From NCBI GenBank assembly GCA_947475415.1, contig CANJLH010000001.1, forward strand, positions 1 to 64,000: DNA of 64,000 nucleotides, in the 5' to 3' direction. The notes beneath the pieces are model-generated. The model was not told the DNA's origin. It searched no databases and saw only the letters and a list, made by a program, of their open reading frames with translations. How positions within the stretch are numbered: position 1 is the stretch's first letter; each line of letters begins with the position of its first letter. Below are positions 1-64,000 of this stretch, one piece after another. Both the position numbers and the translations under genes were made by a program. This stretch comes from Caulobacteraceae bacterium (GTDB lineage: Bacteria; Pseudomonadota; Alphaproteobacteria; Caulobacterales; Caulobacteraceae).

Positions 1-58
1 CCCCGTGAAGCTGAAAAACGGACTTGGCCAGGTCCAGGCCGATGGTGGTAACTTGCAT
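1..58 (-). mobile_element. IS110-family transposase, N-terminal fragment cut by the window edge
   Basis: Reading leftward from the ATG at 58-56 gives MQVTTIGLDLAKSVFQLHG, the characteristic N-terminus of IS110-family DEDD transposases. The Asp in GLDLAK matches the first catalytic acidic residue of the RuvC-like domain. An AAGGGAG-like ribosome site lies just upstream on the minus strand (complement of about 66-73). The rest of the gene lies outside the window, so whether the element is intact is unknown. These enzymes recombine a circular IS intermediate with target DNA, and in the IS110 group a bridge RNA from the element's non-coding end guides the reaction. Confidence 0.8.
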
Positions 59-585
59 CCGGATGGCTCCCTTCTCAGGTTGAAACGTCTGTCGACACCC
101 AACCTTGGCACATCACGATGCCGGATACGGGGGCCATCCACCCCATCATGCGCCGAGATTGCAAAGTGGGCGCCGCAAGGCCGGGACTCAGGCCGAGCTG
201 CGCCAGGGTCTTGCGCAGCGACCGGGTGGTCTAGTTGTAGATCCGGCCGAACGTGGCGGCTTGATCCGGGTTGTCGGTTTCCACGGCGCGCTGCTGTTCA
301 TTGCGGGCCAGCACCAGGCCCATCTTCGCAAGCTAATCGAGTTAGAGCTCGTGCCGTTCGATGATGTCTTCTTCTGCACCAAACGCGCACAAAACGGGAA
401 CATAGATCGAGGCGAGGTTCAAGCGATTCGTGGGTTTGCGCCGGCGCAATGGCCCTTCCCCAATCGAGGGGTGAAGGGCTCAAGGATGCGGATCTGCGCG
501 CCTCAACCCCATGCACCGTTGTGCATCCGCAATTGACGTAGGCCCATGAGCGGGGGTCGGTCAGTAAGCCGTAGGCTTGCAGGCG
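59..585. pseudogene. Decayed coding remnant and IS flank, no intact gene
   Basis: No credible intact gene is present. On the minus strand, from about 330 to 160, one frame reads KMGLVLARNEQQRAVETDN and, after a few residues and a TAG where Gln might be expected, RSLRKTLAQLGLSPGLAA. This looks like a helical protein broken by several stops. The frame then runs into the sequence upstream of the IS110 transposase start, so the insertion may have truncated it. I cannot identify the family with confidence; phage small-terminase-like or helical alphaproteobacterial hypothetical proteins are possible. Nothing recognisable is seen in 410-585. Confidence 0.35.
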
Positions 586-1773
586 CTAGGGCGGCAGCTC
601 GGTCGCCAGGAGTTTCGCGCGGTTGGTGAAGGCCTCGGTGTCGATCTCGGCCAGTTCGATTTCGCGGGCCATCACCTTGGCCTTCCAGGCCTCGTGGGCG
701 GGGATGTTAGCGTGGAACTCCGGCATCACCTCGGCGGCGAACAGCTCCAGGCTGGCGCAGGTGTCCTCGTGAGTGTTCTTGCCGGCCTGGTTGAGCAGGA
801 TCACCTGGTCGATATGGCTCTCCTCGAACTTGCGCAGTTTGCTGCGGATCGTTTCAGGGCTGCCGATCAGACCGCCGGCCATGGCCTTTTCCACCAGGTC
901 GGGATTGGCGTCCCGCCACCGGCAATATTCCTCCCAGACGTTGTATGACCCGGGCGCGGCGTTGGCGATCTCGGCCATGCCGTAGAAGCGCAGGGCGAAC
1001 TGGAAGAAGGTCATGCCATCGGCCTTACGGCGGGCCTCCTCGTCGGTGGGGGCGCACATGAACATCGAGACCAGGGCGATGTTCGGATTGACCGGATATT
1101 CGGCCAATCGATCGAGCCGCTTGGTCATGGCGTTGTAATAGGCGTGCACCCAGGCATGCGCCGCATCGGCGCTGACGAATTGAAAACCTAGCGCGCCTAG
1201 TCCCTTTTCCCCGGCGTAGGCTATGGTCTGCAGCTGCGAACAGGCCGTCCACAAAGGTGGATGCGGATCCTGCCTGGGCTTCGGCAAAACGTTGCGGGGC
1301 GGGAAGTCGAAATGCTCGCCGTGGTATTCATGATTGTGGCTGGTGAACATCGGAACCAGGCAGCGCACAGCGTCCTCGAAGATCGCCCGCTTGTCGCGGA
1401 AGCGCACATTGAACGGGTGCAGTTCGCGGGTGGTGGCCGCCTCGCCGACCCCCAGCTCCACCCGCCCATTGGAGATCAGGTCCAGAACCGAGACCTGGGC
1501 GGCGACCTTGGCCGGATGGTTGGTGGTGAGGTGCAGGATACCGTGGCCCAGGCGGATATTCTTTGTCCGCTGGCTGGCGGCGCCGAACAGCACCCCAGGC
1601 GCCGAGCAGTGAGAGTACTCCTCCAGGAAATGATGCTCCACCTGCCATGCGTAGTCGTAGCCCAGCCGGTCGGCGAGTTCGATCTGGCCGAGGGCGTTGT
1701 TGAACATCCGCCATTCGTCGTCGCGCTCCCACGGGCGCGGCAGCTGCATCTCGTAGAAGACCCCGAATTTCAT
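586..1773 (-). CDS. LLM-class flavin-dependent oxidoreductase
   Basis: The 395-residue product is a luciferase-like TIM-barrel flavoprotein, expected to use reduced flavin in an oxygen-dependent oxidation. It opens MKFGVFYEMQLPRPW and carries the family signatures QVEHHFLEEYSH (about 45-56), LGHGILHLTTNHP (about 76-88) and ISNGRVELGVG (about 101-111). The length is typical of the larger bacterial-luciferase class. The ATG at 1773 is preceded by a GAAGGAAA ribosome site. It is transcribed divergently from the double-hotdog dehydratase at 1905, sharing a 131-bp spacer with a perfect inverted repeat. It is one of four LLM proteins in the window. Substrate unknown. Confidence 0.85.
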   Translation of the reverse strand: MKFGVFYEMQLPRPWERDDEWRMFNNALGQIELADRLGYDYAWQVEHHFLEEYSHCSAPGVLFGAASQRTKNIRLGHGILHLTTNHPAKVAAQVSVLDLISNGRVELGVGEAATTRELHPFNVRFRDKRAIFEDAVRCLVPMFTSHNHEYHGEHFDFPPRNVLPKPRQDPHPPLWTACSQLQTIAYAGEKGLGALGFQFVSADAAHAWVHAYYNAMTKRLDRLAEYPVNPNIALVSMFMCAPTDEEARRKADGMTFFQFALRFYGMAEIANAAPGSYNVWEEYCRWRDANPDLVEKAMAGGLIGSPETIRSKLRKFEESHIDQVILLNQAGKNTHEDTCASLELFAAEVMPEFHANIPAHEAWKAKVMAREIELAEIDTEAFTNRAKLLATELPP

Positions 1774-1801
1774 GGCGGCGTTTCCTTCGTTTCCTCACCC
1801 T

Positions 1802-1817
1802 GATTGCGACCGCAATC
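1802..1817. promoter_or_regulatory. Candidate operator: perfect 7-bp inverted repeat in a divergent promoter region
   Basis: GATTGCG and CGCAATC are separated by AC in the 131-bp spacer between two divergent genes (starts at 1773 and 1905). Size and symmetry suit a dimeric repressor. No regulator gene lies next to it, so the binding protein is unknown. Confidence 0.45.
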
Positions 1818-1904
1818 CGCCGGCCCGTCAAGCGCCCCCCATCCAGTTCCCAAAAACCTTCCGGCGCCATAGAGACTTGGGCGACAACACCAGGAGGATC
1901 CCCA

Positions 1905-3191
1905 ATGGCGGCGACGCAGGCCGAAAAGGCCGCAACCCATGGCAAGCTCACTGATGCTGGCGTTGAACGCCTGCGCCAGAGGATCGGGGTGCAGTTCAAC
2001 CAGAACCGCGCCTATCACAACGCTGAGATGACCTGGGACGGCTCGCGTCACTTCGCTAACGGCTATGGCGACGACAATCCGTTGTGGTGCGATCCGGACT
2101 ACGCTGCAAAGACCCGCTGGGGCGGGCTGATCGGCTCGCCGCTGTTCCACTATACCATGGGCGAGCCCGACGCCCCGGAACAGACGCCCGAGGTCAAGGC
2201 GATGATGCGGGGCGATCCGCTGGCGGGGTTGGGGTCCTATCAGGCGGTGATGGATTTCGAATGGTGGCGGCCCATCAAGGTTGGCGACCGGCTGGGGCGC
2301 AGGTTGGCCCTGGTGGGGATCGCCCCCAAAGCAAACAGCGCCTTTTCAGGCCGTAGTCTGGGGGAGATCCAGGCTTTCTTCTACCGCAACCACCGTGGCG
2401 AACTGACCAACATGCGTTCCGGCACCTGGATCCGGGCGGAGCGCAGCGCGTCCAAAGACAAGGCCAAGCAATACGAACTGCCCAAGCCCTATAGCCCAGA
2501 ACAGCTGGCGGCCATCGACGCAGCCTACGCCGCCGAGGAGATCCGCGGCGCCAATCCCCGCTACTGGGAAGATGTTCAGCCCGGCGACGAGATCCAGACC
2601 ATCGTACGCGGACCTTTGCGCACCTCCGACATCGTGGTCTGGCACGTGGGCTGGGGAATGCAACTGACGCCCCCCGGCGCCTTCAAGGTGTCCTACAAGG
2701 TGCGCGCCAAGGCGCCCGGCCTGTTCACCCCCAATCCTCTCAACGTGCCTGACACCGTGCAGCGCCTGCACTGGGAGAAAGAATGGGCCAACGAACTGGG
2801 CATTCCGGTCTCCTACGACTACGGCGCCATTCGCGAGGCGGTGCTGGGCAATCTGTTGACCAACTGGATGGGCGATGACGCCTGGCTCTGGAAGCTGAGC
2901 TGCGAGCACCGCAAATTCGTCTACACCGGCGACACCTACTGGGCCAAAGGCCGGGTAAAGGACAAGGCCATGACAGACAAGGGCGCTGAGGTTCGCCTGG
3001 AGATCTGGGTCGAGAACCAGTGGGGAACCATCGTCACCCCCGGCGAGGCCACCGTGTTGCTGCCCACCCGCGACAAACCGGTAGAATTGCCAAGACCCGC
3101 CGAGGAAGACATCGACCGTCTTATCGCTCACGAGGTGGAGCGCCATCGATACCTGGACACCGGGATTTCGCTTGATGCCCCAACAGGCTAG
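1905..3191 (+). CDS. Double-hotdog MaoC-like acyl dehydratase (FAS1-like)
   Basis: The 428-residue product resembles FAS1-like/MaoC_dehydrat_N proteins that hydrate or dehydrate enoyl-CoA intermediates. The N-terminal half carries the hotdog signature SRHFANGYGDDNPLWCDPDY (about 47-66), the position where the catalytic Asp/His of hydratase 2 enzymes usually lies. The C-terminal half starts near RYWEDVQPGDEI (about 219-230). The ATG has an excellent AGGAGGAT ribosome site. A clear paralogue is encoded at 61160-62425 on the other strand; both share the SYGDDNP/GYGDDNP block, the ANPRYWEDV/AKPRYWEDV block and NWMGDDAWLW/AWMGDDAWLW. The substrate is unknown, probably a bulky acyl-CoA. Confidence 0.8.
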   Translation: MAATQAEKAATHGKLTDAGVERLRQRIGVQFNQNRAYHNAEMTWDGSRHFANGYGDDNPLWCDPDYAAKTRWGGLIGSPLFHYTMGEPDAPEQTPEVKAMMRGDPLAGLGSYQAVMDFEWWRPIKVGDRLGRRLALVGIAPKANSAFSGRSLGEIQAFFYRNHRGELTNMRSGTWIRAERSASKDKAKQYELPKPYSPEQLAAIDAAYAAEEIRGANPRYWEDVQPGDEIQTIVRGPLRTSDIVVWHVGWGMQLTPPGAFKVSYKVRAKAPGLFTPNPLNVPDTVQRLHWEKEWANELGIPVSYDYGAIREAVLGNLLTNWMGDDAWLWKLSCEHRKFVYTGDTYWAKGRVKDKAMTDKGAEVRLEIWVENQWGTIVTPGEATVLLPTRDKPVELPRPAEEDIDRLIAHEVERHRYLDTGISLDAPTG

Positions 3192-3425
3192 GGACTCGAC
3201 GGCTTGACGGGCCTGTTGAAGCGTGAAGGCCAGTCGTTGACCGCGACCCCTATGCGCCGATGCCGCACCGTCCTCCGTTCCGATAGGCCGCCGGCCTGAT
3301 GCTGGTGGTGCGCGCCGCCTTCACCGCCAAGTCGACGCGCTGTCATGCAAACTTCGCAATTGCTTCATAGGGGGAAGGCCGGGCGCCCATACTGGGGATG
3401 TTGGGCGCCGCCATCTGGGCGCAGC
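3192..3425. other. Intergenic stretch without recognised features
   Basis: These 234 bases separate the dehydratase from the CorA-type transporter. All frames are short or interrupted and I see no strong hairpin with a T-run. An upstream ATG at 3345 is in frame with corA but is not the preferred start. Confidence 0.5.
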
Positions 3426-4457
3426 ATGAGCGTGGACGAAGTCAATAACACCAGTTTCACCCGTCCGACCGAAGCGCCGCTTACGCCATCTAGCGCGTTC
3501 CTCTGGGCGTTCGCATTCGACGACGGCCTCGCCGAACCGCTGACCGATGAGACGTTGCAGGCCCGGGGCGGATTTGTCCATGGATGGATCTGGGTGCACC
3601 TCCCCCTAAGTGACCAGCGGGCGCGCAGCTACGTCGAACGCCACCTCGAACTCCCCGAACCCGCCAGGGAAATGATCCTGGGCGCGGAGTCGCGGGTCCA
3701 GGTCCAGTTCGCCGGCGACTGGGCGTACGGGGTCCTGCCTGATCTGAAGCGGGACCTCGACGGACACGCACAGGGGGCCGGACGTCTGCAGTTCGCATTC
3801 GGCGCGCGTCATCTCATCACCGCTCGGCGCCACGCCCTGCAATGTGTCGACGACCTGAGGCGGAAAGTCCAAGGCGGGGCCAACTTCAATAGTCCTTCCG
3901 ACGCCTGGGTCGAACTTGTCGAAGTGTTCATCGACACCGCGGAGCGGCGGCTGCACGACCTGGGAGAAGCCGTGGACCGCATCGAGGACCAGTTGCTGGG
4001 GGACGACGATGAAACGGACGGTTTGGCGTTGGGGCCGTTGCGGCGAGAGCTGTCGCGTCAACATCGCGACTTGCTCGCCCTACGCAGCGCGCTTGGGCGA
4101 GCAACTCTGCCGCGCGCCACCCACATGCTGACCGTGCTCACCGAGCAACTGCCAAGGCTCGTGCATGAGGTCGAAGACCTGGACCGGGAGAGCCGCGGGC
4201 TGCAGGACCGCGCTCGCCTCGTGCACGAGGAGATCGACACCCGTATCGCCGCGGGCGCCAACCGTTCCATGCGTACGCTCACCGTCATGTCGACACTGCT
4301 GATCCCACCGACGCTGATCGTCGGCGCGTTCGGGATGAACCTCGCGGGCATCCCATTCGCCAGTGGCCATTTCGGATTCGCGAAGGCGATCCTGCTCTGC
4401 GTGACCGTAGTGGTCGGCGCCTACGCAATGTTGCGCCGATGGCGGATTCTATCCTGA
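3426..4457 (+). CDS. CorA-family divalent cation transporter (ZntB-like)
   Basis: The 343-residue product has a long soluble N-terminal funnel domain with helical segments, then two C-terminal membrane helices. The first ends in the diagnostic GMN signature (VGAFGMNLAG, followed by IPFASGHFGFA) and the second is AILLCVTVVVGAYAML. GMN is the pore selectivity motif of Mg/Co/Zn channels; the IPFA-type loop after it favours the ZntB side of the family. I chose the ATG at 3426 because the protein then begins MSVDEVNN like other members, and the 27 extra residues from 3345 are not family-like. Inner-membrane location. It appears unrelated to the catabolic genes. Confidence 0.85.
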   Translation: MSVDEVNNTSFTRPTEAPLTPSSAFLWAFAFDDGLAEPLTDETLQARGGFVHGWIWVHLPLSDQRARSYVERHLELPEPAREMILGAESRVQVQFAGDWAYGVLPDLKRDLDGHAQGAGRLQFAFGARHLITARRHALQCVDDLRRKVQGGANFNSPSDAWVELVEVFIDTAERRLHDLGEAVDRIEDQLLGDDDETDGLALGPLRRELSRQHRDLLALRSALGRATLPRATHMLTVLTEQLPRLVHEVEDLDRESRGLQDRARLVHEEIDTRIAAGANRSMRTLTVMSTLLIPPTLIVGAFGMNLAGIPFASGHFGFAKAILLCVTVVVGAYAMLRRWRILS

Positions 4458-4468
4458 CGCACCTCACG

Positions 4469-4502
4469 TTTTCGCGCCACGATTCTGGCCCCGAGGCGAA
4501 AA
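4469..4502. terminator. Weak stem-loop after the CorA gene
   Basis: TTTTCGC (4469-4475) and GCGAAAA (4496-4502) form a 7-bp stem with a 20-nt loop, 11 bases after the CorA stop. It has the position of a terminator but no T-run on the plus strand. Confidence 0.3.
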
Positions 4503-4655
4503 ATGGTTTGCCGCATCAACAATTTCCAAATCCCAGACTCTTGCCAAGGCGGAGCCGGCAATGGCCGTCCGGTCACCAGATTCCAGACGGGATTGAAAAA
4601 AGCCGCCGCCGGGCCGATCCTCGGACGGACTGGAACATTGGAACAGGGCGGAGCA

Positions 4656-5132
4656 ATGGGCGTCTACGACTTCTCAGCCAAAAGTCTCGACGGCCGCGAG
4701 GTTCCACTCGCCGATTGGCGCGGCAAGGTCGTGCTGGTGGTCAATGTGGCCAGTAAGTGCGGCTTCACGCCCCAGTACGCGGGCCTTGAGGCGCTATACC
4801 GCAAATTTAAGGACCGCGGCTTCGAAGTGGTTGGCTTTCCGTGCAACCAGTTCGGCGCCCAGGAGCCCGGCGATGCCGCCGAGATCGCCAACTTCTGCCA
4901 GCTGACCTATGATGTCAGCTTCCCAATGATGGCCAAGATCGACGTCAATGGCCCGCAGGCCCATCCGCTATATACGTATCTCAAGAAGGCGCAGAAGGGC
5001 GTTCTCGGCAGCGAGGCTGTGAAGTGGAATTTCACCAAGTTCCTACTCGACCGCGAGGGCCGCGCGGTTCGCCGCTTCGCCCCCACTGACACTCCGGAGC
5101 ACATCGGGTCCGCCATCGAAGCCCTACTCTGA
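4656..5132 (+). CDS. Glutathione peroxidase family protein
   Basis: The 158-residue thioredoxin-fold peroxidase reduces hydroperoxides, usually with thioredoxin in bacteria. The full catalytic set is visible: Cys35 (ASKCGFTPQY), Gln69 (FGAQEPG), and Trp124-Asn125 (VKWNFTKFL). The active residue is Cys, not selenocysteine. The ATG at 4656 follows GGCGGAG and gives the usual length; the frame extends back to 4503 but that N-terminus is not family-like. It sits 50 bases before the acyl-CoA synthetase, so co-transcription is possible. It could protect against lipid peroxides. Confidence 0.9.
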   Translation: MGVYDFSAKSLDGREVPLADWRGKVVLVVNVASKCGFTPQYAGLEALYRKFKDRGFEVVGFPCNQFGAQEPGDAAEIANFCQLTYDVSFPMMAKIDVNGPQAHPLYTYLKKAQKGVLGSEAVKWNFTKFLLDREGRAVRRFAPTDTPEHIGSAIEALL

Positions 5133-5155
5133 CAACGACCAAACCTAAACCAAAA

Positions 5156-5170
5156 GGGGGCAATGCCCCC
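5156..5170. other. Small perfect hairpin between gpx and the acyl-CoA synthetase
   Basis: GGGGGC-AAT-GCCCCC is a 6-bp GC stem with a 3-base loop located 12 bases before the ATG at 5183. It lacks a T-run, so it is more likely to affect translation or mRNA stability than to terminate. Confidence 0.3.
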
Positions 5171-5182
5171 GCGCGAGTTCCA

Positions 5183-6700
5183 ATGACCTCAACAACGAGC
5201 ACCGAAACCCTGGCCGAGCGCGTATCGGCGGTTCTGGCCCTTTCGCCGGACGCCGGAGCCGTTGAATTCCAGGGCGTCTGGACCAGCTGGCGCGCCCTGG
5301 CGCAAGCGGCGGAGGCGATCGAGGCGAGGCTGGAGGTGCTGGGTGTTCCGAAAGACGCGCCCGTGGGCTGGGTGGCCCGCAACCGACCCGCAGGCGTGGC
5401 CGCGTTTGTCGCCCTACTCCGGGCGGGGCGGCCGATCGCGCCCCTGCGGCCTAATCAGTCCGTCGCTGGATTCTGCGAGGAAATCCGCGCTCAGCGGCTG
5501 ATGGCCATCGTCGGCGACCGCGAAGACTGGTCCCTGCCCGGCGTCGCAGAAGCTGCGAAGTCGGCCGGGAGCGCCGGAATCTGCGTGGATGAAGCGGACG
5601 GCCGCTATGCCGTCACACTCTATTCTGGCCTGGAAAATGTTGGCCCTGGCCCCCACCGGGACCCGGCGCCGGGCATGGTGGTGGAGCGCTTGTCCAGCGG
5701 CACCACGGGGCCGCCCAAGCGCATTCCGGTGGACGTCGACAAGATGATGCCGGCCCTGCGGCAAACCGAGGAGACCCAGTCGGTCAACGCCGGGGCGCCG
5801 TTGGCGTTGAAGAGCTCGCCGGCGATCATCCTGTCGCCGTTCACCCACGCCGGCGGCATCTTCGCCCTGCTGCTGAACATCTATCAGGCCCGCCCGGTGG
5901 TGATCTTCGACAAGTTCGAGGTGGGCCGCTGGGTCGAGGCGGTGCGCAACTATCAGCCCAAGTCCGCCACCCTGGTGCCGGCGATGATCCGCATGATCCT
6001 GGATTCCGACACGCCCCGAGCCGCGCTGGCCAGTCTCAAGGCGGTGCGCAGCGGCACGGCGGCGCTGGATCCCGCCGCCCAGATCGAGTTCGAGGAACGT
6101 TTCGGCATACCGGTGCTGATCGACTATGGCGCGGCGGAGTTTATCGGCGGGGTGGCCGGCTGGTCGCTGGGCGAACACCGCAGCTACGCCAAGGAAAAGC
6201 TGGGCAGCGTCGGCAGGGTGCGCCCCGACGTGCAAATTCGAACCATCGATCCCGACACCAAGGAAGAGCTGCCGAAGGGTGCGATCGGCCAGCTCGAGCT
6301 CCATTCGTCCCGCTTTTCTCCGGACTGGATCCGCACCAACGACTTCGCTCGCATCGACGAAGACGGCTTCATGTACATCCATGGGCGGCTGGATGACGCC
6401 ATCAACCGCGGCGGGTTCAAGATCCTGCCCGACGATGTCTCGCCGGTGATCCGCGCCTTTCCCGGCGTCCAGGACGCCACGGTGGTGGGCTTTCCCGACC
6501 CGCGGCTAGGTCAGGTTCCGGTGGCGATCATCGAGGCGCCTGGCGGCCCGGTGGATGTGGAGGCCCTGCGCGCCTTCCTGAAGGAACGCCTCGCGGCCTA
6601 TCAGGTCCCCGTCGACTACCGTTTCATAGACGCCTTCCCCCGCACCACCACCATGAAGATCGCCCGGCCGGAACTGAAGAAGATGCTTGGCCTGGCGTGA
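5183..6700 (+). CDS. AMP-forming acyl-CoA synthetase/ligase
   Basis: The 505-residue ANL-superfamily enzyme activates a carboxylic acid through acyl-AMP to acyl-CoA. The P-loop is SSGTTGPPK (171-179). The adenylate-binding region is DYGAAEF, the hinge motif lies in GRLDDAINRGGFKILP, and the C-terminal catalytic Lys is Lys492 in TTTMKIARPEL. The end of the protein has the normal C-terminal domain. The ATG at 5183 has only a weak ribosome site. It is convergent with the LLM gene at 6714. The substrate is unknown; the context suggests the entry acid of the degradation pathway. Confidence 0.85.
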   Translation: MTSTTSTETLAERVSAVLALSPDAGAVEFQGVWTSWRALAQAAEAIEARLEVLGVPKDAPVGWVARNRPAGVAAFVALLRAGRPIAPLRPNQSVAGFCEEIRAQRLMAIVGDREDWSLPGVAEAAKSAGSAGICVDEADGRYAVTLYSGLENVGPGPHRDPAPGMVVERLSSGTTGPPKRIPVDVDKMMPALRQTEETQSVNAGAPLALKSSPAIILSPFTHAGGIFALLLNIYQARPVVIFDKFEVGRWVEAVRNYQPKSATLVPAMIRMILDSDTPRAALASLKAVRSGTAALDPAAQIEFEERFGIPVLIDYGAAEFIGGVAGWSLGEHRSYAKEKLGSVGRVRPDVQIRTIDPDTKEELPKGAIGQLELHSSRFSPDWIRTNDFARIDEDGFMYIHGRLDDAINRGGFKILPDDVSPVIRAFPGVQDATVVGFPDPRLGQVPVAIIEAPGGPVDVEALRAFLKERLAAYQVPVDYRFIDAFPRTTTMKIARPELKKMLGLA

Positions 6701-6713
6701 AAGGCGGCGATGC

Positions 6714-7727
6714 TCACGCGAAGAACGGGATGACGTCGCGGCCCATGGTCTGCATCCAGCTGGCTGGGTCGGCCATGGTGCCGGCGACCGCGATGTTCTC
6801 GACGCCAAGTTCGCGAAGCTCCGTCAGGCGGCGGCGGTAATCGGCCGCACTCCCCACCAGGGCGAAGCGATCCGCCAGATAGTCGCGCAAGCCGAGTTCG
6901 TCCAGCAGGTGGGCATTGGCCATCGGGCGCGTGGCGCCGACGTGGTTTACATTGTCATAGCGCGCGCCCAGTTCGGCGATCCTCGGCCAGATGTCCTCAG
7001 GGATCAGTTTGCCGACCCCTTCATTGAACGAAAGCCGCTTGCCGATGCCGGCGATAGAGGACCGCACCTCGTCGATCGCCGACTGTCGATCTTCCGCCAG
7101 GGCGGCGCGGGCATGCCACCATATCTCGATGTCGGCCGGGTCACGGCCCGCTTCCGCGGCCCCGGCCGCCAACTGGCGACGTGAGTCGGCGATCACTTCC
7201 GGTGTCAGGCCAGTCTCAATGAAGACGCCGTCGGCCACTCGGCCGGCAAGCCGCAGGGCCTTGGGCCCGCCGGCGGACATGAAGATTGGCAGACCCGGCC
7301 GGCGAAAGGCCATCTTCACCGGCGCACCGCGGTAGGTCGCCTCGCCCTTGTCGAGCAAGTCGCGCATGGTTCGGATGTAGTGCTCCATCTGCGCGATCGA
7401 GCCCGGCTTCTGGCCCAGGTTAGTGGCGGCGGTGTCGCCGGAGCCCAGGCCGATATAGGCCCTGCCCGGCGCAAGGGCGTCGATGGTCGCAAGGCCGGAG
7501 GTCATAACCGCCGGGTGGCGAGTGATCGTGTTCGAGATGAACGAGCCCACCCTCGCCCGGTTGGTGTTGACAGCGATGATGGCCAAGGATGCGAAGTGTT
7601 CGCCAAATACGCTGGGGTTGTCACCGGCCATGACCATGGAAAAGCCCGCCGCCTCGGCGGCCTGGGCGTGTTCGCTCAATTGTTCCGGGCGGCGCGGATG
7701 AAATCCGGCGGTGATGGCGAACTTCAT
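6714..7727 (-). CDS. LLM-class F420/FMN-dependent oxidoreductase
   Basis: The 337-residue luciferase-like protein opens MKFAITAGFHPRRPEQL and has AGDNPSVFGEHFASLAII, SFISNTITRHPAVMTSGLAT and APGRAYIGLGSGDTA in the N-terminal half, a pattern typical of the methylenetetrahydromethanopterin-reductase-like branch. SAGGPKALRLAGRVADGVF lies in the middle. The ATG at 7727 has AGGAGCC upstream. It is divergent from the acyl-CoA dehydrogenase operon at 7893. The cofactor (FMN or F420) cannot be decided from sequence alone. Confidence 0.8.
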   Translation of the reverse strand: MKFAITAGFHPRRPEQLSEHAQAAEAAGFSMVMAGDNPSVFGEHFASLAIIAVNTNRARVGSFISNTITRHPAVMTSGLATIDALAPGRAYIGLGSGDTAATNLGQKPGSIAQMEHYIRTMRDLLDKGEATYRGAPVKMAFRRPGLPIFMSAGGPKALRLAGRVADGVFIETGLTPEVIADSRRQLAAGAAEAGRDPADIEIWWHARAALAEDRQSAIDEVRSSIAGIGKRLSFNEGVGKLIPEDIWPRIAELGARYDNVNHVGATRPMANAHLLDELGLRDYLADRFALVGSAADYRRRLTELRELGVENIAVAGTMADPASWMQTMGRDVIPFFA

Positions 7728-7892
7728 CAAAGGCTCCTGCAGTGACCCGCCCAAGACGCCCTTTGCGCTCAGACCTTGGACTGGCGATTGAAACGCAAAG
7801 CCGCGACGCCCGCCATCTTTCTGCGCACCCCCTGGATCAGCAGAGCTTTCGAGGCCATCCTGCAAATAGGGATCAGCGGAGGAGACCTGCTC

Positions 7893-9035
7893 TTGGAATT
7901 CGGATGGTCCGACGAACAAACGGCGACGCGTGAGAGGATCGAGACGCTCCTGGCCACACGCATGCCGCCGGGCTGGGAGGAGGCCTCGGCGCATGGGCCC
8001 GGCTCGGACGAACAGGTGGCCTACGCGCGCCAGTTCTGTCCAATCCTGGGCGCTGAGCGGCTGCTGGTGGGTCACTGGCCGCGGGAATACGGTGGCGACG
8101 AAGCCGGAATCTGGGACCAGTACATCCTGCGCGAGGCGCTCTACGCCATCGGAGAGCCCCGCGGACCCCAGTACATGAATTCAAATTGGATCGGCCCCTC
8201 GATCATGCGCTACGGGACGCCTGAGCAGAAGGCGCATCACCTGCCGATGATCGCCGCGGGAACGGTCTCCTGGTGCCAAGGATTTTCCGAACCCTCGGCC
8301 GGGTCGGACCTGGCGGCGTTACGCACCCGCGCCGAGCGGGTGGGAAACGGCTACCGGATCAATGGATCTAAGATCTGGACCTCTTATTCTCAGGCCGCTG
8401 ACTACTGTTTCCTGCTGGCGCGCACCGGTGAGGGCAAGAAGACCATCACCGTATTCCTGCTGCCGATGACCACTCCAGGCATCCAGGTTAAACCGATCAA
8501 GGCCCTGGTCTGCGACGGCAGCCTGAACGAGGTGTTCTTCACTGACGTCTATGCCGACGACTCCATGCGACTCGGCGAAGAGGACAAGGGCTGGGAGGTG
8601 GTGACCTACGCCCTGGCCCAGGAACGAGTGGGTAGCCCCAAGCACGTCTACGCCATGGCCATGCTGGAAAAGGCGGTCGAGCATCTGCAGAGTCAGGACC
8701 GGTTCGACGACGCCCGCGTGCGGGAGCGGGCGGCTCGGGCCCTGGCGGTCTGCGACGCGGCCCAGAAGCTCAACTATCGCTGCGTCGACAACCGCGCCAA
8801 GGGCAAACCGGACACGGCGGAGAACAATATGGCCCGGGTGCTTCAGTCCAAGGGCGAGCACCTGGTCTCCGACTTCATCGCCGACTTCCTGCCCGAGGTG
8901 ATCGCCGGCGCCGCGCTGGCGCCGCTGAAAGCCTATGTACGCCGCACCGCCTCGGCTGCGATCGGAGCAGGATCTGCGGAGATCCAGCTGAACCTGATCG
9001 CGCGCAACTGGCTTGATCTGCCGCGGGGGGAATGA
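7893..9035 (+). CDS. Acyl-CoA dehydrogenase, large partner of a pair
   Basis: The 380-residue flavoenzyme forms a 2,3-enoyl-CoA. It shows WCQGFSEPSAGSDLAALRT (FAD/substrate loop), NGSKIWTSYSQAADYCFLLAR, and a C-terminal GAGSAEIQLNLIARNWLDLP signature. The start is the TTG at 7893, since GGAGGAG (7878-7884) is 8 bases upstream; an ATG further upstream at 7776 lacks a site and adds non-family residues. The second, shorter dehydrogenase begins 3 bases after its stop. Such adjacent pairs are known to form alpha2beta2 enzymes for steroid or other bulky acyl-CoAs in actinobacteria and proteobacteria; that role here is inferred. Confidence 0.85.
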   Translation: MEFGWSDEQTATRERIETLLATRMPPGWEEASAHGPGSDEQVAYARQFCPILGAERLLVGHWPREYGGDEAGIWDQYILREALYAIGEPRGPQYMNSNWIGPSIMRYGTPEQKAHHLPMIAAGTVSWCQGFSEPSAGSDLAALRTRAERVGNGYRINGSKIWTSYSQAADYCFLLARTGEGKKTITVFLLPMTTPGIQVKPIKALVCDGSLNEVFFTDVYADDSMRLGEEDKGWEVVTYALAQERVGSPKHVYAMAMLEKAVEHLQSQDRFDDARVRERAARALAVCDAAQKLNYRCVDNRAKGKPDTAENNMARVLQSKGEHLVSDFIADFLPEVIAGAALAPLKAYVRRTASAAIGAGSAEIQLNLIARNWLDLPRGE

Positions 9036-9038
9036 CGG

Positions 9039-9977
9039 ATGGATTTCGATCTCAACGCCGATCAGGAGCAGTTGCAGGACGCGGTGGCGCATGCGTCGGC
9101 GAAGTACCGGACCGCACCGATCCATCCCGTGTTCCACGCTTATGACACCGACCTGGACCGTGACCTCGGCCAAGGCGGATTCTTCGACGTTCAGCGCCAG
9201 GATGGCTATGGGCCGCTGGACGCGGCGCTGACCGTGGAGACGCTCAGCCGGCTGCCGCGATGTGCCGAGATCGGCGCGAGCCTGCTGGTCGCGCCGAAAC
9301 TTCTGGCCGATGCCTTACCCCGCCCGATCGCGCTTTTGTCGCGCCCGGACGTTGCTGCGGCCCGATTTCTGGCCCAGGCCAAGACCGCGATCATCGACGC
9401 GGGCGACGACGTATTGATCCTGGACCTGGAAGGCATGGCGCGGGTGGAAACCGAGAGCCTCTATGCCTATCCCTTCGGGGCCTTTGCGAGCCCGCCCGAT
9501 CTGTCACGCGCTCGGCGGCTGGGCGCGACGGCGGTTCCCGTACTTCGCCAGTGGTGGCGCCTAGTCATCGCCATGGAAGCGGTGGGCGCGCTTCAGGCGG
9601 CCTTGGAGTTCACGGTAGAGTACCTTAAAACCCGCCGTCAGTTCGGACGTCCGCTGGGATCCTTCCAGGCGATCCAGCACCGGCTGGCGGGCGGAACCGC
9701 GCTGATCCAGGGCTTGCGCTGGCAGGCGCTGAACGCGGCATGGTCGCAGGATCCTGTCGACGCGGCTCTGGCGGCGACCTTCGCGCAGGAGGCCGCCCAG
9801 TCGGTGGCCTATGACCTGCACCAGTTCTCCGGCGCCCTTGGCCTGACTCTGGAACATCCGCTGCATTTCTGGACCTGGCGATTAAAGGCCCTGCAGGGGG
9901 AGCTGGACGCATTGCACGGCCAGGCGGCGGCGGCGGCCGACCTGGCGTGGCCCCGGCGGCGGGAGTCCGCATCATGA
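9039..9977 (+). CDS. Acyl-CoA dehydrogenase-like, short divergent partner
   Basis: At 312 residues this is shorter than a normal acyl-CoA dehydrogenase (about 380). The N-terminal helices and the middle beta region are condensed. The C-terminal helical domain keeps YLKTRRQFGRPLGSFQAIQH (FAD-contact loop) and HQFSGALGLTLEHPLHFW. The end lacks the usual G-G-T-x-E-I stretch. It follows the larger dehydrogenase by 3 bases and overlaps the next gene by an ATGA, so it is translated as part of the same operon. Likely the non-catalytic or cofactor-sharing subunit of a heteromeric dehydrogenase. Confidence 0.8.
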   Translation: MDFDLNADQEQLQDAVAHASAKYRTAPIHPVFHAYDTDLDRDLGQGGFFDVQRQDGYGPLDAALTVETLSRLPRCAEIGASLLVAPKLLADALPRPIALLSRPDVAAARFLAQAKTAIIDAGDDVLILDLEGMARVETESLYAYPFGAFASPPDLSRARRLGATAVPVLRQWWRLVIAMEAVGALQAALEFTVEYLKTRRQFGRPLGSFQAIQHRLAGGTALIQGLRWQALNAAWSQDPVDAALAATFAQEAAQSVAYDLHQFSGALGLTLEHPLHFWTWRLKALQGELDALHGQAAAAADLAWPRRRESAS

Positions 9978-11560
9978 CCCCGGTGGCGACGGAAAGCAGC
10001 GTCTTGGTTTCATCCTCGGCCTATCTGAACCATACGCCGTTGCGGGAATGGTTCTCGACTGAACTATTGCGCAAGAATGGCAAGGACCGGCGCCCGATCA
10101 GCGACAACACGCCACTCAATCGCGCTCTGGCCGACATCCGCGACAACGCGCTCGTAGATGCGATGTTCGAGCGCGACCGCAAACTCTCACCGGCGCTGGA
10201 TCGCTGGATGACGGAGAAGTTCTACTCCACCTTTACCGTCGAGGACCTGGCCACCTGTCCGCCGGATTCCGTGGGCGGAATCTACTACAACTACATCCAG
10301 GGCGGCATCGAGCTGGATATCGGATTCGCGCTCGACAGCCGCAACTGGTACGAATACGCCATCGTCCGCTACTCGCGGAACCACGACTTCGAGCACATCC
10401 TGACCGGCGGCCCGTTCACCTTTCCGGGCGAATATGCGCCGCTCTTTGCGATGATCACCAACACCCACAATTATATGAGCCCGGACCTGGCGGCCTTCAT
10501 CGGCATGCGCAGCGCCCTGGGTTCACTGCGATTCCTGAGCCGCGCGGTGCTGCACTATCCCGGCAGTGTCGCGGCCTGCCTGGACGCCATCGCCCTGGGG
10601 ATCGAGGTCGGACTGGCGTCAGATCCCATCCGGCTGATCAAGGTCGAGGATGTGCTGCGCCTGCCGCTGGAAGCGGCGCGGGAAAAGCTGGGCATCCGCG
10701 GCGCCTACGACCTGCCGGCAGAGCCCGGCGGGTCGGCCTGGCTTGACCCCTTCGACGCCGAAGCCATCGCGGCGGACTCACACCTGCCCTACATCAAGCG
10801 CGGAATGCGCAAGGTGGCCACCGCGTCCAGCGTGCTGGTCAGCTCATCGAAGTACATGAACGACGTGCGTCTGCGCGACTGGACTGCGACGGCCATGCTG
10901 CGCAAGTGCGGTGCGGACTACCCCGATGCAGAAGAAGAGGCGCGACTTGAAGTCATTCTGGATCCCTTGCGCGACACGGTCGGTTTCAATGCGCGGGCCG
11001 AGGTCGCCCGGCGCGCGAACCCGGTTCTGAACCGGCTGTTGACCGAGCGCCCCACCCTCGACGCCGGCGCCTTCGCCGCGGCTCCTGCGGGCAGCGTCGG
11101 GGCCCGTCTGACTCAGCGGGGCCTGCCGCACTCCCTAGCTATCGGCGACGACGCCTGGAGTTACCTTTCGGCGCGAGCGCAGGCCGCTGAGGCCGTGCTC
11201 GCGGTGCTGTTCGAGGGCCGGGGCGATCCCCTTGAAGAAATCATGCCGGGGTGGGCGATGGCGGCCGCGCTCGCCAACCACCTGGAGGCCGACCTAGCGG
11301 GAGAACTCAACATCGGCCGAGTGCTGTCGCTGCAGCGGTTCATCGCGCGCACGCAACTGCACTACCCGGAGAGCTGGATCGCGATCGCCAGGGCGATGCG
11401 CCAGGGCATCGCCACCGGCAAGGCCGCGCCGCCGCTCTACGCCATGGATTTCACCGCCATCGCGGCCCTGTCACCGGCCGAGGCGCGAGCGCGACTGGGG
11501 ATCGCGGACTGGACAGCGGTGGACACCCGCGCGGCGTCTGCGGCATACGGGGCGGCATGA
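9974..11560 (+). CDS. Tandem Coq4-like protein, one intact and one lost metal site
   Basis: The 528-residue product is an internal duplication of a Coq4-like domain. The first copy (about 1-245) carries the exact Coq4 metal motif H-D-x-x-H-x11-E: His137, Asp138, His141, Glu153. The second copy (about 283-515) restarts with SSVLVSSSKYMNDVRLRDW, nearly the same as SSVLVSSSAYLNHTPLREW at 8-26, and repeats the LHYPxSxxA helix (LHYPGSVA, LHYPESWIA), but the HDxxH stretch has become QAAEA. Coq4 acts in ubiquinone biosynthesis and has a zinc-like site; a role within a lipid-degradation operon is not established. The ATG overlaps the preceding stop (ATGA) and its own stop overlaps the next ATG. Confidence 0.75.
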   Translation: MTPVATESSVLVSSSAYLNHTPLREWFSTELLRKNGKDRRPISDNTPLNRALADIRDNALVDAMFERDRKLSPALDRWMTEKFYSTFTVEDLATCPPDSVGGIYYNYIQGGIELDIGFALDSRNWYEYAIVRYSRNHDFEHILTGGPFTFPGEYAPLFAMITNTHNYMSPDLAAFIGMRSALGSLRFLSRAVLHYPGSVAACLDAIALGIEVGLASDPIRLIKVEDVLRLPLEAAREKLGIRGAYDLPAEPGGSAWLDPFDAEAIAADSHLPYIKRGMRKVATASSVLVSSSKYMNDVRLRDWTATAMLRKCGADYPDAEEEARLEVILDPLRDTVGFNARAEVARRANPVLNRLLTERPTLDAGAFAAAPAGSVGARLTQRGLPHSLAIGDDAWSYLSARAQAAEAVLAVLFEGRGDPLEEIMPGWAMAAALANHLEADLAGELNIGRVLSLQRFIARTQLHYPESWIAIARAMRQGIATGKAAPPLYAMDFTAIAALSPAEARARLGIADWTAVDTRAASAAYGAA

Positions 11561-12633
11561 CCGAACTGTGGATCCAGACCGCGCTCGCCCCAGTGCGGGA
11601 GATCGCGGCTCAGGCCGCGCGTCTGGAGACGGATGGCTGGGGCGGCGTGATGCTGTTCGATTCACAGTGCCTTATCGCCGATCCGTATGTCGCCCTGGCG
11701 CTGGCGGCGGCGGCGACCACGCGAATGGGCCTGGGGATCGGGGTGACCAATCCGATCACCCGCCACGCCGCCGTGACGGCCAGCGCCATCGCCGCGGTGC
11801 AGGAGGCCTCGGGGGGCCGTGCGGTGCTGGGGATCGGCCGCGGCAATTCCTCCCTGGCCTTCCTGGGCGCGCGGCCGGCCTCGCCGGCTTCGTTTGAAGC
11901 CTATGTTGGATTGCTGCAAACCCTGCTCCGCGGAGAAGGGGCGCCGGTGGAACAACTTCTGGCGCGGGGGGACGGGCTGGCGGCGCTGGATCCGCAGAGC
12001 CTGGGCCGGGCGCCTGACGCCGCGCGGCTGGCGTGGCTGGACCGTTCGGCAGCCAAGGTTCCGGTGGAGATCGCCGCCACGGGACCGAAGCTGATCGCCA
12101 TCGCAGCCCGCAAGGCCGACCGGCTGTCCATCTCGGTGGGGGCGGAGGTGGGACGGATCGCCGACACGCTGGCCACCGCCCGCGCCGCCATTGAGGCCGC
12201 TGGCCGCAGCGGACCGTTGCCGGTCACAGCCTATGTGGCCCTGGCTTGCCTGGACGACGCAGCTGCCGCGCGGCGGCTGGTGGCGCCGGACGTGGCCATG
12301 CACGCCCATATCGCCGCCATGAGCCCCGACAACCTGGCCGCGATGAGCGATGAGGAGCGCGCCGTCACCAAGGCCGTCGCCGCCGCCTATGACATGACAC
12401 GCCACGCCCGCCACGGCGCCCAGACAGAGGCGCTGGACGACGCCTTCATCGACGCCCACGCCATCGTGGGGCCGGCGCGGGCCTGCGTGGAACGGCTAAA
12501 GGCGCTGGCGGATCTGGGGCTGGGCCGGATCGTTCTGATGTTGCCACCTCCGCTGAAGGGGGATCCCCGGGCTTCGTACGAGGCCATTGTCGGCGAGGTG
12601 CTGCCGGCGTTTGCGGCGCCCCAGAGCCGCTGA
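11557..12633 (+). CDS. LLM-class flavin-dependent oxidoreductase
   Basis: The 358-residue luciferase-like protein begins MTELWIQTALAPVREIAAQ. It shows RMGLGIGVTNPITRHAAV (strand 3 region), SGGRAVLGIGRGNSSLAFLG (the typical flavin-phosphate loop) and EIAATGPKLIAIAARKADRL, all usual for the methylenetetrahydromethanopterin-reductase-like class. The start overlaps the Coq4-like stop by ATGA, making it the fourth and last gene of the 7893 operon. Its TGA is immediately followed by the TCA stop complement of the convergent sulfotransferase, so the two genes share a TGATCA. Substrate unknown. Confidence 0.8.
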   Translation: MTELWIQTALAPVREIAAQAARLETDGWGGVMLFDSQCLIADPYVALALAAAATTRMGLGIGVTNPITRHAAVTASAIAAVQEASGGRAVLGIGRGNSSLAFLGARPASPASFEAYVGLLQTLLRGEGAPVEQLLARGDGLAALDPQSLGRAPDAARLAWLDRSAAKVPVEIAATGPKLIAIAARKADRLSISVGAEVGRIADTLATARAAIEAAGRSGPLPVTAYVALACLDDAAAARRLVAPDVAMHAHIAAMSPDNLAAMSDEERAVTKAVAAAYDMTRHARHGAQTEALDDAFIDAHAIVGPARACVERLKALADLGLGRIVLMLPPPLKGDPRASYEAIVGEVLPAFAAPQSR

Positions 12634-13797
12634 TCAGCCGCCGGCTTCCGGCCCGACGCCAAACCGCTCGGTATAGAAACTGAACCGTTCGCGTACGCCC
12701 GCGTTGGTGAGTCCGAAGTCCTCCGCCGCATAGCGGTGACGGCCGAACTTGTCCTGGGGGTTGGCGGCCAGCCAGCCCAGCACTGCGTCGCGGACGCGGT
12801 CGTCATAGGGCATGGCGAAGAAGCGGTAGATCTTTTCGATGGTTCCGGCTGGATCTGCCAGCATGTCCTCGTAGTGGACATCGCAGACGCGGCCCTCCAG
12901 CCCCATGCGGTCGCGGGAGGAGATACCGCGACGCAGGGCGATCTCCTGCATGGTCGACCATTCCGGACCTAGCGAGCGGGGGTCCAAGTCCGGGTTCAAG
13001 CGGCCGCGGGTGGTGCGGATGAAACTGCAAAGGGAGGCCATGGTGGTAGCCGGATCTCGGTGCATCCACACCAGACGCAGGTCCGGATAGGTTTCGAAAA
13101 GCCGTTCAAGGGTGAACAGATGCTTGTTGGACTTCAGCACCCAGTGGCTGCCCTTGTGCCGGTGCTGGTAGTGCTGCAGGGCCAGTTTGTGGATCGGGTA
13201 GGCGTCGCGGTAGTCGCGGCCGAGCAACCAGTTCAGATAGCTGGGGACATAATAGTTTCCTACCGCCCCCTGGTTCATCACCGTCATGTCGAACAGCCGT
13301 CCGCACTCCTCGGGCAATCGGGCGTCGATTGGGTGGCGGATGCGCAATTCGGGCGCAGACTTGTCGAAGACCGCCACCTGGGCCTCGGCGACGGCGATAC
13401 GGGAGTCGATGAGGTAGGTGGCGGTTTCCGGCGGCGGCGAAGGGTTGAGCAATTCCCAGTGAAGGGTGGTCCGCGCCCGGGGGTCGGCGGCCAGCAGGGC
13501 CTGCATGGCGGTGGTGCCGCTGCGCGGCAGTCCCATGATGAACAGCGGCTTTTCGATCACCTCGGCGGCGACGCCAGGAAAGCGCTTGCGGTCCTCGATG
13601 ATCTTCAGGCGGTTGGAGAGGTTGAAGGCGATAGCCCCCTCGACCTCCGGCCAGCGTTCCGGCGCGACGCCGGACTCGGCCTTCAGGGCGGCCAGCAGCA
13701 CCTTCAGCGGCTCGCGGAATTCCTCGCCGCCGAAGTCGTTGAGGCCGGCGATCGCCTGGGCGGTCTCGATCACCCGTTCCGCAATGAGGTCGGCCAA
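12634..13797 (-). CDS. Sulfotransferase-family protein
   Basis: The 387-residue protein has the PAPS 5'-phosphosulfate loop PLFIMGLPRSGTTAMQ (PRSGTT at 91-96) and the 3'-phosphate segment LVWMHRDPATTMASLCS. It belongs to the large bacterial sulfotransferase group (PF13469-like) and should transfer sulfate from PAPS to an alcohol, though many members are untested. The start is a TTG at 13797, directly after the stop of the upstream epimerase gene (one base between), implying translational coupling. A second member of the family is encoded at 42282-43442. Confidence 0.8.
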   Translation of the reverse strand: MADLIAERVIETAQAIAGLNDFGGEEFREPLKVLLAALKAESGVAPERWPEVEGAIAFNLSNRLKIIEDRKRFPGVAAEVIEKPLFIMGLPRSGTTAMQALLAADPRARTTLHWELLNPSPPPETATYLIDSRIAVAEAQVAVFDKSAPELRIRHPIDARLPEECGRLFDMTVMNQGAVGNYYVPSYLNWLLGRDYRDAYPIHKLALQHYQHRHKGSHWVLKSNKHLFTLERLFETYPDLRLVWMHRDPATTMASLCSFIRTTRGRLNPDLDPRSLGPEWSTMQEIALRRGISSRDRMGLEGRVCDVHYEDMLADPAGTIEKIYRFFAMPYDDRVRDAVLGWLAANPQDKFGRHRYAAEDFGLTNAGVRERFSFYTERFGVGPEAGG

Positions 13798-13798
13798 C

Positions 13799-14734
13799 TC
13801 AGTCCACCATATTCATCTTGAGATCCGGAAAGCGCTCGGCGAGCACCCGGCGGAAACCGTCCTTCCACTTGACCTTGCATTCGCCGACCATCGCCACGCG
13901 CTTGGTGTTATCCGTCGCACGCGGATAAGCCGTGGCCTCATGGGTGACGTTGAAGCGGTGGTCCAGGCCCATGGTGGCGGCGACCCAGGGCACCAGGTCC
14001 TCCATGGCGATAGCGTCATCGCCGGCCCAGTTGACAATGTTTCCGCCCACGGTCGCCCCGGCGAAGAAGCCCTCGATATGATCGGCCATGTCGGTGTCGT
14101 GCAGCGGGCCACCGACGAACTGCCAGTCCGGATGGCGGTCGATGGCCTGGCCAGCGGCGATCTTGGACATCACCATTACCGGCAGGCCGCCGTGGCCGCC
14201 CGAGCCGTAGGACCAGTTCAGGCGCGGGATGGTGAGCGGGACATTGTGCAGGCGCGAGAAAGTGCGGGCCACCGCCTCGCCGCAGTATTTGGTCGTGCCA
14301 TAGGGAAACCGCGTGCTGATCCGCGTCGAGCCGCCGCAGCGGTCAGTCTCCTTATACTGATACCAGGGGTCCGGATGATCCCAATAGACGCCGGTGGTTG
14401 AGACATAGATCCAGGCCTTGGCCTTATTGAAGTGGTTGAACAGCAGACCGGCGCCCTCGGCGTTCTGGGTGACGCCGATGTCCATGGTTTCCGGCCAGGT
14501 GTCGGCGGCCACGTGCAGGACGTAGTCGAAATCGTCTGGCACGCCGGTGAAGTCGCCGGAAGTATAATCGCAGGCGATTGGCCTGACGCCCAAAGCCTCC
14601 ACCGCCTCGCGAGAGCCCGGCTTGGAAAACCGGGCGAGGCCGCTAATCTCATTGTGTGGCGACAGCAGGCGGGCGAGCGACGCCCCCACCTGCCCAGTCA
14701 TGCCCGTCATCAGCAGACGTGCGCCTTTGAGCAT
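13799..14734 (-). CDS. NAD(P)-dependent epimerase/dehydratase-like (extended SDR)
   Basis: The 311-residue extended SDR has the Rossmann loop TGMTGQVG (10-17), YVSTTGVYWDHP with the catalytic Ser/Thr region, and YGTTKYCGE carrying the Tyr-x3-Lys pair. The middle shows RLNWSYGSGGHGG. The start ATG at 14734 follows a GGGGAGA site. It is upstream of and coupled to the sulfotransferase at 12634. The likely chemistry is oxidation or reduction of a hydroxy/keto group with NAD(P); sugar-nucleotide epimerisation is less likely in this context. Confidence 0.75.
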   Translation of the reverse strand: MLKGARLLMTGMTGQVGASLARLLSPHNEISGLARFSKPGSREAVEALGVRPIACDYTSGDFTGVPDDFDYVLHVAADTWPETMDIGVTQNAEGAGLLFNHFNKAKAWIYVSTTGVYWDHPDPWYQYKETDRCGGSTRISTRFPYGTTKYCGEAVARTFSRLHNVPLTIPRLNWSYGSGGHGGLPVMVMSKIAAGQAIDRHPDWQFVGGPLHDTDMADHIEGFFAGATVGGNIVNWAGDDAIAMEDLVPWVAATMGLDHRFNVTHEATAYPRATDNTKRVAMVGECKVKWKDGFRRVLAERFPDLKMNMVD

Positions 14735-14842
14735 TGTGATCTCCCCAAGTTGGACGGGCCGCCGCCTGTGCGCCGGCTTTCGGATGGTGTCAGGACCAGG
14801 CGGCGCTCGACGCTCGCTCGCACATTCGAACATAGGGCGCCG

Positions 14843-14868
14843 GCCATCTCCCCGATCGGGGAGATGGC
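14843..14868. terminator. 26-bp perfect palindrome, likely terminator hairpin
   Basis: GCCATCTCCCC and GGGGAGATGGC flank a central GATC, making a perfect 26-bp palindrome 13 bases beyond the stop of the minus-strand amidohydrolase. It should form a very stable stem. It has no clear T-run, so it may be a processing or mRNA-end structure, or a member of a genome-wide repeat family. Confidence 0.5.
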
Positions 14869-14881
14869 GCTAAGGGCGCAA

Positions 14882-16159
14882 CTAGAACGGTAGGTTGTAG
14901 AGGTGGACAGCGTTGGATTCGAGGACCTTCTTGCGCACCTCGTAGCTGTACCCGCCAAGGGTGTCGGCGAAGTGCTCCTGGACACCGGGGTAGAGAGACA
15001 CCGGGTGCGGGAAATCGGTTTCGATCAGAACCTTGTCGACGCCCACGGTCTCCAGCAGCAGCTTTGGTGCGGACTTCTCAAACCAATAGGTGATCCAGAA
15101 GTTGTCCTTGAAGTACTGCCACGGCCGCTTTTGCAGGGTCTTGGCCTTCTTCGGCAGCATTTCGTCGAACTGGTGCTCCAGGGCCTCGATGCAATAGGGC
15201 ACCCAGCCCATGCCACTCTCGATCATGCCGATCTTCAGCTTCGGATGCCGGTCGAGACGGCCTGAGACCATGAAGTTGCCGATGGTGGCGGCATTGCCCA
15301 GGGAATACATCATCGAGGCGACCGACAGGGTCTGCTCGAAGCCGAAGCCCCTCCAGGTCATACCGCCCGGATCGATGGCCGCGTTGAGATGGAAGTTGAT
15401 CGGCGCGCCGGTCGCCTCGCACATCTCGAACAGCGGTGTCCAATAGTCATCGAGGAATGACGGCACACCGGGATAGCGCTCCGGCAGGTCCGGCAGCACG
15501 AAGCCCTTGATTCCCATGTCCAGGCAGCGCCGGGCCTCGGCCTCCATGGCCGGCTTGTTCCACAGCGGCAGGTGGGCGAGGGTGAACAGGCGCTGGCCGG
15601 ATTCGACCTGCCGCTCGGCGGCGGCGTCGTTGTAGATCTGCAGGATGGTGCGGGCGAGTTCGTCGTCGCCCAGAGCCATCAGCGAACCCGCCTGGGTGAC
15701 GCCGGAGTTCTGGTAGCAGATCTGGGCGTAGATGCCCATTTCGTCCATCGCCTTCAGGCGCGGCTTCAGCTGGTAGGAGCCCGGATGGCCCTGGTCCATG
15801 CTGGGGTAGGAGAGCCGGCCGAGCAGCTTGTTGTTGTCGGCGCCGATAACGCAGCCGCCGCCCCAGGCGCCGAAGTCATTGTCGCCAACATACCAGCGGT
15901 CGCGGCCGCCCACATGGCGGTGATAGGGCACCTTGTCCTTGAATTTGGCCGGCGCGCGCGAGGTGAACAGGTCCGGCGGCTCGGAGAAGTGGGTGTCGCA
16001 ATCGACGATCTTTATGCCGGCCAGACTGGGGTGAATCCCCTGCGAGGCCTTGGCGTAATCCACCTCGCGGATCACCCCGCCTGGGGAGAAACCCTCATCC
16101 AGCCAGTAGCGCTGGGCGTCGTCGGCGATGGCTTCGATATGGCGGTCGTCGTCGGTCAT
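14882..16159 (-). CDS. Amidohydrolase 2-type metal-dependent hydrolase/decarboxylase
   Basis: The 425-residue TIM-barrel protein has KIVDCDTHFSEPPDLF (N-terminal metal region), FHLNAAIDPGGM (central His), IGMIESGMGWVPYCIEALE and VLIETDFPHPVSLYPG (conserved Asp-x-x-His). This arrangement matches the ACMSD-like branch of amidohydrolases, which includes decarboxylases and C-C hydrolases of ring cleavage products. The start at 16159 gives MTDDDRHIEAI; an upstream in-frame start gives an atypical basic leader. The hydrolase and the AttH-like gene upstream are co-oriented with a 73-bp gap. Substrate unknown. Confidence 0.8.
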   Translation of the reverse strand: MTDDDRHIEAIADDAQRYWLDEGFSPGGVIREVDYAKASQGIHPSLAGIKIVDCDTHFSEPPDLFTSRAPAKFKDKVPYHRHVGGRDRWYVGDNDFGAWGGGCVIGADNNKLLGRLSYPSMDQGHPGSYQLKPRLKAMDEMGIYAQICYQNSGVTQAGSLMALGDDELARTILQIYNDAAAERQVESGQRLFTLAHLPLWNKPAMEAEARRCLDMGIKGFVLPDLPERYPGVPSFLDDYWTPLFEMCEATGAPINFHLNAAIDPGGMTWRGFGFEQTLSVASMMYSLGNAATIGNFMVSGRLDRHPKLKIGMIESGMGWVPYCIEALEHQFDEMLPKKAKTLQKRPWQYFKDNFWITYWFEKSAPKLLLETVGVDKVLIETDFPHPVSLYPGVQEHFADTLGGYSYEVRKKVLESNAVHLYNLPF

Positions 16160-16232
16160 GGCGGGTCTCCTCCGTGCTTGACGAGGTTGTACCCCCTCCA
16201 TGACCGACCGTGAAGCGGCGATGGGCCGCCGT

Positions 16233-17279
16233 CTATCTCTTCATCTGGTCATCCGGCAGCGAGCGTTCGATCATGCCGTAGGCGCTCTCGCCATCCCAGC
16301 TGTAGTGGGCGCCGCCCTGGTGGAATGGCAATTTGACCACCCCGCCCGGCGTCCAGTTGCCGAACATCGGGTTACCTGTGGTTATGTAGGTGGTGTCGTG
16401 GGTCTTGCCCTCGATTCGGTGGATGCGGCCGTCGTCGGTTTGCAGGGTGACGCTGCAGGGACCGCCGTGCGGGACGATGGTGGTCATCCAGGGCGCGTCT
16501 AGCACCTTGGCGTAGTGTTTAATGCCGTTCTCGAAGATGAAGGCCTCATTGTAGGCTGGCGTACCGTCCTTGCGCGGCGGGAAGGCCAGCGAGCCGAAAG
16601 CCCTCCCGGAGGGGAACACCGCCGACTGCCAGCAGTGGCCAGGGAACTCGCCGGTGTCGCGGTGGCCGTAGCGGCGCACCCTGAGGCCGCGGCCCTCAAA
16701 GTCCATCGCCGTCTCGCCCTCGATCTGGAAGACGCCGGTGCAGACGAAAAGCTGTTCATGACGATGGCCACCAATGGCGCCAACGGCGAGCGCCGTCGAC
16801 TGATCCTGCGACTGCTCGCCGGGCGACCATGGCGGCGCGGCCATGGTGGCGTCGATCTCGATCTTCACCTGCCGCATCGGCCCGGTCGTCTCACCGGCGA
16901 TCTGCTTATGGGACGTGGTCTCATAAGCCTTGCCGTCGAAGGTCATCTTCCAGTGCTTTAGGGGCTCGATGATCTCGAAGGTCAGGGGCCCGGCGTTCAA
17001 GGTCACGGTCTTTCCGTTCGCCACCTTGGCCGGCGATGGGGCGAAAGCTCCAGCGCCGATCAGAACGCGACCGTCGGGGAAAGCGATGTTGGCTTCGACC
17101 CCGCGATTGTCCCACTCACCCGCGAGCGCCTCGACCGTCATTCGGGGGAAGCCAAAGCGGCCGGCGTCGTCGGAGACCCAGAACGACGCGGAATCTCGCA
17201 TCAGCGGGTTTTCCGGCCTTGACGGCAGAAAGAAATCAAGGACGGGGTCGTATCCGCCGACGGGTCCGAAATCAGCCAT
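16233..17279 (-). CDS. AttH/CrtC-like beta-rich protein of unknown function
   Basis: The 348-residue protein opens MADFGPVGGYDPVLDFF and is rich in beta-strand patterns such as FWVSDDAGRFGFPRMTVEALAG, LTFEIIEPLKHWKMTF and GRGLRVRRYGHRDTGEFPGHCWQSAVFPSG. It resembles the lipocalin-like duplicated fold of AttH/hydroxyneurosporene-synthase-type proteins, often found beside SDR and LLM genes in sphingomonads and mycobacteria. No catalytic residues can be assigned. A related N-terminus occurs in the truncated gene at 63408. It is divergent from the SDR operon at 17441. Confidence 0.55.
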   Translation of the reverse strand: MADFGPVGGYDPVLDFFLPSRPENPLMRDSASFWVSDDAGRFGFPRMTVEALAGEWDNRGVEANIAFPDGRVLIGAGAFAPSPAKVANGKTVTLNAGPLTFEIIEPLKHWKMTFDGKAYETTSHKQIAGETTGPMRQVKIEIDATMAAPPWSPGEQSQDQSTALAVGAIGGHRHEQLFVCTGVFQIEGETAMDFEGRGLRVRRYGHRDTGEFPGHCWQSAVFPSGRAFGSLAFPPRKDGTPAYNEAFIFENGIKHYAKVLDAPWMTTIVPHGGPCSVTLQTDDGRIHRIEGKTHDTTYITTGNPMFGNWTPGGVVKLPFHQGGAHYSWDGESAYGMIERSLPDDQMKR

Positions 17280-17440
17280 GGGGGCCTCCTCACGTTGTCA
17301 GTGGGTCGATTTTTTTGGAGCCTACGCCTGAATTCCTGGACATGGAAACCCAATTGCGGTCTGCACAAGTCGCCGCACTTGGCCGGCACAACAGCTTGTG
17401 GTCTGATCGAACAGTCCGAAATGCTCCGGGAGACGCGTTT

Positions 17441-18406
17441 TTGAGCGGTCGCATCAGTTCCCGTTTCACGCGCGCCTCCACCGCCGATGACGTGCTGGCC
17501 GGCCAGGATCTGTCGGCCAAGACCATGGTGGTGACCGGCGGCGCCTCAGGCCTGGGATACGAGACCACCCGCGCGCTGGCCAAGGCCGGGGCGCGGGTGC
17601 TGATCGGCGTGCGTGACACCGTCGCCGGCGAGTCCGCCGTCGCCGCAATCCGCGCCGAAGCGCCGCGCGCCAGGATAGAGATCGCCGAACTGGATCTCGT
17701 GAATCTGCAGTCCGTGCGAGCCTTCGCCGGCTGGCTTGAGACAACGGCGCCGGTGATCGATGTTTTCATCGCCAACGCCGGGATCAGCAATACGCCCCAG
17801 TCCCACGCGGAAAACGGCTGGGAACTGCGTTTCGCCACCAACCATGTGGGCCATGGCGTGCTGATCGGCGCCGTGCTGCCGCAACTTCGCCGCGCTGCGC
17901 CGGCCCGGGTGGTGATGGTGTCCTCGGCCGCCCACAAGGGCAGTCCGGTGGAATTCGAAGACATCCATTTCCGCGGCCGACCCTGGGATCCCTTCAAGGC
18001 CTACGGCCAGTCCAAAAGCGCCAATGTGCTCTATGGCGTCGAATTCACGCGAAGGTTCGCCGATGCGGGCCTGACAGCCAACGCCCTGCAGCCTGGCTCG
18101 ATCCTCACGCGTTTGCAGCGCCACAATTCCCAGGAGCGAATGATCCTCAACGGCATGCTGGACGCGCAGGGTCAGCCAGTGTCAGACATGCGTTCTCCGG
18201 AGCAGGGCGCGGCGACCAGCGTCTGGGCGGCGGTCGCGCCGGAACTGGCCGGACATGGGGGCCTCTATCTGGAGAACTGCGCTGAATCCGAGCCCGTCGG
18301 TCCCGACACCCATAAGTGGGAGGGCTGGGCGCCCCACGCCCGCGACCCCGAGGCGGCGAGGCGACTGTGGGCGCTGACCGAAGAGATGGTCGGGCCAATC
18401 GGCTGA
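17441..18406 (+). CDS. Short-chain dehydrogenase, retinol-dehydrogenase-like
   Basis: The 321-residue SDR has TGGASGLGYETTRALAKAG (cofactor loop), NAGIS, VMVSSAAHKGSP and AYGQSKSAN, with the intact Ser-Tyr-Lys triad. The long segment between Ser and Tyr and the SKSANVLY stretch are typical of the retinol-dehydrogenase/WWOX-like group. I prefer the TTG at 17441 because GGGAGA lies 7 bases upstream and the product then starts MSGRISSRFT; an in-frame ATG at 17343 lacks a good site. First gene of a plus-strand run that continues with a PQQ dehydrogenase, SDR, MFS and SDR. Confidence 0.8.
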   Translation: MSGRISSRFTRASTADDVLAGQDLSAKTMVVTGGASGLGYETTRALAKAGARVLIGVRDTVAGESAVAAIRAEAPRARIEIAELDLVNLQSVRAFAGWLETTAPVIDVFIANAGISNTPQSHAENGWELRFATNHVGHGVLIGAVLPQLRRAAPARVVMVSSAAHKGSPVEFEDIHFRGRPWDPFKAYGQSKSANVLYGVEFTRRFADAGLTANALQPGSILTRLQRHNSQERMILNGMLDAQGQPVSDMRSPEQGAATSVWAAVAPELAGHGGLYLENCAESEPVGPDTHKWEGWAPHARDPEAARRLWALTEEMVGPIG

Positions 18407-18483
18407 GCATCGCTTGCCTTGACCGCGTCCGCCGCGCCATTGTGCCGCAAAGGCAGGTAAGCGTCGCTTTGGGGGAGACACGC

Positions 18484-20520
18484 ATGACAGTCACGCGCGC
18501 GACGCTTGCCTTGGCGATGGCGCTTATCACTTTGCCAGGTTGTCAGAAGCCGGCCGGGCCGCCCAGAGACAGCGTCGCCGCATATCCCGCCGACTGGCCG
18601 CAGTTCGGGCGGACAGAGGGATCGCAAGGATTCAGCCCGCTGACCCGGATCAACGCCGGCAACGTCGGCCAATTGGGACTGGCCTGGTCCTTTGATCTTG
18701 AGCCGGGCCACAGCGTCACCGCCCCGGTAGAGGCGAACGGCGTGGTCTATCTGGCCACCCGTCATAGCCTGGTTACGGCGCTCGACGCGGTCACCGGCAA
18801 GCAGCTTTGGCGGTATGACCCACACTCGCCGGAGGTCGCCGGCCTAAAGCTGCGGCGAGCCTGGGGCAGCCGAGGCCTGGCCTACGACGATGGCCGCGTG
18901 TTCGTGGGCACAATGGACGGACGCCTCATCTCGCTGGATGCCAAGACTGGCAAGGAAGCCTGGAGCGTGGCCACCGGTCAGCCCGGCGACGACCGGTTCA
19001 TCACTGGCGCGCCGCGGATTTTCAACGGCAAGGTGCTGATCGGGCACGGCGGCGGCGACGTTGTGCCGACCCGCGGCTACGTCACCTGCTACGACGCCAA
19101 GACCGGCAAGCAGCTTTGGCGGTTCTACACTGTGCCGGGTCCCGGCGCGCCGGAGGACGAGGCCCAGGCGGCCGCGGCCAAGACCTGGCACGGCGAGGCG
19201 TGGAAGGCCGGCGGCGGCGGGGTGGTCTGGAACGCCATGACCTATGATGCGGAAATGAATCGGGTCTACATCGGCACCGGCAACGCCGAGCCCTATGACC
19301 GCAGCCTGCGCAGCGAGGGCAAGGGCGACAATCTCTATACCGCCGCCATCGTCGCCCTGGACGCCGACACCGGCAAGTACGTCTGGCACTATCAGGTCAA
19401 TCCCGGCGAGGAATGGGACTTCGACGCCGACATGGACATGCTGCCGGCGACGCTGAATATCGACGGCAAGCCCCGCAAGGTGCTGATGCAAGCGCCCAAG
19501 AACGGATTCTTCTATGTGCTCGACCGGGAAACCGGAAAGCCGATCTCCGCCGAGCCCTTCGCCACGGTCAACTGGGCGACCAAGATCGATCTAGTCACCG
19601 GCCGCCCTGTGGAAGTCGACGCCGCCCGCTTCCATGGCAAGGCCGCCTTCCTGATGCGGCCCACCCCCACCGGAGCGCACAACTGGCTTCCCATGGCGTT
19701 CAGCCCAAAGTCAGGCCTGGTCTACATCCCGGTCAGCGAGCGTGGCGTGAAATGGGCCGACCCATTCCCCGACTACCTACCTAGGCTCCCGGAGGGTGAT
19801 CACAGCTACCTGAAGGCCTGGGATCCGATCCGGCAGAAGGCCGTCTGGCAAGTTGAGGCCGCAGGCCCCTTCCCGGGCGGGGCGATCGCCACGGCCGGCG
19901 ACCTGGTGTTCCAGGGCCAGATGGACCGGTCCTTCAACGCCTTCGCGGCGGCGGACGGCAAGAAGCTCTGGTCCTTTGACGCCCGCGCGCCGGCCATCGC
20001 ACCGCCGATCACCTATGAGGTGAAGGGCGTCCAATACGTCACCGTCATCACTGGGTTCGGCGCCAGCGCCAGCCTGTTCCTGCAGCCAGAACAGCGCATC
20101 ACCAACCTGGATTATCGGGCCATGCCCCGGCGGGTTTTGACTTTCGCACTCGGCGGCAAGGCCACTCTGCCGCCGGCCCCGGCGGCTCCGGCCCAGGTCG
20201 CGGCTCCGGATCCGGACTTCAAGCCCGACGCGGCGCGAATGAGCCGCGGAGCCGGCGCCTTCGCCGCGAACTGCATCTTGTGTCACGGCATAAACGTCGT
20301 CGCCGCCGGCGCCGCGCCCGACCTGCGCTACTCGCCGGCCGTAACCGCTATGGAGAACTTCGCCTCCGTCGTGCGCGACGGCGCGCTGCTGGCGCGGGGG
20401 ATGCCTAGGTTCGACGAACTCACCGCGGATCAGACTGAGGACATCCGCTTTTACGTCCGCGCCCGAGCCCGGGAATCCGCGGACGTTCGCCACGCCGGCG
20501 TCAAGCCGTCAGGAGGATAA
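18484..20520 (+). CDS. PQQ-dependent alcohol dehydrogenase lipoprotein with C-terminal cytochrome c
   Basis: The 678-residue quinohaemoprotein has a lipoprotein signal with lipobox LPGC (Cys20), so it should be anchored at the periplasmic face. The beta-propeller shows repeated W motifs (TGKQLWRYDP, TGKEAWSVATG, TGKQLWRFYT, TGKYVWHYQ) and NPGEEWDFDA with the likely catalytic Asp. A haem c motif CILCH (597-601) and MPRF (Met640, likely axial ligand) close the protein. The vicinal Cys-Cys pair usual in this family is absent: the matching segment reads RAWGSRGLAYDDG (125-137). It probably oxidises an alcohol and passes electrons to a periplasmic cytochrome. The next gene starts 2 bases after its stop. 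Confidence 0.85.
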   Translation: MTVTRATLALAMALITLPGCQKPAGPPRDSVAAYPADWPQFGRTEGSQGFSPLTRINAGNVGQLGLAWSFDLEPGHSVTAPVEANGVVYLATRHSLVTALDAVTGKQLWRYDPHSPEVAGLKLRRAWGSRGLAYDDGRVFVGTMDGRLISLDAKTGKEAWSVATGQPGDDRFITGAPRIFNGKVLIGHGGGDVVPTRGYVTCYDAKTGKQLWRFYTVPGPGAPEDEAQAAAAKTWHGEAWKAGGGGVVWNAMTYDAEMNRVYIGTGNAEPYDRSLRSEGKGDNLYTAAIVALDADTGKYVWHYQVNPGEEWDFDADMDMLPATLNIDGKPRKVLMQAPKNGFFYVLDRETGKPISAEPFATVNWATKIDLVTGRPVEVDAARFHGKAAFLMRPTPTGAHNWLPMAFSPKSGLVYIPVSERGVKWADPFPDYLPRLPEGDHSYLKAWDPIRQKAVWQVEAAGPFPGGAIATAGDLVFQGQMDRSFNAFAAADGKKLWSFDARAPAIAPPITYEVKGVQYVTVITGFGASASLFLQPEQRITNLDYRAMPRRVLTFALGGKATLPPAPAAPAQVAAPDPDFKPDAARMSRGAGAFAANCILCHGINVVAAGAAPDLRYSPAVTAMENFASVVRDGALLARGMPRFDELTADQTEDIRFYVRARARESADVRHAGVKPSGG

Positions 20521-20521
20521 A

Positions 20522-21286
20522 ATGAGTGTACTTGACCGCTTCCGCCTGGACGGCCTCACCGCCGTCATCACTGGCGCGGGGCCCGGAATCGGATCGCACG
20601 TAGCTCGCGCTTTCGCAGAGGTAGGCGCCAAGGTGGTGGTGAGCGCGCGGACGCAAGACCGCATCGAGGCCCTGGCCGGCGAAATCCGCGACGCCGGCGG
20701 CGAAGCTCTGGCGGTGGTCGCCGATGTCAGCCGGGAGGCCGACCTGATGCGTCTCGCCGACACCGCCGAGCAGGCCTTCGGACCGGTGCATATCCTGTTC
20801 AACAACGCCGCCGTGGGTTCCATCGGTATCGACCTGGAGCCCTTCGCTGGCGATAACGACATCTGGGAGCAGGCGGTCGCCGTAAACCTTATGGCCCCCT
20901 ACCGCCTGGCCAAGCGGTTCGTGCCGGGCATGAAGGCGGCGGGCTATGGCTCGATCATCAATCTGCTGACCTGCGCGGCCTTTCACCCGATCCAGCCCCA
21001 GATGGCCTATGGTTCCACTAAGGCGGGCCTGCACATGTTGACCCGCTACATGGCCCGCGGCGCGGCTCCGGAAGTGCGGGCAAACTGTATCTGCCCAGGC
21101 TCCATGAGCCCGGACGGCGAGATCAAGCCCGCCTTTGCGCCGCACGTCGCCAAAAATGCAATCCCTCGGGCCGGCCGGGCCGACGAGGTGACCGGCGCTG
21201 CCTTGCTGCTTGCCTCGCCAGCTTCAAGCTACACAACCGGCCAGGTGATCTTCTGCGAAGGCGGCCGGATCAACACCCTCTACTGA
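20522..21286 (+). CDS. Short-chain dehydrogenase with Thr in place of the catalytic Ser
   Basis: The 254-residue classical SDR has GAGPGIGS (18-25), NNAAVG (94-99), Asn122 and YGSTK (Tyr163, Lys167). The usual Ser 13 residues before Tyr is Thr150 (INLLTCAAFHP). Thr can in principle stabilise the intermediate, so activity may remain. The ATG lies 1 base beyond the PQQ enzyme stop, with the GGAGGA site inside that gene, so the two are translationally coupled. Likely oxidises or reduces a pathway alcohol/ketone with NAD(P). Confidence 0.85.
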   Translation: MSVLDRFRLDGLTAVITGAGPGIGSHVARAFAEVGAKVVVSARTQDRIEALAGEIRDAGGEALAVVADVSREADLMRLADTAEQAFGPVHILFNNAAVGSIGIDLEPFAGDNDIWEQAVAVNLMAPYRLAKRFVPGMKAAGYGSIINLLTCAAFHPIQPQMAYGSTKAGLHMLTRYMARGAAPEVRANCICPGSMSPDGEIKPAFAPHVAKNAIPRAGRADEVTGAALLLASPASSYTTGQVIFCEGGRINTLY

Positions 21287-21296
21287 AGGAACGCCG

Positions 21297-22586
21297 ATGA
21301 CGTCCGCCAAGACCGACGACACCGCCGGCGAACGCGGAAGCGGCGTCTATCGGTGGTATGTCCTGGGTGTGCTCACCCTGACCTATGCGATCCACGCCAT
21401 GGACCGCAATGTGCTCAACTTACTGATCGAGCCGATCAGGCGGGAGTTCCAGGTTTCGGACAGCGCTCTTGGGCTGTTGACCGGCCTGGGATACGCCGTG
21501 CCCTTCGCCATCGCGGGCCTGCCGCTGGGGGTGCTGATCGACCGCACCAACCGACGCCGGCTGTTGGCGCTGATGTTGTCGGTGTGGAGCGCGTTCACGG
21601 CCCTGGGCGGAGCGGCGCTCAATTTCCCAATGCTGCTGGCCACCCGGATGGCGGTTGGAGCGGCGGAGTCCGGGACGCCGCCGAACATCCTGTCGCAAAT
21701 CTCCGACTATTTCCCGCCCCGTCTGCGGGCCACGGCGGTAAGCGTATTCTACATCGGCGCGCCGGTCGGAACAATGATGGGGGCCTTCCTGGCCGGCCAG
21801 ATCACCGCGGCCTACGGCTGGCGCGCGGCGCTGCTGGTGGCGGCTATCCCCGGCTTCATCCTGGCCGCCATCCTGATGCTGACGGTGCGTGAGGCGAAGC
21901 GCGGCGATCGGCCGACCGGCGAACCGGGCGTCACGTTGATGCAGGCGCTGCAGATCGTCCGCAACCCCGGCATGGCCTGCGTCCTGGCGGCGTTGATCAT
22001 TGGCGGGCTGGCTTCAGTAGGCATCGGCGCCTGGACCGGCGCGCTTTTGATGCGCAGCTTCCACATGCCGGTGCAGGACGCCGGCAAGCTTGTCGCTCTC
22101 ACCGGCCTGGTGGGCGCTTGCGGCACCGCCCTTGGCGGGGTGATTTCCGACCTGTTCGCCAAGGGTCGCAGCGAGCGGTTGCTGCTTCTGGCCGGTCTGA
22201 CCAACCTAATCGCCCTGCCGCTGTTCCTCTATGCGGTGATGGCGCGCGATGTGGCGTCCCTTACCCCCGCGCTGCTCGCGTGGAGCGTCATCCACGTGAT
22301 CTATTGGGGGCCTGGCTACGGCGTCGCGCTCGGTCTGGCGCCCGCCCAGACCCGTGGGCGGATCATGGCGCTGACCTTCGTGCTCAGCAATATTCTGGGC
22401 TCCGGCATGGGACCGCAGATCGTGGGCTGGCTATCCGACGCCTTCAAGTCCGCCGGCGACCCTGAGGCGCTGCGCCACGCCGTGGCCGCCCTCGGCGCGG
22501 CCATGGGACTCTGCGGCTTGCTGTTCCTGGTCGCCCTGAAGTTGGTGAAGCCCGGCGTCACCCAACCTATCGAGCCGGCGGCGTGA
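21297..22586 (+). CDS. MFS transporter
   Basis: The 429-residue integral inner-membrane protein has about twelve hydrophobic segments. YAIHAMDRNVLNLLIEPI in the first helix and the loop GVLIDRTNRRRLLAL between helices 2 and 3 match the major facilitator family, of the subgroup often annotated as spinster or hexuronate-like transporters. It starts 10 bases after the SDR stop and its own stop overlaps the GTG of the next SDR (GTGA). Likely moves a substrate or product of the pathway; direction unknown. Other MFS genes are at 35057 and 58775. Confidence 0.85.
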   Translation: MTSAKTDDTAGERGSGVYRWYVLGVLTLTYAIHAMDRNVLNLLIEPIRREFQVSDSALGLLTGLGYAVPFAIAGLPLGVLIDRTNRRRLLALMLSVWSAFTALGGAALNFPMLLATRMAVGAAESGTPPNILSQISDYFPPRLRATAVSVFYIGAPVGTMMGAFLAGQITAAYGWRAALLVAAIPGFILAAILMLTVREAKRGDRPTGEPGVTLMQALQIVRNPGMACVLAALIIGGLASVGIGAWTGALLMRSFHMPVQDAGKLVALTGLVGACGTALGGVISDLFAKGRSERLLLLAGLTNLIALPLFLYAVMARDVASLTPALLAWSVIHVIYWGPGYGVALGLAPAQTRGRIMALTFVLSNILGSGMGPQIVGWLSDAFKSAGDPEALRHAVAALGAAMGLCGLLFLVALKLVKPGVTQPIEPAA

Positions 22587-23323
22587 CTGTGCTCAGCGGC
22601 CGCGTCGTCGCATTGACCGGCGCCTCACGCGGCCTCGGCAGGCAGGTGGCGCGCGACCTCGTCGCCGCCGGCGCGAAGGTGGCGCTCATCGCGCGCAGTT
22701 CCCCGGACCTCGCCGAAGCCGCCGACGAACTGGGCGCCGCGGCTGCGGCCTTCGCCGCGGATATCGGCAACGCCGCCTCAGCGGCCGAGGCCATCAATGC
22801 GGCGGCTGCGCGGTTCGGTCGCCTCGACGCCCTGGTCAACAACGCCGGGCTCTATCAACCCATACGGGTCGATCGTTCGCCTCCCGAGGTGATCGAGCGC
22901 CACGTCGTAACAAACCTCCTGGGCGCCATCTGGTGCGCCCGCGCCGCGATCCCGCATCTGCGCGCCACTGGCCTGGGCGACATCGTCAACGTCTCCTCTC
23001 TGGCCAGCAGGACCCCACGGCCATTGCTCAGCGTCTATGGCGCCACCAAAGGTGGGCTGGAGTCGTTCTCCACCGGTCTGCGCAATGAACTGCGCAAGGA
23101 TCGAATCCGCGTCACCGTGCTGCGCATCGGCTCCGTCGCCGGGGGCTCAGGCGGAGCAGGCGTGGACCCCGAGATCCGCGCCGAATTCCTCCAGGGCATC
23201 GCCGATACGGGCGGTTCGTGGGGCGCCGCGGTGGCCCAAAGTTCGATTTCGGCAAGTCTGCTGCACATCCTGTCGCTACCAGCGGACATGAGCTTGAACC
23301 TGGTGGACGCCCGGCCGATCTGA
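22583..23323 (+). CDS. Short-chain dehydrogenase
   Basis: The 246-residue classical SDR shows TGASRGLGRQ (cofactor loop), NNAGLYQP, VNVSSLASRTP and YGATKGG, with the intact Ser-Tyr-Lys triad. The start is a GTG overlapping the stop of the MFS gene by 4 bases, which indicates translational coupling. It is the last gene of the run that began at 17441; 128 bases follow before the lipoprotein gene. Confidence 0.85.
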   Translation: MTVLSGRVVALTGASRGLGRQVARDLVAAGAKVALIARSSPDLAEAADELGAAAAAFAADIGNAASAAEAINAAAARFGRLDALVNNAGLYQPIRVDRSPPEVIERHVVTNLLGAIWCARAAIPHLRATGLGDIVNVSSLASRTPRPLLSVYGATKGGLESFSTGLRNELRKDRIRVTVLRIGSVAGGSGGAGVDPEIRAEFLQGIADTGGSWGAAVAQSSISASLLHILSLPADMSLNLVDARPI

Positions 23324-23451
23324 CCCTCCGATGGCGAAGTCACTCGCCCGATACACGTTCCTGCTTTCAAGCGGCGCCGGCGGCGGGTAGAGGTTTCAGG
23401 TTGACCGGTGGCTTGGCGCAACGCTCAAAGGTGCGACTGGAGTACGTCCTC

Positions 23452-25518
23452 ATGAAGACGCTCGTGGCGATTATCGCGGTCCTCACATTCGCCCCATTCG
23501 GGCTGGCGGGCTGTGGCGGTGGCGGTGGCGGGGCGGCGGCTTCGCCGACGCCGGCGCCCTCGACAACTCCTACGCCCACGCCTACGCCCACACCCACGTC
23601 CGGACCAGAAGTCGGCAAGTTCACACTGACCAACGACGGTTCTCAGATCGCCGCCCGCGCCTTTAGTTTCGGGCAAGTCTTCTCGGCTGGGGCGGTGAAA
23701 CCAAACGATGCGCTGCAACTCACCCTCGGGGGAAGCCAGATCCCCGTCCAGATGGACGCCAAGGCGCTGAACGCCGATGGATCGGTCCGGCACGCGGTGT
23801 TATCGGCGGAATTACCGGCGCTGAGCGGCGGCCAGCGGCTGCAGGGCGCCATCCTGGTCGCTTCCGGCGGCGCCAACACCACCATTCCGGCCTATGTGGC
23901 GACGCCGAACCTCGACGTGGTTCTGACCCTTTCCGGGCGTCAGATCACGCTCAACTTGCCGACACTGACGCAGAACTCCGCCAACGCGGTCGGCAATCCC
24001 TGGCTCCGGGGCCCCGTGGCGCAGGAGCGCCGCTACCGCACTCAGGTGGATGATCACCTTGAGGTCGCCTTCGACGTGTTTACGCCGAGAACCGGGCCGG
24101 CGCGAGTGGACGTGATCTTCCGCAACGACTGGATCGGCATCAGCCCGAAAGACGAGCGCGTCTATGACGTGGACATGCGCATGAACGGGACATCGGTCTA
24201 CCAGGCCCGCGCGGTGCGCCACTACGCGCTGTCCTCGTGGCATCGCACGCTCTGGACCGACGGGAGCCCGCAGATCCGCATTGCTCCAGATCTGGCCGGT
24301 CTTGAGCAAGCTTCCGTAGTTCCTCGCTACGAAGCGAACTTCCCAATCCACAGCAGTTTCGCCAGCGAAATCGCCAACGCCGCAAATTCGATCAGCACGG
24401 CGCCGCTAAGCAGCGGCTCCGTCACGATGGCTATGCCGACGACCGGAGGGCGGTTAGACATCGGTCCCCTGCCCACCTGGGCGGTTGTCGACTTGCTGAA
24501 CGGGAATGCCACCAGCCGCAAGCTGCTGATGGCCAACGCGGACGCAGCGGGCGCGATTCCGTGGCACCTTCGCGAGCGGGCCACGAGTCTGCCGCCGACA
24601 ACCGACGCCCATCCCGATGTCTGGCTGGACCCCCGCGGCGGGGTAAATCTACTTACCGAGTTTTTTGAACCGGGAAACCAAGGCTGGGAGATCGACGACG
24701 CGCACCAGCCGTCACTGACCTATTTGCCCTATGTCATTACGGGATCCCAATATTACCGGGATGAACTCGCCCAACAGGCTGCGTACGTGCTTCTGTCCTA
24801 CGATGCGGGTTACCGAGGTGGCGCTGAAGCCCTGATTATCGGCGCCAACGGGGAGGCTTGGCAACAGGTTCGCGGACTGGCCTGGTCGCTCCGGACCATC
24901 GCCCAGGCGGCGTTCATAATGCCCAGCCAGGACCCCATGAGGCCATACTTCGACACCAAGCTGAAGGGCAACCTGGCCAAGATCAACCAAGTGTTCGCCG
25001 TCGACAGGGCCTACCGCGACGCCGGCGAAGTTGAGGGATGGATTCCAGGTTCCTTCCAGGCGGATGGCCTCACAGCGCCCTGGCAACAAGGATTCCTAGC
25101 CACCGTCCTCTCCTGGACCAATGACATGGGTTACGCCGACGCTGGCCGTATCGCGACCTGGATGTCGCCCTTCATTTCAGGGCTGTTCACCAACTCTGCA
25201 AAGGGGTTCGATCCAGAACGGGGCGTCTCCTTCTCCCTGGCAGTCTCAGACGCTCAGACTGGAGCCAAATTCAACACCTGGGCCCAGGTCTCCAGCAAGA
25301 GCGGCTTGGCGGCCAAGCGGGCGCAGGACGTGTCGGATGAGTTCACATTCTACGCAATGATCCTTCGGTCAGGTAACGCAGGCGCCTACTCGGCCAGCGG
25401 CTCGGCCAACGCCGCGACGGCCTATAACTTCCTGACCGCGCGCCTGAACCGCATCGCCGACCCCATATTCCGAGGCGACCCCACCTTCGCCATCGCGCCC
25501 TCGCGGGCGTTACCTTGA
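23452..25518 (+). CDS. Large secreted lipoprotein of unknown function
   Basis: The 688-residue product starts MKTLVAIIAVLTFAPFGLAG with lipobox Cys21, followed by a Gly/Ala stretch and a Thr-Pro repeat linker (about 37-51). The mature part is beta-rich at first (ALQLTLGGSQIPVQM, RHAVLSAELPALSGG) and later contains RGGVNLLTEFFEPGNQGWEIDDAHQPS, then an alpha-helical stretch with GANGEAWQQVRGLAWSLRTIAQ and EVEGWIPGSFQADG, which suggests an alpha/alpha-barrel polysaccharide-active fold. I do not recognise a family. I chose the ATG at 23452 for the signal peptide; an earlier in-frame start at 23218 would lie inside the SDR gene. Confidence 0.7.
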   Translation: MKTLVAIIAVLTFAPFGLAGCGGGGGGAAASPTPAPSTTPTPTPTPTPTSGPEVGKFTLTNDGSQIAARAFSFGQVFSAGAVKPNDALQLTLGGSQIPVQMDAKALNADGSVRHAVLSAELPALSGGQRLQGAILVASGGANTTIPAYVATPNLDVVLTLSGRQITLNLPTLTQNSANAVGNPWLRGPVAQERRYRTQVDDHLEVAFDVFTPRTGPARVDVIFRNDWIGISPKDERVYDVDMRMNGTSVYQARAVRHYALSSWHRTLWTDGSPQIRIAPDLAGLEQASVVPRYEANFPIHSSFASEIANAANSISTAPLSSGSVTMAMPTTGGRLDIGPLPTWAVVDLLNGNATSRKLLMANADAAGAIPWHLRERATSLPPTTDAHPDVWLDPRGGVNLLTEFFEPGNQGWEIDDAHQPSLTYLPYVITGSQYYRDELAQQAAYVLLSYDAGYRGGAEALIIGANGEAWQQVRGLAWSLRTIAQAAFIMPSQDPMRPYFDTKLKGNLAKINQVFAVDRAYRDAGEVEGWIPGSFQADGLTAPWQQGFLATVLSWTNDMGYADAGRIATWMSPFISGLFTNSAKGFDPERGVSFSLAVSDAQTGAKFNTWAQVSSKSGLAAKRAQDVSDEFTFYAMILRSGNAGAYSASGSANAATAYNFLTARLNRIADPIFRGDPTFAIAPSRALP
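23569..23600 (+). repeat. Short (CCTACGCCCACG)-type repeat encoding a Thr-Pro linker
   Basis: About two and a half copies of a 12-bp unit encode the Thr-Pro linker between the lipid anchor and the mature domain. Slippage could alter linker length in strains. Confidence 0.6.
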
Positions 25519-25629
25519 GGATTGTAGGAAACCCTGCGTCCGGCCTGAGGCGCATGACTGGTCAATCGCGTCCGTTTGAGTCAACAATCGCAACTGACAG
25601 ATAAAATCCCCGACGAAGGCAGAACGCCC

Positions 25630-26052
25630 ATGAGCGATACCGCAAACCCGCCCAAGGCGGCGTTTCCCTTCATCAAGATCGACGCCGGCGGGCGCGCCAG
25701 CCTGACGGCCGTGCGCTGCAAGGCTTGCGGGTCCTGGTACGCCGAGACTCACCGCCTGGCGTGCGCCAGGTGTGGCAAGCGCGAGTTTGAAACCGCCGAG
25801 CCGACCCTGACCGGCAAGCTTCACGCCGCTTCGATTGTCGAACGCGGCTTTCCGGGGACCCCCACGCCGTTCATCTCCGCAGTGGTCGATCTGGATGACG
25901 GCCCGGTTCTGAAGGGCATGTTGCGCGGTGTGGCCTGCAAGCCCGGCGAGATTCCACACGGTCGCCGCGTGAAGGTGGTGTTCGACGACGCCCTTGGCCG
26001 CAAGGACGCCGAGGGGAACAGCTACGTCTCACACTTCTTTGAACCGGCCTGA
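25630..26052 (+). CDS. DUF35-type OB-fold protein with zinc ribbon (first of three)
   Basis: The 140-residue product has a rubredoxin-like zinc ribbon with Cys30-x2-Cys33 and Cys45-x2-Cys48 (CKACG, CARCG), followed by an OB-fold region (SIVERGFPGTPTPFISAVV). Such proteins bind acyl-CoA and partner with thiolase-fold proteins. The ATG at 25630 gives the family-typical N-terminus; the frame opens earlier at 25576 without support. The thiolase at 26064 follows by 11 bases, so the two are a complex-forming pair. Confidence 0.8.
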   Translation: MSDTANPPKAAFPFIKIDAGGRASLTAVRCKACGSWYAETHRLACARCGKREFETAEPTLTGKLHAASIVERGFPGTPTPFISAVVDLDDGPVLKGMLRGVACKPGEIPHGRRVKVVFDDALGRKDAEGNSYVSHFFEPA

Positions 26053-26063
26053 GGGAGGTCGCC

Positions 26064-27203
26064 ATGAGCCAGGACGTCTACATCACCGGCATCGAGATGC
26101 TGAAGTTTGGCCGCTACCCGGATCGCGGCCCGCCGCAGCTGGGCGCGGAGGCGGCGCTGGGCGCGCTGGACGAGGCGGGGATCGCAATCGCCGACATCCA
26201 GGCCATGTACGCCGGCAGTGTTTTCCAGAGCATGATCGGCCAGCGCATCCTGCAGCAGATCGGCCAGACCGGCATTCAGGTGGTCAACATTACCAACGCC
26301 TGCGCCACCGGAGCCGCCTGTGTGCGCGAGGGTTGGATCGCCATTCGCTCCGGTGAATACGACACCGTGCTCTGCGTCGGGGTCGAGCAGACCACCGGTA
26401 TGGGCCTGCTGGGCGGCGCCAAGACCGGCCCGATCCCCACCGACGGCCTGCTGGGCTCAGCCACCATGCCATCGGTTTTCGGCGAAGCGGGCATCGAATA
26501 CGCCGCTAAGACCGGCGCCACCATCGAGGACTTCGCCCAGGTGGCGGTGAAGAACCACCACCACTCGACCATGAATCCCAAGGCCTATCTCCAGAAGGAG
26601 ACGCCGCTGGACGTAGTGCTCAATGCCGAGGTGATCGCGTGGCCGGTGACCAAGCTGATGTGCTCGGTCAATGTGGACGGGGCGGCGGCCTGCGTGCTGA
26701 TGAGCGAGCGCAAGGTGAAGGAATTGGGGCTGATGGGTCAGGCGATCCGCATCCGCGGCACGGCGCTGGCCTCCGACCCCTGGCAGGAGCGCGATCCAAC
26801 CATGCCCGACGTCAACACCGTGACCCGGCTGGCGGCGGACAAGGCCTACGCCATGTCGGGCGTGGAGCCCGGCGACATCGACCTGTGCGAGCTGCATGAC
26901 TGCTTCGCCCCCATCGAGCTGCCGCACTATGAGAACCTGCGCCTTTGCGAGGATGGCGCAGGCGTCGAGCTACTGCGCTCCGGCGCCACCGAACTGGGTG
27001 GCCGCATCCCGGTCAATGTCTCCGGCGGCCTGCTCTCCAAGGGCCACCCGATCGCGGCCACCGGCATCGCCAACCTCTACGAGCTGTCGCTGCACCTGCG
27101 CGGCAAGGCCGGCGATCGGCAGGTGGCTGGCGCGAAGATCGGCATGGCCCATGTGGTGGGGCTGGGCACCTGCAGCGCGGTGCACATCCTGGAGAAGGCG
27201 TAG
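26064..27203 (+). CDS. Thiolase-family acetyltransferase with intact active site
   Basis: The 379-residue SCP2-type thiolase keeps the catalytic set: nucleophile Cys80 (NITNACATGAA), His278 (CELHDCF), His328 in LLSKGHPIAA and Cys370 (GLGTCSAV). It should cleave a 3-ketoacyl-CoA or act in the reverse direction. The DUF35 partner is directly upstream and the ATG has a GGAGGT site. The substrate is unknown, but partnership with a DUF35 protein suggests a branched or bulky acyl chain. Contrast with 29980 and 39239, which have lost the Cys. Confidence 0.85.
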   Translation: MSQDVYITGIEMLKFGRYPDRGPPQLGAEAALGALDEAGIAIADIQAMYAGSVFQSMIGQRILQQIGQTGIQVVNITNACATGAACVREGWIAIRSGEYDTVLCVGVEQTTGMGLLGGAKTGPIPTDGLLGSATMPSVFGEAGIEYAAKTGATIEDFAQVAVKNHHHSTMNPKAYLQKETPLDVVLNAEVIAWPVTKLMCSVNVDGAAACVLMSERKVKELGLMGQAIRIRGTALASDPWQERDPTMPDVNTVTRLAADKAYAMSGVEPGDIDLCELHDCFAPIELPHYENLRLCEDGAGVELLRSGATELGGRIPVNVSGGLLSKGHPIAATGIANLYELSLHLRGKAGDRQVAGAKIGMAHVVGLGTCSAVHILEKA

Positions 27204-27251
27204 GGGGCGCGGGAACGCCCGAAGGGGCGAGACCTCACTCCCCGACCGACA

Positions 27252-27680
27252 TCAACGACGCGCGCCCTGCACATAGGGAATTAACGCGAACAGCAGCTGC
27301 GCCACGAGGCCTATGAGGCCAGCTGCATGGGTATAGGTCGCCAGATGTTCCGCGATCGTGCGGCCAAACAAGAGCACCGCCAGGCCCAGTTCAGCGAGCA
27401 TGGTCAGGCTGAAGGCCGCAAATCCCATGGTCATGCGTTCCGCTGCGCCAGGCGCCACGCGGAACGCCGCGACACACCATCGGGAAACCAACCAACTTGC
27501 GGTCGGGATCACCGGTGCTTCTAACAGAACGGCGCGGATCTCGCCCAATCTCGGGGCAGTAATAAGCACCCGAACCACGCCGAGCGCGAATCCGAGACCG
27601 AAGACCAGGCCGAAATATGCGGCGCCCGCCCATAGGGGCCGCACCATCGGGCCTCTTCGCCAGGCGCCGCCGTCCGCCAT
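27252..27680 (-). CDS. Small four-helix membrane protein, unknown function
   Basis: The 142-residue product has four hydrophobic segments: AAYFGLVFGLGFALGVV, APVIPTASWLVSRW (weaker), MGFAAFSLTMLAELGLAVLLFG and HAAGLIGLVAQLLFALIPYV. No conserved catalytic residue or known family was recognised. It lies 19 bases after the MBL hydrolase stop on the same strand, so it is likely the last gene of the minus-strand block from 29413. Its end faces the thiolase at 27203. Confidence 0.6.
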   Translation of the reverse strand: MADGGAWRRGPMVRPLWAGAAYFGLVFGLGFALGVVRVLITAPRLGEIRAVLLEAPVIPTASWLVSRWCVAAFRVAPGAAERMTMGFAAFSLTMLAELGLAVLLFGRTIAEHLATYTHAAGLIGLVAQLLFALIPYVQGARR

Positions 27681-27699
27681 CAGAGCATCACCCGTCCTC

Positions 27700-28668
27700 T
27701 CATCCGTAGGTGAAGTAACGCTTGCCCTGCGCCTGCATCAGCCGGCCGAACTTCATGCCGGGAAAGTGCGGCGAGGCCACGTGAACCGCACCGTCCTCGA
27801 TCTCCCGGATCAGATTCAACTTGGTGCGGTGGGCCAGGTCCTTGTCCAGGTCGGCCATCAGACTGAACTCCACGTTGGTCATCTCCAGTGGGCAGTGGAT
27901 GACGTCGCCCAGCAGCATGGCGCGCTGACCCTGGGATGAGACGATTGCGATGGCGCTGCCCGGCGTGTGCCCCGGCGCGTGACGCATGTCGATGCCCGGC
28001 GCGATGGTGATGTCGCGGTCGAAGGTGCGGATCTGTCCCAGGGCGCCGGCCATGCGCACCCCAGCCGGTTCGACGCCGAACATCACCTTGGTGCCGGTCT
28101 CGTCGGGGGGATTGTCGCCCAGGAAATGAGCGGCATCGGCCTCGTGCACCCAGACGTCTGCATGCTGGAAAAACGGCTTGTCGTCCCGGGTCACCCAGCC
28201 CATGTGGTCGCAATGCAGATGGGAGAGCACCACGTCGGTGACCTCCTCCGGCGCAACGCCGGCGGCTCTCAGGCTGGCTTCCAGGCGGCCATGATGGATG
28301 ACAGTGTCCTTCAACCCCCGACGACGCATGGCGACGAAGTCCTCATCGCGGCCGAATCTGCGCCACATGTCGTCGAAGGCGCCCAGGATCGCTGGATCGG
28401 CATCGGCCGCGCAATAGTCGCCGCAGTGACCGCAGGGCGGGCCGAGGCCCGCGTCCAGCAGCACTACCCGTCCCCCCGTGCGCACAAGAAACCCGCCCAG
28501 CTGGGTGTAGAACAAGCCGTCGCCGGGAATATAGGCCCGGTGGGGCTCCAGATCCGGGTCGATGGCCTTGATCTGCGGCGGTTCTGGGATAGTAAACCAG
28601 CCGTCGTCAATGGGGGTGATGGTCAGGTCGCCCACCTTGAGGGCGTTGGCGGCGATGTCCGCGTCCAT
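27700..28668 (-). CDS. MBL-fold metallo-hydrolase
   Basis: The 322-residue beta-lactamase-fold enzyme has the H-x-H-x-D-H site at 150-155 (HLHCDHMGW) plus RHAPGHTPGS and a later LLGDVIHC giving the bridging Asp. The arrangement, including VHEADAAHFL, resembles lactonase/quorum-quenching-type and other small hydrolases. A Cys-rich loop PPCGHCGDYC (78-87) is unusual and might bind an extra metal. The start at 28668 gives MDADIAANALK. It follows the enoyl-CoA hydratase by 4 bases, suggesting hydrolysis of a CoA ester or lactone in the same pathway. Confidence 0.8.
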   Translation of the reverse strand: MDADIAANALKVGDLTITPIDDGWFTIPEPPQIKAIDPDLEPHRAYIPGDGLFYTQLGGFLVRTGGRVVLLDAGLGPPCGHCGDYCAADADPAILGAFDDMWRRFGRDEDFVAMRRRGLKDTVIHHGRLEASLRAAGVAPEEVTDVVLSHLHCDHMGWVTRDDKPFFQHADVWVHEADAAHFLGDNPPDETGTKVMFGVEPAGVRMAGALGQIRTFDRDITIAPGIDMRHAPGHTPGSAIAIVSSQGQRAMLLGDVIHCPLEMTNVEFSLMADLDKDLAHRTKLNLIREIEDGAVHVASPHFPGMKFGRLMQAQGKRYFTYG

Positions 28669-28672
28669 GGTT

Positions 28673-29413
28673 TCAGATCCCCGCCTTGCGCTTTTCCACG
28701 GTGACGAATTCCAGCGCCAGGGCGGTCTCCAGGTCCATGCCCTCCACGCGTCGATTGTGGTCGATGTAGCGGCGGATGTCGTCCTGGGCGTAGCCGCCGA
28801 TGGTTTCGAGAATGTCGAGGGTGCGGGCGACCAGATTCTCTGGCGTTGTGAGTTCATTGACCAGGCCCCATTCATACGCCTGCCGCGCGTCGATGAACTG
28901 GCCCGACATGGTCATCTGCGCCGCGCGCCGTGCGCCAATGGCCGAAATCAGCAGCGCTCCCAGGCCCCAGCCCGGGAAGCGGCCGATCTTGATATGAGTG
29001 TCCACGAACCGCGACCGGTCCGAGGCGATCACGAAGGTGCAGGAGAGCGCCACCTCCAGTCCGCCGGTGACGCAGGGCCCATCGACCATGGCCACGGTTG
29101 GCTTGGACATCGCCCGGTTGGCTTCCACCGGATGAGGGCGCACCAGCGGCAGGTTTGAGCCGGCGGGTGTCTCCTTGATGTCGACGCCGGCAGAGAAATA
29201 GCCATGCGCACCAGTCACCACCACCGCGGAGATCGCCGGGTCGGCGTCCGCCGCACGCAACTCACGGGCATAGTCGCGGCGCATGTCGCGGGTCATGGCG
29301 TTGCGCGCGTCGGGCCGGTTGAAGACGAGGAAGCGGATCGCGCCGCGCGTTGTCGCCACCAGCGGATCGCTCGAGCCCCCCAGCAGGTCATTAATCGTCA
29401 TGGCTTCGGCCAT
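28673..29413 (-). CDS. Enoyl-CoA hydratase/isomerase family protein
   Basis: The 246-residue crotonase-fold protein has the CoA/oxyanion segments NRPDARNAM, GHGYFSAGVDIKE-like (AHGYFSAGVDIKE) and MVDGPCVTGGLEVALSCTF. The Glu/Asp positions in the second segment (near GLEVAL) fit a hydratase/isomerase. The ATG at 29413 has AAGGAGA upstream; the frame is open further upstream without family similarity. It is the first gene of a minus-strand block with the MBL hydrolase and membrane protein, and is divergent from the DUF35 gene at 29565. Confidence 0.85.
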   Translation of the reverse strand: MAEAMTINDLLGGSSDPLVATTRGAIRFLVFNRPDARNAMTRDMRRDYARELRAADADPAISAVVVTGAHGYFSAGVDIKETPAGSNLPLVRPHPVEANRAMSKPTVAMVDGPCVTGGLEVALSCTFVIASDRSRFVDTHIKIGRFPGWGLGALLISAIGARRAAQMTMSGQFIDARQAYEWGLVNELTTPENLVARTLDILETIGGYAQDDIRRYIDHNRRVEGMDLETALALEFVTVEKRKAGI

Positions 29414-29485
29414 CGCCGTCTCCTTCGGTGATCCAGTGTTCCTGACACCAATCAGAACCTCCCCCGCATCGCCCGGCAAGGCCCG

Positions 29486-29495
29486 AATGCGCATT
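29486..29495. promoter_or_regulatory. Short palindrome in the divergent region 29414-29564
   Basis: AATGCGCATT is a 10-bp palindrome about 75 bases from both divergent starts. It could be a repressor site, but this length may also arise by chance. Confidence 0.25.
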
Positions 29496-29564
29496 GGAGG
29501 TGGACGCGGCCGCGCCGCAAGGCGACTGTAGGACAGCCATAGGACTTCATCCGAGGGACGCCGC

Positions 29565-29972
29565 GTGACGGAACTACTGCCCAGACCCCTGCCCAACATC
29601 AATGAAATGAACCGCGACTTCTGGTGTGGCGGCGCGGATGGCCGCCTGCACATCCACCGGTGCGGGGCATGCAAGCGCTGGCATCATCCCTATGTGGCCG
29701 CCTGTCCCGCCTGCCTGTCGCGGGACGTGAAAGCCGAACCGGTCAGCGGCCTGGGCAAAGTCAAGGCGGTGACCATCAATCATCAGCCGTGGTTCCCGGC
29801 GGTACCGGTTCCCTACGCCGTGATTCTGGTGGAGTTGGACGAACAGGAGGATATCCGACTGCCGGCCAACTTGGTGAATGCGCCGGTCGAGGCCGCCCAG
29901 CCCGGCCTAAAGGTCAAGGTCTGCTTCCAGCAGTACGGCGACATCTTCATCCCCGTGTTCGAACCGGCCTGA
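29565..29972 (+). CDS. DUF35-type OB-fold protein with zinc ribbon (second of three)
   Basis: The 135-residue protein has the zinc ribbon Cys33-x2-Cys36 and Cys47-x2-Cys50 (CGACK, CPACL), then an OB-fold with AVTINHQPWFPAVPVPYAVI. It begins with GTG, helped by a GAGGGA site, and ends 7 bases before the thiolase-like gene at 29980. The N-terminus (NINEMNRDFWCGGADGRL) matches DUF35 proteins that hold acyl-CoA for an aldolase or thiolase partner. Confidence 0.85.
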   Translation: MTELLPRPLPNINEMNRDFWCGGADGRLHIHRCGACKRWHHPYVAACPACLSRDVKAEPVSGLGKVKAVTINHQPWFPAVPVPYAVILVELDEQEDIRLPANLVNAPVEAAQPGLKVKVCFQQYGDIFIPVFEPA

Positions 29973-29979
29973 GGCGACC

Positions 29980-31161
29980 ATGACCCGTTATTTCGAAAAG
30001 AACGTCGCGGTCTCCGGCGTCGGCCAGTCCAAGCTCTACCGCAAGCCCACCGTCTATCCCTTCGACCTGTGCGTCGACGCCTGCATGGCGGCCATCGAGG
30101 ACGCGGGCCTGACACCGGCCGATATTGACGGCGTCGCCTGCTGGCCGGCCGCCCCGCCGCATGTGGGGCACGGCACCTCGTCGGCCTCGACCACCGATAT
30201 CAAGAACAGTCTGGGGCTGAAGCTCAATTGGTACGCCTCGGGCTCCGGCCCGGCGCAGTACGCCAGCATCATCAACGCCATTGGGGCCATCGCCGCGGGC
30301 TATTGCGACCATGTGCTGTGCTATCGGGCCGAGGGCGAGCGCTGGGTCCCCACCTATGGCCGCGCCTATGTGGACGGCTCCATGCCCACCGCGGAGGGCT
30401 TCCAACAGTGGACCCTGCCCTACTGGGCGCCGTCGGCCGCCAACTGGATCGGACTGCACGCCGACTGCCACATGCGCAAGACCGGGATCTCCCGTGAGCA
30501 GATGGGCATGATCCCGATCAATCAGCGCCGCAACGCCGGCCTGAACGAGGCGGCGGTCTATCGCGAACCGATCACCCTGGACGACTATATGAACGCCCGG
30601 ATGGTGAGTTCGCCCTTCTGCCTCTACGACTGCGACGTGCCAATCGATGGCTCTGCCGCGGTGGTCATCTCCCGCCTCGACGTAGCCCGCGAGCGCACCC
30701 GCAAGCCGATCCGCTTCGAGGCGGTGGGTTCGGCCCTGCACGACCACGAGAGCTGGTTCTGCCGCACCGACTGGCCGAACATGGCGCTAAACGACGCGGC
30801 CAAGATGATGTGGAGCCGCACGGACCTGACCGCCAAGGACGTCTCCACCGCCCACCTCTACGACGGCTTCACCTGGCTGACGATCCTGTGGCTGGAGGCA
30901 TTGGGCCTCACCAAGCCCGGTGAGACCGGCGGTTTCCTGGAGGGCGGCCAACGCATCGCCCTGGAAGGCGAACTGCCGTTGAACACCAACGGCGGCCAGC
31001 TTTCAGAGGGCCGGCTGCACGCTTTCAGCCATCTGGTGGAGGCGGTGCGCCAATTGCGCGGCGAGGCCGGCCCCCGGCAGGTGAAGAAAGACGTCAAGGT
31101 CAGCGTCTGCGGCGCCGGCGGCGGGGTGTTCGGATCTTCGCTGCTGCTGGTGAACGACTGA
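29980..31161 (+). CDS. Thiolase-fold protein lacking the nucleophilic Cys, Ltp2/retro-aldolase-like
   Basis: The 393-residue protein has the SCP2-thiolase fold, but where Cys80 stands in the neighbour at 26064 it reads YASGSG (85-90), and the usual catalytic His is replaced by Tyr294 (HLYDGF). The GHP motif is also lost (LSEGRLHAFSH). Ltp2-type enzymes of steroid side-chain degradation share this loss of Cys and use Tyr residues for retro-aldol cleavage of 3-hydroxyacyl-CoA together with a DUF35 partner. The partner is encoded immediately upstream. An aldolase role is therefore likely but not shown. Confidence 0.75.
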   Translation: MTRYFEKNVAVSGVGQSKLYRKPTVYPFDLCVDACMAAIEDAGLTPADIDGVACWPAAPPHVGHGTSSASTTDIKNSLGLKLNWYASGSGPAQYASIINAIGAIAAGYCDHVLCYRAEGERWVPTYGRAYVDGSMPTAEGFQQWTLPYWAPSAANWIGLHADCHMRKTGISREQMGMIPINQRRNAGLNEAAVYREPITLDDYMNARMVSSPFCLYDCDVPIDGSAAVVISRLDVARERTRKPIRFEAVGSALHDHESWFCRTDWPNMALNDAAKMMWSRTDLTAKDVSTAHLYDGFTWLTILWLEALGLTKPGETGGFLEGGQRIALEGELPLNTNGGQLSEGRLHAFSHLVEAVRQLRGEAGPRQVKKDVKVSVCGAGGGVFGSSLLLVND

Positions 31162-31249
31162 GGCTGCGGACCGGAGCCTTTGCATGCGCTGTCGGGCCGA
31201 ATGCGGCCAGGGCGCAAACCGCCAGCACCAGTTTTCCCAATGATCGCAC
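31100..31249 (-). pseudogene. Orphan signal-peptide ORF, remnant of an exported protein
   Basis: A GTG at 31249, with AGGAGA upstream, starts MRSLGKLVLAVCALAAFGPT, followed by AHA, a textbook signal peptide with a cleavage site. After about 30 residues the frame continues into antisense of the 29980 gene and ends in an Arg run at 31100. The mature protein is missing, so this appears to be the surviving 5' end of a lost gene. Confidence 0.35.
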
Positions 31250-31325
31250 GGCCCCGCTCTCCTGGTTAGAGCGCGTTGCACTACCCCTAGTTGAGCGGGG
31301 CGCATCCGGGTTATGCGGTCGCCCG

Positions 31326-33851
31326 TCAGAACGCCTTCGCGAAGCCCAGGGTAATTCGGCCCGAAGCATCTCGATCCGTGTCGCGGGCCTCCAGGGAGGC
31401 GCGCCAGCTGAACCCGGCGGCCTCCCCTTCGAGGGCGATCTGGCCCCCCACGAAATCCCTGTCATCAGTGGGCAGGGCCACTGGAGCGGCCGACCCGCTC
31501 ACCGCGGCCAAGGCCAGGATCGGATTGCGCGGGCCGCCTTCGCTGACCCAGGTATAGCCGACCCGGGCGGTGGGACGGAACGAGCCGCCGCCGCCGAAGG
31601 TCGCCTCCAGGCCCAGGGTGCTTTCGGTGCGGCTATAGTCGGTGTCGGGCGCAATGCCGTTGCCGATAGCCGCCCCATTTTCGGTGAAGGAATCCAGGTT
31701 CACTCGCGCGTGCAGCACGTCGGCATAGGGTCCGGCTCGCGCAGGTCCCAGATCCGCCGCATAACCGAACTTAACGTTTGCGGTCAGTACGTTCCCAGAG
31801 GGGCGGGCTTGCGCGGAAAGCCCATACGAAGCCGGGCGGCGCGTCTTCAATTTGAGGTTGGCTAGCCCCGCCGCACCCTGGGCGTAAAAGCCGGACTTGT
31901 CGAACAGGCCCACATAGGCCCCGGCGGCGTAGCTGTGGCCGCTAATGTCGAAATCCGCGCTGCTGTCGCCGTCGATCTTTTGGCCCGAAAGGACGATGCC
32001 GTATTGTAGAAGTTCCGAGCCTCGCTCGATCCCCACCACCAGGGACCCTGCGTCCACGGCGTCGCCGAGACTGGTCCCGCCAACCCGGCCGAAACCGCCT
32101 TGGCCCCAGCCCCGCACGCCCATTGTGTCCAAGCCTGCGGCCCGCGCCCGGCGCACAGCGTCGAGATTGCCCTGGGCCGCCAATGCTGGCTCCGCCCCGA
32201 ACCGGGCTCCCACCTGATGCGCGCCGGCCAAAACCACGGCGCCGGTGGTCCGCAGATAGGCGAGCGCCTGCGGATCGACATAGGTGGGCAGGGTCAGGCG
32301 ATAGATCAGCACCACATTGTCGTTGTCGCCACTGCCTGCCGTGGGACTGTTGAGCGCGGTGTTGGCGTTTTGCACGCCCGCCGCATCCACGTCGCTGGAC
32401 ACGAAGTCATTGTCATTGCCGACCAGGAGGAAATAATCGTTGGGCTTGTCCTCTTCCAGCGTCGGCGCCAGCGCCATCGCCTCCCATTTTTCCGAGAGCG
32501 AAAACTGCGTGCTGGGGTTGGTGATGGTGTTGATGCCAAACTTTCCCAGCTGAGTGGGGTTTAGCAAATTGACCAGTTCGACCTGCTGCACCGGCGTTAT
32601 CCCCGCCACCAGCGCGCCGGAGCCGTTGGCCACTGCGCTGGTAGAAATCGGCGTGACGCCGTTGGAAAACGCCGTGCCGGCGATGCTGGTGGCGCCTGTG
32701 GTGTCTACCAACAGGATGCTCTTGAAGGCGATGGCGTTGGAGTTGCCATTGGTGCCGCGGCCGTTGCCGTCCCGCGAGAGCACAAGGAACTGGGTGTTGT
32801 TGAGCGCCAGGACTTCCGACTGGGCCGCCGTGGTCCCAGGCGCGCCAATCCCCGTGGCGCTGTTGTTGAAAACCGGCAGCTGCAGCACATATTCAGCCAA
32901 CGGCGCCGTCGGCGTCCGACTAGCGGAGATGTCATAGACCAGCACACGGGTGTTGTTGCGCCGCACCGCCACATTGGTCGGATTGTCCTGCAATGCGGCG
33001 CTCTGCAGCACCGCGAACAGCCGTGTCCCGTCGGGCGAGACCGAGACACCTTCCATGCCCTGGTTCGACCGTCGCCCCGTGGTGCCCGGGACCAGCGGCG
33101 CGTCATTGGTTCCGTTGAAGTTCACAGCGCCGTTGACCCGCGGGATGATGTCCGGATTGGCCTGGATCGCCCCGATCTGTGCGCCATTGGCGTCGAAGTA
33201 ATAGATCGCTGCCCCATACTCATCGCCTACATAGAAGCTGCCGTCGTTCAGAAACGTGACGGCCTCGGCGTCCATAGCGATCTTCCCGGCGCCGGGGTCA
33301 CCGGCGGGTGGCGTTGGGTAGACAATGCCGTTCCGGGTGACCGTGGTCCCCTGAGGATCGCGTCCGGTGAACAGCTGCCCGGTGGAATCCCGCAAAAGCA
33401 TGCCCCCGGCCTGCACCAGCTGCATCTGTTGTGTGGTCGCCGGCACTGCGGCGGTTCCCGTGTAAGGATTGAGCGTAAGTGTGAACCTATTCAGCCGGGC
33501 GGCATAGTTGGTTGTGGTCAGGCCCCCCACATTGTTCGGACCCCGGTCAGGCAAGGTGTAGAGGCTGGCGGTGTAGCCGCCCGATGACCGACGCCAGGTC
33601 TTCAGGTCGAGCGCCATGCCGGAGAACGAGCCCAGGGTCTCGCCATTGAAATCATGCAGCGTGGCGCTTAGCCGGGCCGTGCCGACGAGACCCTGGTTAA
33701 TGAAAGTCGCGCCGCCCACGGTGGCGGATGTCGAACCTGTAGCCGTTGTGACATTTGGTGAACTGAACCCGATGGAATCGGCCCTGGCGACACCGGCGGC
33801 GACAAGCGCCAATGCTGACACTGCGGCCAACACTCCCGTGCGAGTTATCAT
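31326..33851 (-). CDS. Phytase-like esterase passenger with autotransporter beta-domain
   Basis: The 841-residue product has a signal peptide (MITRTGVLAAVSALALVAAG followed by VARA), then a phytase-like esterase domain with LDLKTWRRSSGG, TLPDRGPNNVG, KIAMDAEAVTFLNDGSFYVGDEYGAAIYYF, GMEGVSVSPDG and EKWEAMALAPTLEEDKPNDYFLLVGNDNDF. From about residue 560 the sequence turns into an outer-membrane beta-barrel ending in GFAKAF with terminal Phe. It is expected to be displayed at the cell surface. Start: ATG at 33851 with GGGGAAA upstream; the TTG at 33863 is also possible. It could hydrolyse a phosphate or ester substrate outside the cell. Confidence 0.75.
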   Translation of the reverse strand: MITRTGVLAAVSALALVAAGVARADSIGFSSPNVTTATGSTSATVGGATFINQGLVGTARLSATLHDFNGETLGSFSGMALDLKTWRRSSGGYTASLYTLPDRGPNNVGGLTTTNYAARLNRFTLTLNPYTGTAAVPATTQQMQLVQAGGMLLRDSTGQLFTGRDPQGTTVTRNGIVYPTPPAGDPGAGKIAMDAEAVTFLNDGSFYVGDEYGAAIYYFDANGAQIGAIQANPDIIPRVNGAVNFNGTNDAPLVPGTTGRRSNQGMEGVSVSPDGTRLFAVLQSAALQDNPTNVAVRRNNTRVLVYDISASRTPTAPLAEYVLQLPVFNNSATGIGAPGTTAAQSEVLALNNTQFLVLSRDGNGRGTNGNSNAIAFKSILLVDTTGATSIAGTAFSNGVTPISTSAVANGSGALVAGITPVQQVELVNLLNPTQLGKFGINTITNPSTQFSLSEKWEAMALAPTLEEDKPNDYFLLVGNDNDFVSSDVDAAGVQNANTALNSPTAGSGDNDNVVLIYRLTLPTYVDPQALAYLRTTGAVVLAGAHQVGARFGAEPALAAQGNLDAVRRARAAGLDTMGVRGWGQGGFGRVGGTSLGDAVDAGSLVVGIERGSELLQYGIVLSGQKIDGDSSADFDISGHSYAAGAYVGLFDKSGFYAQGAAGLANLKLKTRRPASYGLSAQARPSGNVLTANVKFGYAADLGPARAGPYADVLHARVNLDSFTENGAAIGNGIAPDTDYSRTESTLGLEATFGGGGSFRPTARVGYTWVSEGGPRNPILALAAVSGSAAPVALPTDDRDFVGGQIALEGEAAGFSWRASLEARDTDRDASGRITLGFAKAF

Positions 33852-33910
33852 TAATTTCCCCAATCCTTTTCGCTCAGGATCCGGGTAGCGAAGGATTGTG
33901 ACGGTTCGGA

Positions 33911-33989
33911 AAGGCTTTGATGACGGATTTCTTGCACCGGGGGAGTGGCTACCGAATCCCAGCCGAGGTCATCTCGGGTTCAAAGCCTT
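33911..33989. other. Long-loop inverted repeat upstream of the autotransporter gene
   Basis: AAGGCTTTGA (33911-33920) and TCAAAGCCTT (33980-33989) are perfect 10-bp inverted arms 59 bases apart. They lie between the VOC stop (34007) and the autotransporter start (33851) on the minus strand. A transcript-end structure or paired operator sites are possible. Confidence 0.35.
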
Positions 33990-34006
33990 CTGGGCCAGAG
34001 CCCCAC

Positions 34007-34492
34007 TCAGTTCCGCGGCACCCCATCGAAAAACGCCGCGCCGCCCGGCTTCAGCCAGATGATCTCCAGGTGGTGACCTAGCAGGGGCCGGGCATCGGCG
34101 TAGACCAACTGCAGGCGATCCGGCAGCTCGGTCGTCGACACCACCGGCGAGCCCTGAACCTCGAGAGACGCCAGAGCGTCGCGCCAGCCTGCCTCGTCAT
34201 GCACCAGATAACCCAGGTGGTGCAGCTGGATGCCAAACTCGCCTTGCGGCGGCATCGCGCAGGCGTAAAGCGGATGGTCTGGGCCTGGCTCGATCAGTTC
34301 GATCATGATGTCCCCGGTCCAGGCCAGCCCCACCCGGATCGGATCAGGCGCATCAGGGTTCATGTCGGCGCTGCTGAAGATCAGGAAGTCCGTGACCCCG
34401 AACTTCTCGCCATAGAGGGCGACCGCACGGTCCAGATCGGGCGTTACATAGCCGAGCTGGAAACACTGTTTGAAAAAGATCGGAACAGACAT
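34007..34492 (-). CDS. VOC-family protein (glyoxalase/dioxygenase fold)
   Basis: The 161-residue protein has paired beta-alpha-beta-beta-beta units with FKQCFQLGYVTPDLDRAVALY at the start and QLHHLGYLVHDEAGWRDAL in the middle, and HLEIIWLKPGG near the end. Candidate metal ligands are His residues in LHHLGYL and Glu in HLEIIW. Function unknown; members include lyases, epimerases and dioxygenases. It lies 18 bases after the second VOC gene on the same strand, so the two form an operon. Confidence 0.75.
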   Translation of the reverse strand: MSVPIFFKQCFQLGYVTPDLDRAVALYGEKFGVTDFLIFSSADMNPDAPDPIRVGLAWTGDIMIELIEPGPDHPLYACAMPPQGEFGIQLHHLGYLVHDEAGWRDALASLEVQGSPVVSTTELPDRLQLVYADARPLLGHHLEIIWLKPGGAAFFDGVPRN

Positions 34493-34510
34493 TGGAGACT
34501 CCGTAAGGGA

Positions 34511-34954
34511 TCAGCCGGTGCGCATGAGCAGCAGCCGCTGGCCGTCGGGGTCGGCAGCCATCATGAACTCGCCGGCATCGTTGCTCATCCGCGTCTGTGG
34601 GTGCGCACATCCGCCGGCGGCGGTAATCCGCGCCGCCGCAGCGTCCAGGTTCTTCACCCGCAGCGACAGGTGGCGCGCACCGATCCGTGGCGCCTTGGGC
34701 GCGGCAGCCTCGGGTCCGCAGCTCAGCAGTTCAATGCGGAAGCCGGCCAACTCCATGGCGACCATCGTCAAGGCGGCGGCGTCGGGGCGTTCCAGCAAGG
34801 TCTTGAAGGGTTCCGGCGGGCTCATGGCGTAGAGTCGTGAAAATCCCAGCGCCGCATAAAAGGCCTCGGCGCGATCGATGTCCGACACACAGATCGTCAC
34901 ATGCGAGGGCTCGAATTCAGGCTCGTCCGGCAATGTCGCCCCCCCGGTTCGCAT
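34511..34954 (-). CDS. VOC-family protein (methylmalonyl-CoA-epimerase/glyoxalase-like)
   Basis: The 147-residue protein has HVTICVSDIDRAEAFYAALG, FRIELLSCG and RHLSLRVKNLDAAAARI, with His, Glu and His in the positions of VOC metal ligands. It ends with DPDGQRLLLMRTG. The start at 34954 gives MRTGGATLPDEPEF; the longer open frame runs into the opposite promoter region and looks artefactual. It is divergent from the MFS gene at 35057. Confidence 0.75.
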   Translation of the reverse strand: MRTGGATLPDEPEFEPSHVTICVSDIDRAEAFYAALGFSRLYAMSPPEPFKTLLERPDAAALTMVAMELAGFRIELLSCGPEAAAPKAPRIGARHLSLRVKNLDAAAARITAAGGCAHPQTRMSNDAGEFMMAADPDGQRLLLMRTG

Positions 34955-35056
34955 GGACGCGTCCGTATTAGGGTTAGACCCGTGGCGCCGTCGCTGATTA
35001 GATCGCACATCAATGACCAACCGACAAACCGCGCCGCGCGCGGCAGGGGGAAACGA

Positions 35057-36316
35057 ATGCTGAAGGGCGAAGCGGCGCGCGAGTGGAAGGATCACTGGCC
35101 GCTGATCCTGGCGGGGATCGTCGGCACCACGGTGATCGGCGCGCAAGTCTACCCGGTCGGCACGGTGATGAAGCCAATGCAGGCGGCCTTCGGCTGGGAC
35201 CGCACCACCATCTCGGCGAGCGCCACCATCAGCTCGGTGGGCACCCTGTTGCTCTCCACCGTGGTGGGACTGGCGCTGGATCGTTGGGGACCGCGGCGGG
35301 TCGCAATGGTTGGGACGCCGCTGATGGCCGCAGTCATGGCCTGCATCGGCCTAACCCCGCCCAACGCCACCGCGTGGCTGACGGCCTGGGTGCTCTACGC
35401 CGTCTGCGCGGTGATGCTGCTGCCGATCACCTTCGGGGCGGCGATCACCAGCGCCTTCAAGGCGTCGCGGGGACTAGCGCTGGGCGTGGGGCTCTGCGGG
35501 TCCGGCGTCTCGGCGATCTTCTATCCATTCTATACGCTGTGGCTGATCAACACCTTCGGCGTCCGCGGCGTTTATCCGGGCCTGGCGGCTTTCATACTGC
35601 TGTCCATGGGGCTGATGCTGGCGTTCGCCTTCTATCCGCCGATGACTCACGCCGGGGCCCTGGAGAAAACAGCGCCGGAGGACATGCCGGCCGGCGGACA
35701 GGCCTGGGGCGTGCCCCTGCTAAGCGCCATGCGCACCACCATGCTGTGGCGGATCGTGCTGGTGCTGGCGGTGGCGGCGATCTGCGCCTCGTCGATCAAC
35801 ATCCACATTCAGGCGCTGTTGAACGACCGCGGGCTTTCGGTCTCCCAGGCCGCTCAGATCATGGCGGTGACAGGCCCTTGCGTGGTGATCGGCCGCTGGT
35901 GCGGTGGCTGGTTGCTGGACCGAATCCATGCGCGCTGGATCGCGCTGACCTTTTACCTGCTACCGGCACTGGGTTGTTTCCTACTGCTGAACTTCGACGG
36001 CGCTTACTGGCGCGGGTTCGCCGCGGCGGTGCTGATCGGATTTTCCGTGGGCGTCGAGGGGGACCTGCTGCCCTTCCTGCTAGCTCGCTACTTCGGGGTC
36101 CGTTGGTTCGGTTCGCTATATGGGTTCGGAATGGCGATCTTCGGCCTGGGCTATGCGATCGGCCCCTTTGCGGCGGCGCGATTCTTCGACCTGACCGGAT
36201 CCTACAACGGCTACCTGATATCGATCATCACCCTGCTGGTCCTGGGCGGACTCGTCGCCCTCAGCTACGGCCGATATCCGGATGGCCCGCAGGACGTAAA
36301 AGGAGCCGTCGGCTGA
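35057..36316 (+). CDS. MFS transporter (oxalate/formate-antiporter-like)
   Basis: The 419-residue inner-membrane protein has about twelve hydrophobic segments and begins MLKGEAAREWKDHWPLILAG. GLALDRWGPRRVAMVG between helices 2 and 3 is the MFS signature loop. KASRGLALGVGLCGSGVSA resembles the monocarboxylate/OxlT-like branch. It has an AGGGGGAAA ribosome site. The dioxygenase at 36332 follows 15 bases after its stop, so import of the dioxygenase substrate is plausible. Confidence 0.85.
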   Translation: MLKGEAAREWKDHWPLILAGIVGTTVIGAQVYPVGTVMKPMQAAFGWDRTTISASATISSVGTLLLSTVVGLALDRWGPRRVAMVGTPLMAAVMACIGLTPPNATAWLTAWVLYAVCAVMLLPITFGAAITSAFKASRGLALGVGLCGSGVSAIFYPFYTLWLINTFGVRGVYPGLAAFILLSMGLMLAFAFYPPMTHAGALEKTAPEDMPAGGQAWGVPLLSAMRTTMLWRIVLVLAVAAICASSINIHIQALLNDRGLSVSQAAQIMAVTGPCVVIGRWCGGWLLDRIHARWIALTFYLLPALGCFLLLNFDGAYWRGFAAAVLIGFSVGVEGDLLPFLLARYFGVRWFGSLYGFGMAIFGLGYAIGPFAAARFFDLTGSYNGYLISIITLLVLGGLVALSYGRYPDGPQDVKGAVG

Positions 36317-36331
36317 ATCAGGAGAGTCGCC

Positions 36332-37198
36332 ATGAGCCAATCGCTGAACATCCGCAGAACCGCCGGCGCCCTGGGCGCTGAAATCACCGGCGTGGACCTG
36401 TCCCGCGACCTTTCGGATCCGGTGATCGCCGCCATCCGCGCCGCCCTGGTCGAGCACCAGGTGATCTTCTTCCGAGACCAGTCGCTGAGCCCTGCGGAAC
36501 AGGGCCGGTTCGGCGCGCGGTTCGGGCCGCTCAACATCCACCCCTATGTCGCCGGCATGGCCGATTATCCGGCGGTGATGGAGGTGATCAAGGAGCCGCA
36601 GGACAAGACCAACTTCGGCGGCGGCTGGCACTCCGACATGAGCTTCCTCGCACGGCCCTCGATCGGCTCGATCCTTTATGCGGTGGAGGTCCCGGCGTTT
36701 GGCGGCGATACTCTGTTCGCCAGCCAGGCCGCCGCATTTGAGGCGTTGTCGGCGGGGATGCAGGCGACGCTGGAAGGGCTGAATGCCGTGCATGGCGCCT
36801 CGACCCAGTACGGTCCCGGCGGCATCTCCTCGCGCAAGCGCAGCTCCATGGTGATCGCCGAAGCCGACGGCCTGGAGGGTGAGTTCGTCCACCCCGTGGT
36901 GCTTATCCACCCGGAAAGCGGCCGCAAGGCGCTCTATGTGAACCCGGCCTTCACCCTGCGCATCGACGGATGGACCGCGCGGGAGTCGCGGCCACTGCTG
37001 GACTTCCTGTTCCAGCATTCCCGCCATGAGGCCTACACTTGCCGGTTCAATTGGGCGCCGGGATCGGTGGCCTTTTGGGACAACCGGTCGGTCTGGCACT
37101 ATGCGCTGAACGACTATCCGGGCCAGCGGCGGCACATGCGCCGGGTCACGGTCGATCCTTGGCCGGAAGCTGTGGCGACGGCGGTCGCCGCGGAATAG
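36332..37198 (+). CDS. TauD/TfdA-family 2-oxoglutarate- and Fe(II)-dependent dioxygenase
   Basis: The 288-residue oxygenase has the iron site His100-x-Asp102 (GGGWHSDMSF) and distal His256 (SVWHYALNDY), with an Arg-rich 2-oxoglutarate-binding segment (RRHMRRVTV) near the C-terminus. The N-terminus (RRTAGALGAEITGVDLSR) is the family signature. It hydroxylates a substrate, with sulfonate/ether cleavage possible in related enzymes such as taurine or 2,4-D dioxygenases. Coupled to the MFS gene upstream; convergent with the SDR at 37204 with only 5 bases between. Confidence 0.9.
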   Translation: MSQSLNIRRTAGALGAEITGVDLSRDLSDPVIAAIRAALVEHQVIFFRDQSLSPAEQGRFGARFGPLNIHPYVAGMADYPAVMEVIKEPQDKTNFGGGWHSDMSFLARPSIGSILYAVEVPAFGGDTLFASQAAAFEALSAGMQATLEGLNAVHGASTQYGPGGISSRKRSSMVIAEADGLEGEFVHPVVLIHPESGRKALYVNPAFTLRIDGWTARESRPLLDFLFQHSRHEAYTCRFNWAPGSVAFWDNRSVWHYALNDYPGQRRHMRRVTVDPWPEAVATAVAAE

Positions 37199-37203
37199 TC
37201 CGG

Positions 37204-37971
37204 TCAGATCGCCAGCGGATAGCCGCCGGCCACCTTCATTGTCTCGCCGGTGATGAAGCTTGCCGCTGGTGACACCAGGAACAGCGCCATATTGGCGATG
37301 TCATCCATGTCGCCCAACCGGTGGATCACCTGCATGTCGTCCACCAGGCTGCGCACCATCGCGTCCGGCATCTCCTCCAGCGCCTGTTCAGTGGCGATGA
37401 GGCCGGGCGCGATGGCGTTGACCCGGATCTTGTCCTCGGCCAACTCCTGCGCGAAGGCGATGGTCAGGCCCCTCACGGCCAGCTTGCTCACCCCATAGGC
37501 GTTCTTCGAGCCGAAACCGGCGATCGAGGAGATGTTGATGATCGCCCCGCCGCCCCGTTGGCGCATGGTCTCCTTCACGGCCAGGGTGCAGAAGATCACT
37601 CCCATCATGTTCACGTCGAACAGGGCGCGGATCTCGTGGGTGGGCAGGTCTCCGAATGGCTTGTTGTACTTCATCAAGTGCTTGCCGGCGTTGTTGACAA
37701 GGATGTCGATCCCGCCCAGCGCCTCCACCGCCTGCGCCACCGCCGGCACCACCGCTGTCTCATCAGCCACGTCCAGCTGAATGGCCACCGCCTTGCCGTT
37801 CTGTTCGCGGATCGCCGCCGCGGCGGCTTCGGCGCGGCCCAGATCGATGTCGGTGACGGCGATGGCCGCGCCCGCCTTTGCGAACCGGTAGGCCATGCGC
37901 CGGCCGAAGCCCATCCCGGCGCCGGTGATGAAGGCAACCTTGCCGCTCAAGTCCACGTCGATGTCGTTCAC
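37204..37971 (-). CDS. Short-chain dehydrogenase
   Basis: The 255-residue classical SDR has TGAGMGFGRR (cofactor loop), NNAGKH, NISSIAGFGSKNAYGVSK (intact Ser-Tyr-Lys) and APGLIATEQA. The AITDIDLGRA-like stretch VTDIDLGRAEA with Asp after beta-2 suggests NAD rather than NADP preference. It is the last gene of the large minus-strand run from 43442. It probably oxidises a hydroxy intermediate. Confidence 0.85.
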   Translation of the reverse strand: MNDIDVDLSGKVAFITGAGMGFGRRMAYRFAKAGAAIAVTDIDLGRAEAAAAAIREQNGKAVAIQLDVADETAVVPAVAQAVEALGGIDILVNNAGKHLMKYNKPFGDLPTHEIRALFDVNMMGVIFCTLAVKETMRQRGGGAIINISSIAGFGSKNAYGVSKLAVRGLTIAFAQELAEDKIRVNAIAPGLIATEQALEEMPDAMVRSLVDDMQVIHRLGDMDDIANMALFLVSPAASFITGETMKVAGGYPLAI

Positions 37972-38003
37972 GTCAGATCCCCCATGTTCGGCGCCGCCGC
38001 CAC

Positions 38004-38801
38004 CTAAGCGCGGTTCACGTAGGCGAGCAATGTCTCGGCGGCCTGCTTCAGCGCTTCACGGCCCGCATGACCCTCGGGCGCGATGGCCAGGCCGTGATGC
38101 AAATCCTTGGTCACCAGCGAAAAGTCGCGGCCGGGCCCGAGTATGCCTGGCGCGACCGCGAGGGCGTAGCTCGTGGCCGACCCGCCCAGCATCACCTCGC
38201 GCAGCGCGGTTCGATCAAGGCCAAGGGTCTCGCCGAGATCCAGCGCAGCGGCGACCAGGCCCATATTGGCGATCACGGTCAAGTTGTTGACCAGCTTGGC
38301 ACGCATGCCCGAACCGACCGGGCCAAGGTGGCCGATGGGATTTCCGTAGGTCTCTAGCACCGGCCGCACCCGCTCCAACGCTGCGGCCTCGCCGCCGACG
38401 AACACCGCCAGCTTGCCGCCCAGGGCGCCCTCGCCGGAACTGGACACCCCGGCGTCCAGAACCTGGACGCCCAGCGCCCGGCCTTGTTCAGCGATCTCGA
38501 CGCAGAGCTCCGGCATCACCGTCGAATGGATGAGCAACACGCTGCCAGCGCCCAGATCCTTGAGCAACGCGTCGCCATCCAGCAGGGCGCGAAGGTCGTC
38601 GTCGGTGCGCACACAAACGCCGAGCACTTCGCATGCCCGCGCCACCTCCGCAGCCGACGCGCAAAGCCGCACGCCAGACTCGTCGAAGGCGGCGACCGCG
38701 GCTGGGCTCTTGTCCCACACGCTGAGCGCAAACCCGCTGCGGGCTATCATCCGCGCCATGGGGGCGCCCTGCTGACCGAGGCCAATAAATCCCGCCTTCA
38801 T
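38004..38801 (-). CDS. 3-Hydroxyisobutyrate-dehydrogenase-like NAD(P) enzyme
   Basis: The 265-residue beta-hydroxyacid dehydrogenase has the Rossmann loop GFIGLGQQGAPMA (4-16), the substrate segment DAGVSSSGEGALGG (117-130) and the catalytic Lys169 with Asn172-Asn173 (GSGMRAKLVNN). Members oxidise beta-hydroxyacids to semialdehydes or ketones, or reduce imines. It overlaps the DUF35 gene at 38798 by 4 bases (ATGA), so it belongs to the same translation unit as the third DUF35/thiolase pair. Slightly shorter than the usual 290 residues. Confidence 0.8.
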   Translation of the reverse strand: MKAGFIGLGQQGAPMARMIARSGFALSVWDKSPAAVAAFDESGVRLCASAAEVARACEVLGVCVRTDDDLRALLDGDALLKDLGAGSVLLIHSTVMPELCVEIAEQGRALGVQVLDAGVSSSGEGALGGKLAVFVGGEAAALERVRPVLETYGNPIGHLGPVGSGMRAKLVNNLTVIANMGLVAAALDLGETLGLDRTALREVMLGGSATSYALAVAPGILGPGRDFSLVTKDLHHGLAIAPEGHAGREALKQAAETLLAYVNRA

Positions 38802-39229
38802 GAACTGACCTCCACACGTCGGAAACGCGGCAACGCCACTTCGGCGTCGACAACCTCGAACACCACCTCGACGGGCAGGCCCACCGCGATCTCGGCGTTC
38901 GGGGTCCCCACCAGATTGCTGACGATGTGCACGTCCGGCGCTTCGGCCAGGGACACCACGATCACGTTATAGGGCCCGACGCCGGCGAGTTCCGGAACCA
39001 GCTCCTGGTGAACAATGGTGTAGCTGAGGATCTCGCCCTTGCCGCTCACCGGCTCGAAGGCGGCGTTGGCGGAGCGGCACCGCCAGCACACGGGCCCCGG
39101 CGGATGGCGCCAAGCCTGGCAGTCGGCGCAACGCTGCACCACCAGCCGGCCCTCCCGGGTGGCCGCCCAGTACGGCGCGGCCGGACCCTCCAGGGACGGC
39201 AGGTGAAAGGGGATGGGGAAGAATGCCAT
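38798..39229 (-). CDS. DUF35-type OB-fold protein with zinc ribbon (third of three)
   Basis: The 143-residue protein has the zinc ribbon Cys34-x2-Cys37 and Cys48-x2-Cys51 (CADCQ, CWRCR) followed by an OB-fold (SYTIVHQELVPELAGVGPYN). It lies between the HIBADH-like gene, which it overlaps by 4 bases, and the thiolase-like gene at 39239, 9 bases upstream on the minus strand. By family it should bind the acyl-CoA for the thiolase-like partner. Confidence 0.85.
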   Translation of the reverse strand: MAFFPIPFHLPSLEGPAAPYWAATREGRLVVQRCADCQAWRHPPGPVCWRCRSANAAFEPVSGKGEILSYTIVHQELVPELAGVGPYNVIVVSLAEAPDVHIVSNLVGTPNAEIAVGLPVEVVFEVVDAEVALPRFRRVEVSS

Positions 39230-39238
39230 CGTCCGCGC

Positions 39239-40432
39239 CTATCGCGCCAGGAGCGCTAAGCTGGTGGGGGAGCGGCCGGGGGTTCCGGCCACCAGGGCAA
39301 TCTCGCAATTCGCCACCTGCGCCGTCGAAGTCCCACGGATCTGGCGAATACCCTCCAGCACGTGATTCATGTGAACATAGGCCTCCGAATGCAGACCGCC
39401 ATGGGTGTTAATCGGTAACTTGCCGCGGTCCCAGCTGATGCCCTGGTCGACGATGAACGGTCCGCCTTCCCCCGGCTTGCAGAAACCGAGGTCTTCAAGC
39501 GACATGACGATCTGCGGGGTGAAATTATCGAACAGAAGGGCGACGTCGACGTCGTCAGGTTTGACGCCCGCCTCACCGAATAGCCGCCGGGCCAGGGGGG
39601 CCTGGCCGCCGGTGGCGAAATCGGCGGTGCGCATGTTCTGGCTGGCCGGATCGGACGGCCAGCGGGGCATGCCGCCCATCACCGCATTCAGCACCCGGAC
39701 GGTGGGGCGCCTCAGGTCCCGCGCCCGCTCGGCGGTGGTGACCAAATAGGCGCAGGCGCCGTCGTTCTCCTGGCAGCAGTCCAGCCGGCGGATCGGATCG
39801 GCGATGAACGGGCTGGCCGCATGATCGTCCAGGGTGATCGGCGTGCGCCGCAGGGCAATGGGATTGCGGGCGGCGTGCCGGCGCATGGCCACCGCCACAT
39901 GGCCGAAATGCTCCGTCGTGGTGCCGTATAGGGCCATGTGCCGTCTGGCCGACAGGGCATAGGTCTGGGCCGGCGACAACAGGCCGAAGGGCATCGAGAA
40001 CTGCACCATGGAGAAGGGATCGGAGGTGGTGCGCTTGCCGGAAAACGCCGGGCCGCTGAGGGATTTTCCGAAACGCTTGGTCTCATCCATGATGATGGCC
40101 CGGAACACGACCACATAGTTGGCCGAACCTGACCGGACCGCATCGGCCGCCAGCACCAGCGCTCCCATGGCGTTGGCGCCGCCGCCGCCCCAGGCCATGG
40201 CCGAATAGCGCAACTCCGGCAGCCCCAGTTCGAAGGCAAGGACGCCCCCGTCGAGGGGATCGTCCGAGAACGAAGCAAAGCCGTCGATGGCGTCGATGGG
40301 CAGGCCGGCGTCCGCGGCCGCATTCTTCACCGCCTCCAGCGCAAGGCTGAGCGCCCCGCGGTGGGCGAGTTGACCGCGGAAGGCGTATTCGGTCTGGCCG
40401 ATGCCGACGATGCAGGGTTCCGCCCGGGCCAT
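39239..40432 (-). CDS. Thiolase-fold protein lacking the nucleophilic Cys
   Basis: The 397-residue protein has the SCP2-thiolase fold. The expected Cys region reads WGGGGANAMG (81-90) and the His region reads LLFDNFTP, so both classic catalytic residues are missing; NTHGGLHSEAYVHMNHVLEG replaces the GHP segment. It is paired with a DUF35 gene, as in Ltp2-type aldolases or lipid-transfer proteins. Its own chemistry is uncertain. The neighbours (HIBADH-like and zinc ADH) suggest it acts around a hydroxyacyl/aldehyde step, since a retro-aldol reaction releases an aldehyde or ketone. Confidence 0.75.
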   Translation of the reverse strand: MARAEPCIVGIGQTEYAFRGQLAHRGALSLALEAVKNAAADAGLPIDAIDGFASFSDDPLDGGVLAFELGLPELRYSAMAWGGGGANAMGALVLAADAVRSGSANYVVVFRAIIMDETKRFGKSLSGPAFSGKRTTSDPFSMVQFSMPFGLLSPAQTYALSARRHMALYGTTTEHFGHVAVAMRRHAARNPIALRRTPITLDDHAASPFIADPIRRLDCCQENDGACAYLVTTAERARDLRRPTVRVLNAVMGGMPRWPSDPASQNMRTADFATGGQAPLARRLFGEAGVKPDDVDVALLFDNFTPQIVMSLEDLGFCKPGEGGPFIVDQGISWDRGKLPINTHGGLHSEAYVHMNHVLEGIRQIRGTSTAQVANCEIALVAGTPGRSPTSLALLAR

Positions 40433-40433
40433 C

Positions 40434-41438
40434 TCAGGCGTCGAACTCCACCATCACCTTGCCGGCCTCGCGCTGACCGGCCTGTGTGAAGGCCTCGTGG
40501 AACCGGTTGAACGGGAAGCGGTGCGTGATGTAGTCGGCGAAATGGTCCGGGTCCTGGCCCAGCCGCGCCACCACCCAACCGAACTCGTCGGGGTAGCCGA
40601 TCGATGTGGTGATGGAGAGCTCCTTGGACAGCATCTGGCCGAAGTGGATCGGCACCGGCTCGCGATAGACGGCCGGCACCACCAGCCGCGCATGCAGCTT
40701 GGACAGCCCGATCACCGTGCTGACGATGGAGGCTGCGCCAGCCGCATCGATATAGGCGTCGGTGCCGGCGCAGAGCGCACCCAACACATATTCCCGCCCG
40801 TGGACAGCGTAGAGCGTCTCGGCCAAATCATCCTTGTCGGCGCGCACCAGGGTCTTCGCGCCATAGCGCTCGGCGAGGGCCAACCGCTCCGGCGACAGGT
40901 CGACGGCGACGATATCATCGACGCCCTTGTCCTTCAGCCAAAGCACCGCGCCCAGACCGATCGGCCCCACGCCAAACACCACCACCTTTTCGCCGGGTTT
41001 GGCGCCGCTGCGGTTGACTGCGTGCAGACCCACTCCCAGCGGTTCCGCCGCCGCGGCGATGGACATGGGCAGATTGCCCGGCAGCTCGATCAGGTTGCGG
41101 CCAAGCTCGGCGTCGCGGACCAGTAGGTAGTCGGCGAACGCGCCCTCGGTGCCGCCGTTGCCGATGACGTTGGTGATCTCGCCCATGGGGTTGATCGCAA
41201 CCCGCTGGCCGGCGCGGACGCCCTTGGCGGCGGGTCCCGCCTCCACCACCACGCCGGCCGCCTCATGCCCAAGAGGCGTGGCCCCGTCGCGCCGCGAGCC
41301 GTCGCGCACCATGGTGAGATCCGTGCCGCAGATGCCGCAGGCGGCGATGCGGATCACCACATCCGCCGCCCCGGGCGCCGGCGTTTCGATGTCGTCCACG
41401 CGCACGTCGCCCGGACCGTAGAGGTTAACCGCCTTCAT
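40434..41438 (-). CDS. Zinc-dependent alcohol dehydrogenase (MDR)
   Basis: The 334-residue medium-chain dehydrogenase has catalytic-zinc residues Cys37 (CGICGTD) and His58-Glu59 (LGHEAAG), and the Rossmann loop VFGVGPIGLGAV. The Cys4 structural-zinc loop is absent (INPMGEITNVIGNGG at that place). ATG at 41438 with a GGGAGA site. It starts the sub-block that continues into the third DUF35/thiolase pair, with 1 base between its stop and the next gene's ATG. It likely oxidises a pathway alcohol or reduces the aldehyde made by the thiolase-like protein. Confidence 0.85.
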   Translation of the reverse strand: MKAVNLYGPGDVRVDDIETPAPGAADVVIRIAACGICGTDLTMVRDGSRRDGATPLGHEAAGVVVEAGPAAKGVRAGQRVAINPMGEITNVIGNGGTEGAFADYLLVRDAELGRNLIELPGNLPMSIAAAAEPLGVGLHAVNRSGAKPGEKVVVFGVGPIGLGAVLWLKDKGVDDIVAVDLSPERLALAERYGAKTLVRADKDDLAETLYAVHGREYVLGALCAGTDAYIDAAGAASIVSTVIGLSKLHARLVVPAVYREPVPIHFGQMLSKELSITTSIGYPDEFGWVVARLGQDPDHFADYITHRFPFNRFHEAFTQAGQREAGKVMVEFDA

Positions 41439-41449
41439 TGCCGTTCTCC

Positions 41450-42244
41450 CTAGAAGACGCTGCCGACCCAGCCGCCGTCGATGGTGATCAAGTCACCGGT
41501 GTGATAGCTGGCCGCGTCGCTCATCAGGTAAGCGGCGATGCCGTGGAAGTCCTCGGGATAGCCCCAGCGCGGGATCGGGCAGCGCTCCTCCAGCATCGCC
41601 GTGTAGGGGTGATCCTTCTCGCCTTCCTTGGTGGCGTCGCCGGTGCGGATCAGGCCGGGCAGGATGATATTGGCCCGGATGCCGTCGTTGCCGTACTCGG
41701 TGGAGATGCAGCGGACCACCGAGGCCAGCGCCCCTTTCGCCGCGGCATAGTTCTCGATACGCGGCACGCCGTAGCGGGTCGACAGGCTGCCGCAGACCAT
41801 GATCGAGCCGCCCGGATCGCCTTTGGCCTTACGGTCCAGGAAATGGCGGATCGCCTGCTGCATGGTATAGTGCGCCCCATGCAGGCTGACCGCCAGCAGG
41901 CCGTGCCAGGAGGACTGCGGCATCTCGTGGTAGGGCTCCATGGTCGGCATCATGCCGGCATTGGCCACCGCGCAGTCGATGCGGCCCATCACCTTGATCG
42001 CGTCGGCGTAGCCTTCGATCACTGCGGCCTCGTCGGACACGTCCACGGAACGGTGGTGCACCCGGGTTCCATATTGGGCGAGGTGTTCGGCGGCCTTGGC
42101 GTTGGCGTCCTCGCGCCGGCCCCAGATCACCACGTCGCCGCCGCACATGGCGATCCCCTCGGCGAAGCCCAGACCCAGGCCGCTGTTGGCGCCGGTGACG
42201 AGGGCGACCTTGCCGGTGAGGTCAAAGAGGTTCTTGGCGGGCAT
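41450..42244 (-). CDS. Short-chain dehydrogenase
   Basis: The 264-residue SDR has TGANSGLGLG (cofactor loop), VIWGRRED (Arg after beta-2, favouring NADP), ANAGMMP, VCGSLSTRYGVPRIENYAAAK with intact Ser-Tyr-Lys, and a C-terminal TIDGGWVGSVF. The ATG at 42244 has GGAGGA 9 bases upstream. It sits between the ADH and the sulfotransferase genes on the same strand, in the middle of the run 43442-37204. Confidence 0.85.
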   Translation of the reverse strand: MPAKNLFDLTGKVALVTGANSGLGLGFAEGIAMCGGDVVIWGRREDANAKAAEHLAQYGTRVHHRSVDVSDEAAVIEGYADAIKVMGRIDCAVANAGMMPTMEPYHEMPQSSWHGLLAVSLHGAHYTMQQAIRHFLDRKAKGDPGGSIMVCGSLSTRYGVPRIENYAAAKGALASVVRCISTEYGNDGIRANIILPGLIRTGDATKEGEKDHPYTAMLEERCPIPRWGYPEDFHGIAAYLMSDAASYHTGDLITIDGGWVGSVF

Positions 42245-42281
42245 TCGGTCATTTCCTCCGTTGGGGGTGGCGGCGCGGGCT

Positions 42282-43442
42282 TCAGAGGCCTTCGCGCTCA
42301 ACCTCGATATGGGCGCGGTAGTTTTCGAACAAGGGCGCGATACTGGCCTCCGACTGGCCGAAACGGTCCAGGGTGTAGGCGTGCTTTCCCCACTTGCCCT
42401 GCGGATTGTCGGCCAGCCAGTCGCGCATGCCGGCTTCGACCTCCGCACTGAAGTCATCGCCCAGGAAGGCGTACAGCCGCCGCATCTGGGTGATCGGATC
42501 GCGCATCATTTCGGCGTAGTGCAGATCGTGAATCGGGACGTCGGGGCGCGCCTTGCGGAACGCCACCATCCGGTCCACGTGCGCCACGATCTGATGCGGA
42601 TAGTGCCGGCCGATATAGGCGTCGTCCGGATCGCCGCCGGTGAAGCGGCTCTGGGAATTGGCGATCAGGCTCATCAGCGAGCCCATGGCGGTGAAGGGGT
42701 CGCGGTGGGTCCAGATGACCCGCGCATCCGGGTAGGCGGCTATCAGCCATTTGATGTGCAGGGAATGGGACGGCATCTTCAGGTTCCAAGCCCCCGCCGC
42801 CTGGGACTGCAGCATCTGCAGAAAGAGACGGTGATAGTCATAGGCGCTCGACATGTCGCCGTGCAGCAGGAAGTCGGAATAGGCCGGGCTCGGGAAAAAC
42901 GACTCCCAGGCGAGCCCCCGGAAGTCGTGGTGCATCACGAAGATGCACTCGGTGGGATAGACCGCAGAAGACCGATAGAAGCGGCCGGCCGCCGGATCCT
43001 TCTCTTGCTGGATGCGCTCCTCTTCCAGGCGCGCCAGGCAGCGGGGATCGGTCTTCAGGGTCGCCAAGGTCGGCGGCGGCACGGGGTCATCGACGATCCA
43101 GGTCAAGAGCGAGCGCCTGGCGGGGTCAGTCGCCAGCAGATTGGCCGTAAGCGTGGTGCCGGTGCGCGGCGCGCCGCAAACCACCACCGGCCGAACGATC
43201 TTTTCCTTGGCGACCCCCGGGTGGGTGCGGACATAGTCGGCGACCTTGAGACGGCTGGCCAGGGCCGCCACCGCCATGGACCTCCACAGCTCCCGCCCGT
43301 CGGCCGTCATGCGCGTGGACCGGTTGGCCTCGGAGACCAGAAGGCTGAGTCCGTCCCGGAACGACTCGGAGTCGAAGTCCTTCAGGCCGGTCTGGTGCTG
43401 GGCCTCGGCGATCAATGCATCAGGATGAAGTGCGTCCGACAT
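42282..43442 (-). CDS. Sulfotransferase-family protein
   Basis: The 386-residue protein has the PAPS loop VVVCGAPRTGTTLTANLL (PRTGTT at 92-97) and the 3'-phosphate segment VIWTHRDPFTAMGSLMSL. It resembles the sulfotransferase at 12634 (PRSGTT, VWMHRDPATTMASL). The first ATG that fits family length is 43442 (MSDALHPDALIAEAQ). It is the first gene of the minus-strand run that ends at 37204 and is divergent from the sulfatase-like gene at 43559. Confidence 0.8.
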   Translation of the reverse strand: MSDALHPDALIAEAQHQTGLKDFDSESFRDGLSLLVSEANRSTRMTADGRELWRSMAVAALASRLKVADYVRTHPGVAKEKIVRPVVVCGAPRTGTTLTANLLATDPARRSLLTWIVDDPVPPPTLATLKTDPRCLARLEEERIQQEKDPAAGRFYRSSAVYPTECIFVMHHDFRGLAWESFFPSPAYSDFLLHGDMSSAYDYHRLFLQMLQSQAAGAWNLKMPSHSLHIKWLIAAYPDARVIWTHRDPFTAMGSLMSLIANSQSRFTGGDPDDAYIGRHYPHQIVAHVDRMVAFRKARPDVPIHDLHYAEMMRDPITQMRRLYAFLGDDFSAEVEAGMRDWLADNPQGKWGKHAYTLDRFGQSEASIAPLFENYRAHIEVEREGL

Positions 43443-43558
43443 CAAATTCTCTCCCCGCAACATCTGGCCTCCCGGGCCATTTGGGTCCAGCTTAGGACGC
43501 CCACGACCAAGGCGCATGTGAGAAATCGCCGCCGGGCAGCACAAACAGGGAGAAACCC

Positions 43559-44815
43559 ATGGCCCGCTATTCCAGCGCCGACCACCACCTCGTCAAAGCC
43601 GTCGAATTCAAGCCCGAGGCGCCGGCGGTCCGGATCAACGATTTCATCTGGATGTCGAAAGGCACTTCCAACGGCTACGTGCTTACCAGCGACGCCGGCG
43701 ACGTGGTGATCAATACCGGCACGCCGGACCAAGGGCCCCGCTTCCGGGAGCGGTTTGAACAGGCCCTGGGCCGCCAACTCAAAGTCGACACCATCGTGCT
43801 GACCCAGGACCACTTCGACCACATCGGCGGCTGGCACGTGTTCGCCGACCCGGGCGCCAAGACCATCGTGCAGCAGAACTATCCGCAACTGCTCAAGGAA
43901 CGGAACATGCTGGCCCCGTTCTTCGGACCCCGCGGCCGGCGCGTGCTGCACGCCATCTCGCCCGCGACCCCGCCCTACCCGGTTCCGACGCCTAAGATCC
44001 CCGATCCGGACCGGCTGACCCTGTTCGAGCATCTGCATGTCTTCGAGGTCGGCGGCCGCAAATATGAGGTCCACTGGGCCTCGGCCGGCGAGACCATGGA
44101 CTCGGTGATGGTCTGGATGCCGAATGAGAAGATCGTATTCACCGGCAACTGGATGGGTGCGCTCTACGGCGCCCTGCCGCACTTCTACACCCTGCGTGGC
44201 GACCGCGACCGCAGCGTGCCGCAGTTCATGCGTGAGCTGCAGCGGCTGATCGACTGGGCGCCGGAGATGATGATCACCGGCCACGACGAGCCCATCGTGG
44301 GCGCGGCGCGCATCCGCGCCGACATGACCAAGCTGATGGAGGCGATCCGGTTCCTGCACGACGAGACCGTCAAGGGCATGAACGCCGGCAAGCCGCTGCA
44401 TTCGATGATCCAGGAGATCCGCCTACCGGCGAACCTGCAGATGGCGCCTGGCCGCGGACCGGAGTGGTGGTACGTCCGGGCGATCTATGAAGAATACACG
44501 GGCTGGTTCCGCCACGAGTCCACCACCGAACTCTACGGCGTGCCGGCCCAATCCATCTGGCACGAACTGGCTCACATGGCCGGCGGCCCGGACCAACTTG
44601 CCGCCAGGGCGCGCCACCGGGTCGAGTCCGGCGAACCGTTGCAGGCGCTGCACTTCGTGGAGGTGGCCCTGGCCGCCGACCCCAAGAACCGCAATGTCCG
44701 CGAGGCCGAGATCGCTGCGCTGGAACTGCTCATTGAACGCACCGGCGGGCGCACCTTTGACGAGCTTGGGTGGTTGGAAAGCAAGATCGCCGAAGCGAAG
44801 GCAGCGATGGGGTGA
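43559..44815 (+). CDS. Alkyl-sulfatase-like MBL protein with altered metal motif
   Basis: The 418-residue protein has an MBL domain (TLTQDHFDHIGG-type motif at 82-91, VFTGNWMGALYG, MITGHDEPI) followed by an alkyl-sulfatase dimerisation-like helical domain (WWYVRAIYEEYTGWFRHESTTELYG, HELAHMAGG) and a C-terminal repeat region with LQALHFVEVALAADPKN. The usual H-x-H-x-D-H motif is Q83-D-H85-F-D87-H88, so the first His is Gln. SdsA-type enzymes hydrolyse alkyl sulfates; the change may alter activity. It has a GGGAGAA ribosome site and is divergent from the sulfotransferase at 43442. Confidence 0.75.
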   Translation: MARYSSADHHLVKAVEFKPEAPAVRINDFIWMSKGTSNGYVLTSDAGDVVINTGTPDQGPRFRERFEQALGRQLKVDTIVLTQDHFDHIGGWHVFADPGAKTIVQQNYPQLLKERNMLAPFFGPRGRRVLHAISPATPPYPVPTPKIPDPDRLTLFEHLHVFEVGGRKYEVHWASAGETMDSVMVWMPNEKIVFTGNWMGALYGALPHFYTLRGDRDRSVPQFMRELQRLIDWAPEMMITGHDEPIVGAARIRADMTKLMEAIRFLHDETVKGMNAGKPLHSMIQEIRLPANLQMAPGRGPEWWYVRAIYEEYTGWFRHESTTELYGVPAQSIWHELAHMAGGPDQLAARARHRVESGEPLQALHFVEVALAADPKNRNVREAEIAALELLIERTGGRTFDELGWLESKIAEAKAAMG

Positions 44816-44831
44816 TGGGGCGTTCGCCCCC

Positions 44832-46781
44832 CTAAAAATCCGCCGCCAGCCCCACGCTCAGCCGGCGCGCGTCGGCCTGTTGGTAAGTGTTGGCGGCGAT
44901 GACCTTCCAGGATTTGTCGTCGAAGGCGTTGGCCAGCAGCACGCGCAGGCTCATGGGCGTCTGGCCCGTTTTCCAGCGGTAGCGCAGGCCCACGTCGACG
45001 ACGGTGGTGGCGCCGATCTTCAACTGCTCGCCGCCCAGCGCCGCATAGGTCCGGGCCGAGGCGATGCGCGGCGCGGTCTCAACGACGGCGCCGCTGAGCG
45101 ACAGGCCGCGGACGGGGGTCTTCAGGTCGGCGTCAATGCGCACCAGCAGCGGCGTCGTGTTTACCGGCCGTTTGCCGACCCTGCCGGCGGTGCGGGCGTC
45201 GCCAGTGACCACAGGATCCATCAGCACCGCCCCGGCCAGCAGGTGCAGGGCGCCGATGTCCTGCGACAGGGAAAACTCCACGCCGCGATGGCGCACCTGG
45301 CCCTGTTCTGTGAAGACGTTCGCGGCGTCGAAGGTGAAATACGGCTTCTCAAGCTGGAACACCGAGGCCACGAAGCGGGTCTTGCCGTGGGCGATGCGCA
45401 CGCCGCCGTCGATCTGGGTGGTGCGTGAGGCGTCCAGCTGTTCGTTTCGATTCGCAGCGTTCTCCGGCGCCGCGCCGCTCTCCTCCAGGCCGCGGACGTA
45501 GGTTGCGTAGACGGTGAGCCAGCGCCTGGGGGTAAGCGCAAGAGCGCCGTTATACAGCCAGGGCCGTGTCTCGGTTTGCGCCAGGCCGCCCAGGTGGCGG
45601 AAACTCTGGCGGTAGTCGGTCTTCTGCAGGCCGAGGTTGATCTGGCCCACGCCGGCCAGGCCGCCGAAATAGCCCACGCCGAAGGTCTTCTGTCGGATGC
45701 GGCCCTTGTCCACCGGCCCGAAGGCGAGAACGGGTTTCGGTTCGTGGTCGTACTGGCCGAGGATCACCGGGCCGAGATCGCGGATGTCGGAGCCGCCAGA
45801 CTCGGTCAGGCGGTTGCGGCCACGGATCATGAACATCACCCGGTGGCGAACGCCGCCCTGCTCCCGCTTCCAGGCCAGTTGCGCTTCGCCGGAGATCGAG
45901 CGCTGGAACAGCCGTGGATCGGAGATTACCCGGTGTCGCCCCGCGCCCTCGGGATTGTTGATCGAGAACACCTCTGTGTAGTTGCTGCTCTTCAGGTTCT
46001 GCGAGCTGCTCAGGCCCGCGCGCACCGACCAGGAGTCGCCCAGGGTGAAGCGGGTGATCCCCATCAGCGCGACTTGGTCGGTATGGCCCTCTGTCCACCG
46101 CTGGCCCAGGTAGCGGCGCGCCTTGGGAATCGGCGGCAGGAAGGCGTCGGCGGCGGTGATGTTCGGGCGGGCCATGATGTGGTCGTCCACGACGTAACTG
46201 ACGATGCCCAGCGCGTCGCCGTTGCTGAACCGCAGGCGCGGGATCAAGGCCATGGCGTGGAACTCCTGCGAGGAGCCGTCGGTCTGCTCCATGTTCAGGT
46301 AGGCGTAGCCGGCGCCGAAGCTAAGGCGCTCCTTGATGATCGGGACCTGAAAATCGACCTCGGCGAGCGGCGCGCCCCAGGGATCTCGGCCCACCGCCGC
46401 GGAAGCGGCGAACTTGTCGCCGGAGTTGCGCACCTTGTAGTCGACGATGCCGCTGGGGGCCGGAAACGGATAGTCCAGCGCCGCCGCCCCCACCCGGATC
46501 GCCGCGTTCAGCCGCCAGCGGCCCGACGACTGGGACACCTGATCGTAATAGACCCCTTCGATGCGCATGTTGCCGGCCTTCGACGGGCTGAAGCCGCGCA
46601 CATCCTGATCGTTATAAATGCCGATCTTCTCCGACCCCACCTGGGCGCCGAAGGCGTCCTCGGCGGAGGTGACGGCGTTCTCGTTCACCCGCTGTGCCAG
46701 GGCTGGCAATGGCGCAAGCACCAGGACGGCGACGCCCGTGAGCGCGCCCTCGACAAAGCGGCCCGATCTGCGCCTTCGCAC
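44832..46781 (-). CDS. TonB-dependent outer-membrane receptor
   Basis: The 649-residue protein has a signal region (GRFVEGALTGVAVLVLAPLP followed by ALAQ), a plug with NAVTSAEDAFGAQVGSEKIG and DVRGFSPSKAGNMRIEGVYYDQ, then a beta-barrel (about 150-649) with alternating strands and RLSVGLAADF, ending in Phe. It imports an iron chelate or another large ligand with TonB-ExbBD energy. I prefer the GTG at 46781 because GGGGGCG lies just upstream and the signal then begins with MRRRRSG. It is convergent with the sulfatase-like gene and divergent from the DUF2189 gene. Confidence 0.85.
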   Translation of the reverse strand: MRRRRSGRFVEGALTGVAVLVLAPLPALAQRVNENAVTSAEDAFGAQVGSEKIGIYNDQDVRGFSPSKAGNMRIEGVYYDQVSQSSGRWRLNAAIRVGAAALDYPFPAPSGIVDYKVRNSGDKFAASAAVGRDPWGAPLAEVDFQVPIIKERLSFGAGYAYLNMEQTDGSSQEFHAMALIPRLRFSNGDALGIVSYVVDDHIMARPNITAADAFLPPIPKARRYLGQRWTEGHTDQVALMGITRFTLGDSWSVRAGLSSSQNLKSSNYTEVFSINNPEGAGRHRVISDPRLFQRSISGEAQLAWKREQGGVRHRVMFMIRGRNRLTESGGSDIRDLGPVILGQYDHEPKPVLAFGPVDKGRIRQKTFGVGYFGGLAGVGQINLGLQKTDYRQSFRHLGGLAQTETRPWLYNGALALTPRRWLTVYATYVRGLEESGAAPENAANRNEQLDASRTTQIDGGVRIAHGKTRFVASVFQLEKPYFTFDAANVFTEQGQVRHRGVEFSLSQDIGALHLLAGAVLMDPVVTGDARTAGRVGKRPVNTTPLLVRIDADLKTPVRGLSLSGAVVETAPRIASARTYAALGGEQLKIGATTVVDVGLRYRWKTGQTPMSLRVLLANAFDDKSWKVIAANTYQQADARRLSVGLAADF

Positions 46782-46898
46782 CTGGTTCGCCCCCGATCTG
46801 CCTGACGCCCCGCGCGTCCTGGCGTCTGCTAGTCGAGCCAATAGTCGCGCGTCCAATGCCAAATATATGTGCAGCGATGAGCAACGCCGCCGTGCGCA

Positions 46899-46912
46899 TT
46901 GATCCTGGTCAA
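46899..46912. promoter_or_regulatory. FNR/FixK-type site TTGATCCTGGTCAA
   Basis: TTGA-N6-TCAA matches the alphaproteobacterial FixK/FNR consensus exactly. It lies about 90 bases before the DUF2189 start (47001) and about 120 bases before the TonB receptor start, inside their divergent spacer. Low-oxygen control of the DUF2189 gene is the most natural reading. Confidence 0.55.
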
Positions 46913-47000
46913 GTCTTTGCGACGCCAGTCGGCGGCAGGATTGCTCAAAAGGTCCGACGCCGGACGGATTGCGCGGCGCGGCCAGACAAGGGAGGTCCGA

Positions 47001-47813
47001 ATGGAAGCGGTCTACCGACTGCCCGCGGTGAACAGCGTAAGTGTGGGCGCGCCGTTCCGGTGGCTGGCCCAGGGGTGGGCGGATATGTGGAGGGCGCCGG
47101 GACCGTTGTTGCTTCACGGCTTGGTCATTGCCCTGATCAGCTTTGCGATCACCTATGGGATCTATGTGACCAGCGCCGCCTTTTGGGTGTTGTCGTTGAC
47201 CTTTGGCTTCGTGTTCGTGGCCCCGGTGCTGGCGATGGGCCCCTACGAGGCAGGGCGAATTATCGATCAGGGCGGCAAGGTCACGCTCGGACGGATCACC
47301 TTTGTCCGGGGAGCGCTGCGGACCGATGTCGCCTACCTGGGCCTGGCGCTGTTGTTGATCTATTTCTTCTGGGGCCGGATCGCGCAGGTTGTGTACGGCC
47401 TGTCCACTTGGAGGCTCTATCACACCGCACCGGAATTCATCGACTTCGCGCTGGGGACGCCCGAGGGGCACAAGATGATGATCGTCGGTACGATCGTTGG
47501 CCTGTCGATCGCCTTTCTCGCATATGCGATGGTGGTTGTGAGCGCGCCGATGCTGTTGGACCCGCGCCAAAGCGTGTTCTCCGCAACAGCAACCAGTGTC
47601 CGCTCCGTGACGGCGAACCCCGGCCCGATGGTGCTCTGGGCGGTAATCCTCCTGGTGGCGCTGAATCTGGTGGCGGCCAGCGGCTTCGTACTGATGATCG
47701 TGGCGTTCCCATGGCTCGGCCTGGCCAGCTGGCGCGCCTACCGTGAGCTGGTGGCTGACGACGCCGTGGCGGAAGCAGCGGTGCGGCCAGCCGCCGCCGC
47801 CAGCGGAGCCTGA
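47001..47813 (+). CDS. DUF2189-type multi-pass membrane protein
   Basis: The 270-residue inner-membrane protein has about six hydrophobic segments, including LLLHGLVIALISFAITYGIY, FVFVAPVLAMGPYEAGRI, VAYLGLALLLIYFFWG and MVLWAVILLVALNLVAASGF. The stretch FRWLAQGWADMWRAPGPLLLHG and GPYEAGRIIDQG match DUF2189, a family often annotated near cytochrome oxidase genes. Function unknown. The ATG follows GGAGGT. A FixK-type site lies upstream, suggesting oxygen-linked expression. Confidence 0.75.
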   Translation: MEAVYRLPAVNSVSVGAPFRWLAQGWADMWRAPGPLLLHGLVIALISFAITYGIYVTSAAFWVLSLTFGFVFVAPVLAMGPYEAGRIIDQGGKVTLGRITFVRGALRTDVAYLGLALLLIYFFWGRIAQVVYGLSTWRLYHTAPEFIDFALGTPEGHKMMIVGTIVGLSIAFLAYAMVVVSAPMLLDPRQSVFSATATSVRSVTANPGPMVLWAVILLVALNLVAASGFVLMIVAFPWLGLASWRAYRELVADDAVAEAAVRPAAAASGA

Positions 47814-47819
47814 ACCGCC

Positions 47820-48671
47820 TCAGTCTTCCGGGAACGCCATCGCCGCGTGAACGCCGCCGTCCACCAGCAGGTCGGTGCCGGTGATGAACGACGCCCGCTC
47901 CGAGGCCAGGAACTCGATGGCGTCTGCGGTCTCGATCATGGTGCCTTCGCGGCCCAGGGGCGTCTTGGCCAGCAGCGCCAGCTTGTGCTCCCGGTTCGCG
48001 CCGGCGAATTCCAGCGCCCCCATGGGGGTGGCGATCATGCCCGGCGACATGGACACGATCCGTGCGCCCTTCTGGCCCCAGGCCCAGGCCCGCTGGCGGC
48101 ACATGCGGTTGAGCGCGGTCTTGGTCAGGGAATAGGCGTTCCCCGAGGTGTGCTCCGCCGCCGGCAGCAGCGCCTCCAGGGCCTCGAAGAAGTCCGGCGC
48201 CAGCGGCCGGTCCAGCACCGCCAGCACCTCGTCAGACGGCGGCTGCGGCCGGTGGCCGGCCAGGGACGAGACGAATATCGCCGCGGTGTGGGGCTGCGCC
48301 AGCTTCAACATCGCGCGCTCAATAAGGGCCGGCCCGACCAGATTAACCGCCAGTAGGGTGCGCCAATCGCCCATCGATGGCGAGAAAGCCGCCACGTGGG
48401 CGAGCGTGCGCAGCGGTCCCCGCTCGGCCACGAAGGCCGCCAGACGGTCCACCGAGGCCGGATCGGTCATGTCGCACTGGACCGCCACGGCGTCGATGCC
48501 GTCCTCCTTCAACGCCGCCTCCCGGGCCGGGTTCTTGTCCGCCGACAGGCTGGCCAGGACGATCCGGCAATGTTGGCCTAGCCGCTTGGCGGTGGACATC
48601 CCCATGCCCCCGCCCCCGATCACCACCGCGATCGGCAGATCGGGGCGCTCGCTGGTACCGGTCCTGACCAT
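47820..48671 (-). CDS. SDR resembling 3-alpha-hydroxysteroid dehydrogenase
   Basis: The 283-residue SDR has VIGGGGMGMSTA (Gly-rich cofactor loop), FVSSLAGHRPQ and, after a long insert with LAPDFFEALEALLPAAEHTSG, YSLTKTALN carrying Tyr-x3-Lys. The insert between Ser and Tyr, followed by RQRAWAWGQKGARIVSMSPG, matches the layout of Comamonas-type 3-alpha-hydroxysteroid dehydrogenase/carbonyl reductase. The Ser is in place. Steroid or similar carbonyl reduction is likely but substrate is unproven. ATG 48671; the longer upstream frame is not family-like. Confidence 0.75.
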   Translation of the reverse strand: MVRTGTSERPDLPIAVVIGGGGMGMSTAKRLGQHCRIVLASLSADKNPAREAALKEDGIDAVAVQCDMTDPASVDRLAAFVAERGPLRTLAHVAAFSPSMGDWRTLLAVNLVGPALIERAMLKLAQPHTAAIFVSSLAGHRPQPPSDEVLAVLDRPLAPDFFEALEALLPAAEHTSGNAYSLTKTALNRMCRQRAWAWGQKGARIVSMSPGMIATPMGALEFAGANREHKLALLAKTPLGREGTMIETADAIEFLASERASFITGTDLLVDGGVHAAMAFPED

Positions 48672-48767
48672 GGCGGCCTCCCTGTTCACTGCGGCCCAGG
48701 TGTGACAGGGCGACGGGCGGCAAGGCAAGAGGGAGATCCATTGGCCACGCATCGACATCCCATGAAC

Positions 48768-48786
48768 TTGCGCTAGCTTTGCGCAA
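48768..48786. promoter_or_regulatory. Possible operator in divergent spacer 48672-48815
   Basis: TTGCGC-TAGCTTT-GCGCAA is a 6-bp inverted repeat with 7-base spacer, located 30 to 48 bases upstream of the esterase ATG. It overlaps a plausible promoter position and may bind a repressor. Confidence 0.3.
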
Positions 48787-48815
48787 CAGCCGAAATCCGC
48801 GCCCCGGAGGACCCG

Positions 48816-49757
48816 ATGCCCAGCCGTTACCTGCTCGACCCAGAGCTTGAGCCGATGCTCGAGATCGCCAGCCAGATGAAGTTCACGCCGGGCGAGCCCT
48901 CGCCAGCGATGCAAGCCATCTTGGCCGCGCCGCCGCCAACGTCGGACAAGGTCGACTGGCGCGAGGTCAGGGTCCCCGGCCTGGCCGGCGCGCCTGACGT
49001 GCGCTGCCTCCTCTATCTGCCCAAGGATGCGTCCCAGCCACGCCCGGCGATCCTGCATATCCACGGCGGTGGCTATATACTGGGCGCCCCGGAGATGACC
49101 GCGCCGGTCAATATGAAGTGGGCCGAGGACTTTGGCGCCGTGGTGCTGTCGGTGGACTATCGACTCGCGCCGATGACCAAGCACCCGGGGCCGGTGGAGG
49201 ACTGCTATGCGGCCCTGGCGTGGCTGTCCGGCCAGGCGGCGGAGTTCAACATCGACACCACGCGCCTGGGCGTGGCGGGCGAGAGCGCCGGCGGCGGCCT
49301 GGCCGCGGCCCTGGCCCTGCTGGCCCGCGACCGGGGGGAATATCCGTTGGCCTTCCAGCACCTGATCTTCCCGATGATCGACGACCGTACGGTCACACAC
49401 CCCGACCCCTCGCCCTACGTGGGCCAATACCTGTGGACCCGGGAGAAAAATGACCTGGGTTGGACCTCATTGCTGGACTGCGCGCCGGGTTCCGACGACG
49501 TGTCCCCCTACGCCGCCCCCGCCCGAGCCGAGGACGTGGCCGGCCTGCCGCCCACCTATCTGGCCTGCGGGGCGCTTGACCTGTTCATCGAGGAAAACCT
49601 GGAATACGCCCGCCGGCTGATCCGGGCCGGGGTGCCGGTGGAGATGCACGTCTATCCCGGCGCCCCGCACGGGTTCCACATGCTGGCGGACGCCGGCGTC
49701 ACACGGACCGCCACCCGAGATGCGCTGACGGCGCTGGGAAAGGCTTTAGGGAAGTAG
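48816..49757 (+). CDS. Alpha/beta hydrolase, hormone-sensitive-lipase-like esterase
   Basis: The 313-residue HSL-family esterase has the oxyanion HGGG (83-86), the nucleophile Ser157 in GESAGGG and a C-terminal Asp/His pair in LACGALDLF and GAPHGFHML. It hydrolyses short to medium chain esters. The ATG has a GGAGGA site. It is divergent from the 3-alpha-HSD-like SDR and could release an alcohol or acid for the pathway. The DUF1348 gene is convergent 20 bases downstream. Confidence 0.9.
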   Translation: MPSRYLLDPELEPMLEIASQMKFTPGEPSPAMQAILAAPPPTSDKVDWREVRVPGLAGAPDVRCLLYLPKDASQPRPAILHIHGGGYILGAPEMTAPVNMKWAEDFGAVVLSVDYRLAPMTKHPGPVEDCYAALAWLSGQAAEFNIDTTRLGVAGESAGGGLAAALALLARDRGEYPLAFQHLIFPMIDDRTVTHPDPSPYVGQYLWTREKNDLGWTSLLDCAPGSDDVSPYAAPARAEDVAGLPPTYLACGALDLFIEENLEYARRLIRAGVPVEMHVYPGAPHGFHMLADAGVTRTATRDALTALGKALGK

Positions 49758-49777
49758 AGGTAGGGCGGGCCGGTTCG

Positions 49778-50251
49778 CTAGAATCCCAGCTCACTCAAAC
49801 CCGGATGATCGTCCGGCCGCCGCCCTAGCGGCCAGCGGAAACTACGAGCACCCTCCGCGATCGGGGCGTCATTGATGCTGGCGATGCGGCGGCGCATGAG
49901 ACCATGAGCGTCGAACTCCCAGTTCTCGTTGCCATAGGCGCGAAACCACTGGCCGGCCGCATCGTGAAACTCATAGGCGAAGCGCACTGCGATGCGGTCT
50001 TCGCGGAACGCCCAGAGCTCCTTGACCAGCCGATAGTCGAGCTCGCGCCTCCATTTTCGGGCCAGGAACTCTGCGATCGCCGCACGGCCTTCCAGGAATT
50101 CCGTGCGGTTTCGCCAACGGCTGTCGGACGTATAGGCCAGCGCCACTCGCGCCGGATCACGGCTGTTCCAGGCGTCCTCGGCCAGACGGACCTTTCGCAC
50201 GGCGTCCTCATGAGTGAACGGCGGCAGCGGCGGGCGATCCGGTTCGGCCAT
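49778..50251 (-). CDS. DUF1348/nuclear transport factor 2-like protein
   Basis: The 157-residue protein shows [42 protein letters not shown] and [24 protein letters not shown], the sequence pattern of DUF1348 in the NTF2-like fold. Function unknown; the fold often binds small hydrophobic molecules. It starts 2 bases after the flavin-oxidase gene's stop on the same strand and shares its operon with 50254 and probably 50859. Confidence 0.8.
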
Positions 50252-50253
50252 GG

Positions 50254-50802
50254 TCAGGCTCCTTGGTTAGTGATGTCGGCGGGGGAAAATCTTGGCGTGA
50301 TATGTTGCGGGCAGTTCCAGTCAAAGGCTTCCAGCCGCACCCTCATGGCCCGTTCCGGCAGACCCTGATAACCGGGGGTCGCGACAGCTTCCGCCAGATC
50401 GGGATCGGCGGCCAGGTCCACCGCCTCGGCGTGGCCATAGATCTTCAGCCGGCGCCGATTGGGATAGTCCATCAGGAACAGCGCCACCCGGGGATTGGCC
50501 ATGAGGTTGCCGAGGCTGACGTACTGGCGGTTGCCACGGTAGTCTGCGAACGCCAGGCTGCGGTCATCCAGCACCCTTAAGAAGCCCGCAGGACCGCCCC
50601 GGTGTTGCACATAGGGCCAGCCGGTCTCGGAGACGCTGGCCATGTAGAAGCTGTCCCGCCCTGTGATGAATTGCGCCTCGCTGGCGGTGAAGCGATCCGG
50701 CGAAGGAACGAAGCCGGACAGCCCGCGGTCGCGGCCTCCATTGGCCAATTGCGCTGCGCGCACGCTGGGTGTGAAGGCGACGTCGAGGAATCTGGCGCTC
50801 AT
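50254..50802 (-). CDS. Pyridoxamine-phosphate-oxidase-fold flavin protein
   Basis: The 182-residue protein has [20 protein letters not shown] and [20 protein letters not shown], the split-barrel flavin-binding pattern of PPOX-related proteins. It may bind FMN, F420 or haem. I prefer the ATG at 50802 because GGAGG sits 5 bases upstream; the one at 50814 adds MEVP. It is in an operon with the DUF1348 and AhpD-like genes, under likely LysR control. Confidence 0.8.
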
Positions 50803-50858
50803 GGGAACCTCCATTCGAAACTGGCCGGCGGCCCTGGTGGGGACGCCGGCCAGATAGG

Positions 50859-51404
50859 TCAGGCCGCCTCAGCGGTGCGGGACACCGGAAAGTCGATGTC
50901 GGTTTCGGCGACGTTGTTGATCAGGTTGGTCAGAAAGTTCTCGGCGACGACGGCGATGATCTCGATGATCTGAGCCTCGCTGAATCCCGCCAGCTTCACG
51001 GCGGCTAGATCGGCGGCGCTGACCTTTCCGCGGGTTTCCGCGACCCTCGCGCCGAACCGCACGGCGGCGTCGGCCCTGGGATCGGTGGAAGCGCCTTTGC
51101 GGTTCAAGGCGATTTCCTCTGGCGACAGCTTGGCCAGATTCAGCCCCAGATAGGTGTGGGCGGACAGGCAGTAGTCGCAGCCGTTCACCTGCGCCGTGGC
51201 GATCGCCAGGCGCTCACGGGTCTTGACGTCCAGCGCCTTGGCCAGCGCGCCGGACAGGCCGCTCATGGCGGACAGCGCCGCGGGGCTCAGCGCCACAAGC
51301 CGAAACAGGTTGGGTGTGACGCCCAGTTGCGCCTGGACGGCGTCGAGAATGGGCTGCGAGGCGGCGGGCGCGTTATCGCGGGTCGGGATTGTGATGCGGG
51401 ACAT
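50859..51404 (-). CDS. Carboxymuconolactone-decarboxylase/AhpD-like peroxidase-related protein
   Basis: The 181-residue helical protein has the AhpD-type redox motif Cys76-x2-Cys79-x3-His83 (NGCDYCLSAH). It probably reduces peroxides or alkylhydroperoxides through the Cys pair. Start at 51404 gives MSRITIPTRDNAP; the frame upstream is not family-like. It lies 57 bases before the PPOX gene on the same strand and is divergent from the LysR regulator at 51528, so it is its likely target. Confidence 0.85.
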   Translation of the reverse strand: MSRITIPTRDNAPAASQPILDAVQAQLGVTPNLFRLVALSPAALSAMSGLSGALAKALDVKTRERLAIATAQVNGCDYCLSAHTYLGLNLAKLSPEEIALNRKGASTDPRADAAVRFGARVAETRGKVSAADLAAVKLAGFSEAQIIEIIAVVAENFLTNLINNVAETDIDFPVSRTAEAA

Positions 51405-51493
51405 GGGACTGATGCTTCCTGGGTTCGCGGCGGCCGCAGCCGCCTGATGACCCAAGACCTACCAGCTCTCGAAATTGCGAATAATCTGGCGTA

Positions 51494-51506
51494 TATGAAA
51501 TTCATA
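51494..51506. promoter_or_regulatory. Likely LysR-type operator TATGAAATTCATA
   Basis: The 13-bp near-perfect palindrome TATGAA-A-TTCATA fits the T-N11-A consensus of LysR sites. It lies in the 123-base spacer between the AhpD-like gene (start 51404) and the LysR gene (start 51528), 21 bases before the latter. Confidence 0.55.
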
Positions 51507-51527
51507 CTGTCATTTTTTGGAAGAATT

Positions 51528-52439
51528 ATGGATCAGCTGGAAGCCATGGCCATCCTGGTCGCCTCTGTAGAGACCGGTAGTCTGACGGGGGCAGGCCGCC
51601 GGCTGGGCGCGCCCTTGCCAACCATCAGCCGCAAGATCACCGACCTGGAGGCCCACCTTAAGACTCGCCTGTTGATCCGCACGACCCGGCGGTTGACCCT
51701 GACCGACGCAGGCGCAGCCTATATCGCCGCCGCTCGGCGCATCCTGGAACAGGTCGACGAGGCTGAGCGCCTGGCGGCGGGTGAATACGCCGCCCCGCGG
51801 GGAGATCTCGTCATCGCCGCGCCAATTGTGTTCGGACGCCTGCATATCCTGCCGATTGTGAGCGACTTTCTGGCGAGGTTTGACGCGATCAACGCCCATC
51901 TTTTGCTTTCGGACCGCAATATGCACCTGATCGATGATCATATCGACGTGGCGCTGCGGATCGGCGTCCTGCCTGACAGCAGCCTCGTGGCGACCCGCGT
52001 CGGCGTCGTGCGCAGCGTGGTCTGCGCCAGCCCCGCCTACCTCGCCGCCCACGGGACACCCGGCACGCCGGGCGAACTGGCCGACCGTGACGGCGTATTC
52101 TTTGACGCTCTCGACGCTGGCGGCGCCTGGCGGTTTAGGGCGCCGGGCGCCGCCGCGGATCTGATCGCGCCGGTCCGCGCGCGCCTGTCGGTGAACACCG
52201 CCGAGGCCGCCATCGACGCGGCGATCGCCGGGGTTGGGGTGGCCCGCGTGCTTTCTTATCAGGTCGCCGCCGCCGTTGCGGACGGCCGGCTGACGATCAT
52301 ATTGAGGGATTTCGAACGCGCGCCCCTGGACGTGAGTCTGATCCACGCCGGACAGGGCCGGCTTCCGCTGAAGACCCGCGCTTTCCTGGACATGGCGGCG
52401 CCGCGCTTGCGGCAGGCGCTGACCTCTCTGGCCGCCTGA
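51528..52439 (+). CDS. LysR-family transcriptional regulator
   Basis: The 303-residue protein has an N-terminal winged helix-turn-helix (MDQLEAMAILVASVETGSLT through LGAPLPTISRKITDLE, with LLIRTTRRLTLTDAG as wing) and a periplasmic-binding-like effector domain from about 90. The start at 51528 is preceded by GGAAG. It is the only clear transcription factor gene in the window. The palindrome at 51494 and the divergent AhpD/PPOX/DUF1348 operon suggest autoregulation and control of that operon. Confidence 0.9.
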   Translation: MDQLEAMAILVASVETGSLTGAGRRLGAPLPTISRKITDLEAHLKTRLLIRTTRRLTLTDAGAAYIAAARRILEQVDEAERLAAGEYAAPRGDLVIAAPIVFGRLHILPIVSDFLARFDAINAHLLLSDRNMHLIDDHIDVALRIGVLPDSSLVATRVGVVRSVVCASPAYLAAHGTPGTPGELADRDGVFFDALDAGGAWRFRAPGAAADLIAPVRARLSVNTAEAAIDAAIAGVGVARVLSYQVAAAVADGRLTIILRDFERAPLDVSLIHAGQGRLPLKTRAFLDMAAPRLRQALTSLAA

Positions 52440-52553
52440 AGTTCTGTCGCCGCGTGGCATTCCATTAAGCCTATCCCTCAGAAACTCATTAAATTCCGCA
52501 TGCTATGGGGCGTGAACGGGTCTGCGTAGGGCTGGCCCTGGCGCGAGGAGGCG

Positions 52554-53111
52554 ATGATGCGGTTGGGAGGCGTTGGTTTCCGCCACGATCATTCCATCGC
52601 CACCATGAGCCGGCGGCTGTTCGAAAAGATGGACGAGAACCGCAACGGCTCTGCCTCGCTGGAGGAGTTTCAGCGCTCGGGCGTGCTGCGCAAGCTGGGC
52701 GTGGTGAAGACCGCTGATGAGGAGAAGGCCGCCTTCGCCGGCGCCGACACCAACCACGACGGCGCCCTTTCACGGATGGAGTCGCAGGTTTTCTTCCAGC
52801 AGGTGCTGACCCAGTCCGAGAAGGCGCGGATCGCCGCCATGTTGCTATTGACGCAGGAGGACGACGCCGAGGCGGCGAAGGCTCCGGCGCCCCCTGAATC
52901 TACGGCCGAGCCTGCGCCCACGGAACCGTCACACTCAGAGGCCTCGGCCGCGGTCACGCGGGAGGATGATGCCGCTCAGCCGAACAGGCCCGCGGGTGCG
53001 GATGAGATCGCCCGCAAGGCGGAGACGAAGCTCGCCAAGGCCTATGCGGAATTGGCCAAACGCACCGCCGAAGCCCTGGCCACTGCGCCCACCCACGCCG
53101 CGACCGCCTGA
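52554..53111 (+). CDS. EF-hand calcium-binding protein, Ala-rich tail
   Basis: The 185-residue product has two canonical EF-hand loops: DENRNGSASLEE (27-38) and DTNHDGALSRME (65-76). No signal peptide is apparent, and a Pro/Glu-rich linker (about 103-125) leads to a Lys/Ala helical tail. The ATG at 52554 has a GAGGAGG site. Function unknown; calcium-dependent regulation is inferred. It sits between the LysR gene and the monooxygenase operon and is not obviously part of either. Confidence 0.75.
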   Translation: MMRLGGVGFRHDHSIATMSRRLFEKMDENRNGSASLEEFQRSGVLRKLGVVKTADEEKAAFAGADTNHDGALSRMESQVFFQQVLTQSEKARIAAMLLLTQEDDAEAAKAPAPPESTAEPAPTEPSHSEASAAVTREDDAAQPNRPAGADEIARKAETKLAKAYAELAKRTAEALATAPTHAATA

Positions 53112-53186
53112 TCGTACCCGTCCCCCTTGCGGGGCCCGGTGCTTCCCTGTTCAATTCCCGCAGCGACTGCGACTTGGGAGGTGCCG

Positions 53187-54800
53187 GTGGCGGACCAATC
53201 GAAGACGGCCCGCGCGCCGATGGTGAAGACCGTCGACGCCGTCGTGGTGGGCGGCGGGTTCGGCGGCATGTACCAGCTGCATCGCCTGCGGGAACTGGGC
53301 CTAAGCCTGCAGGGCTTCGAGGCGGGCGATGACGTGGGTGGCACCTGGTACTGGAACCGCTACCCCGGCGCGCGCTGCGACGTGCCCAGCCTGTTCTATT
53401 CCTTCACCTTTTCGGAAGCCCTAACTCGGGAATGGCGCTGGTCGGAGAAGTACGCCGCGCAGCCGGAAATCCTGCGCTACGCCGGCCACATCGCCGACCG
53501 CTACGGCCTGCGAGACCTTATCGCCTTTCAGACCCGCGTAACCAAGGCCGTCTTCGACGAAGGCTCCAACCAATGGCTGATCGAAACGGACCGGGGCGAT
53601 CAGGTCCGCGCCCGCTGGTGCGTGATGGCGACAGGTTGTCTTTCCGTGCCGCAGGAGCCTCAAATCACCGGCGCGGAGAGCTTCAAGGGTCCCATTTATC
53701 ACACCGGCCGTTGGCCCCATGAGCCCGTGGACTTCACCGGCCAGCGGGTGGGGGTGATCGGCACCGGATCCTCCGGCATCCAGTCGATCCCCGAAATCGC
53801 CAAACAGGCGATGCACGTGACTGTCTTTCAGCGCACGGCCAACTATAGCCTGCCGGCGAACAATGGGCCGCTCACCGACGCGGATTACGAAAAGCACCAG
53901 CAGGGCTACGCAGAGTACCTGGAGCTATTGAAGGCCGGCGCCCCCGGCGTCATCGGCGGGGCCGAAACCGCGCCGATACCGCCGCTCGAAAAACAGCGGC
54001 ATGTCTACCAGAAGCACTGGGACGCTGGCGGCACCACCCTAATCCTCGCCTTTCCCAATGTGCTCACCAGCCAAGAAGTAAACGACGTCGCCTCGGACTT
54101 CGTGCGCGAGAAGATTAAGGCCAAGGTCAAGGACCCGGCGGTGGCCGAGAAGCTCAGCCCCCGCGGCCACCCGATCGGAACCAAGCGCATCTGTGTCGAC
54201 CTCGAATATTTCGAGACCTTCAACCGAGCGAACGTATCGCTGGTGGACGTGCGCGCCGCCCCGATCCAGGCCATCACGCCAACGGGATTGCGTACCACCG
54301 AGGCGGACTATGAGCTGGACGCCATTGTGCTGGCCACAGGCTTCGACGCCATGACAGGGGCGCTGCTGGCCATGGACATCACCGGCGTCGGCGGCGCTCG
54401 CCTGGATCAGGCTTGGGCCGGCGGACCGGCGGCTTACCTCGGTCTGACGGTGGCGGGTTTCCCCAACCTATTCATGGTCACGGGGCCGGGCAGCCCCTCG
54501 GTGCTGTCCAACATGCTGGTGGCCATCGAACAGCATGTGGACTGGATCAGCGACGCCATCGCCCACATGCGCGCCAAGGGCCTCAACCGGATCGAAGCAC
54601 AACCCGACGCCCAGGCCGCCTGGGTGGCGCACGTCAAGGCCACGGCGGACTCCTCACTCTTTCCCAAGGCCAATTCCTGGTACATGGGAGCCAACATTCC
54701 CGGAAAGCCCAGGGTGTTCCCGATCTACATCGGCGACGGATATCGCCGGAAATGCGAGGACGTGGCCGCCAAGGGCTACGAGGGATTCACCGTCGGTTGA
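53187..54800 (+). CDS. Flavin-binding monooxygenase, Baeyer-Villiger type
   Basis: The 537-residue enzyme has the FAD loop VGGGFGG (21-27), the Baeyer-Villiger fingerprint FKGPIYHTGRWP (166-177) and the NADPH loop IGTGSSGIQ. It should insert oxygen into a ketone to form an ester/lactone. The GTG at 53187 follows GGGAGG by 5 bases; the longer frame from 53127 is not needed. The NTF2-like gene starts 7 bases after its stop and P450 follows. A steroid/terpene ketone substrate is an inference from context. Confidence 0.9.
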   Translation: MADQSKTARAPMVKTVDAVVVGGGFGGMYQLHRLRELGLSLQGFEAGDDVGGTWYWNRYPGARCDVPSLFYSFTFSEALTREWRWSEKYAAQPEILRYAGHIADRYGLRDLIAFQTRVTKAVFDEGSNQWLIETDRGDQVRARWCVMATGCLSVPQEPQITGAESFKGPIYHTGRWPHEPVDFTGQRVGVIGTGSSGIQSIPEIAKQAMHVTVFQRTANYSLPANNGPLTDADYEKHQQGYAEYLELLKAGAPGVIGGAETAPIPPLEKQRHVYQKHWDAGGTTLILAFPNVLTSQEVNDVASDFVREKIKAKVKDPAVAEKLSPRGHPIGTKRICVDLEYFETFNRANVSLVDVRAAPIQAITPTGLRTTEADYELDAIVLATGFDAMTGALLAMDITGVGGARLDQAWAGGPAAYLGLTVAGFPNLFMVTGPGSPSVLSNMLVAIEQHVDWISDAIAHMRAKGLNRIEAQPDAQAAWVAHVKATADSSLFPKANSWYMGANIPGKPRVFPIYIGDGYRRKCEDVAAKGYEGFTVG

Positions 54801-54807
54801 GGACGAA

Positions 54808-55236
54808 ATGGACACCCTGACCCGCTTGATGATCGAACGCGACTGCCATCGGCTTTGCATCGATTACGCACGGCGCGCCGATGAACGTGCGGACACTTTC
54901 GCCGACCTTTTCACCGAGGACGCGCGGCTTGAGCTGTCGGGCATGTCCATGAGCGGTCATGAGGAGATCGCCGCCTTCATGCGCCGCCCACGGCCGGCTC
55001 GCGTGAGCCGGCATATGATCCTGAACGTCGTGATCGACATCGACAGCGAGACCACGGCCAGGGGGTTGGCCGATCTGGTCTACTATGTCGGCGAAAATGA
55101 GGACAGCGTCGCGCGCCTGGCGGACATCAGTCCCGCCACGATCGGAACCTACCAGGATGAATACCGATTGACCGCCCAGGGCTGGCGCATCGCTAGCCGG
55201 CGCATGACGGCCAAGTTCGTGCGAGAGCTGGGCTGA
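54808..55236 (+). CDS. SnoaL/NTF2-like protein
   Basis: The 142-residue protein has IERDCHRLCIDYARRADERADTF and ARLELSGMSMSGHEEIAAFMRRP, typical of NTF2-like proteins such as ketosteroid isomerases and limonene-epoxide hydrolases. A cone-shaped pocket for a hydrophobic ligand is expected. Catalytic residues could not be assigned. It lies directly between the Baeyer-Villiger monooxygenase and the P450, 7 bases after the former. Confidence 0.75.
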   Translation: MDTLTRLMIERDCHRLCIDYARRADERADTFADLFTEDARLELSGMSMSGHEEIAAFMRRPRPARVSRHMILNVVIDIDSETTARGLADLVYYVGENEDSVARLADISPATIGTYQDEYRLTAQGWRIASRRMTAKFVRELG

Positions 55237-55301
55237 TTGCGATCGCCGCGCCGCCGAACCATGTTGCTTCGAACGCCTGAAAGACACCCAGAGGGAACAC
55301 C

Positions 55302-56525
55302 ATGACCCAGACGATGACAGAGCCAGCCCCGGCGCCGGCGCATGTCCCGCCGGAGCTCGTGCGCGACTTCACCTTCCAGTCCCTACCGGGGGCGGCGGAG
55401 GATCCGATGCTGGCAGTGGCGGACGCTCTGCGGGACGGACCACCGATGGTCTATGTGCGCAACCTGCGTTTCGAGGGCTACAACGCATGGGTGGCCGCCC
55501 GCTACGAGATCATCCGTGAGGCCTATCAGAATCCGGAGCTGTTCTCGTCTCAGAGCATCACCAGTTTTTCGGGCCTCCTGGATGAGAGCTGGCCCTTCCT
55601 GCCGATCGAAACCGATCCGCCGGAGCACAGCATCTGGCGCACCTTGCTGAACCCGCTGTTCGCGCCCAAGCGGATGAAGGCGGTGGAGGCTGACATCAAG
55701 GCCACCGCGGAGAAGCTGGTGAGCGCTATACTGGCGAAGGGCGAGGCGGAGTTCGTCGACGACTTCAGCGCCGTCTTTCCGATCATGATTTTCCTGAGCC
55801 TGATGGGCCTGCCCTTCGCACAGGCGGCGAAATTTCTCGAATGGGAAAATGGCGTCTTGCACAGCCGTGACCTGGATGTGCGCAAACGCAGCGCCTTCGC
55901 CATCCGCGACTATCTGGTAGGCGCGATCGAGGCCAAGAAGGTCAATCCCGCCGACGATGTTATCAGCTACGTTTTGACCACTCCTGTCGATGGCCGCGCC
56001 ATCACCGATCAGGAAGCCCTGTCCGTCTGCTTCATGCTGTTCGTGGCCGGCCTGGACACGGTGACCGCGGCCCTGGGCTTCATGTTCAAACACCTGGCCG
56101 AAAATCCAGGCCACCAGCAGCAACTGCGCGACCACCCGGAGCAGATCGGCGAGGCGGTGGAGGAGTATTTGCGGGCCTATCCGATCGTCACTAGTTTCCG
56201 CCTGATCACCCGCGACGTGGTGTTCCATGGAGTGCAGCTCAAGGCGGGTGAGCGGATCGCCCTGTCCTTGCCGCTGGCCGGGCGAGATGGCGAAGCGTTC
56301 GCCAATCCCGACGTGGTCGATTTCAGCCGCGAGAAGCTCGATCACATCAGCTTCGCCGCAGGCCCGCACCGGTGCCTTGGTTCGCACCTGGCGCGGCGGG
56401 AACTGCGGGTGGCGCTGGAGGAATGGCTGACCCGGGTGCCGCCGTTCCGCGTCAAGCCCGGCGAGCGGCCGGAGACGCACGCCCAGGGGGTTTTCGGCGT
56501 CGACTACCTGCCGCTGGTCTGGTAG
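55302..56525 (+). CDS. Cytochrome P450
   Basis: The 407-residue bacterial P450 has the I-helix MLFVAGLDTVTAALG, the ExxR motif in EEYLRAYPI and the haem-binding FAAGPHRCLGSHLA with Cys358 as axial ligand. It should hydroxylate a hydrophobic substrate. No dedicated ferredoxin or reductase lies beside it, so electron partners must be elsewhere; the nearest iron-sulfur protein is the Rieske ferredoxin at 58456. The ATG has a GAGGGAA site. The kinase gene starts 10 bases after its stop. Confidence 0.95.
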   Translation: MTQTMTEPAPAPAHVPPELVRDFTFQSLPGAAEDPMLAVADALRDGPPMVYVRNLRFEGYNAWVAARYEIIREAYQNPELFSSQSITSFSGLLDESWPFLPIETDPPEHSIWRTLLNPLFAPKRMKAVEADIKATAEKLVSAILAKGEAEFVDDFSAVFPIMIFLSLMGLPFAQAAKFLEWENGVLHSRDLDVRKRSAFAIRDYLVGAIEAKKVNPADDVISYVLTTPVDGRAITDQEALSVCFMLFVAGLDTVTAALGFMFKHLAENPGHQQQLRDHPEQIGEAVEEYLRAYPIVTSFRLITRDVVFHGVQLKAGERIALSLPLAGRDGEAFANPDVVDFSREKLDHISFAAGPHRCLGSHLARRELRVALEEWLTRVPPFRVKPGERPETHAQGVFGVDYLPLVW

Positions 56526-56535
56526 CGGCGACGGC

Positions 56536-57615
56536 ATGGCTGAAATCTCGCAATCCCTCGATGGCCTGGTCGACATCGAACGTCTGACCGCCTGGCTAGA
56601 CGCCAACATCCCCGCCCTGGGCTCGGGCCCGCTGAAGGCGAAGATGATCCACGGCGGCACGTCCAATGTGATCCTGTTGCTGGACCGCGGCGGCGAACGG
56701 CCGCTGATCCTGCGCCGGCCGCCCCGGACGCCGCCGCCGAATTCCGAAAAGTCGGTGATGCGAGAAGCCCGGGTGCTAGCGGCGCTGAACGGCACGCCGG
56801 TGCCGCACCCGCACTGCCATGGCCGCTGCGAGGACCCCTCGGTGATCGGCGCGCCGTTCTATGTGATGGACCTGGTGCCGGGCTGGGCCGCCGACCTGCG
56901 CGACGGCCACATCTATCACCGCGCCCCGTTCGACAAGGCCCCCTTCGAATACGGCATCGCCTACGCCATGGTGGACGGCCTCGTTGCCCTGGCCAACGTC
57001 GACTACAAGGCCGTGGGCTTGGAGGGTTTCGGCAAGCCCGAGAAATTTCTCGAACGGCAGGTAGACCGCTGGGAGTCCCAGATCCAGAGCTATGGCAAGC
57101 TCTACAACTACCCTGGCCGCGACCTGCCTGGCTATGAATACGCCCGCGACTGGCTGCGCGCCAATGTGCCGGACAGCTTCAAAGCCGGTATCATCCATGG
57201 CGATGTGGGCACCCCCAACGCCCTGTTCGCAGATGGCCCGCCGGCCAGGCTCACCGCCTTGATCGACTGGGAGCTGTCCACCATCGGCGACCCGCTGCTG
57301 GACATGGCCTGGCTCGGCAATGGCCTGCGCGACGAACGCGAGCCTGACCGTATTCCAGGCAAGGCGCTGTACAATGTGGCGAACTTCCCCACCCGCCAGG
57401 AACTGGTCCGCTACTACGCCGCCGGCACCGGGCGCGACGTTTCGAACTTCGACTACTACCTGATGCTGGCGATGTTCAAAGGCGGCTGCATCCTGGAATA
57501 CAAGGTGGCCCAGGCCGCCGCCGGCATCCTGCCCAGGGAGACCGGCGAATTCTTCTCAGGCCTGGTTCTGAAGGGCTTCGCCGAGGCCGAGCGGCTGGCG
57601 CGGTCCATCGGCTGA
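56536..57615 (+). CDS. APH-type phosphotransferase (ACAD10/11-like kinase)
   Basis: The 359-residue protein has the aminoglycoside-kinase fold: an ATP-binding segment KMIHGGTSNVILLL, the catalytic HGD (Asp223) in GIIHGDVGTPNALF and LIDWELSTIGDPLLD (Asp244, Mg-binding). This branch is not an antibiotic-resistance enzyme; relatives include the kinase domain of ACAD10/11 and the LvaA kinase, which phosphorylate 4-hydroxyacyl-CoA so that it can be dehydrated and degraded. In this operon a 4-hydroxyacyl-CoA substrate is plausible. It follows the P450 by 10 bases. Confidence 0.85.
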   Translation: MAEISQSLDGLVDIERLTAWLDANIPALGSGPLKAKMIHGGTSNVILLLDRGGERPLILRRPPRTPPPNSEKSVMREARVLAALNGTPVPHPHCHGRCEDPSVIGAPFYVMDLVPGWAADLRDGHIYHRAPFDKAPFEYGIAYAMVDGLVALANVDYKAVGLEGFGKPEKFLERQVDRWESQIQSYGKLYNYPGRDLPGYEYARDWLRANVPDSFKAGIIHGDVGTPNALFADGPPARLTALIDWELSTIGDPLLDMAWLGNGLRDEREPDRIPGKALYNVANFPTRQELVRYYAAGTGRDVSNFDYYLMLAMFKGGCILEYKVAQAAAGILPRETGEFFSGLVLKGFAEAERLARSIG

Positions 57616-57624
57616 CCCGCCGCC

Positions 57625-58377
57625 TCAGTGGAAGGTGCGCCCGCCGTCGATGGCGAATGTGGCGCCGGTGACGTAGCTGGACTCATCCGAGGTCAGGAAC
57701 AGGCAGGCGTTGGCCAGTTCCGGCGGCTCGGCCCAGCGCCCCATGGGATAGCGGGCCACCGCCGGGGCCTCCAGGGGCCGGTCCTCGTAGCCCTCGAACA
57801 TGAAGGCGGTCATCGGCGTCTTGACCAGGCCCGGACAGATGACATTGGCCCGGATCACCGGCGCGAACTCCGCCGCCAGCGCCTTGGTGAATGCGATCAG
57901 ACCGCCCTTGGAGCCGGCGTAGGCGCTCGATCCGCCGCCGGTGGGGTGAATGCCGACGCCTGAGGCGATATTGACGACCGTGCCCCCCTTGGCCGTCAGC
58001 CACGGCAGGGCGGCGCGACAGATGACATAGGGCGCAGTCAGATTGATCGCGAGAGCCCGCGACCAGTCCTCGAGGTCCAGGTCGGCCAAGGGCTTGACCA
58101 TGGAGATGCCGGCGCAATTGACGATCCCGTCCAGTCCGCCCATGACTCCGGCCGACTGCTCCACCGCCGCCGCCGCCGCCACTGGGTCGGTGAGGTCGAC
58201 GGTGATGGGGTCAGCGGCGATCTCGCCGGCCACAGCCGCCAGGCCCTCGCCGTTGATATCGAGCAGGACGAGTCTCGCCCCATGGCGGGCGAACAACCGC
58301 GCCGTGGCTGCGGCGATGCCGGACGCAGCTCCGGTGATCAGCACCCGGCGACCGGCGAGCCGTCGTGCGTCATCCAT
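57625..58377 (-). CDS. Short-chain dehydrogenase
   Basis: The 250-residue SDR has TGAASGIAAATARLF (cofactor loop), VLLDINGEG (Asp after beta-2, NAD-type), NCAGIS, NIASGVGIHPTGGGSSAYAGSK with Ser-Tyr-Lys intact, and a C-terminal AIDGGRTFH. The ATG at 58377 with GGGAGAA upstream gives MDDARRLAGRRV; an earlier ATG at 58398 adds MTIGRNI. It is convergent with the kinase gene, and divergent from the Rieske gene at 58456. Confidence 0.85.
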   Translation of the reverse strand: MDDARRLAGRRVLITGAASGIAAATARLFARHGARLVLLDINGEGLAAVAGEIAADPITVDLTDPVAAAAAVEQSAGVMGGLDGIVNCAGISMVKPLADLDLEDWSRALAINLTAPYVICRAALPWLTAKGGTVVNIASGVGIHPTGGGSSAYAGSKGGLIAFTKALAAEFAPVIRANVICPGLVKTPMTAFMFEGYEDRPLEAPAVARYPMGRWAEPPELANACLFLTSDESSYVTGATFAIDGGRTFH

Positions 58378-58455
58378 GATGTTTCTCCCAATGGTCATGC
58401 GGCCGGCAGCATCGCCGGCTTGACCTTCGGGGCCAAGCCTCTACCGCCAGTCGCT

Positions 58456-58785
58456 ATGAGTGATACAGGCGAATGGGTGGCGCTGCTGGCGGCTTCGGCC
58501 CTGGCCGAGGGCGAGGTCGTGGGAACCGACCATGGGGATCGCAAGGTCGCCCTTTACCGCCTGACCGGCGCATTCTACGCCACCAGCAACCTCTGCACCC
58601 ATGCCCACGCCCTGTTGTCATATGGCTGGGTGGAGGGCGATCGCATCCGATGCCCGCTGCACGCCGCGTGTTTCGATATCGCCACCGGCAAGGCCCAGGG
58701 GTTTCCGGTGACCCAGGATATCGCCACCTATCCTGTGCGGGTGACCGAGGGGATCATCGAGGTTCTGCTGCCGCTCAGTGGATGA
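58456..58785 (+). CDS. Small Rieske [2Fe-2S] ferredoxin
   Basis: The 109-residue product has the Rieske cluster ligands Cys47-x-His49 (CTHAH) and Cys66-x2-His69 (CPLHAACF). At this size it is a ferredoxin-like electron carrier of the NirD/BphF type, not an oxygenase. It may serve the P450 or an unlinked oxygenase. It overlaps the 3' end of the convergent MFS gene by 11 bases. The ATG at 58456 is the only one giving family length. Confidence 0.85.
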   Translation: MSDTGEWVALLAASALAEGEVVGTDHGDRKVALYRLTGAFYATSNLCTHAHALLSYGWVEGDRIRCPLHAACFDIATGKAQGFPVTQDIATYPVRVTEGIIEVLLPLSG

Positions 58786-60109
58786 GCTCGGCGCGCAAGG
58801 TCCGCGCGCCGCTCAAGTAGAACAGGCTGGCCGGGACATCGAGCAGCAGGAAGGTCAGGATCGCCCACTTCACCCCGGCGGCTGGCCCCAGCGCCAGTCC
58901 CTTTGAATAGAAGTCGCTGACCAGGCCTACAGCCAGTGGGCCCAGCCCTAGTCCGATCAGGTTGTTGGTGAACAGCATGGTAGCGGTGGCGGTGGCCCGC
59001 ACCCGCGGCTGAAACAGACCCTGGACCGCGCCATAGATCGGTCCGGTCCACCAGGTGCTGAAGGCGCCGGCGGCCATCAGCAGCAGCAATGCGATGACGA
59101 AGGACGGCGACAGGATCGCCCCCACCAGGAACGGCATGCCGCAGATCATGCCCAGCGCAGGAATAGTCGCGTAGGCCCGCACATCACGGCGAGCGAAATG
59201 GTCCACCAGACGGCCGCCGAGGACGGCGCCCACAGCCCCGCCGACGCCGGCGGTGAGCCCGAGCGCCGGCCCCACCACGCCGGCGCCCTTCAGGCCCACA
59301 TGCGCCCCCAGGGCGGCGATCTCGCCGGCGTGGTTGCGCATCAGGAAGGAGGCCATGAAGGCGCCCATGCCGAACTGGACGAATGAGCGGGTCGCGCCGC
59401 CGCCGATCAGCCGCCAGATGGTCTTGTTGCGGCGGATTTCGTCGAACGCCTCCCAGAACGGCGGCGAGGCCTCAGCCTGGGTCGCCATCATGCCCTTTAG
59501 CCGCCGCCGCGGTTCGCGCAGGGTCAGATAGGCGATCACCGCCAGCACCAGTCCCGGCGCCCCCACCACCAGGAAAGCGGCCCTCCAGCCCCAGATGCTG
59601 GCCACGACGCCGCCGATGGCCAGGCCCAGGAGGGTGCCGATGGGTGATCCCAGGGCGTACATCGACATGGCCGAGGCGCGTTCTTCCTTGGGCGTGTAGT
59701 CGGCGATCAGCGAGGTGACCGCGGGCGTGCAGCCGGCCTCGCCGACGCCGACACCGATGCGGGCGGCGATGAGTTGCCAGAAGGTCTGGGTGAGGCCGCA
59801 AACGGTGGTGGCGAGGCTCCAGGCCGCCACCGAGAGGCTTATAAGCAACGGCCGGTCGCCGCGTTCGGCCAGCCTGGCGATGGGAAAGCCCAGCAGGGTG
59901 TAGAACAGGGCGAAGGACAGGCCCGTCATCAGGCCCAGCTGCCAGTCGGCCAGATGCAGGTCGTTCTTGATCGGCTCGGCCAGGATGGTGACGATCTGGC
60001 GGTCGAGGAAGTTGAACACATAGATCAGCATCAGGATGCTGAGCGCATAGCGCCGGAACCCGCGCGAGAAGGTCGGCGGGACCGCCGCGTCCGCAAAATC
60101 GGTGCTCAT
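58775..60109 (-). CDS. MFS transporter
   Basis: The 444-residue membrane protein has about twelve hydrophobic segments with YVFNFLDRQIVTILAEPIK in the first helix and LGFPIARLAERGDRPLLIS as the signature loop. GYVEAGCTPAV-like GVGEAGCTPAVTSLIADY is typical of the same group as the transporter at 21297. It might take up or export pathway compounds. Its 3' end overlaps the Rieske gene. ATG at 60109 with GGGGAG upstream. The next gene upstream on the same strand ends 112 bases away. Confidence 0.85.
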   Translation of the reverse strand: MSTDFADAAVPPTFSRGFRRYALSILMLIYVFNFLDRQIVTILAEPIKNDLHLADWQLGLMTGLSFALFYTLLGFPIARLAERGDRPLLISLSVAAWSLATTVCGLTQTFWQLIAARIGVGVGEAGCTPAVTSLIADYTPKEERASAMSMYALGSPIGTLLGLAIGGVVASIWGWRAAFLVVGAPGLVLAVIAYLTLREPRRRLKGMMATQAEASPPFWEAFDEIRRNKTIWRLIGGGATRSFVQFGMGAFMASFLMRNHAGEIAALGAHVGLKGAGVVGPALGLTAGVGGAVGAVLGGRLVDHFARRDVRAYATIPALGMICGMPFLVGAILSPSFVIALLLLMAAGAFSTWWTGPIYGAVQGLFQPRVRATATATMLFTNNLIGLGLGPLAVGLVSDFYSKGLALGPAAGVKWAILTFLLLDVPASLFYLSGARTLRAELIH

Positions 60110-60202
60110 GGACCACTCCCCGCCCGCCTTGATCAGCGGGTCCGCCGACAGCCTAGGCTGAGATCAAGCCACAGCGAAAGGGTATTGGTCAGCGATCAAC
60201 GC

Positions 60203-60219
60203 CGCCGCTCGCTGCGGCG
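60203..60219 (-). terminator. Weak GC-rich hairpin after the LLM gene
   Basis: CGCCGC and GCGGCG pair around TCGCT, just beyond the stop of the minus-strand LLM gene (60222). No T-run follows, so this may be only a transcript-end structure. Confidence 0.3.
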
Positions 60220-60221
60220 CC

Positions 60222-61103
60222 TCACCCCAGCCCAATGGACTTGGCGTAGCGCTCCATCACCGCGAAACCCTCATAGCCCACGCTGCCGACCTTGGCGCCG
60301 TCCCAGGGGGTGATAACGGCCCGGTGACAGCCCTGCTCGACCATCTCCTCCAGTTCCGCCCGGGTCGCTGTGCCGAGCGTAATGGTGCCGAATTCGAACG
60401 GCTCGTCGGCCCGGCCAGCATCGATTAGGTGCTGCTTGATGGCAGGGATGGAGGAGGCGGGCCCATGCCAGCCGTTGCCCAGATAGCCGGCGCGGCGCTC
60501 CGCAGGGGGCGTGCCGCCGCCGATGTGGATCGGGATCGGTTTCTGCACCGGCTTGGGCTGAAAGCCCATGGGACCGAAGTTGTAGAAGTCGCCGTGAAAC
60601 TCCGGATACTCCTGCTCGAAACAGACGCGCATGGCCCGGATGGTTTCGTCCATCTTGCGGCCGCGCTTTTTGAACTCATTGCCGGTGAAGGCGTATTCCT
60701 TCTCGCTCCAGCCCAGGCCCACCGCCAGATCCAGCCGCCCGCCCGACAGCACGTCCAGAGAGGCCACCATCTTGGCCGCCAGCACCGCGTCGCGCAGGGG
60801 CAGCATGTAGATGCCGACCCCAAGCCGCACCTTCTTGGTGGCCCCGGCGAAGGCGGCCAGCGCGATCAGGGGATCGAGAAAGCCGGAGTCCGGGGTGAAG
60901 TCCACCAGGTCGGCCGTACCCGCGGCCCCGGCCGCGAGCACGCGGGGATATTCGCGCCACCAGTCGGGGGAGTTGTCGAGGCAGATGTGCTCTCCCGACC
61001 ACACCGCGTCGAAGCCCAGTTGCTCGCACAACTGGGCGCACTCCACCTGCAATTCCGGTTTCACCCAGACGATGTTGACGCCCATCTTCAGCGGTGCAGC
61101 CAT
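60222..61103 (-). CDS. LLM-class F420-dependent-type oxidoreductase
   Basis: The 293-residue luciferase-like protein begins MAAPLKMGVNIVWVKPELQV and has FDAVWSGEHICL, RLGVGIYMLPLRDAVLAAKM, LSGGRLDLAVGLGWSEKEY and IPIHIGGGTPPAERRAGYL. This pattern is close to actinobacterial F420-dependent LLM proteins (Rv2161c-like), so F420 is possible but not provable here. The ATG at 61103 is preceded by a GGGAG site. The double-hotdog dehydratase at 61160 lies upstream on the same strand 56 bases away, so they are likely co-transcribed. Confidence 0.8.
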   Translation of the reverse strand: MAAPLKMGVNIVWVKPELQVECAQLCEQLGFDAVWSGEHICLDNSPDWWREYPRVLAAGAAGTADLVDFTPDSGFLDPLIALAAFAGATKKVRLGVGIYMLPLRDAVLAAKMVASLDVLSGGRLDLAVGLGWSEKEYAFTGNEFKKRGRKMDETIRAMRVCFEQEYPEFHGDFYNFGPMGFQPKPVQKPIPIHIGGGTPPAERRAGYLGNGWHGPASSIPAIKQHLIDAGRADEPFEFGTITLGTATRAELEEMVEQGCHRAVITPWDGAKVGSVGYEGFAVMERYAKSIGLG

Positions 61104-61159
61104 GGTCTCACTCCCTGATTGACGCGGCGCCTGGCGACCCGCGCTGTTGTGCACTCTGT

Positions 61160-62425
61160 TCAGCCGCGCCGGCGTTCGGCCGCCTCGGTCATCATCTCGG
61201 CGCCGCGCTTGACGAACTCTTCCGGCGCGTCAGGCAGTGTCATGGCGCCGTGCTCCCGGGACGGCAGGATCACCGTGGCGGTGCCCGGGGTGGTCACCCA
61301 GCCGCGTTGGCAGGTGCCCTTGATCTCCAGGTCCACCACGCAGTGACGGCCCTCGCGGCGCTTGGCGGCCACGCGGCCCTCCATCATATGGAAGTCGCCG
61401 ATGAAGTTGAAGGCGCGCATCTGGCAGAACAGCCGCCACAGCCATGCGTCGTCGCCCATCCAGGCGGTGACCAAGTGGGCCATCCAGTTCATCCGCATGT
61501 CAGCGTAGTCGTAGGGCAGCGGCAGGCCGACCTTGCCCGCCCAGTCCTGCTCCCAGTGCAGCCGTTGGGCGACGTCCGGCACGCCATAGGGGTTCTTGGG
61601 GTAGAAGCCGGGGATCTTCTGACGGGTCTTCCACCAGTAGCGCAGGGGTCCATGGCCATAGTGGCCCATGCCGCGGCCCAGGTGCTCGGCGATGATGTCG
61701 GTGACGGTGAGCGGTCCCTTGGCGAGCGGCTGCATCAGGTCGCCCACCTCCACGTCCTCCCAGTAGCGGGGTTTGGCGCCGCGGGTCTCTTCAGCGGCGT
61801 AGGTGGCATCGATCTTGGCGATGGCTTCGTCGTCATAGACCCAGGGCGCCACATCGTCGTGCTTGCCGCCCTTCTTGGAGCCGGAACGTTCGGCCACGAT
61901 CAACAGGGTCTCATGGTTGGAGATCGGCGCGCCGTCGGCGGTCACATCGAGCCGGCGGCGGGTGACATGCACCGTCTTGCCGGCGAACTTGCTCTTCTCG
62001 ATGACGCTGACCCCGCAGGTGGTCGACTCATAGAAAATCTGCTCGTCGGGCCGCACCGGGCGGTACCATTCGTAGGTGAAGCCCGAGACGTATTCGCCGC
62101 AGCCGGGGAACAGTTGGCGGAATAGCTTCTTCTTTTCCGGGCTCAGCGGCGGGGTCTCATTGACCCCGGTGATGGCCATGTAGGTCGGCGGCGCGATCTG
62201 GCCGCGCCAGCGGGTGGTCTTGGCGTATTCCGGGTCGTTGTAGAGCGGATTGTCGTCGCCATAAGAAAAAGCGAAGTGCGAGATGCCGTTCGATGACGGG
62301 ACCGGGTCATGCAGCACAATGTGGCTGGGCTGCGGGATCCCGATCTGCGCCTGCGCCCGGGCGATTTCCGTATCGGTGATTTTGCCGAAAGTGCTCTCGG
62401 TCTTGGTGTCTTCAGCCGTGCTCAT
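61160..62425 (-). CDS. Double-hotdog MaoC-like acyl dehydratase, paralogue of 1905
   Basis: The 421-residue FAS1-like protein keeps SHFAFSYGDDNPLYNDPEYAK-type N-terminal hotdog (about 52-70), AKPRYWEDVEVGDL at the second half start and HLVTAWMGDDAWLWRL. It is clearly related to the 428-residue protein at 1905, though they sit near opposite ends of the window and differ in the middle. It probably hydrates a 2-enoyl-CoA with bulky substituent. ATG at 62425 gives MSTAEDTKTEST; the longer open frame is not family-like. Confidence 0.8.
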   Translation of the reverse strand: MSTAEDTKTESTFGKITDTEIARAQAQIGIPQPSHIVLHDPVPSSNGISHFAFSYGDDNPLYNDPEYAKTTRWRGQIAPPTYMAITGVNETPPLSPEKKKLFRQLFPGCGEYVSGFTYEWYRPVRPDEQIFYESTTCGVSVIEKSKFAGKTVHVTRRRLDVTADGAPISNHETLLIVAERSGSKKGGKHDDVAPWVYDDEAIAKIDATYAAEETRGAKPRYWEDVEVGDLMQPLAKGPLTVTDIIAEHLGRGMGHYGHGPLRYWWKTRQKIPGFYPKNPYGVPDVAQRLHWEQDWAGKVGLPLPYDYADMRMNWMAHLVTAWMGDDAWLWRLFCQMRAFNFIGDFHMMEGRVAAKRREGRHCVVDLEIKGTCQRGWVTTPGTATVILPSREHGAMTLPDAPEEFVKRGAEMMTEAAERRRG

Positions 62426-62598
62426 CGCGGGTCTCCCAGTGCGGTCTCGAGGCCTCAGCATACGCCAGCAGGGCGGGGCTTCCAGGGGCCGATTGATGCG
62501 AATAGGCCGATTGATGGTGTGGGTTCGCGGATTGAAGCGCGACCTTGCTTGACCGCCCCGCCGTGACGCGCAGACTGATGCGCCCACAGGAGAGATGC

Positions 62599-63396
62599 AT
62601 GCCAAGCCCCCACGCCGCAATCGCGCCCCCCGGCTACCTCGCCGGCAAGGTGATCATTATTACCGGCGCCAGTCAGGGGATCGGGCTGGTCTCGGCTCAT
62701 GGTTTCGCCGCGTTGGGCGCCAAGGTGGCGCTGGGCGCGCGGCGCGGCGAGGTAGTGGAAGCCGTCGCCGCCGAGATAAAGGCGGCCGGCGGTAAGGCGA
62801 TTGGGGCGGCGTTGGACGTCACCGAAGAAGCCAGCGTGGCGGCCTTTGTGGACAAGACCGTGAGCCGGTTCGGGCGCCTGGACGGCCTGTTCAATAACGC
62901 CGGCCGCGATCCCCAGGAGCATGGCGGCTTGGCCGACATCTCGCTCGACGAGTGGAAGGCGGTGCATGCGGTGAAGATCGATGGGACCTTCCTGTGCTCA
63001 AAATACGCCATCCCCCACATGCTGAAGGCGGGCAAGGGCTCCATCGTCAACAACGGCTCGGTGGTCTCCGAGCGAGCGCCTTCCATGGTTCCTGCGCCCT
63101 CGGCGTCACAGTCGGCGATCACCGGCATGACCCGCTCCATGGCGGCGGCCTATGGACACGCCAATATCCGCACCAACATGCTGGCCACCGGCCTGATTCT
63201 CACCACCGAACGGGTAGAGGGCTACTACAAGGACCAGCATGATCGGATGAAATCCTGGTGCCCGATGCAGCGGCCGGGAACCTCCGAGGACGTGGCCCAG
63301 GCCGCGGCCTGGCTGCTCTCCGACTATTCGAGCTTCATCAACGGGGCGATCATCCCGGTGGACGGCGGCCATCTGGCCGGTGAGTACCGGGCGTAG
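62599..63396 (+). CDS. SDR-fold protein lacking Asn, Tyr and Lys of the catalytic tetrad
   Basis: The 265-residue protein has an intact Rossmann cofactor loop TGASQGIG (22-29), NNAG (99-102) and C-terminal PVDGGH, so NAD(P) binding is likely. Ser154 is present, but the Tyr is Pro167, the Lys is Gln171 (APSASQSAI), and the tetrad Asn is Lys126. A normal SDR oxidoreductase reaction is therefore unlikely; it may be a pseudo-enzyme, ligand binder or use other chemistry. ATG at 62599 has AGGAGA 5 bases upstream. Divergent from the dehydratase at 62425 and followed by an AttH-like gene. Confidence 0.8.
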   Translation: MPSPHAAIAPPGYLAGKVIIITGASQGIGLVSAHGFAALGAKVALGARRGEVVEAVAAEIKAAGGKAIGAALDVTEEASVAAFVDKTVSRFGRLDGLFNNAGRDPQEHGGLADISLDEWKAVHAVKIDGTFLCSKYAIPHMLKAGKGSIVNNGSVVSERAPSMVPAPSASQSAITGMTRSMAAAYGHANIRTNMLATGLILTTERVEGYYKDQHDRMKSWCPMQRPGTSEDVAQAAAWLLSDYSSFINGAIIPVDGGHLAGEYRA

Positions 63397-63407
63397 GAAC
63401 TGTTACC

Positions 63408-64000
63408 ATGACCCAATATGACGCCATCCCGATGAACCGCCTGGATTTCGGCCTCGACTCGGCCACGGAAGGGCGCTCGTTGTGGCCGCCGGCCGGCGAT
63501 AGCGGCTATTCCGAAAACGACGCCATCTGGGTCTATGACGAGGCCCAGGGGATCGGAGTCCACGCTTGGCTGGGCCACTCCGGGGAGCAGTATCCGGAAG
63601 CCTTCGAGCGGATGAGCGTATTTCTGCCGGGCGGCGTCGTCCTGGCCCTCGCCCAGCGGGGGCCGCAGCACACCGAGGCCACCCAGTCGGGGCCGCACAT
63701 GTGGGCCCGCTGCGACGCGCCCTTCGAGCGCTGGACTTACGCCTATGACGGCCCGGTGCTGCCCACCACTGCCGAGGAGTTGTCCCGCGGACCCGTTCCG
63801 GCGGGCCGCGAGCCGGTGCATGTGGTGTTCGAGGCGCATGCGCGGATGGTGGCGCCGGCGTTTCCCCAGGGCGCCTTCTTCAAGAACAAGGCCGACTATC
63901 ACGCCACGTCCGCCAGCCGCTTCTTCGGCGGATACCGCTGCGAGCAGCCGCTAATGGCCGACGCCTCACTGAAGATCGGCGACAAGTGGCATCGCATCTG
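63408..64000 (+). CDS. AttH/CrtC-like protein, 3' end cut by the window
   Basis: At least 197 residues are visible, beginning MTQYDAIPMNRLDFGLDSAT. Beta-rich motifs include IWVYDEAQGIGVHAWLGHSG, MSVFLPGGVVLALAQRGPQH and HVVFEAHARMVAPAFPQGAF. It resembles the gene at 16233 in overall style. No metal or catalytic site can be assigned. It follows the catalytically degenerate SDR by 11 bases, so co-translation is likely. Function unknown. Confidence 0.55.
   Translation, partial: MTQYDAIPMNRLDFGLDSATEGRSLWPPAGDSGYSENDAIWVYDEAQGIGVHAWLGHSGEQYPEAFERMSVFLPGGVVLALAQRGPQHTEATQSGPHMWARCDAPFERWTYAYDGPVLPTTAEELSRGPVPAGREPVHVVFEAHARMVAPAFPQGAFFKNKADYHATSASRFFGGYRCEQPLMADASLKIGDKWHRI

Follow-up and report, generated by a model that had tools for sequence, protein, structure and literature searches.

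It was only recently that COQ4 was given an enzymatic function, in what PMC7615680 reports on the ancestral animal protein: with Zn2+, this protein decarboxylates the quinone precursor at C1, and no product was obtained from double mutants in its HD-xx-H-x11-E motif. A Coq4-named gene next to an LLM (luciferase-like) gene has also been listed already; in a table of PMC11925935, MAB_0529c of Mycobacterium abscessus is given as Coq4, in the group MAB_0525c-MAB_0529c, beside genes for an LLM-type monooxygenase, an epoxide hydrolase and an alcohol dehydrogenase. In the literature on the Coq4 family, catabolism and operons, searched largely outside subscription journals, we found no study of a catabolic or a tandem Coq4. 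Steroid catabolism involves paired acyl-CoA dehydrogenases of the IpdE1/IpdE2 type.

The DNA analysed here is a 64 kb stretch of a Caulobacteraceae genome (hereafter the window), in which a sequence-only reading had proposed a tandem Coq4-like protein encoded in an operon with paired acyl-CoA dehydrogenases and an LLM enzyme. The open reading frame and both of its ATGA overlaps lie where that reading had placed them, and the operon partners are present (Table 1). At 9974-9977 the stop codon of the small dehydrogenase gene overlaps the start of the tandem gene, and at 11557-11560 the stop codon of the tandem gene overlaps an ATG start in the LLM frame, which as an open frame begins earlier, with a GTG at 11251. 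Beyond the LLM gene, on the opposite strand, are genes for a sulfotransferase, an epimerase and an Amidohydro_2 protein, and a gene with a weak DUF7064 match (17.0 bits, below its cut-off). Elsewhere in the window we found a CoA ligase, thiolases, SDRs, a TonB-type receptor, a P450 and further LLM genes, and we infer that the window is a catabolic island for hydrophobic compounds. The LLM (Bac_luciferase) genes number four in all (586-1773, 6714-8075, 11557-12633 and 60222-61154). The window also encodes, at 31326-33863 on the minus strand, an 845-residue protein with a Phytase-like esterase domain and an autotransporter beta-domain.

Table 1. Positions of the tandem Coq4-like gene, its parts and its operon neighbours in the window.
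Feature	Position	Strand	Description
Acyl-CoA dehydrogenase, large pair member	7776-9035	+	three dehydrogenase domains; Pfam PF02770, PF00441, PF02771
Acyl-CoA dehydrogenase, small pair member	9039-9977	+	Pfam PF00441, PF08028; C-terminal domain models only
Tandem Coq4-like gene	9974-11560	+	ORF, 528 residues, two homologous halves
N half, residues 1-268	9974-10777	+	Coq4-like domain, metal motif intact, without PYLxRG leader
Metal motif His137-Asp138-x-x-His141-x11-Glu153	10382-10432	+	from sequence; ligand columns invariant in 96 relatives
C half, residues 269-528	10778-11557	+	Coq4-like domain without metal site; PYLxRG-like leader LPYIKRG
Degenerate site Glu406, Ala407, Ala410, Glu422 (for H, D, H, E)	11189-11239	+	from family alignment
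LLM (luciferase-like) oxidoreductase	11557-12633	+	Pfam PF00296, 133.9 bits

The two halves of the protein are homologous to one another (32% identity, E 1e-22 by blastp), and the repeats on which the tandem had first been recognised are there as described, with SSVLVSSS at residues 8 and 285 and LHYP at residues 193 and 462. With general models a Coq4 match was obtained for one half only. When the N half was cut out it scored 23.3 bits with Pfam PF05019 (Coq4), a marginal match given the cut-off of 22.9, while the C half gave no match at E 1. The whole protein reached 21.7 bits, under the cut-off, and a genome search with PF05019 counted the place in the window as above it, at a score of 23.5 that includes neighbours. 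NCBIfam likewise gave no match on the C half, and phmmer with the whole protein gave none among solved structures; a profile and fold comparison was therefore needed. A subfamily profile matched the window protein over the domain together with its SSVLVSSS-type leader, scoring 389 bits on the N half, which had been included in building the profile, and 170 bits on the C half, which had not.

Structures were predicted with AlphaFold2 using alignments that held 96 of the 97 single-domain copies, the copy at the edge of locus L056 being excluded. The best of five full-length models had a mean pLDDT of 80.9 and a pTM of 0.83 (mean pLDDT of the five 80.9, 76.5, 76.2, 67.6 and 63.7), with residues 268-291, at the start of the C half, below 50. 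The C half alone gave a pLDDT of 89.3 and a pTM of 0.86, in a model that is biased towards the Coq4 fold since it was built from an alignment of Coq4-like relatives. With both models the only solved structures found by Foldseek at E 0.001 or better were 6E12 (Nostoc Alr8543) and 3MSQ (entitled a putative ubiquinone biosynthesis protein of Nostoc punctiforme), which we take to be members of Pfam Coq4. VIA-align superposed the N half, taken from the whole-chain model, on 6E12_B with Z 19.9 (rmsd 2.7 over 211 residues) and the C half alone with Z 15.2 (rmsd 3.6 over 203 residues), the next unrelated row for the C half being at Z 5.8. The twelve predicted helices of the C half follow the same order as those of the N half, and the 3MSQ and 6E12 sequences carry HDxxHx11E where the family profile aligns with them (E 2.5e-24 and 9.7e-13, respectively). 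We conclude that both halves are predicted to have the Coq4 fold, that of 6E12 and 3MSQ.

The N half contains the exact H-D-x-x-H-x11-E motif, running from His137 to Glu153 as had been claimed, and the same exact motif is present in 109 of the 110 ORFs that match the family profile; the lone exception is a 117-residue fragment cut at the end of its locus. For the C half it had been stated that HDxxH has become QAAEA. The loss of the site stands; QAAEA (residues 403-407) is, however, not the aligned motif, as the family alignment puts Glu406, Ala407 and Ala410 in the first three ligand columns, the fourth ligand being kept as Glu422. In an alignment of the C half with 96 single-domain relatives, 28 columns show a conservation of 95% or more; 21 of these are retained in the C half, and five of the seven that it has lost lie within the metal motif, from residue 406 to residue 421. 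Fourteen columns are invariant in the 96 relatives; the C half keeps 11, and the three it has lost are exactly H, D and H. Of the 364 ways of losing three columns from 14 at random, 4 would confine the losses to the four metal-ligand columns. In the N half 26 of the 28 columns are retained; it lacks one proline (Arg40 in its place) and the tyrosine of PYLxRG, the latter because the N half starts later; the leader absent from the N half has its like at the junction, as LPYIKRG of the C half. As judged from the alignment, the asymmetry between a putatively live and a putatively dead site is real and specific.

It might be argued that the site in the C half has been changed and not lost, with Glu406, Glu414, Glu421 and Glu422 forming a carboxylate-rich cluster that would hold another metal or serve an acid-base role. 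The first histidine has indeed become a glutamate, the fourth ligand is retained, and two glycines conserved in the motif are replaced by glutamate at residues 414 and 421; however, the equivalents of Asp138 and His141 are both alanine, and glutamate is common on helix surfaces, and we regard a repurposed site as distinctly unlikely.

To see how widespread the tandem form is, we counted two domains in one ORF in only one of the 110 profile-matching ORFs, that of the window; these 110 include the window itself, three distant Coq4 matches (L014, L017 and L018) and copies fetched twice (L015 is L101, and L016 is L098). In the 390 genomes of the family, searched with at most six candidates scored per genome, the subfamily profile exceeded 140 bits in six, and two domains in one frame were found in the window genome alone. 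The earlier reading had proposed a survey of whether the duplication always sits beside the two dehydrogenases; among the 110 ORFs and the 390 genomes we found the duplication neither beside any other dehydrogenase pair nor anywhere else. To date one genome alone has yielded the fusion.

Repeats within the gene at the DNA level are limited to four short ones, each in two copies of 16-27 nt and none of them in register with the halves, indicating that the duplication or fusion is old. A tree placed the two halves apart, although long branches are involved and a constraint joining them was not rejected (p-AU 0.42). The C half scored 141.6 bits against a single-domain paralogue from the same genome and 84.5 bits against its own N half; these scores lean towards a fusion of separate genes, though divergence of both halves may explain them. 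The branch leading to the C half is very long, at 4.4-4.8 changes per column, which fits weak constraint as well as it fits a new role. Could the C half then be no more than a domain left over from a duplication or fusion and now in decay, kept only by its open frame and possibly by translational coupling to the downstream gene? Its long branch and unusual residue make-up, the occurrence of the fusion in a single genome, and a stretch from the GSVG/DSVG motif to the first ligand position that is six residues shorter than in the N half would all agree with decay. Against this, the 780 nt are open and their GC content at the three codon positions is that of normal coding DNA (0.71/0.54/0.83, with 0.62/0.46/0.83 for the N half), the C half alone folds confidently in prediction, and the 21 conserved columns it keeps, together with the concentration of its losses in the metal motif, also speak against decay. 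We therefore consider a remnant unlikely.

The single-domain relatives were collected by a contig scan of genomes of 84,980 species with two peptide patterns, which returned 155 relatives, and the best 80 loci were fetched. The matches among these best 80 of 155 are about 770-955 nt long and single-domain; they come mostly from sphingomonads, with some from Caulobacteraceae, and certain of the strain names (Chol11, estronivorans, estronivorus) hint at growth on steroids. Eighteen plasmid records of Sphingobium and Novosphingobium also match, and in seven annotated plasmid regions genes of catabolic type surround most of the single-domain copies. Context was counted for the 91 of 110 copies with at least 4 kb on both sides, or for the 71 left after removal of those at least 90% identical, with neighbours called by similarity to reference proteins chosen from the window and plasmid records, so that other neighbours may be missed. 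Within 400 nt, 45 of the 71 non-redundant copies have an AtuA or amidohydrolase gene (AtuA 21, amidohydrolase 24, neither 26); for two members Pfam confirmed the amidohydrolase to be Amidohydro_3. Adjacent to the window gene there is no AtuA and no Amidohydro_3-type gene, neighbours that are common but not universal among the relatives. No match to AtuA was found in 14 control genomes; AtuA is thus uncommon, and its pairing with Coq4-like genes is unlikely to be background.

Some further arrangements were seen at these loci. For 15 of the 71 non-redundant copies (L019, L037, L041, L055, L059, L063, L102, L105 and others) the gene directly upstream of the single-domain Coq4-like gene, and on its strand, is AtuA, a member of the acyclic terpene utilisation family, and in the literature on the Coq4 family, AtuA, sphingomonads, steroid degradation and operons we found no paper on this pairing. 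A Thauera MAG also carries a Coq4-like gene with AtuA upstream (L022, 9986-10834); this is the only tree row labelled outside Alphaproteobacteria (Zoogloeaceae), and reflects either transfer or contamination. At L019 two divergent Coq4-like genes with intact motifs (14989-15807 and 18467-19345) flank a gene for a TonB-dependent receptor, the arrangement adjoining a gene annotated as D-aminoacylase, and this arrangement is also present at L021, L059, L063, L064, L069, L070 and L072.

A pair of large and small dehydrogenase genes is found within 3 kb in 4 of the 91 copies (the window, L013, L023 and L073) and within 10 kb in 14. At L023 the Coq4-like gene faces the pair and does not follow it, and in a genome of the same genus (G401) a Coq4-like gene lies behind the pair, its contig running out some 109 residues into the gene. 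Identity to the dehydrogenases of the window is 34-46% for those of L013, L023 and G401. In the tree the N half of the window protein groups weakly with L013 and L023 (SH-aLRT 92; in a second tree bootstrap 69 and SH-aLRT 90), and the pairing with dehydrogenases may therefore mark that sub-branch.

The genome that contains the window has three Coq4 matches: the window gene, a single-domain paralogue on contig C1 at 151 kb (L013), and a better-scoring match of 59 bits at C7:38404-38985. The L013 paralogue closes a same-strand run of Amidohydro_2, large dehydrogenase, small dehydrogenase and Coq4-like genes. Given the separate and better Coq4 at C7, it is unnecessary to ascribe a ubiquinone-synthesis role to the window gene. 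That the window protein is an ordinary ubiquinone-synthesis Coq4, merely duplicated, would be in keeping with its distant homology and shared metal motif; nevertheless the C7 gene, the dehydrogenase and LLM genes as operon partners and the many relatives in clusters of catabolic type make this very improbable.

Taken together, we favour, on balance, a catabolic Coq4-like metalloenzyme half with an attached pseudoenzyme half, working with the dehydrogenases and the LLM oxidoreductase of its operon. The gene product would be a covalently joined, asymmetric pair of Coq4 folds, presumably packed against each other, derived from a little-studied Coq4 branch found in catabolic clusters. In this pair the N half would be the enzyme, its HD-xx-H-x11-E motif holding a metal, most likely the Zn2+ that animal COQ4 is reported to use; with the motif unchanged, the reaction is most likely of a metal-dependent decarboxylase type, and its target would be a carboxylate on a bulky hydrophobic intermediate. 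In the manner of pseudoenzymes, the C half keeps its scaffold but is short of three of the four ligands, and it may serve as a built-in partner that replaces a second identical subunit and assists in assembly or in shaping the pocket. The Coq4-like protein would then act in series with the dehydrogenase pair and the LLM enzyme of the operon.

An explanation that would not need to invoke catalysis by either half is that the protein is a scaffold or carrier, binding a hydrophobic intermediate for the dehydrogenases. According to its title, 6E12 was solved with oleic acid and magnesium, and in an older view, expressed in PMC8969065, COQ4 is a scaffold that binds lipids and proteins and whose specific function is unknown. 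The invariance of all four metal-motif residues in the 96 relatives and the N half suggests chemistry, however, and decarboxylase activity is what PMC7615680 describes for ancestral animal COQ4; we consider a purely binding role improbable. Returning to the metalloenzyme-pseudoenzyme pair, we extend it only tentatively to the branch as a whole, which may have turned into a family of catabolic metalloenzymes, probably decarboxylases of bulky CoA- or acid-type intermediates, that would work with AtuA, amidohydrolase or paired acyl-CoA dehydrogenase genes. On this wider reading a homo-oligomer would have become a single chain in the window protein, enzyme and pseudoenzyme in one, with the dead half controlling assembly, the substrate pocket or the coupling to the dehydrogenases.

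The novelty of the locus is smaller than was first claimed. A catabolic setting had been thought special to the fused copy, whereas 45 of 71 single-domain copies lie near AtuA or amidohydrolase genes and L013 lies behind a dehydrogenase pair; the catabolic-type setting is shared by many single-domain relatives, and it is these relatives that offer the broader lead. Any new role would be one of the whole sub-branch, and the asymmetry is a feature of this one protein. Bacterial relatives that carry the Coq4 metal motif in degradation-type clusters are open to genetic work, in which the chemistry of the fold can be probed, and with one live and one dead half in a single chain the fused protein is itself a natural test case for the need of Coq4 for a partner subunit.

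Compared with described Coq4 proteins of PF05019 (animal COQ4, 6E12 and 3MSQ), the window protein shares the predicted fold in both halves and HD-xx-H-x11-E in its N half; it differs in having two domains per chain, the second without H, D and H, and in its SSVLVSSS leader, its operon with a dehydrogenase pair and LLM gene, and its marginal Pfam score. Closer to it are SARO_RS19015 and SARO_RS19025 on plasmid pNL2 of Novosphingobium aromaticivorans, named 'Coq4 family proteins' and respectively 42% and 28% identical to the N half, which match the same subfamily profile and have an SSVLVSSS-like leader and catabolic-type neighbours. Unlike the window gene, both are single-domain with the motif intact and do not overlap a dehydrogenase gene, and SARO_RS19015 is directly behind AtuA. 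The L013 paralogue is 45% identical to the N half and, like the window gene, is immediately preceded on its strand by a large/small acyl-CoA dehydrogenase pair, but it is single-domain with an intact site, and the next gene is on the opposite strand and matches Meth_synt_2, not LLM. The likeness of MAB_0529c to the tandem gene is that a Coq4-named gene adjoins an LLM gene (PMC11925935). Mycobacteria use menaquinone and are not known to use ubiquinone, so MAB_0529c may be another non-ubiquinone Coq4. As to the dehydrogenases, the best NCBIfam match of the small member is IpdE2, at only 77.8 bits and far under the cut-off of 450, but the make-up of the IpdE1/IpdE2 type, a large member with all domains and a small member with C-terminal domain matches only, is also that of the pair in the window.
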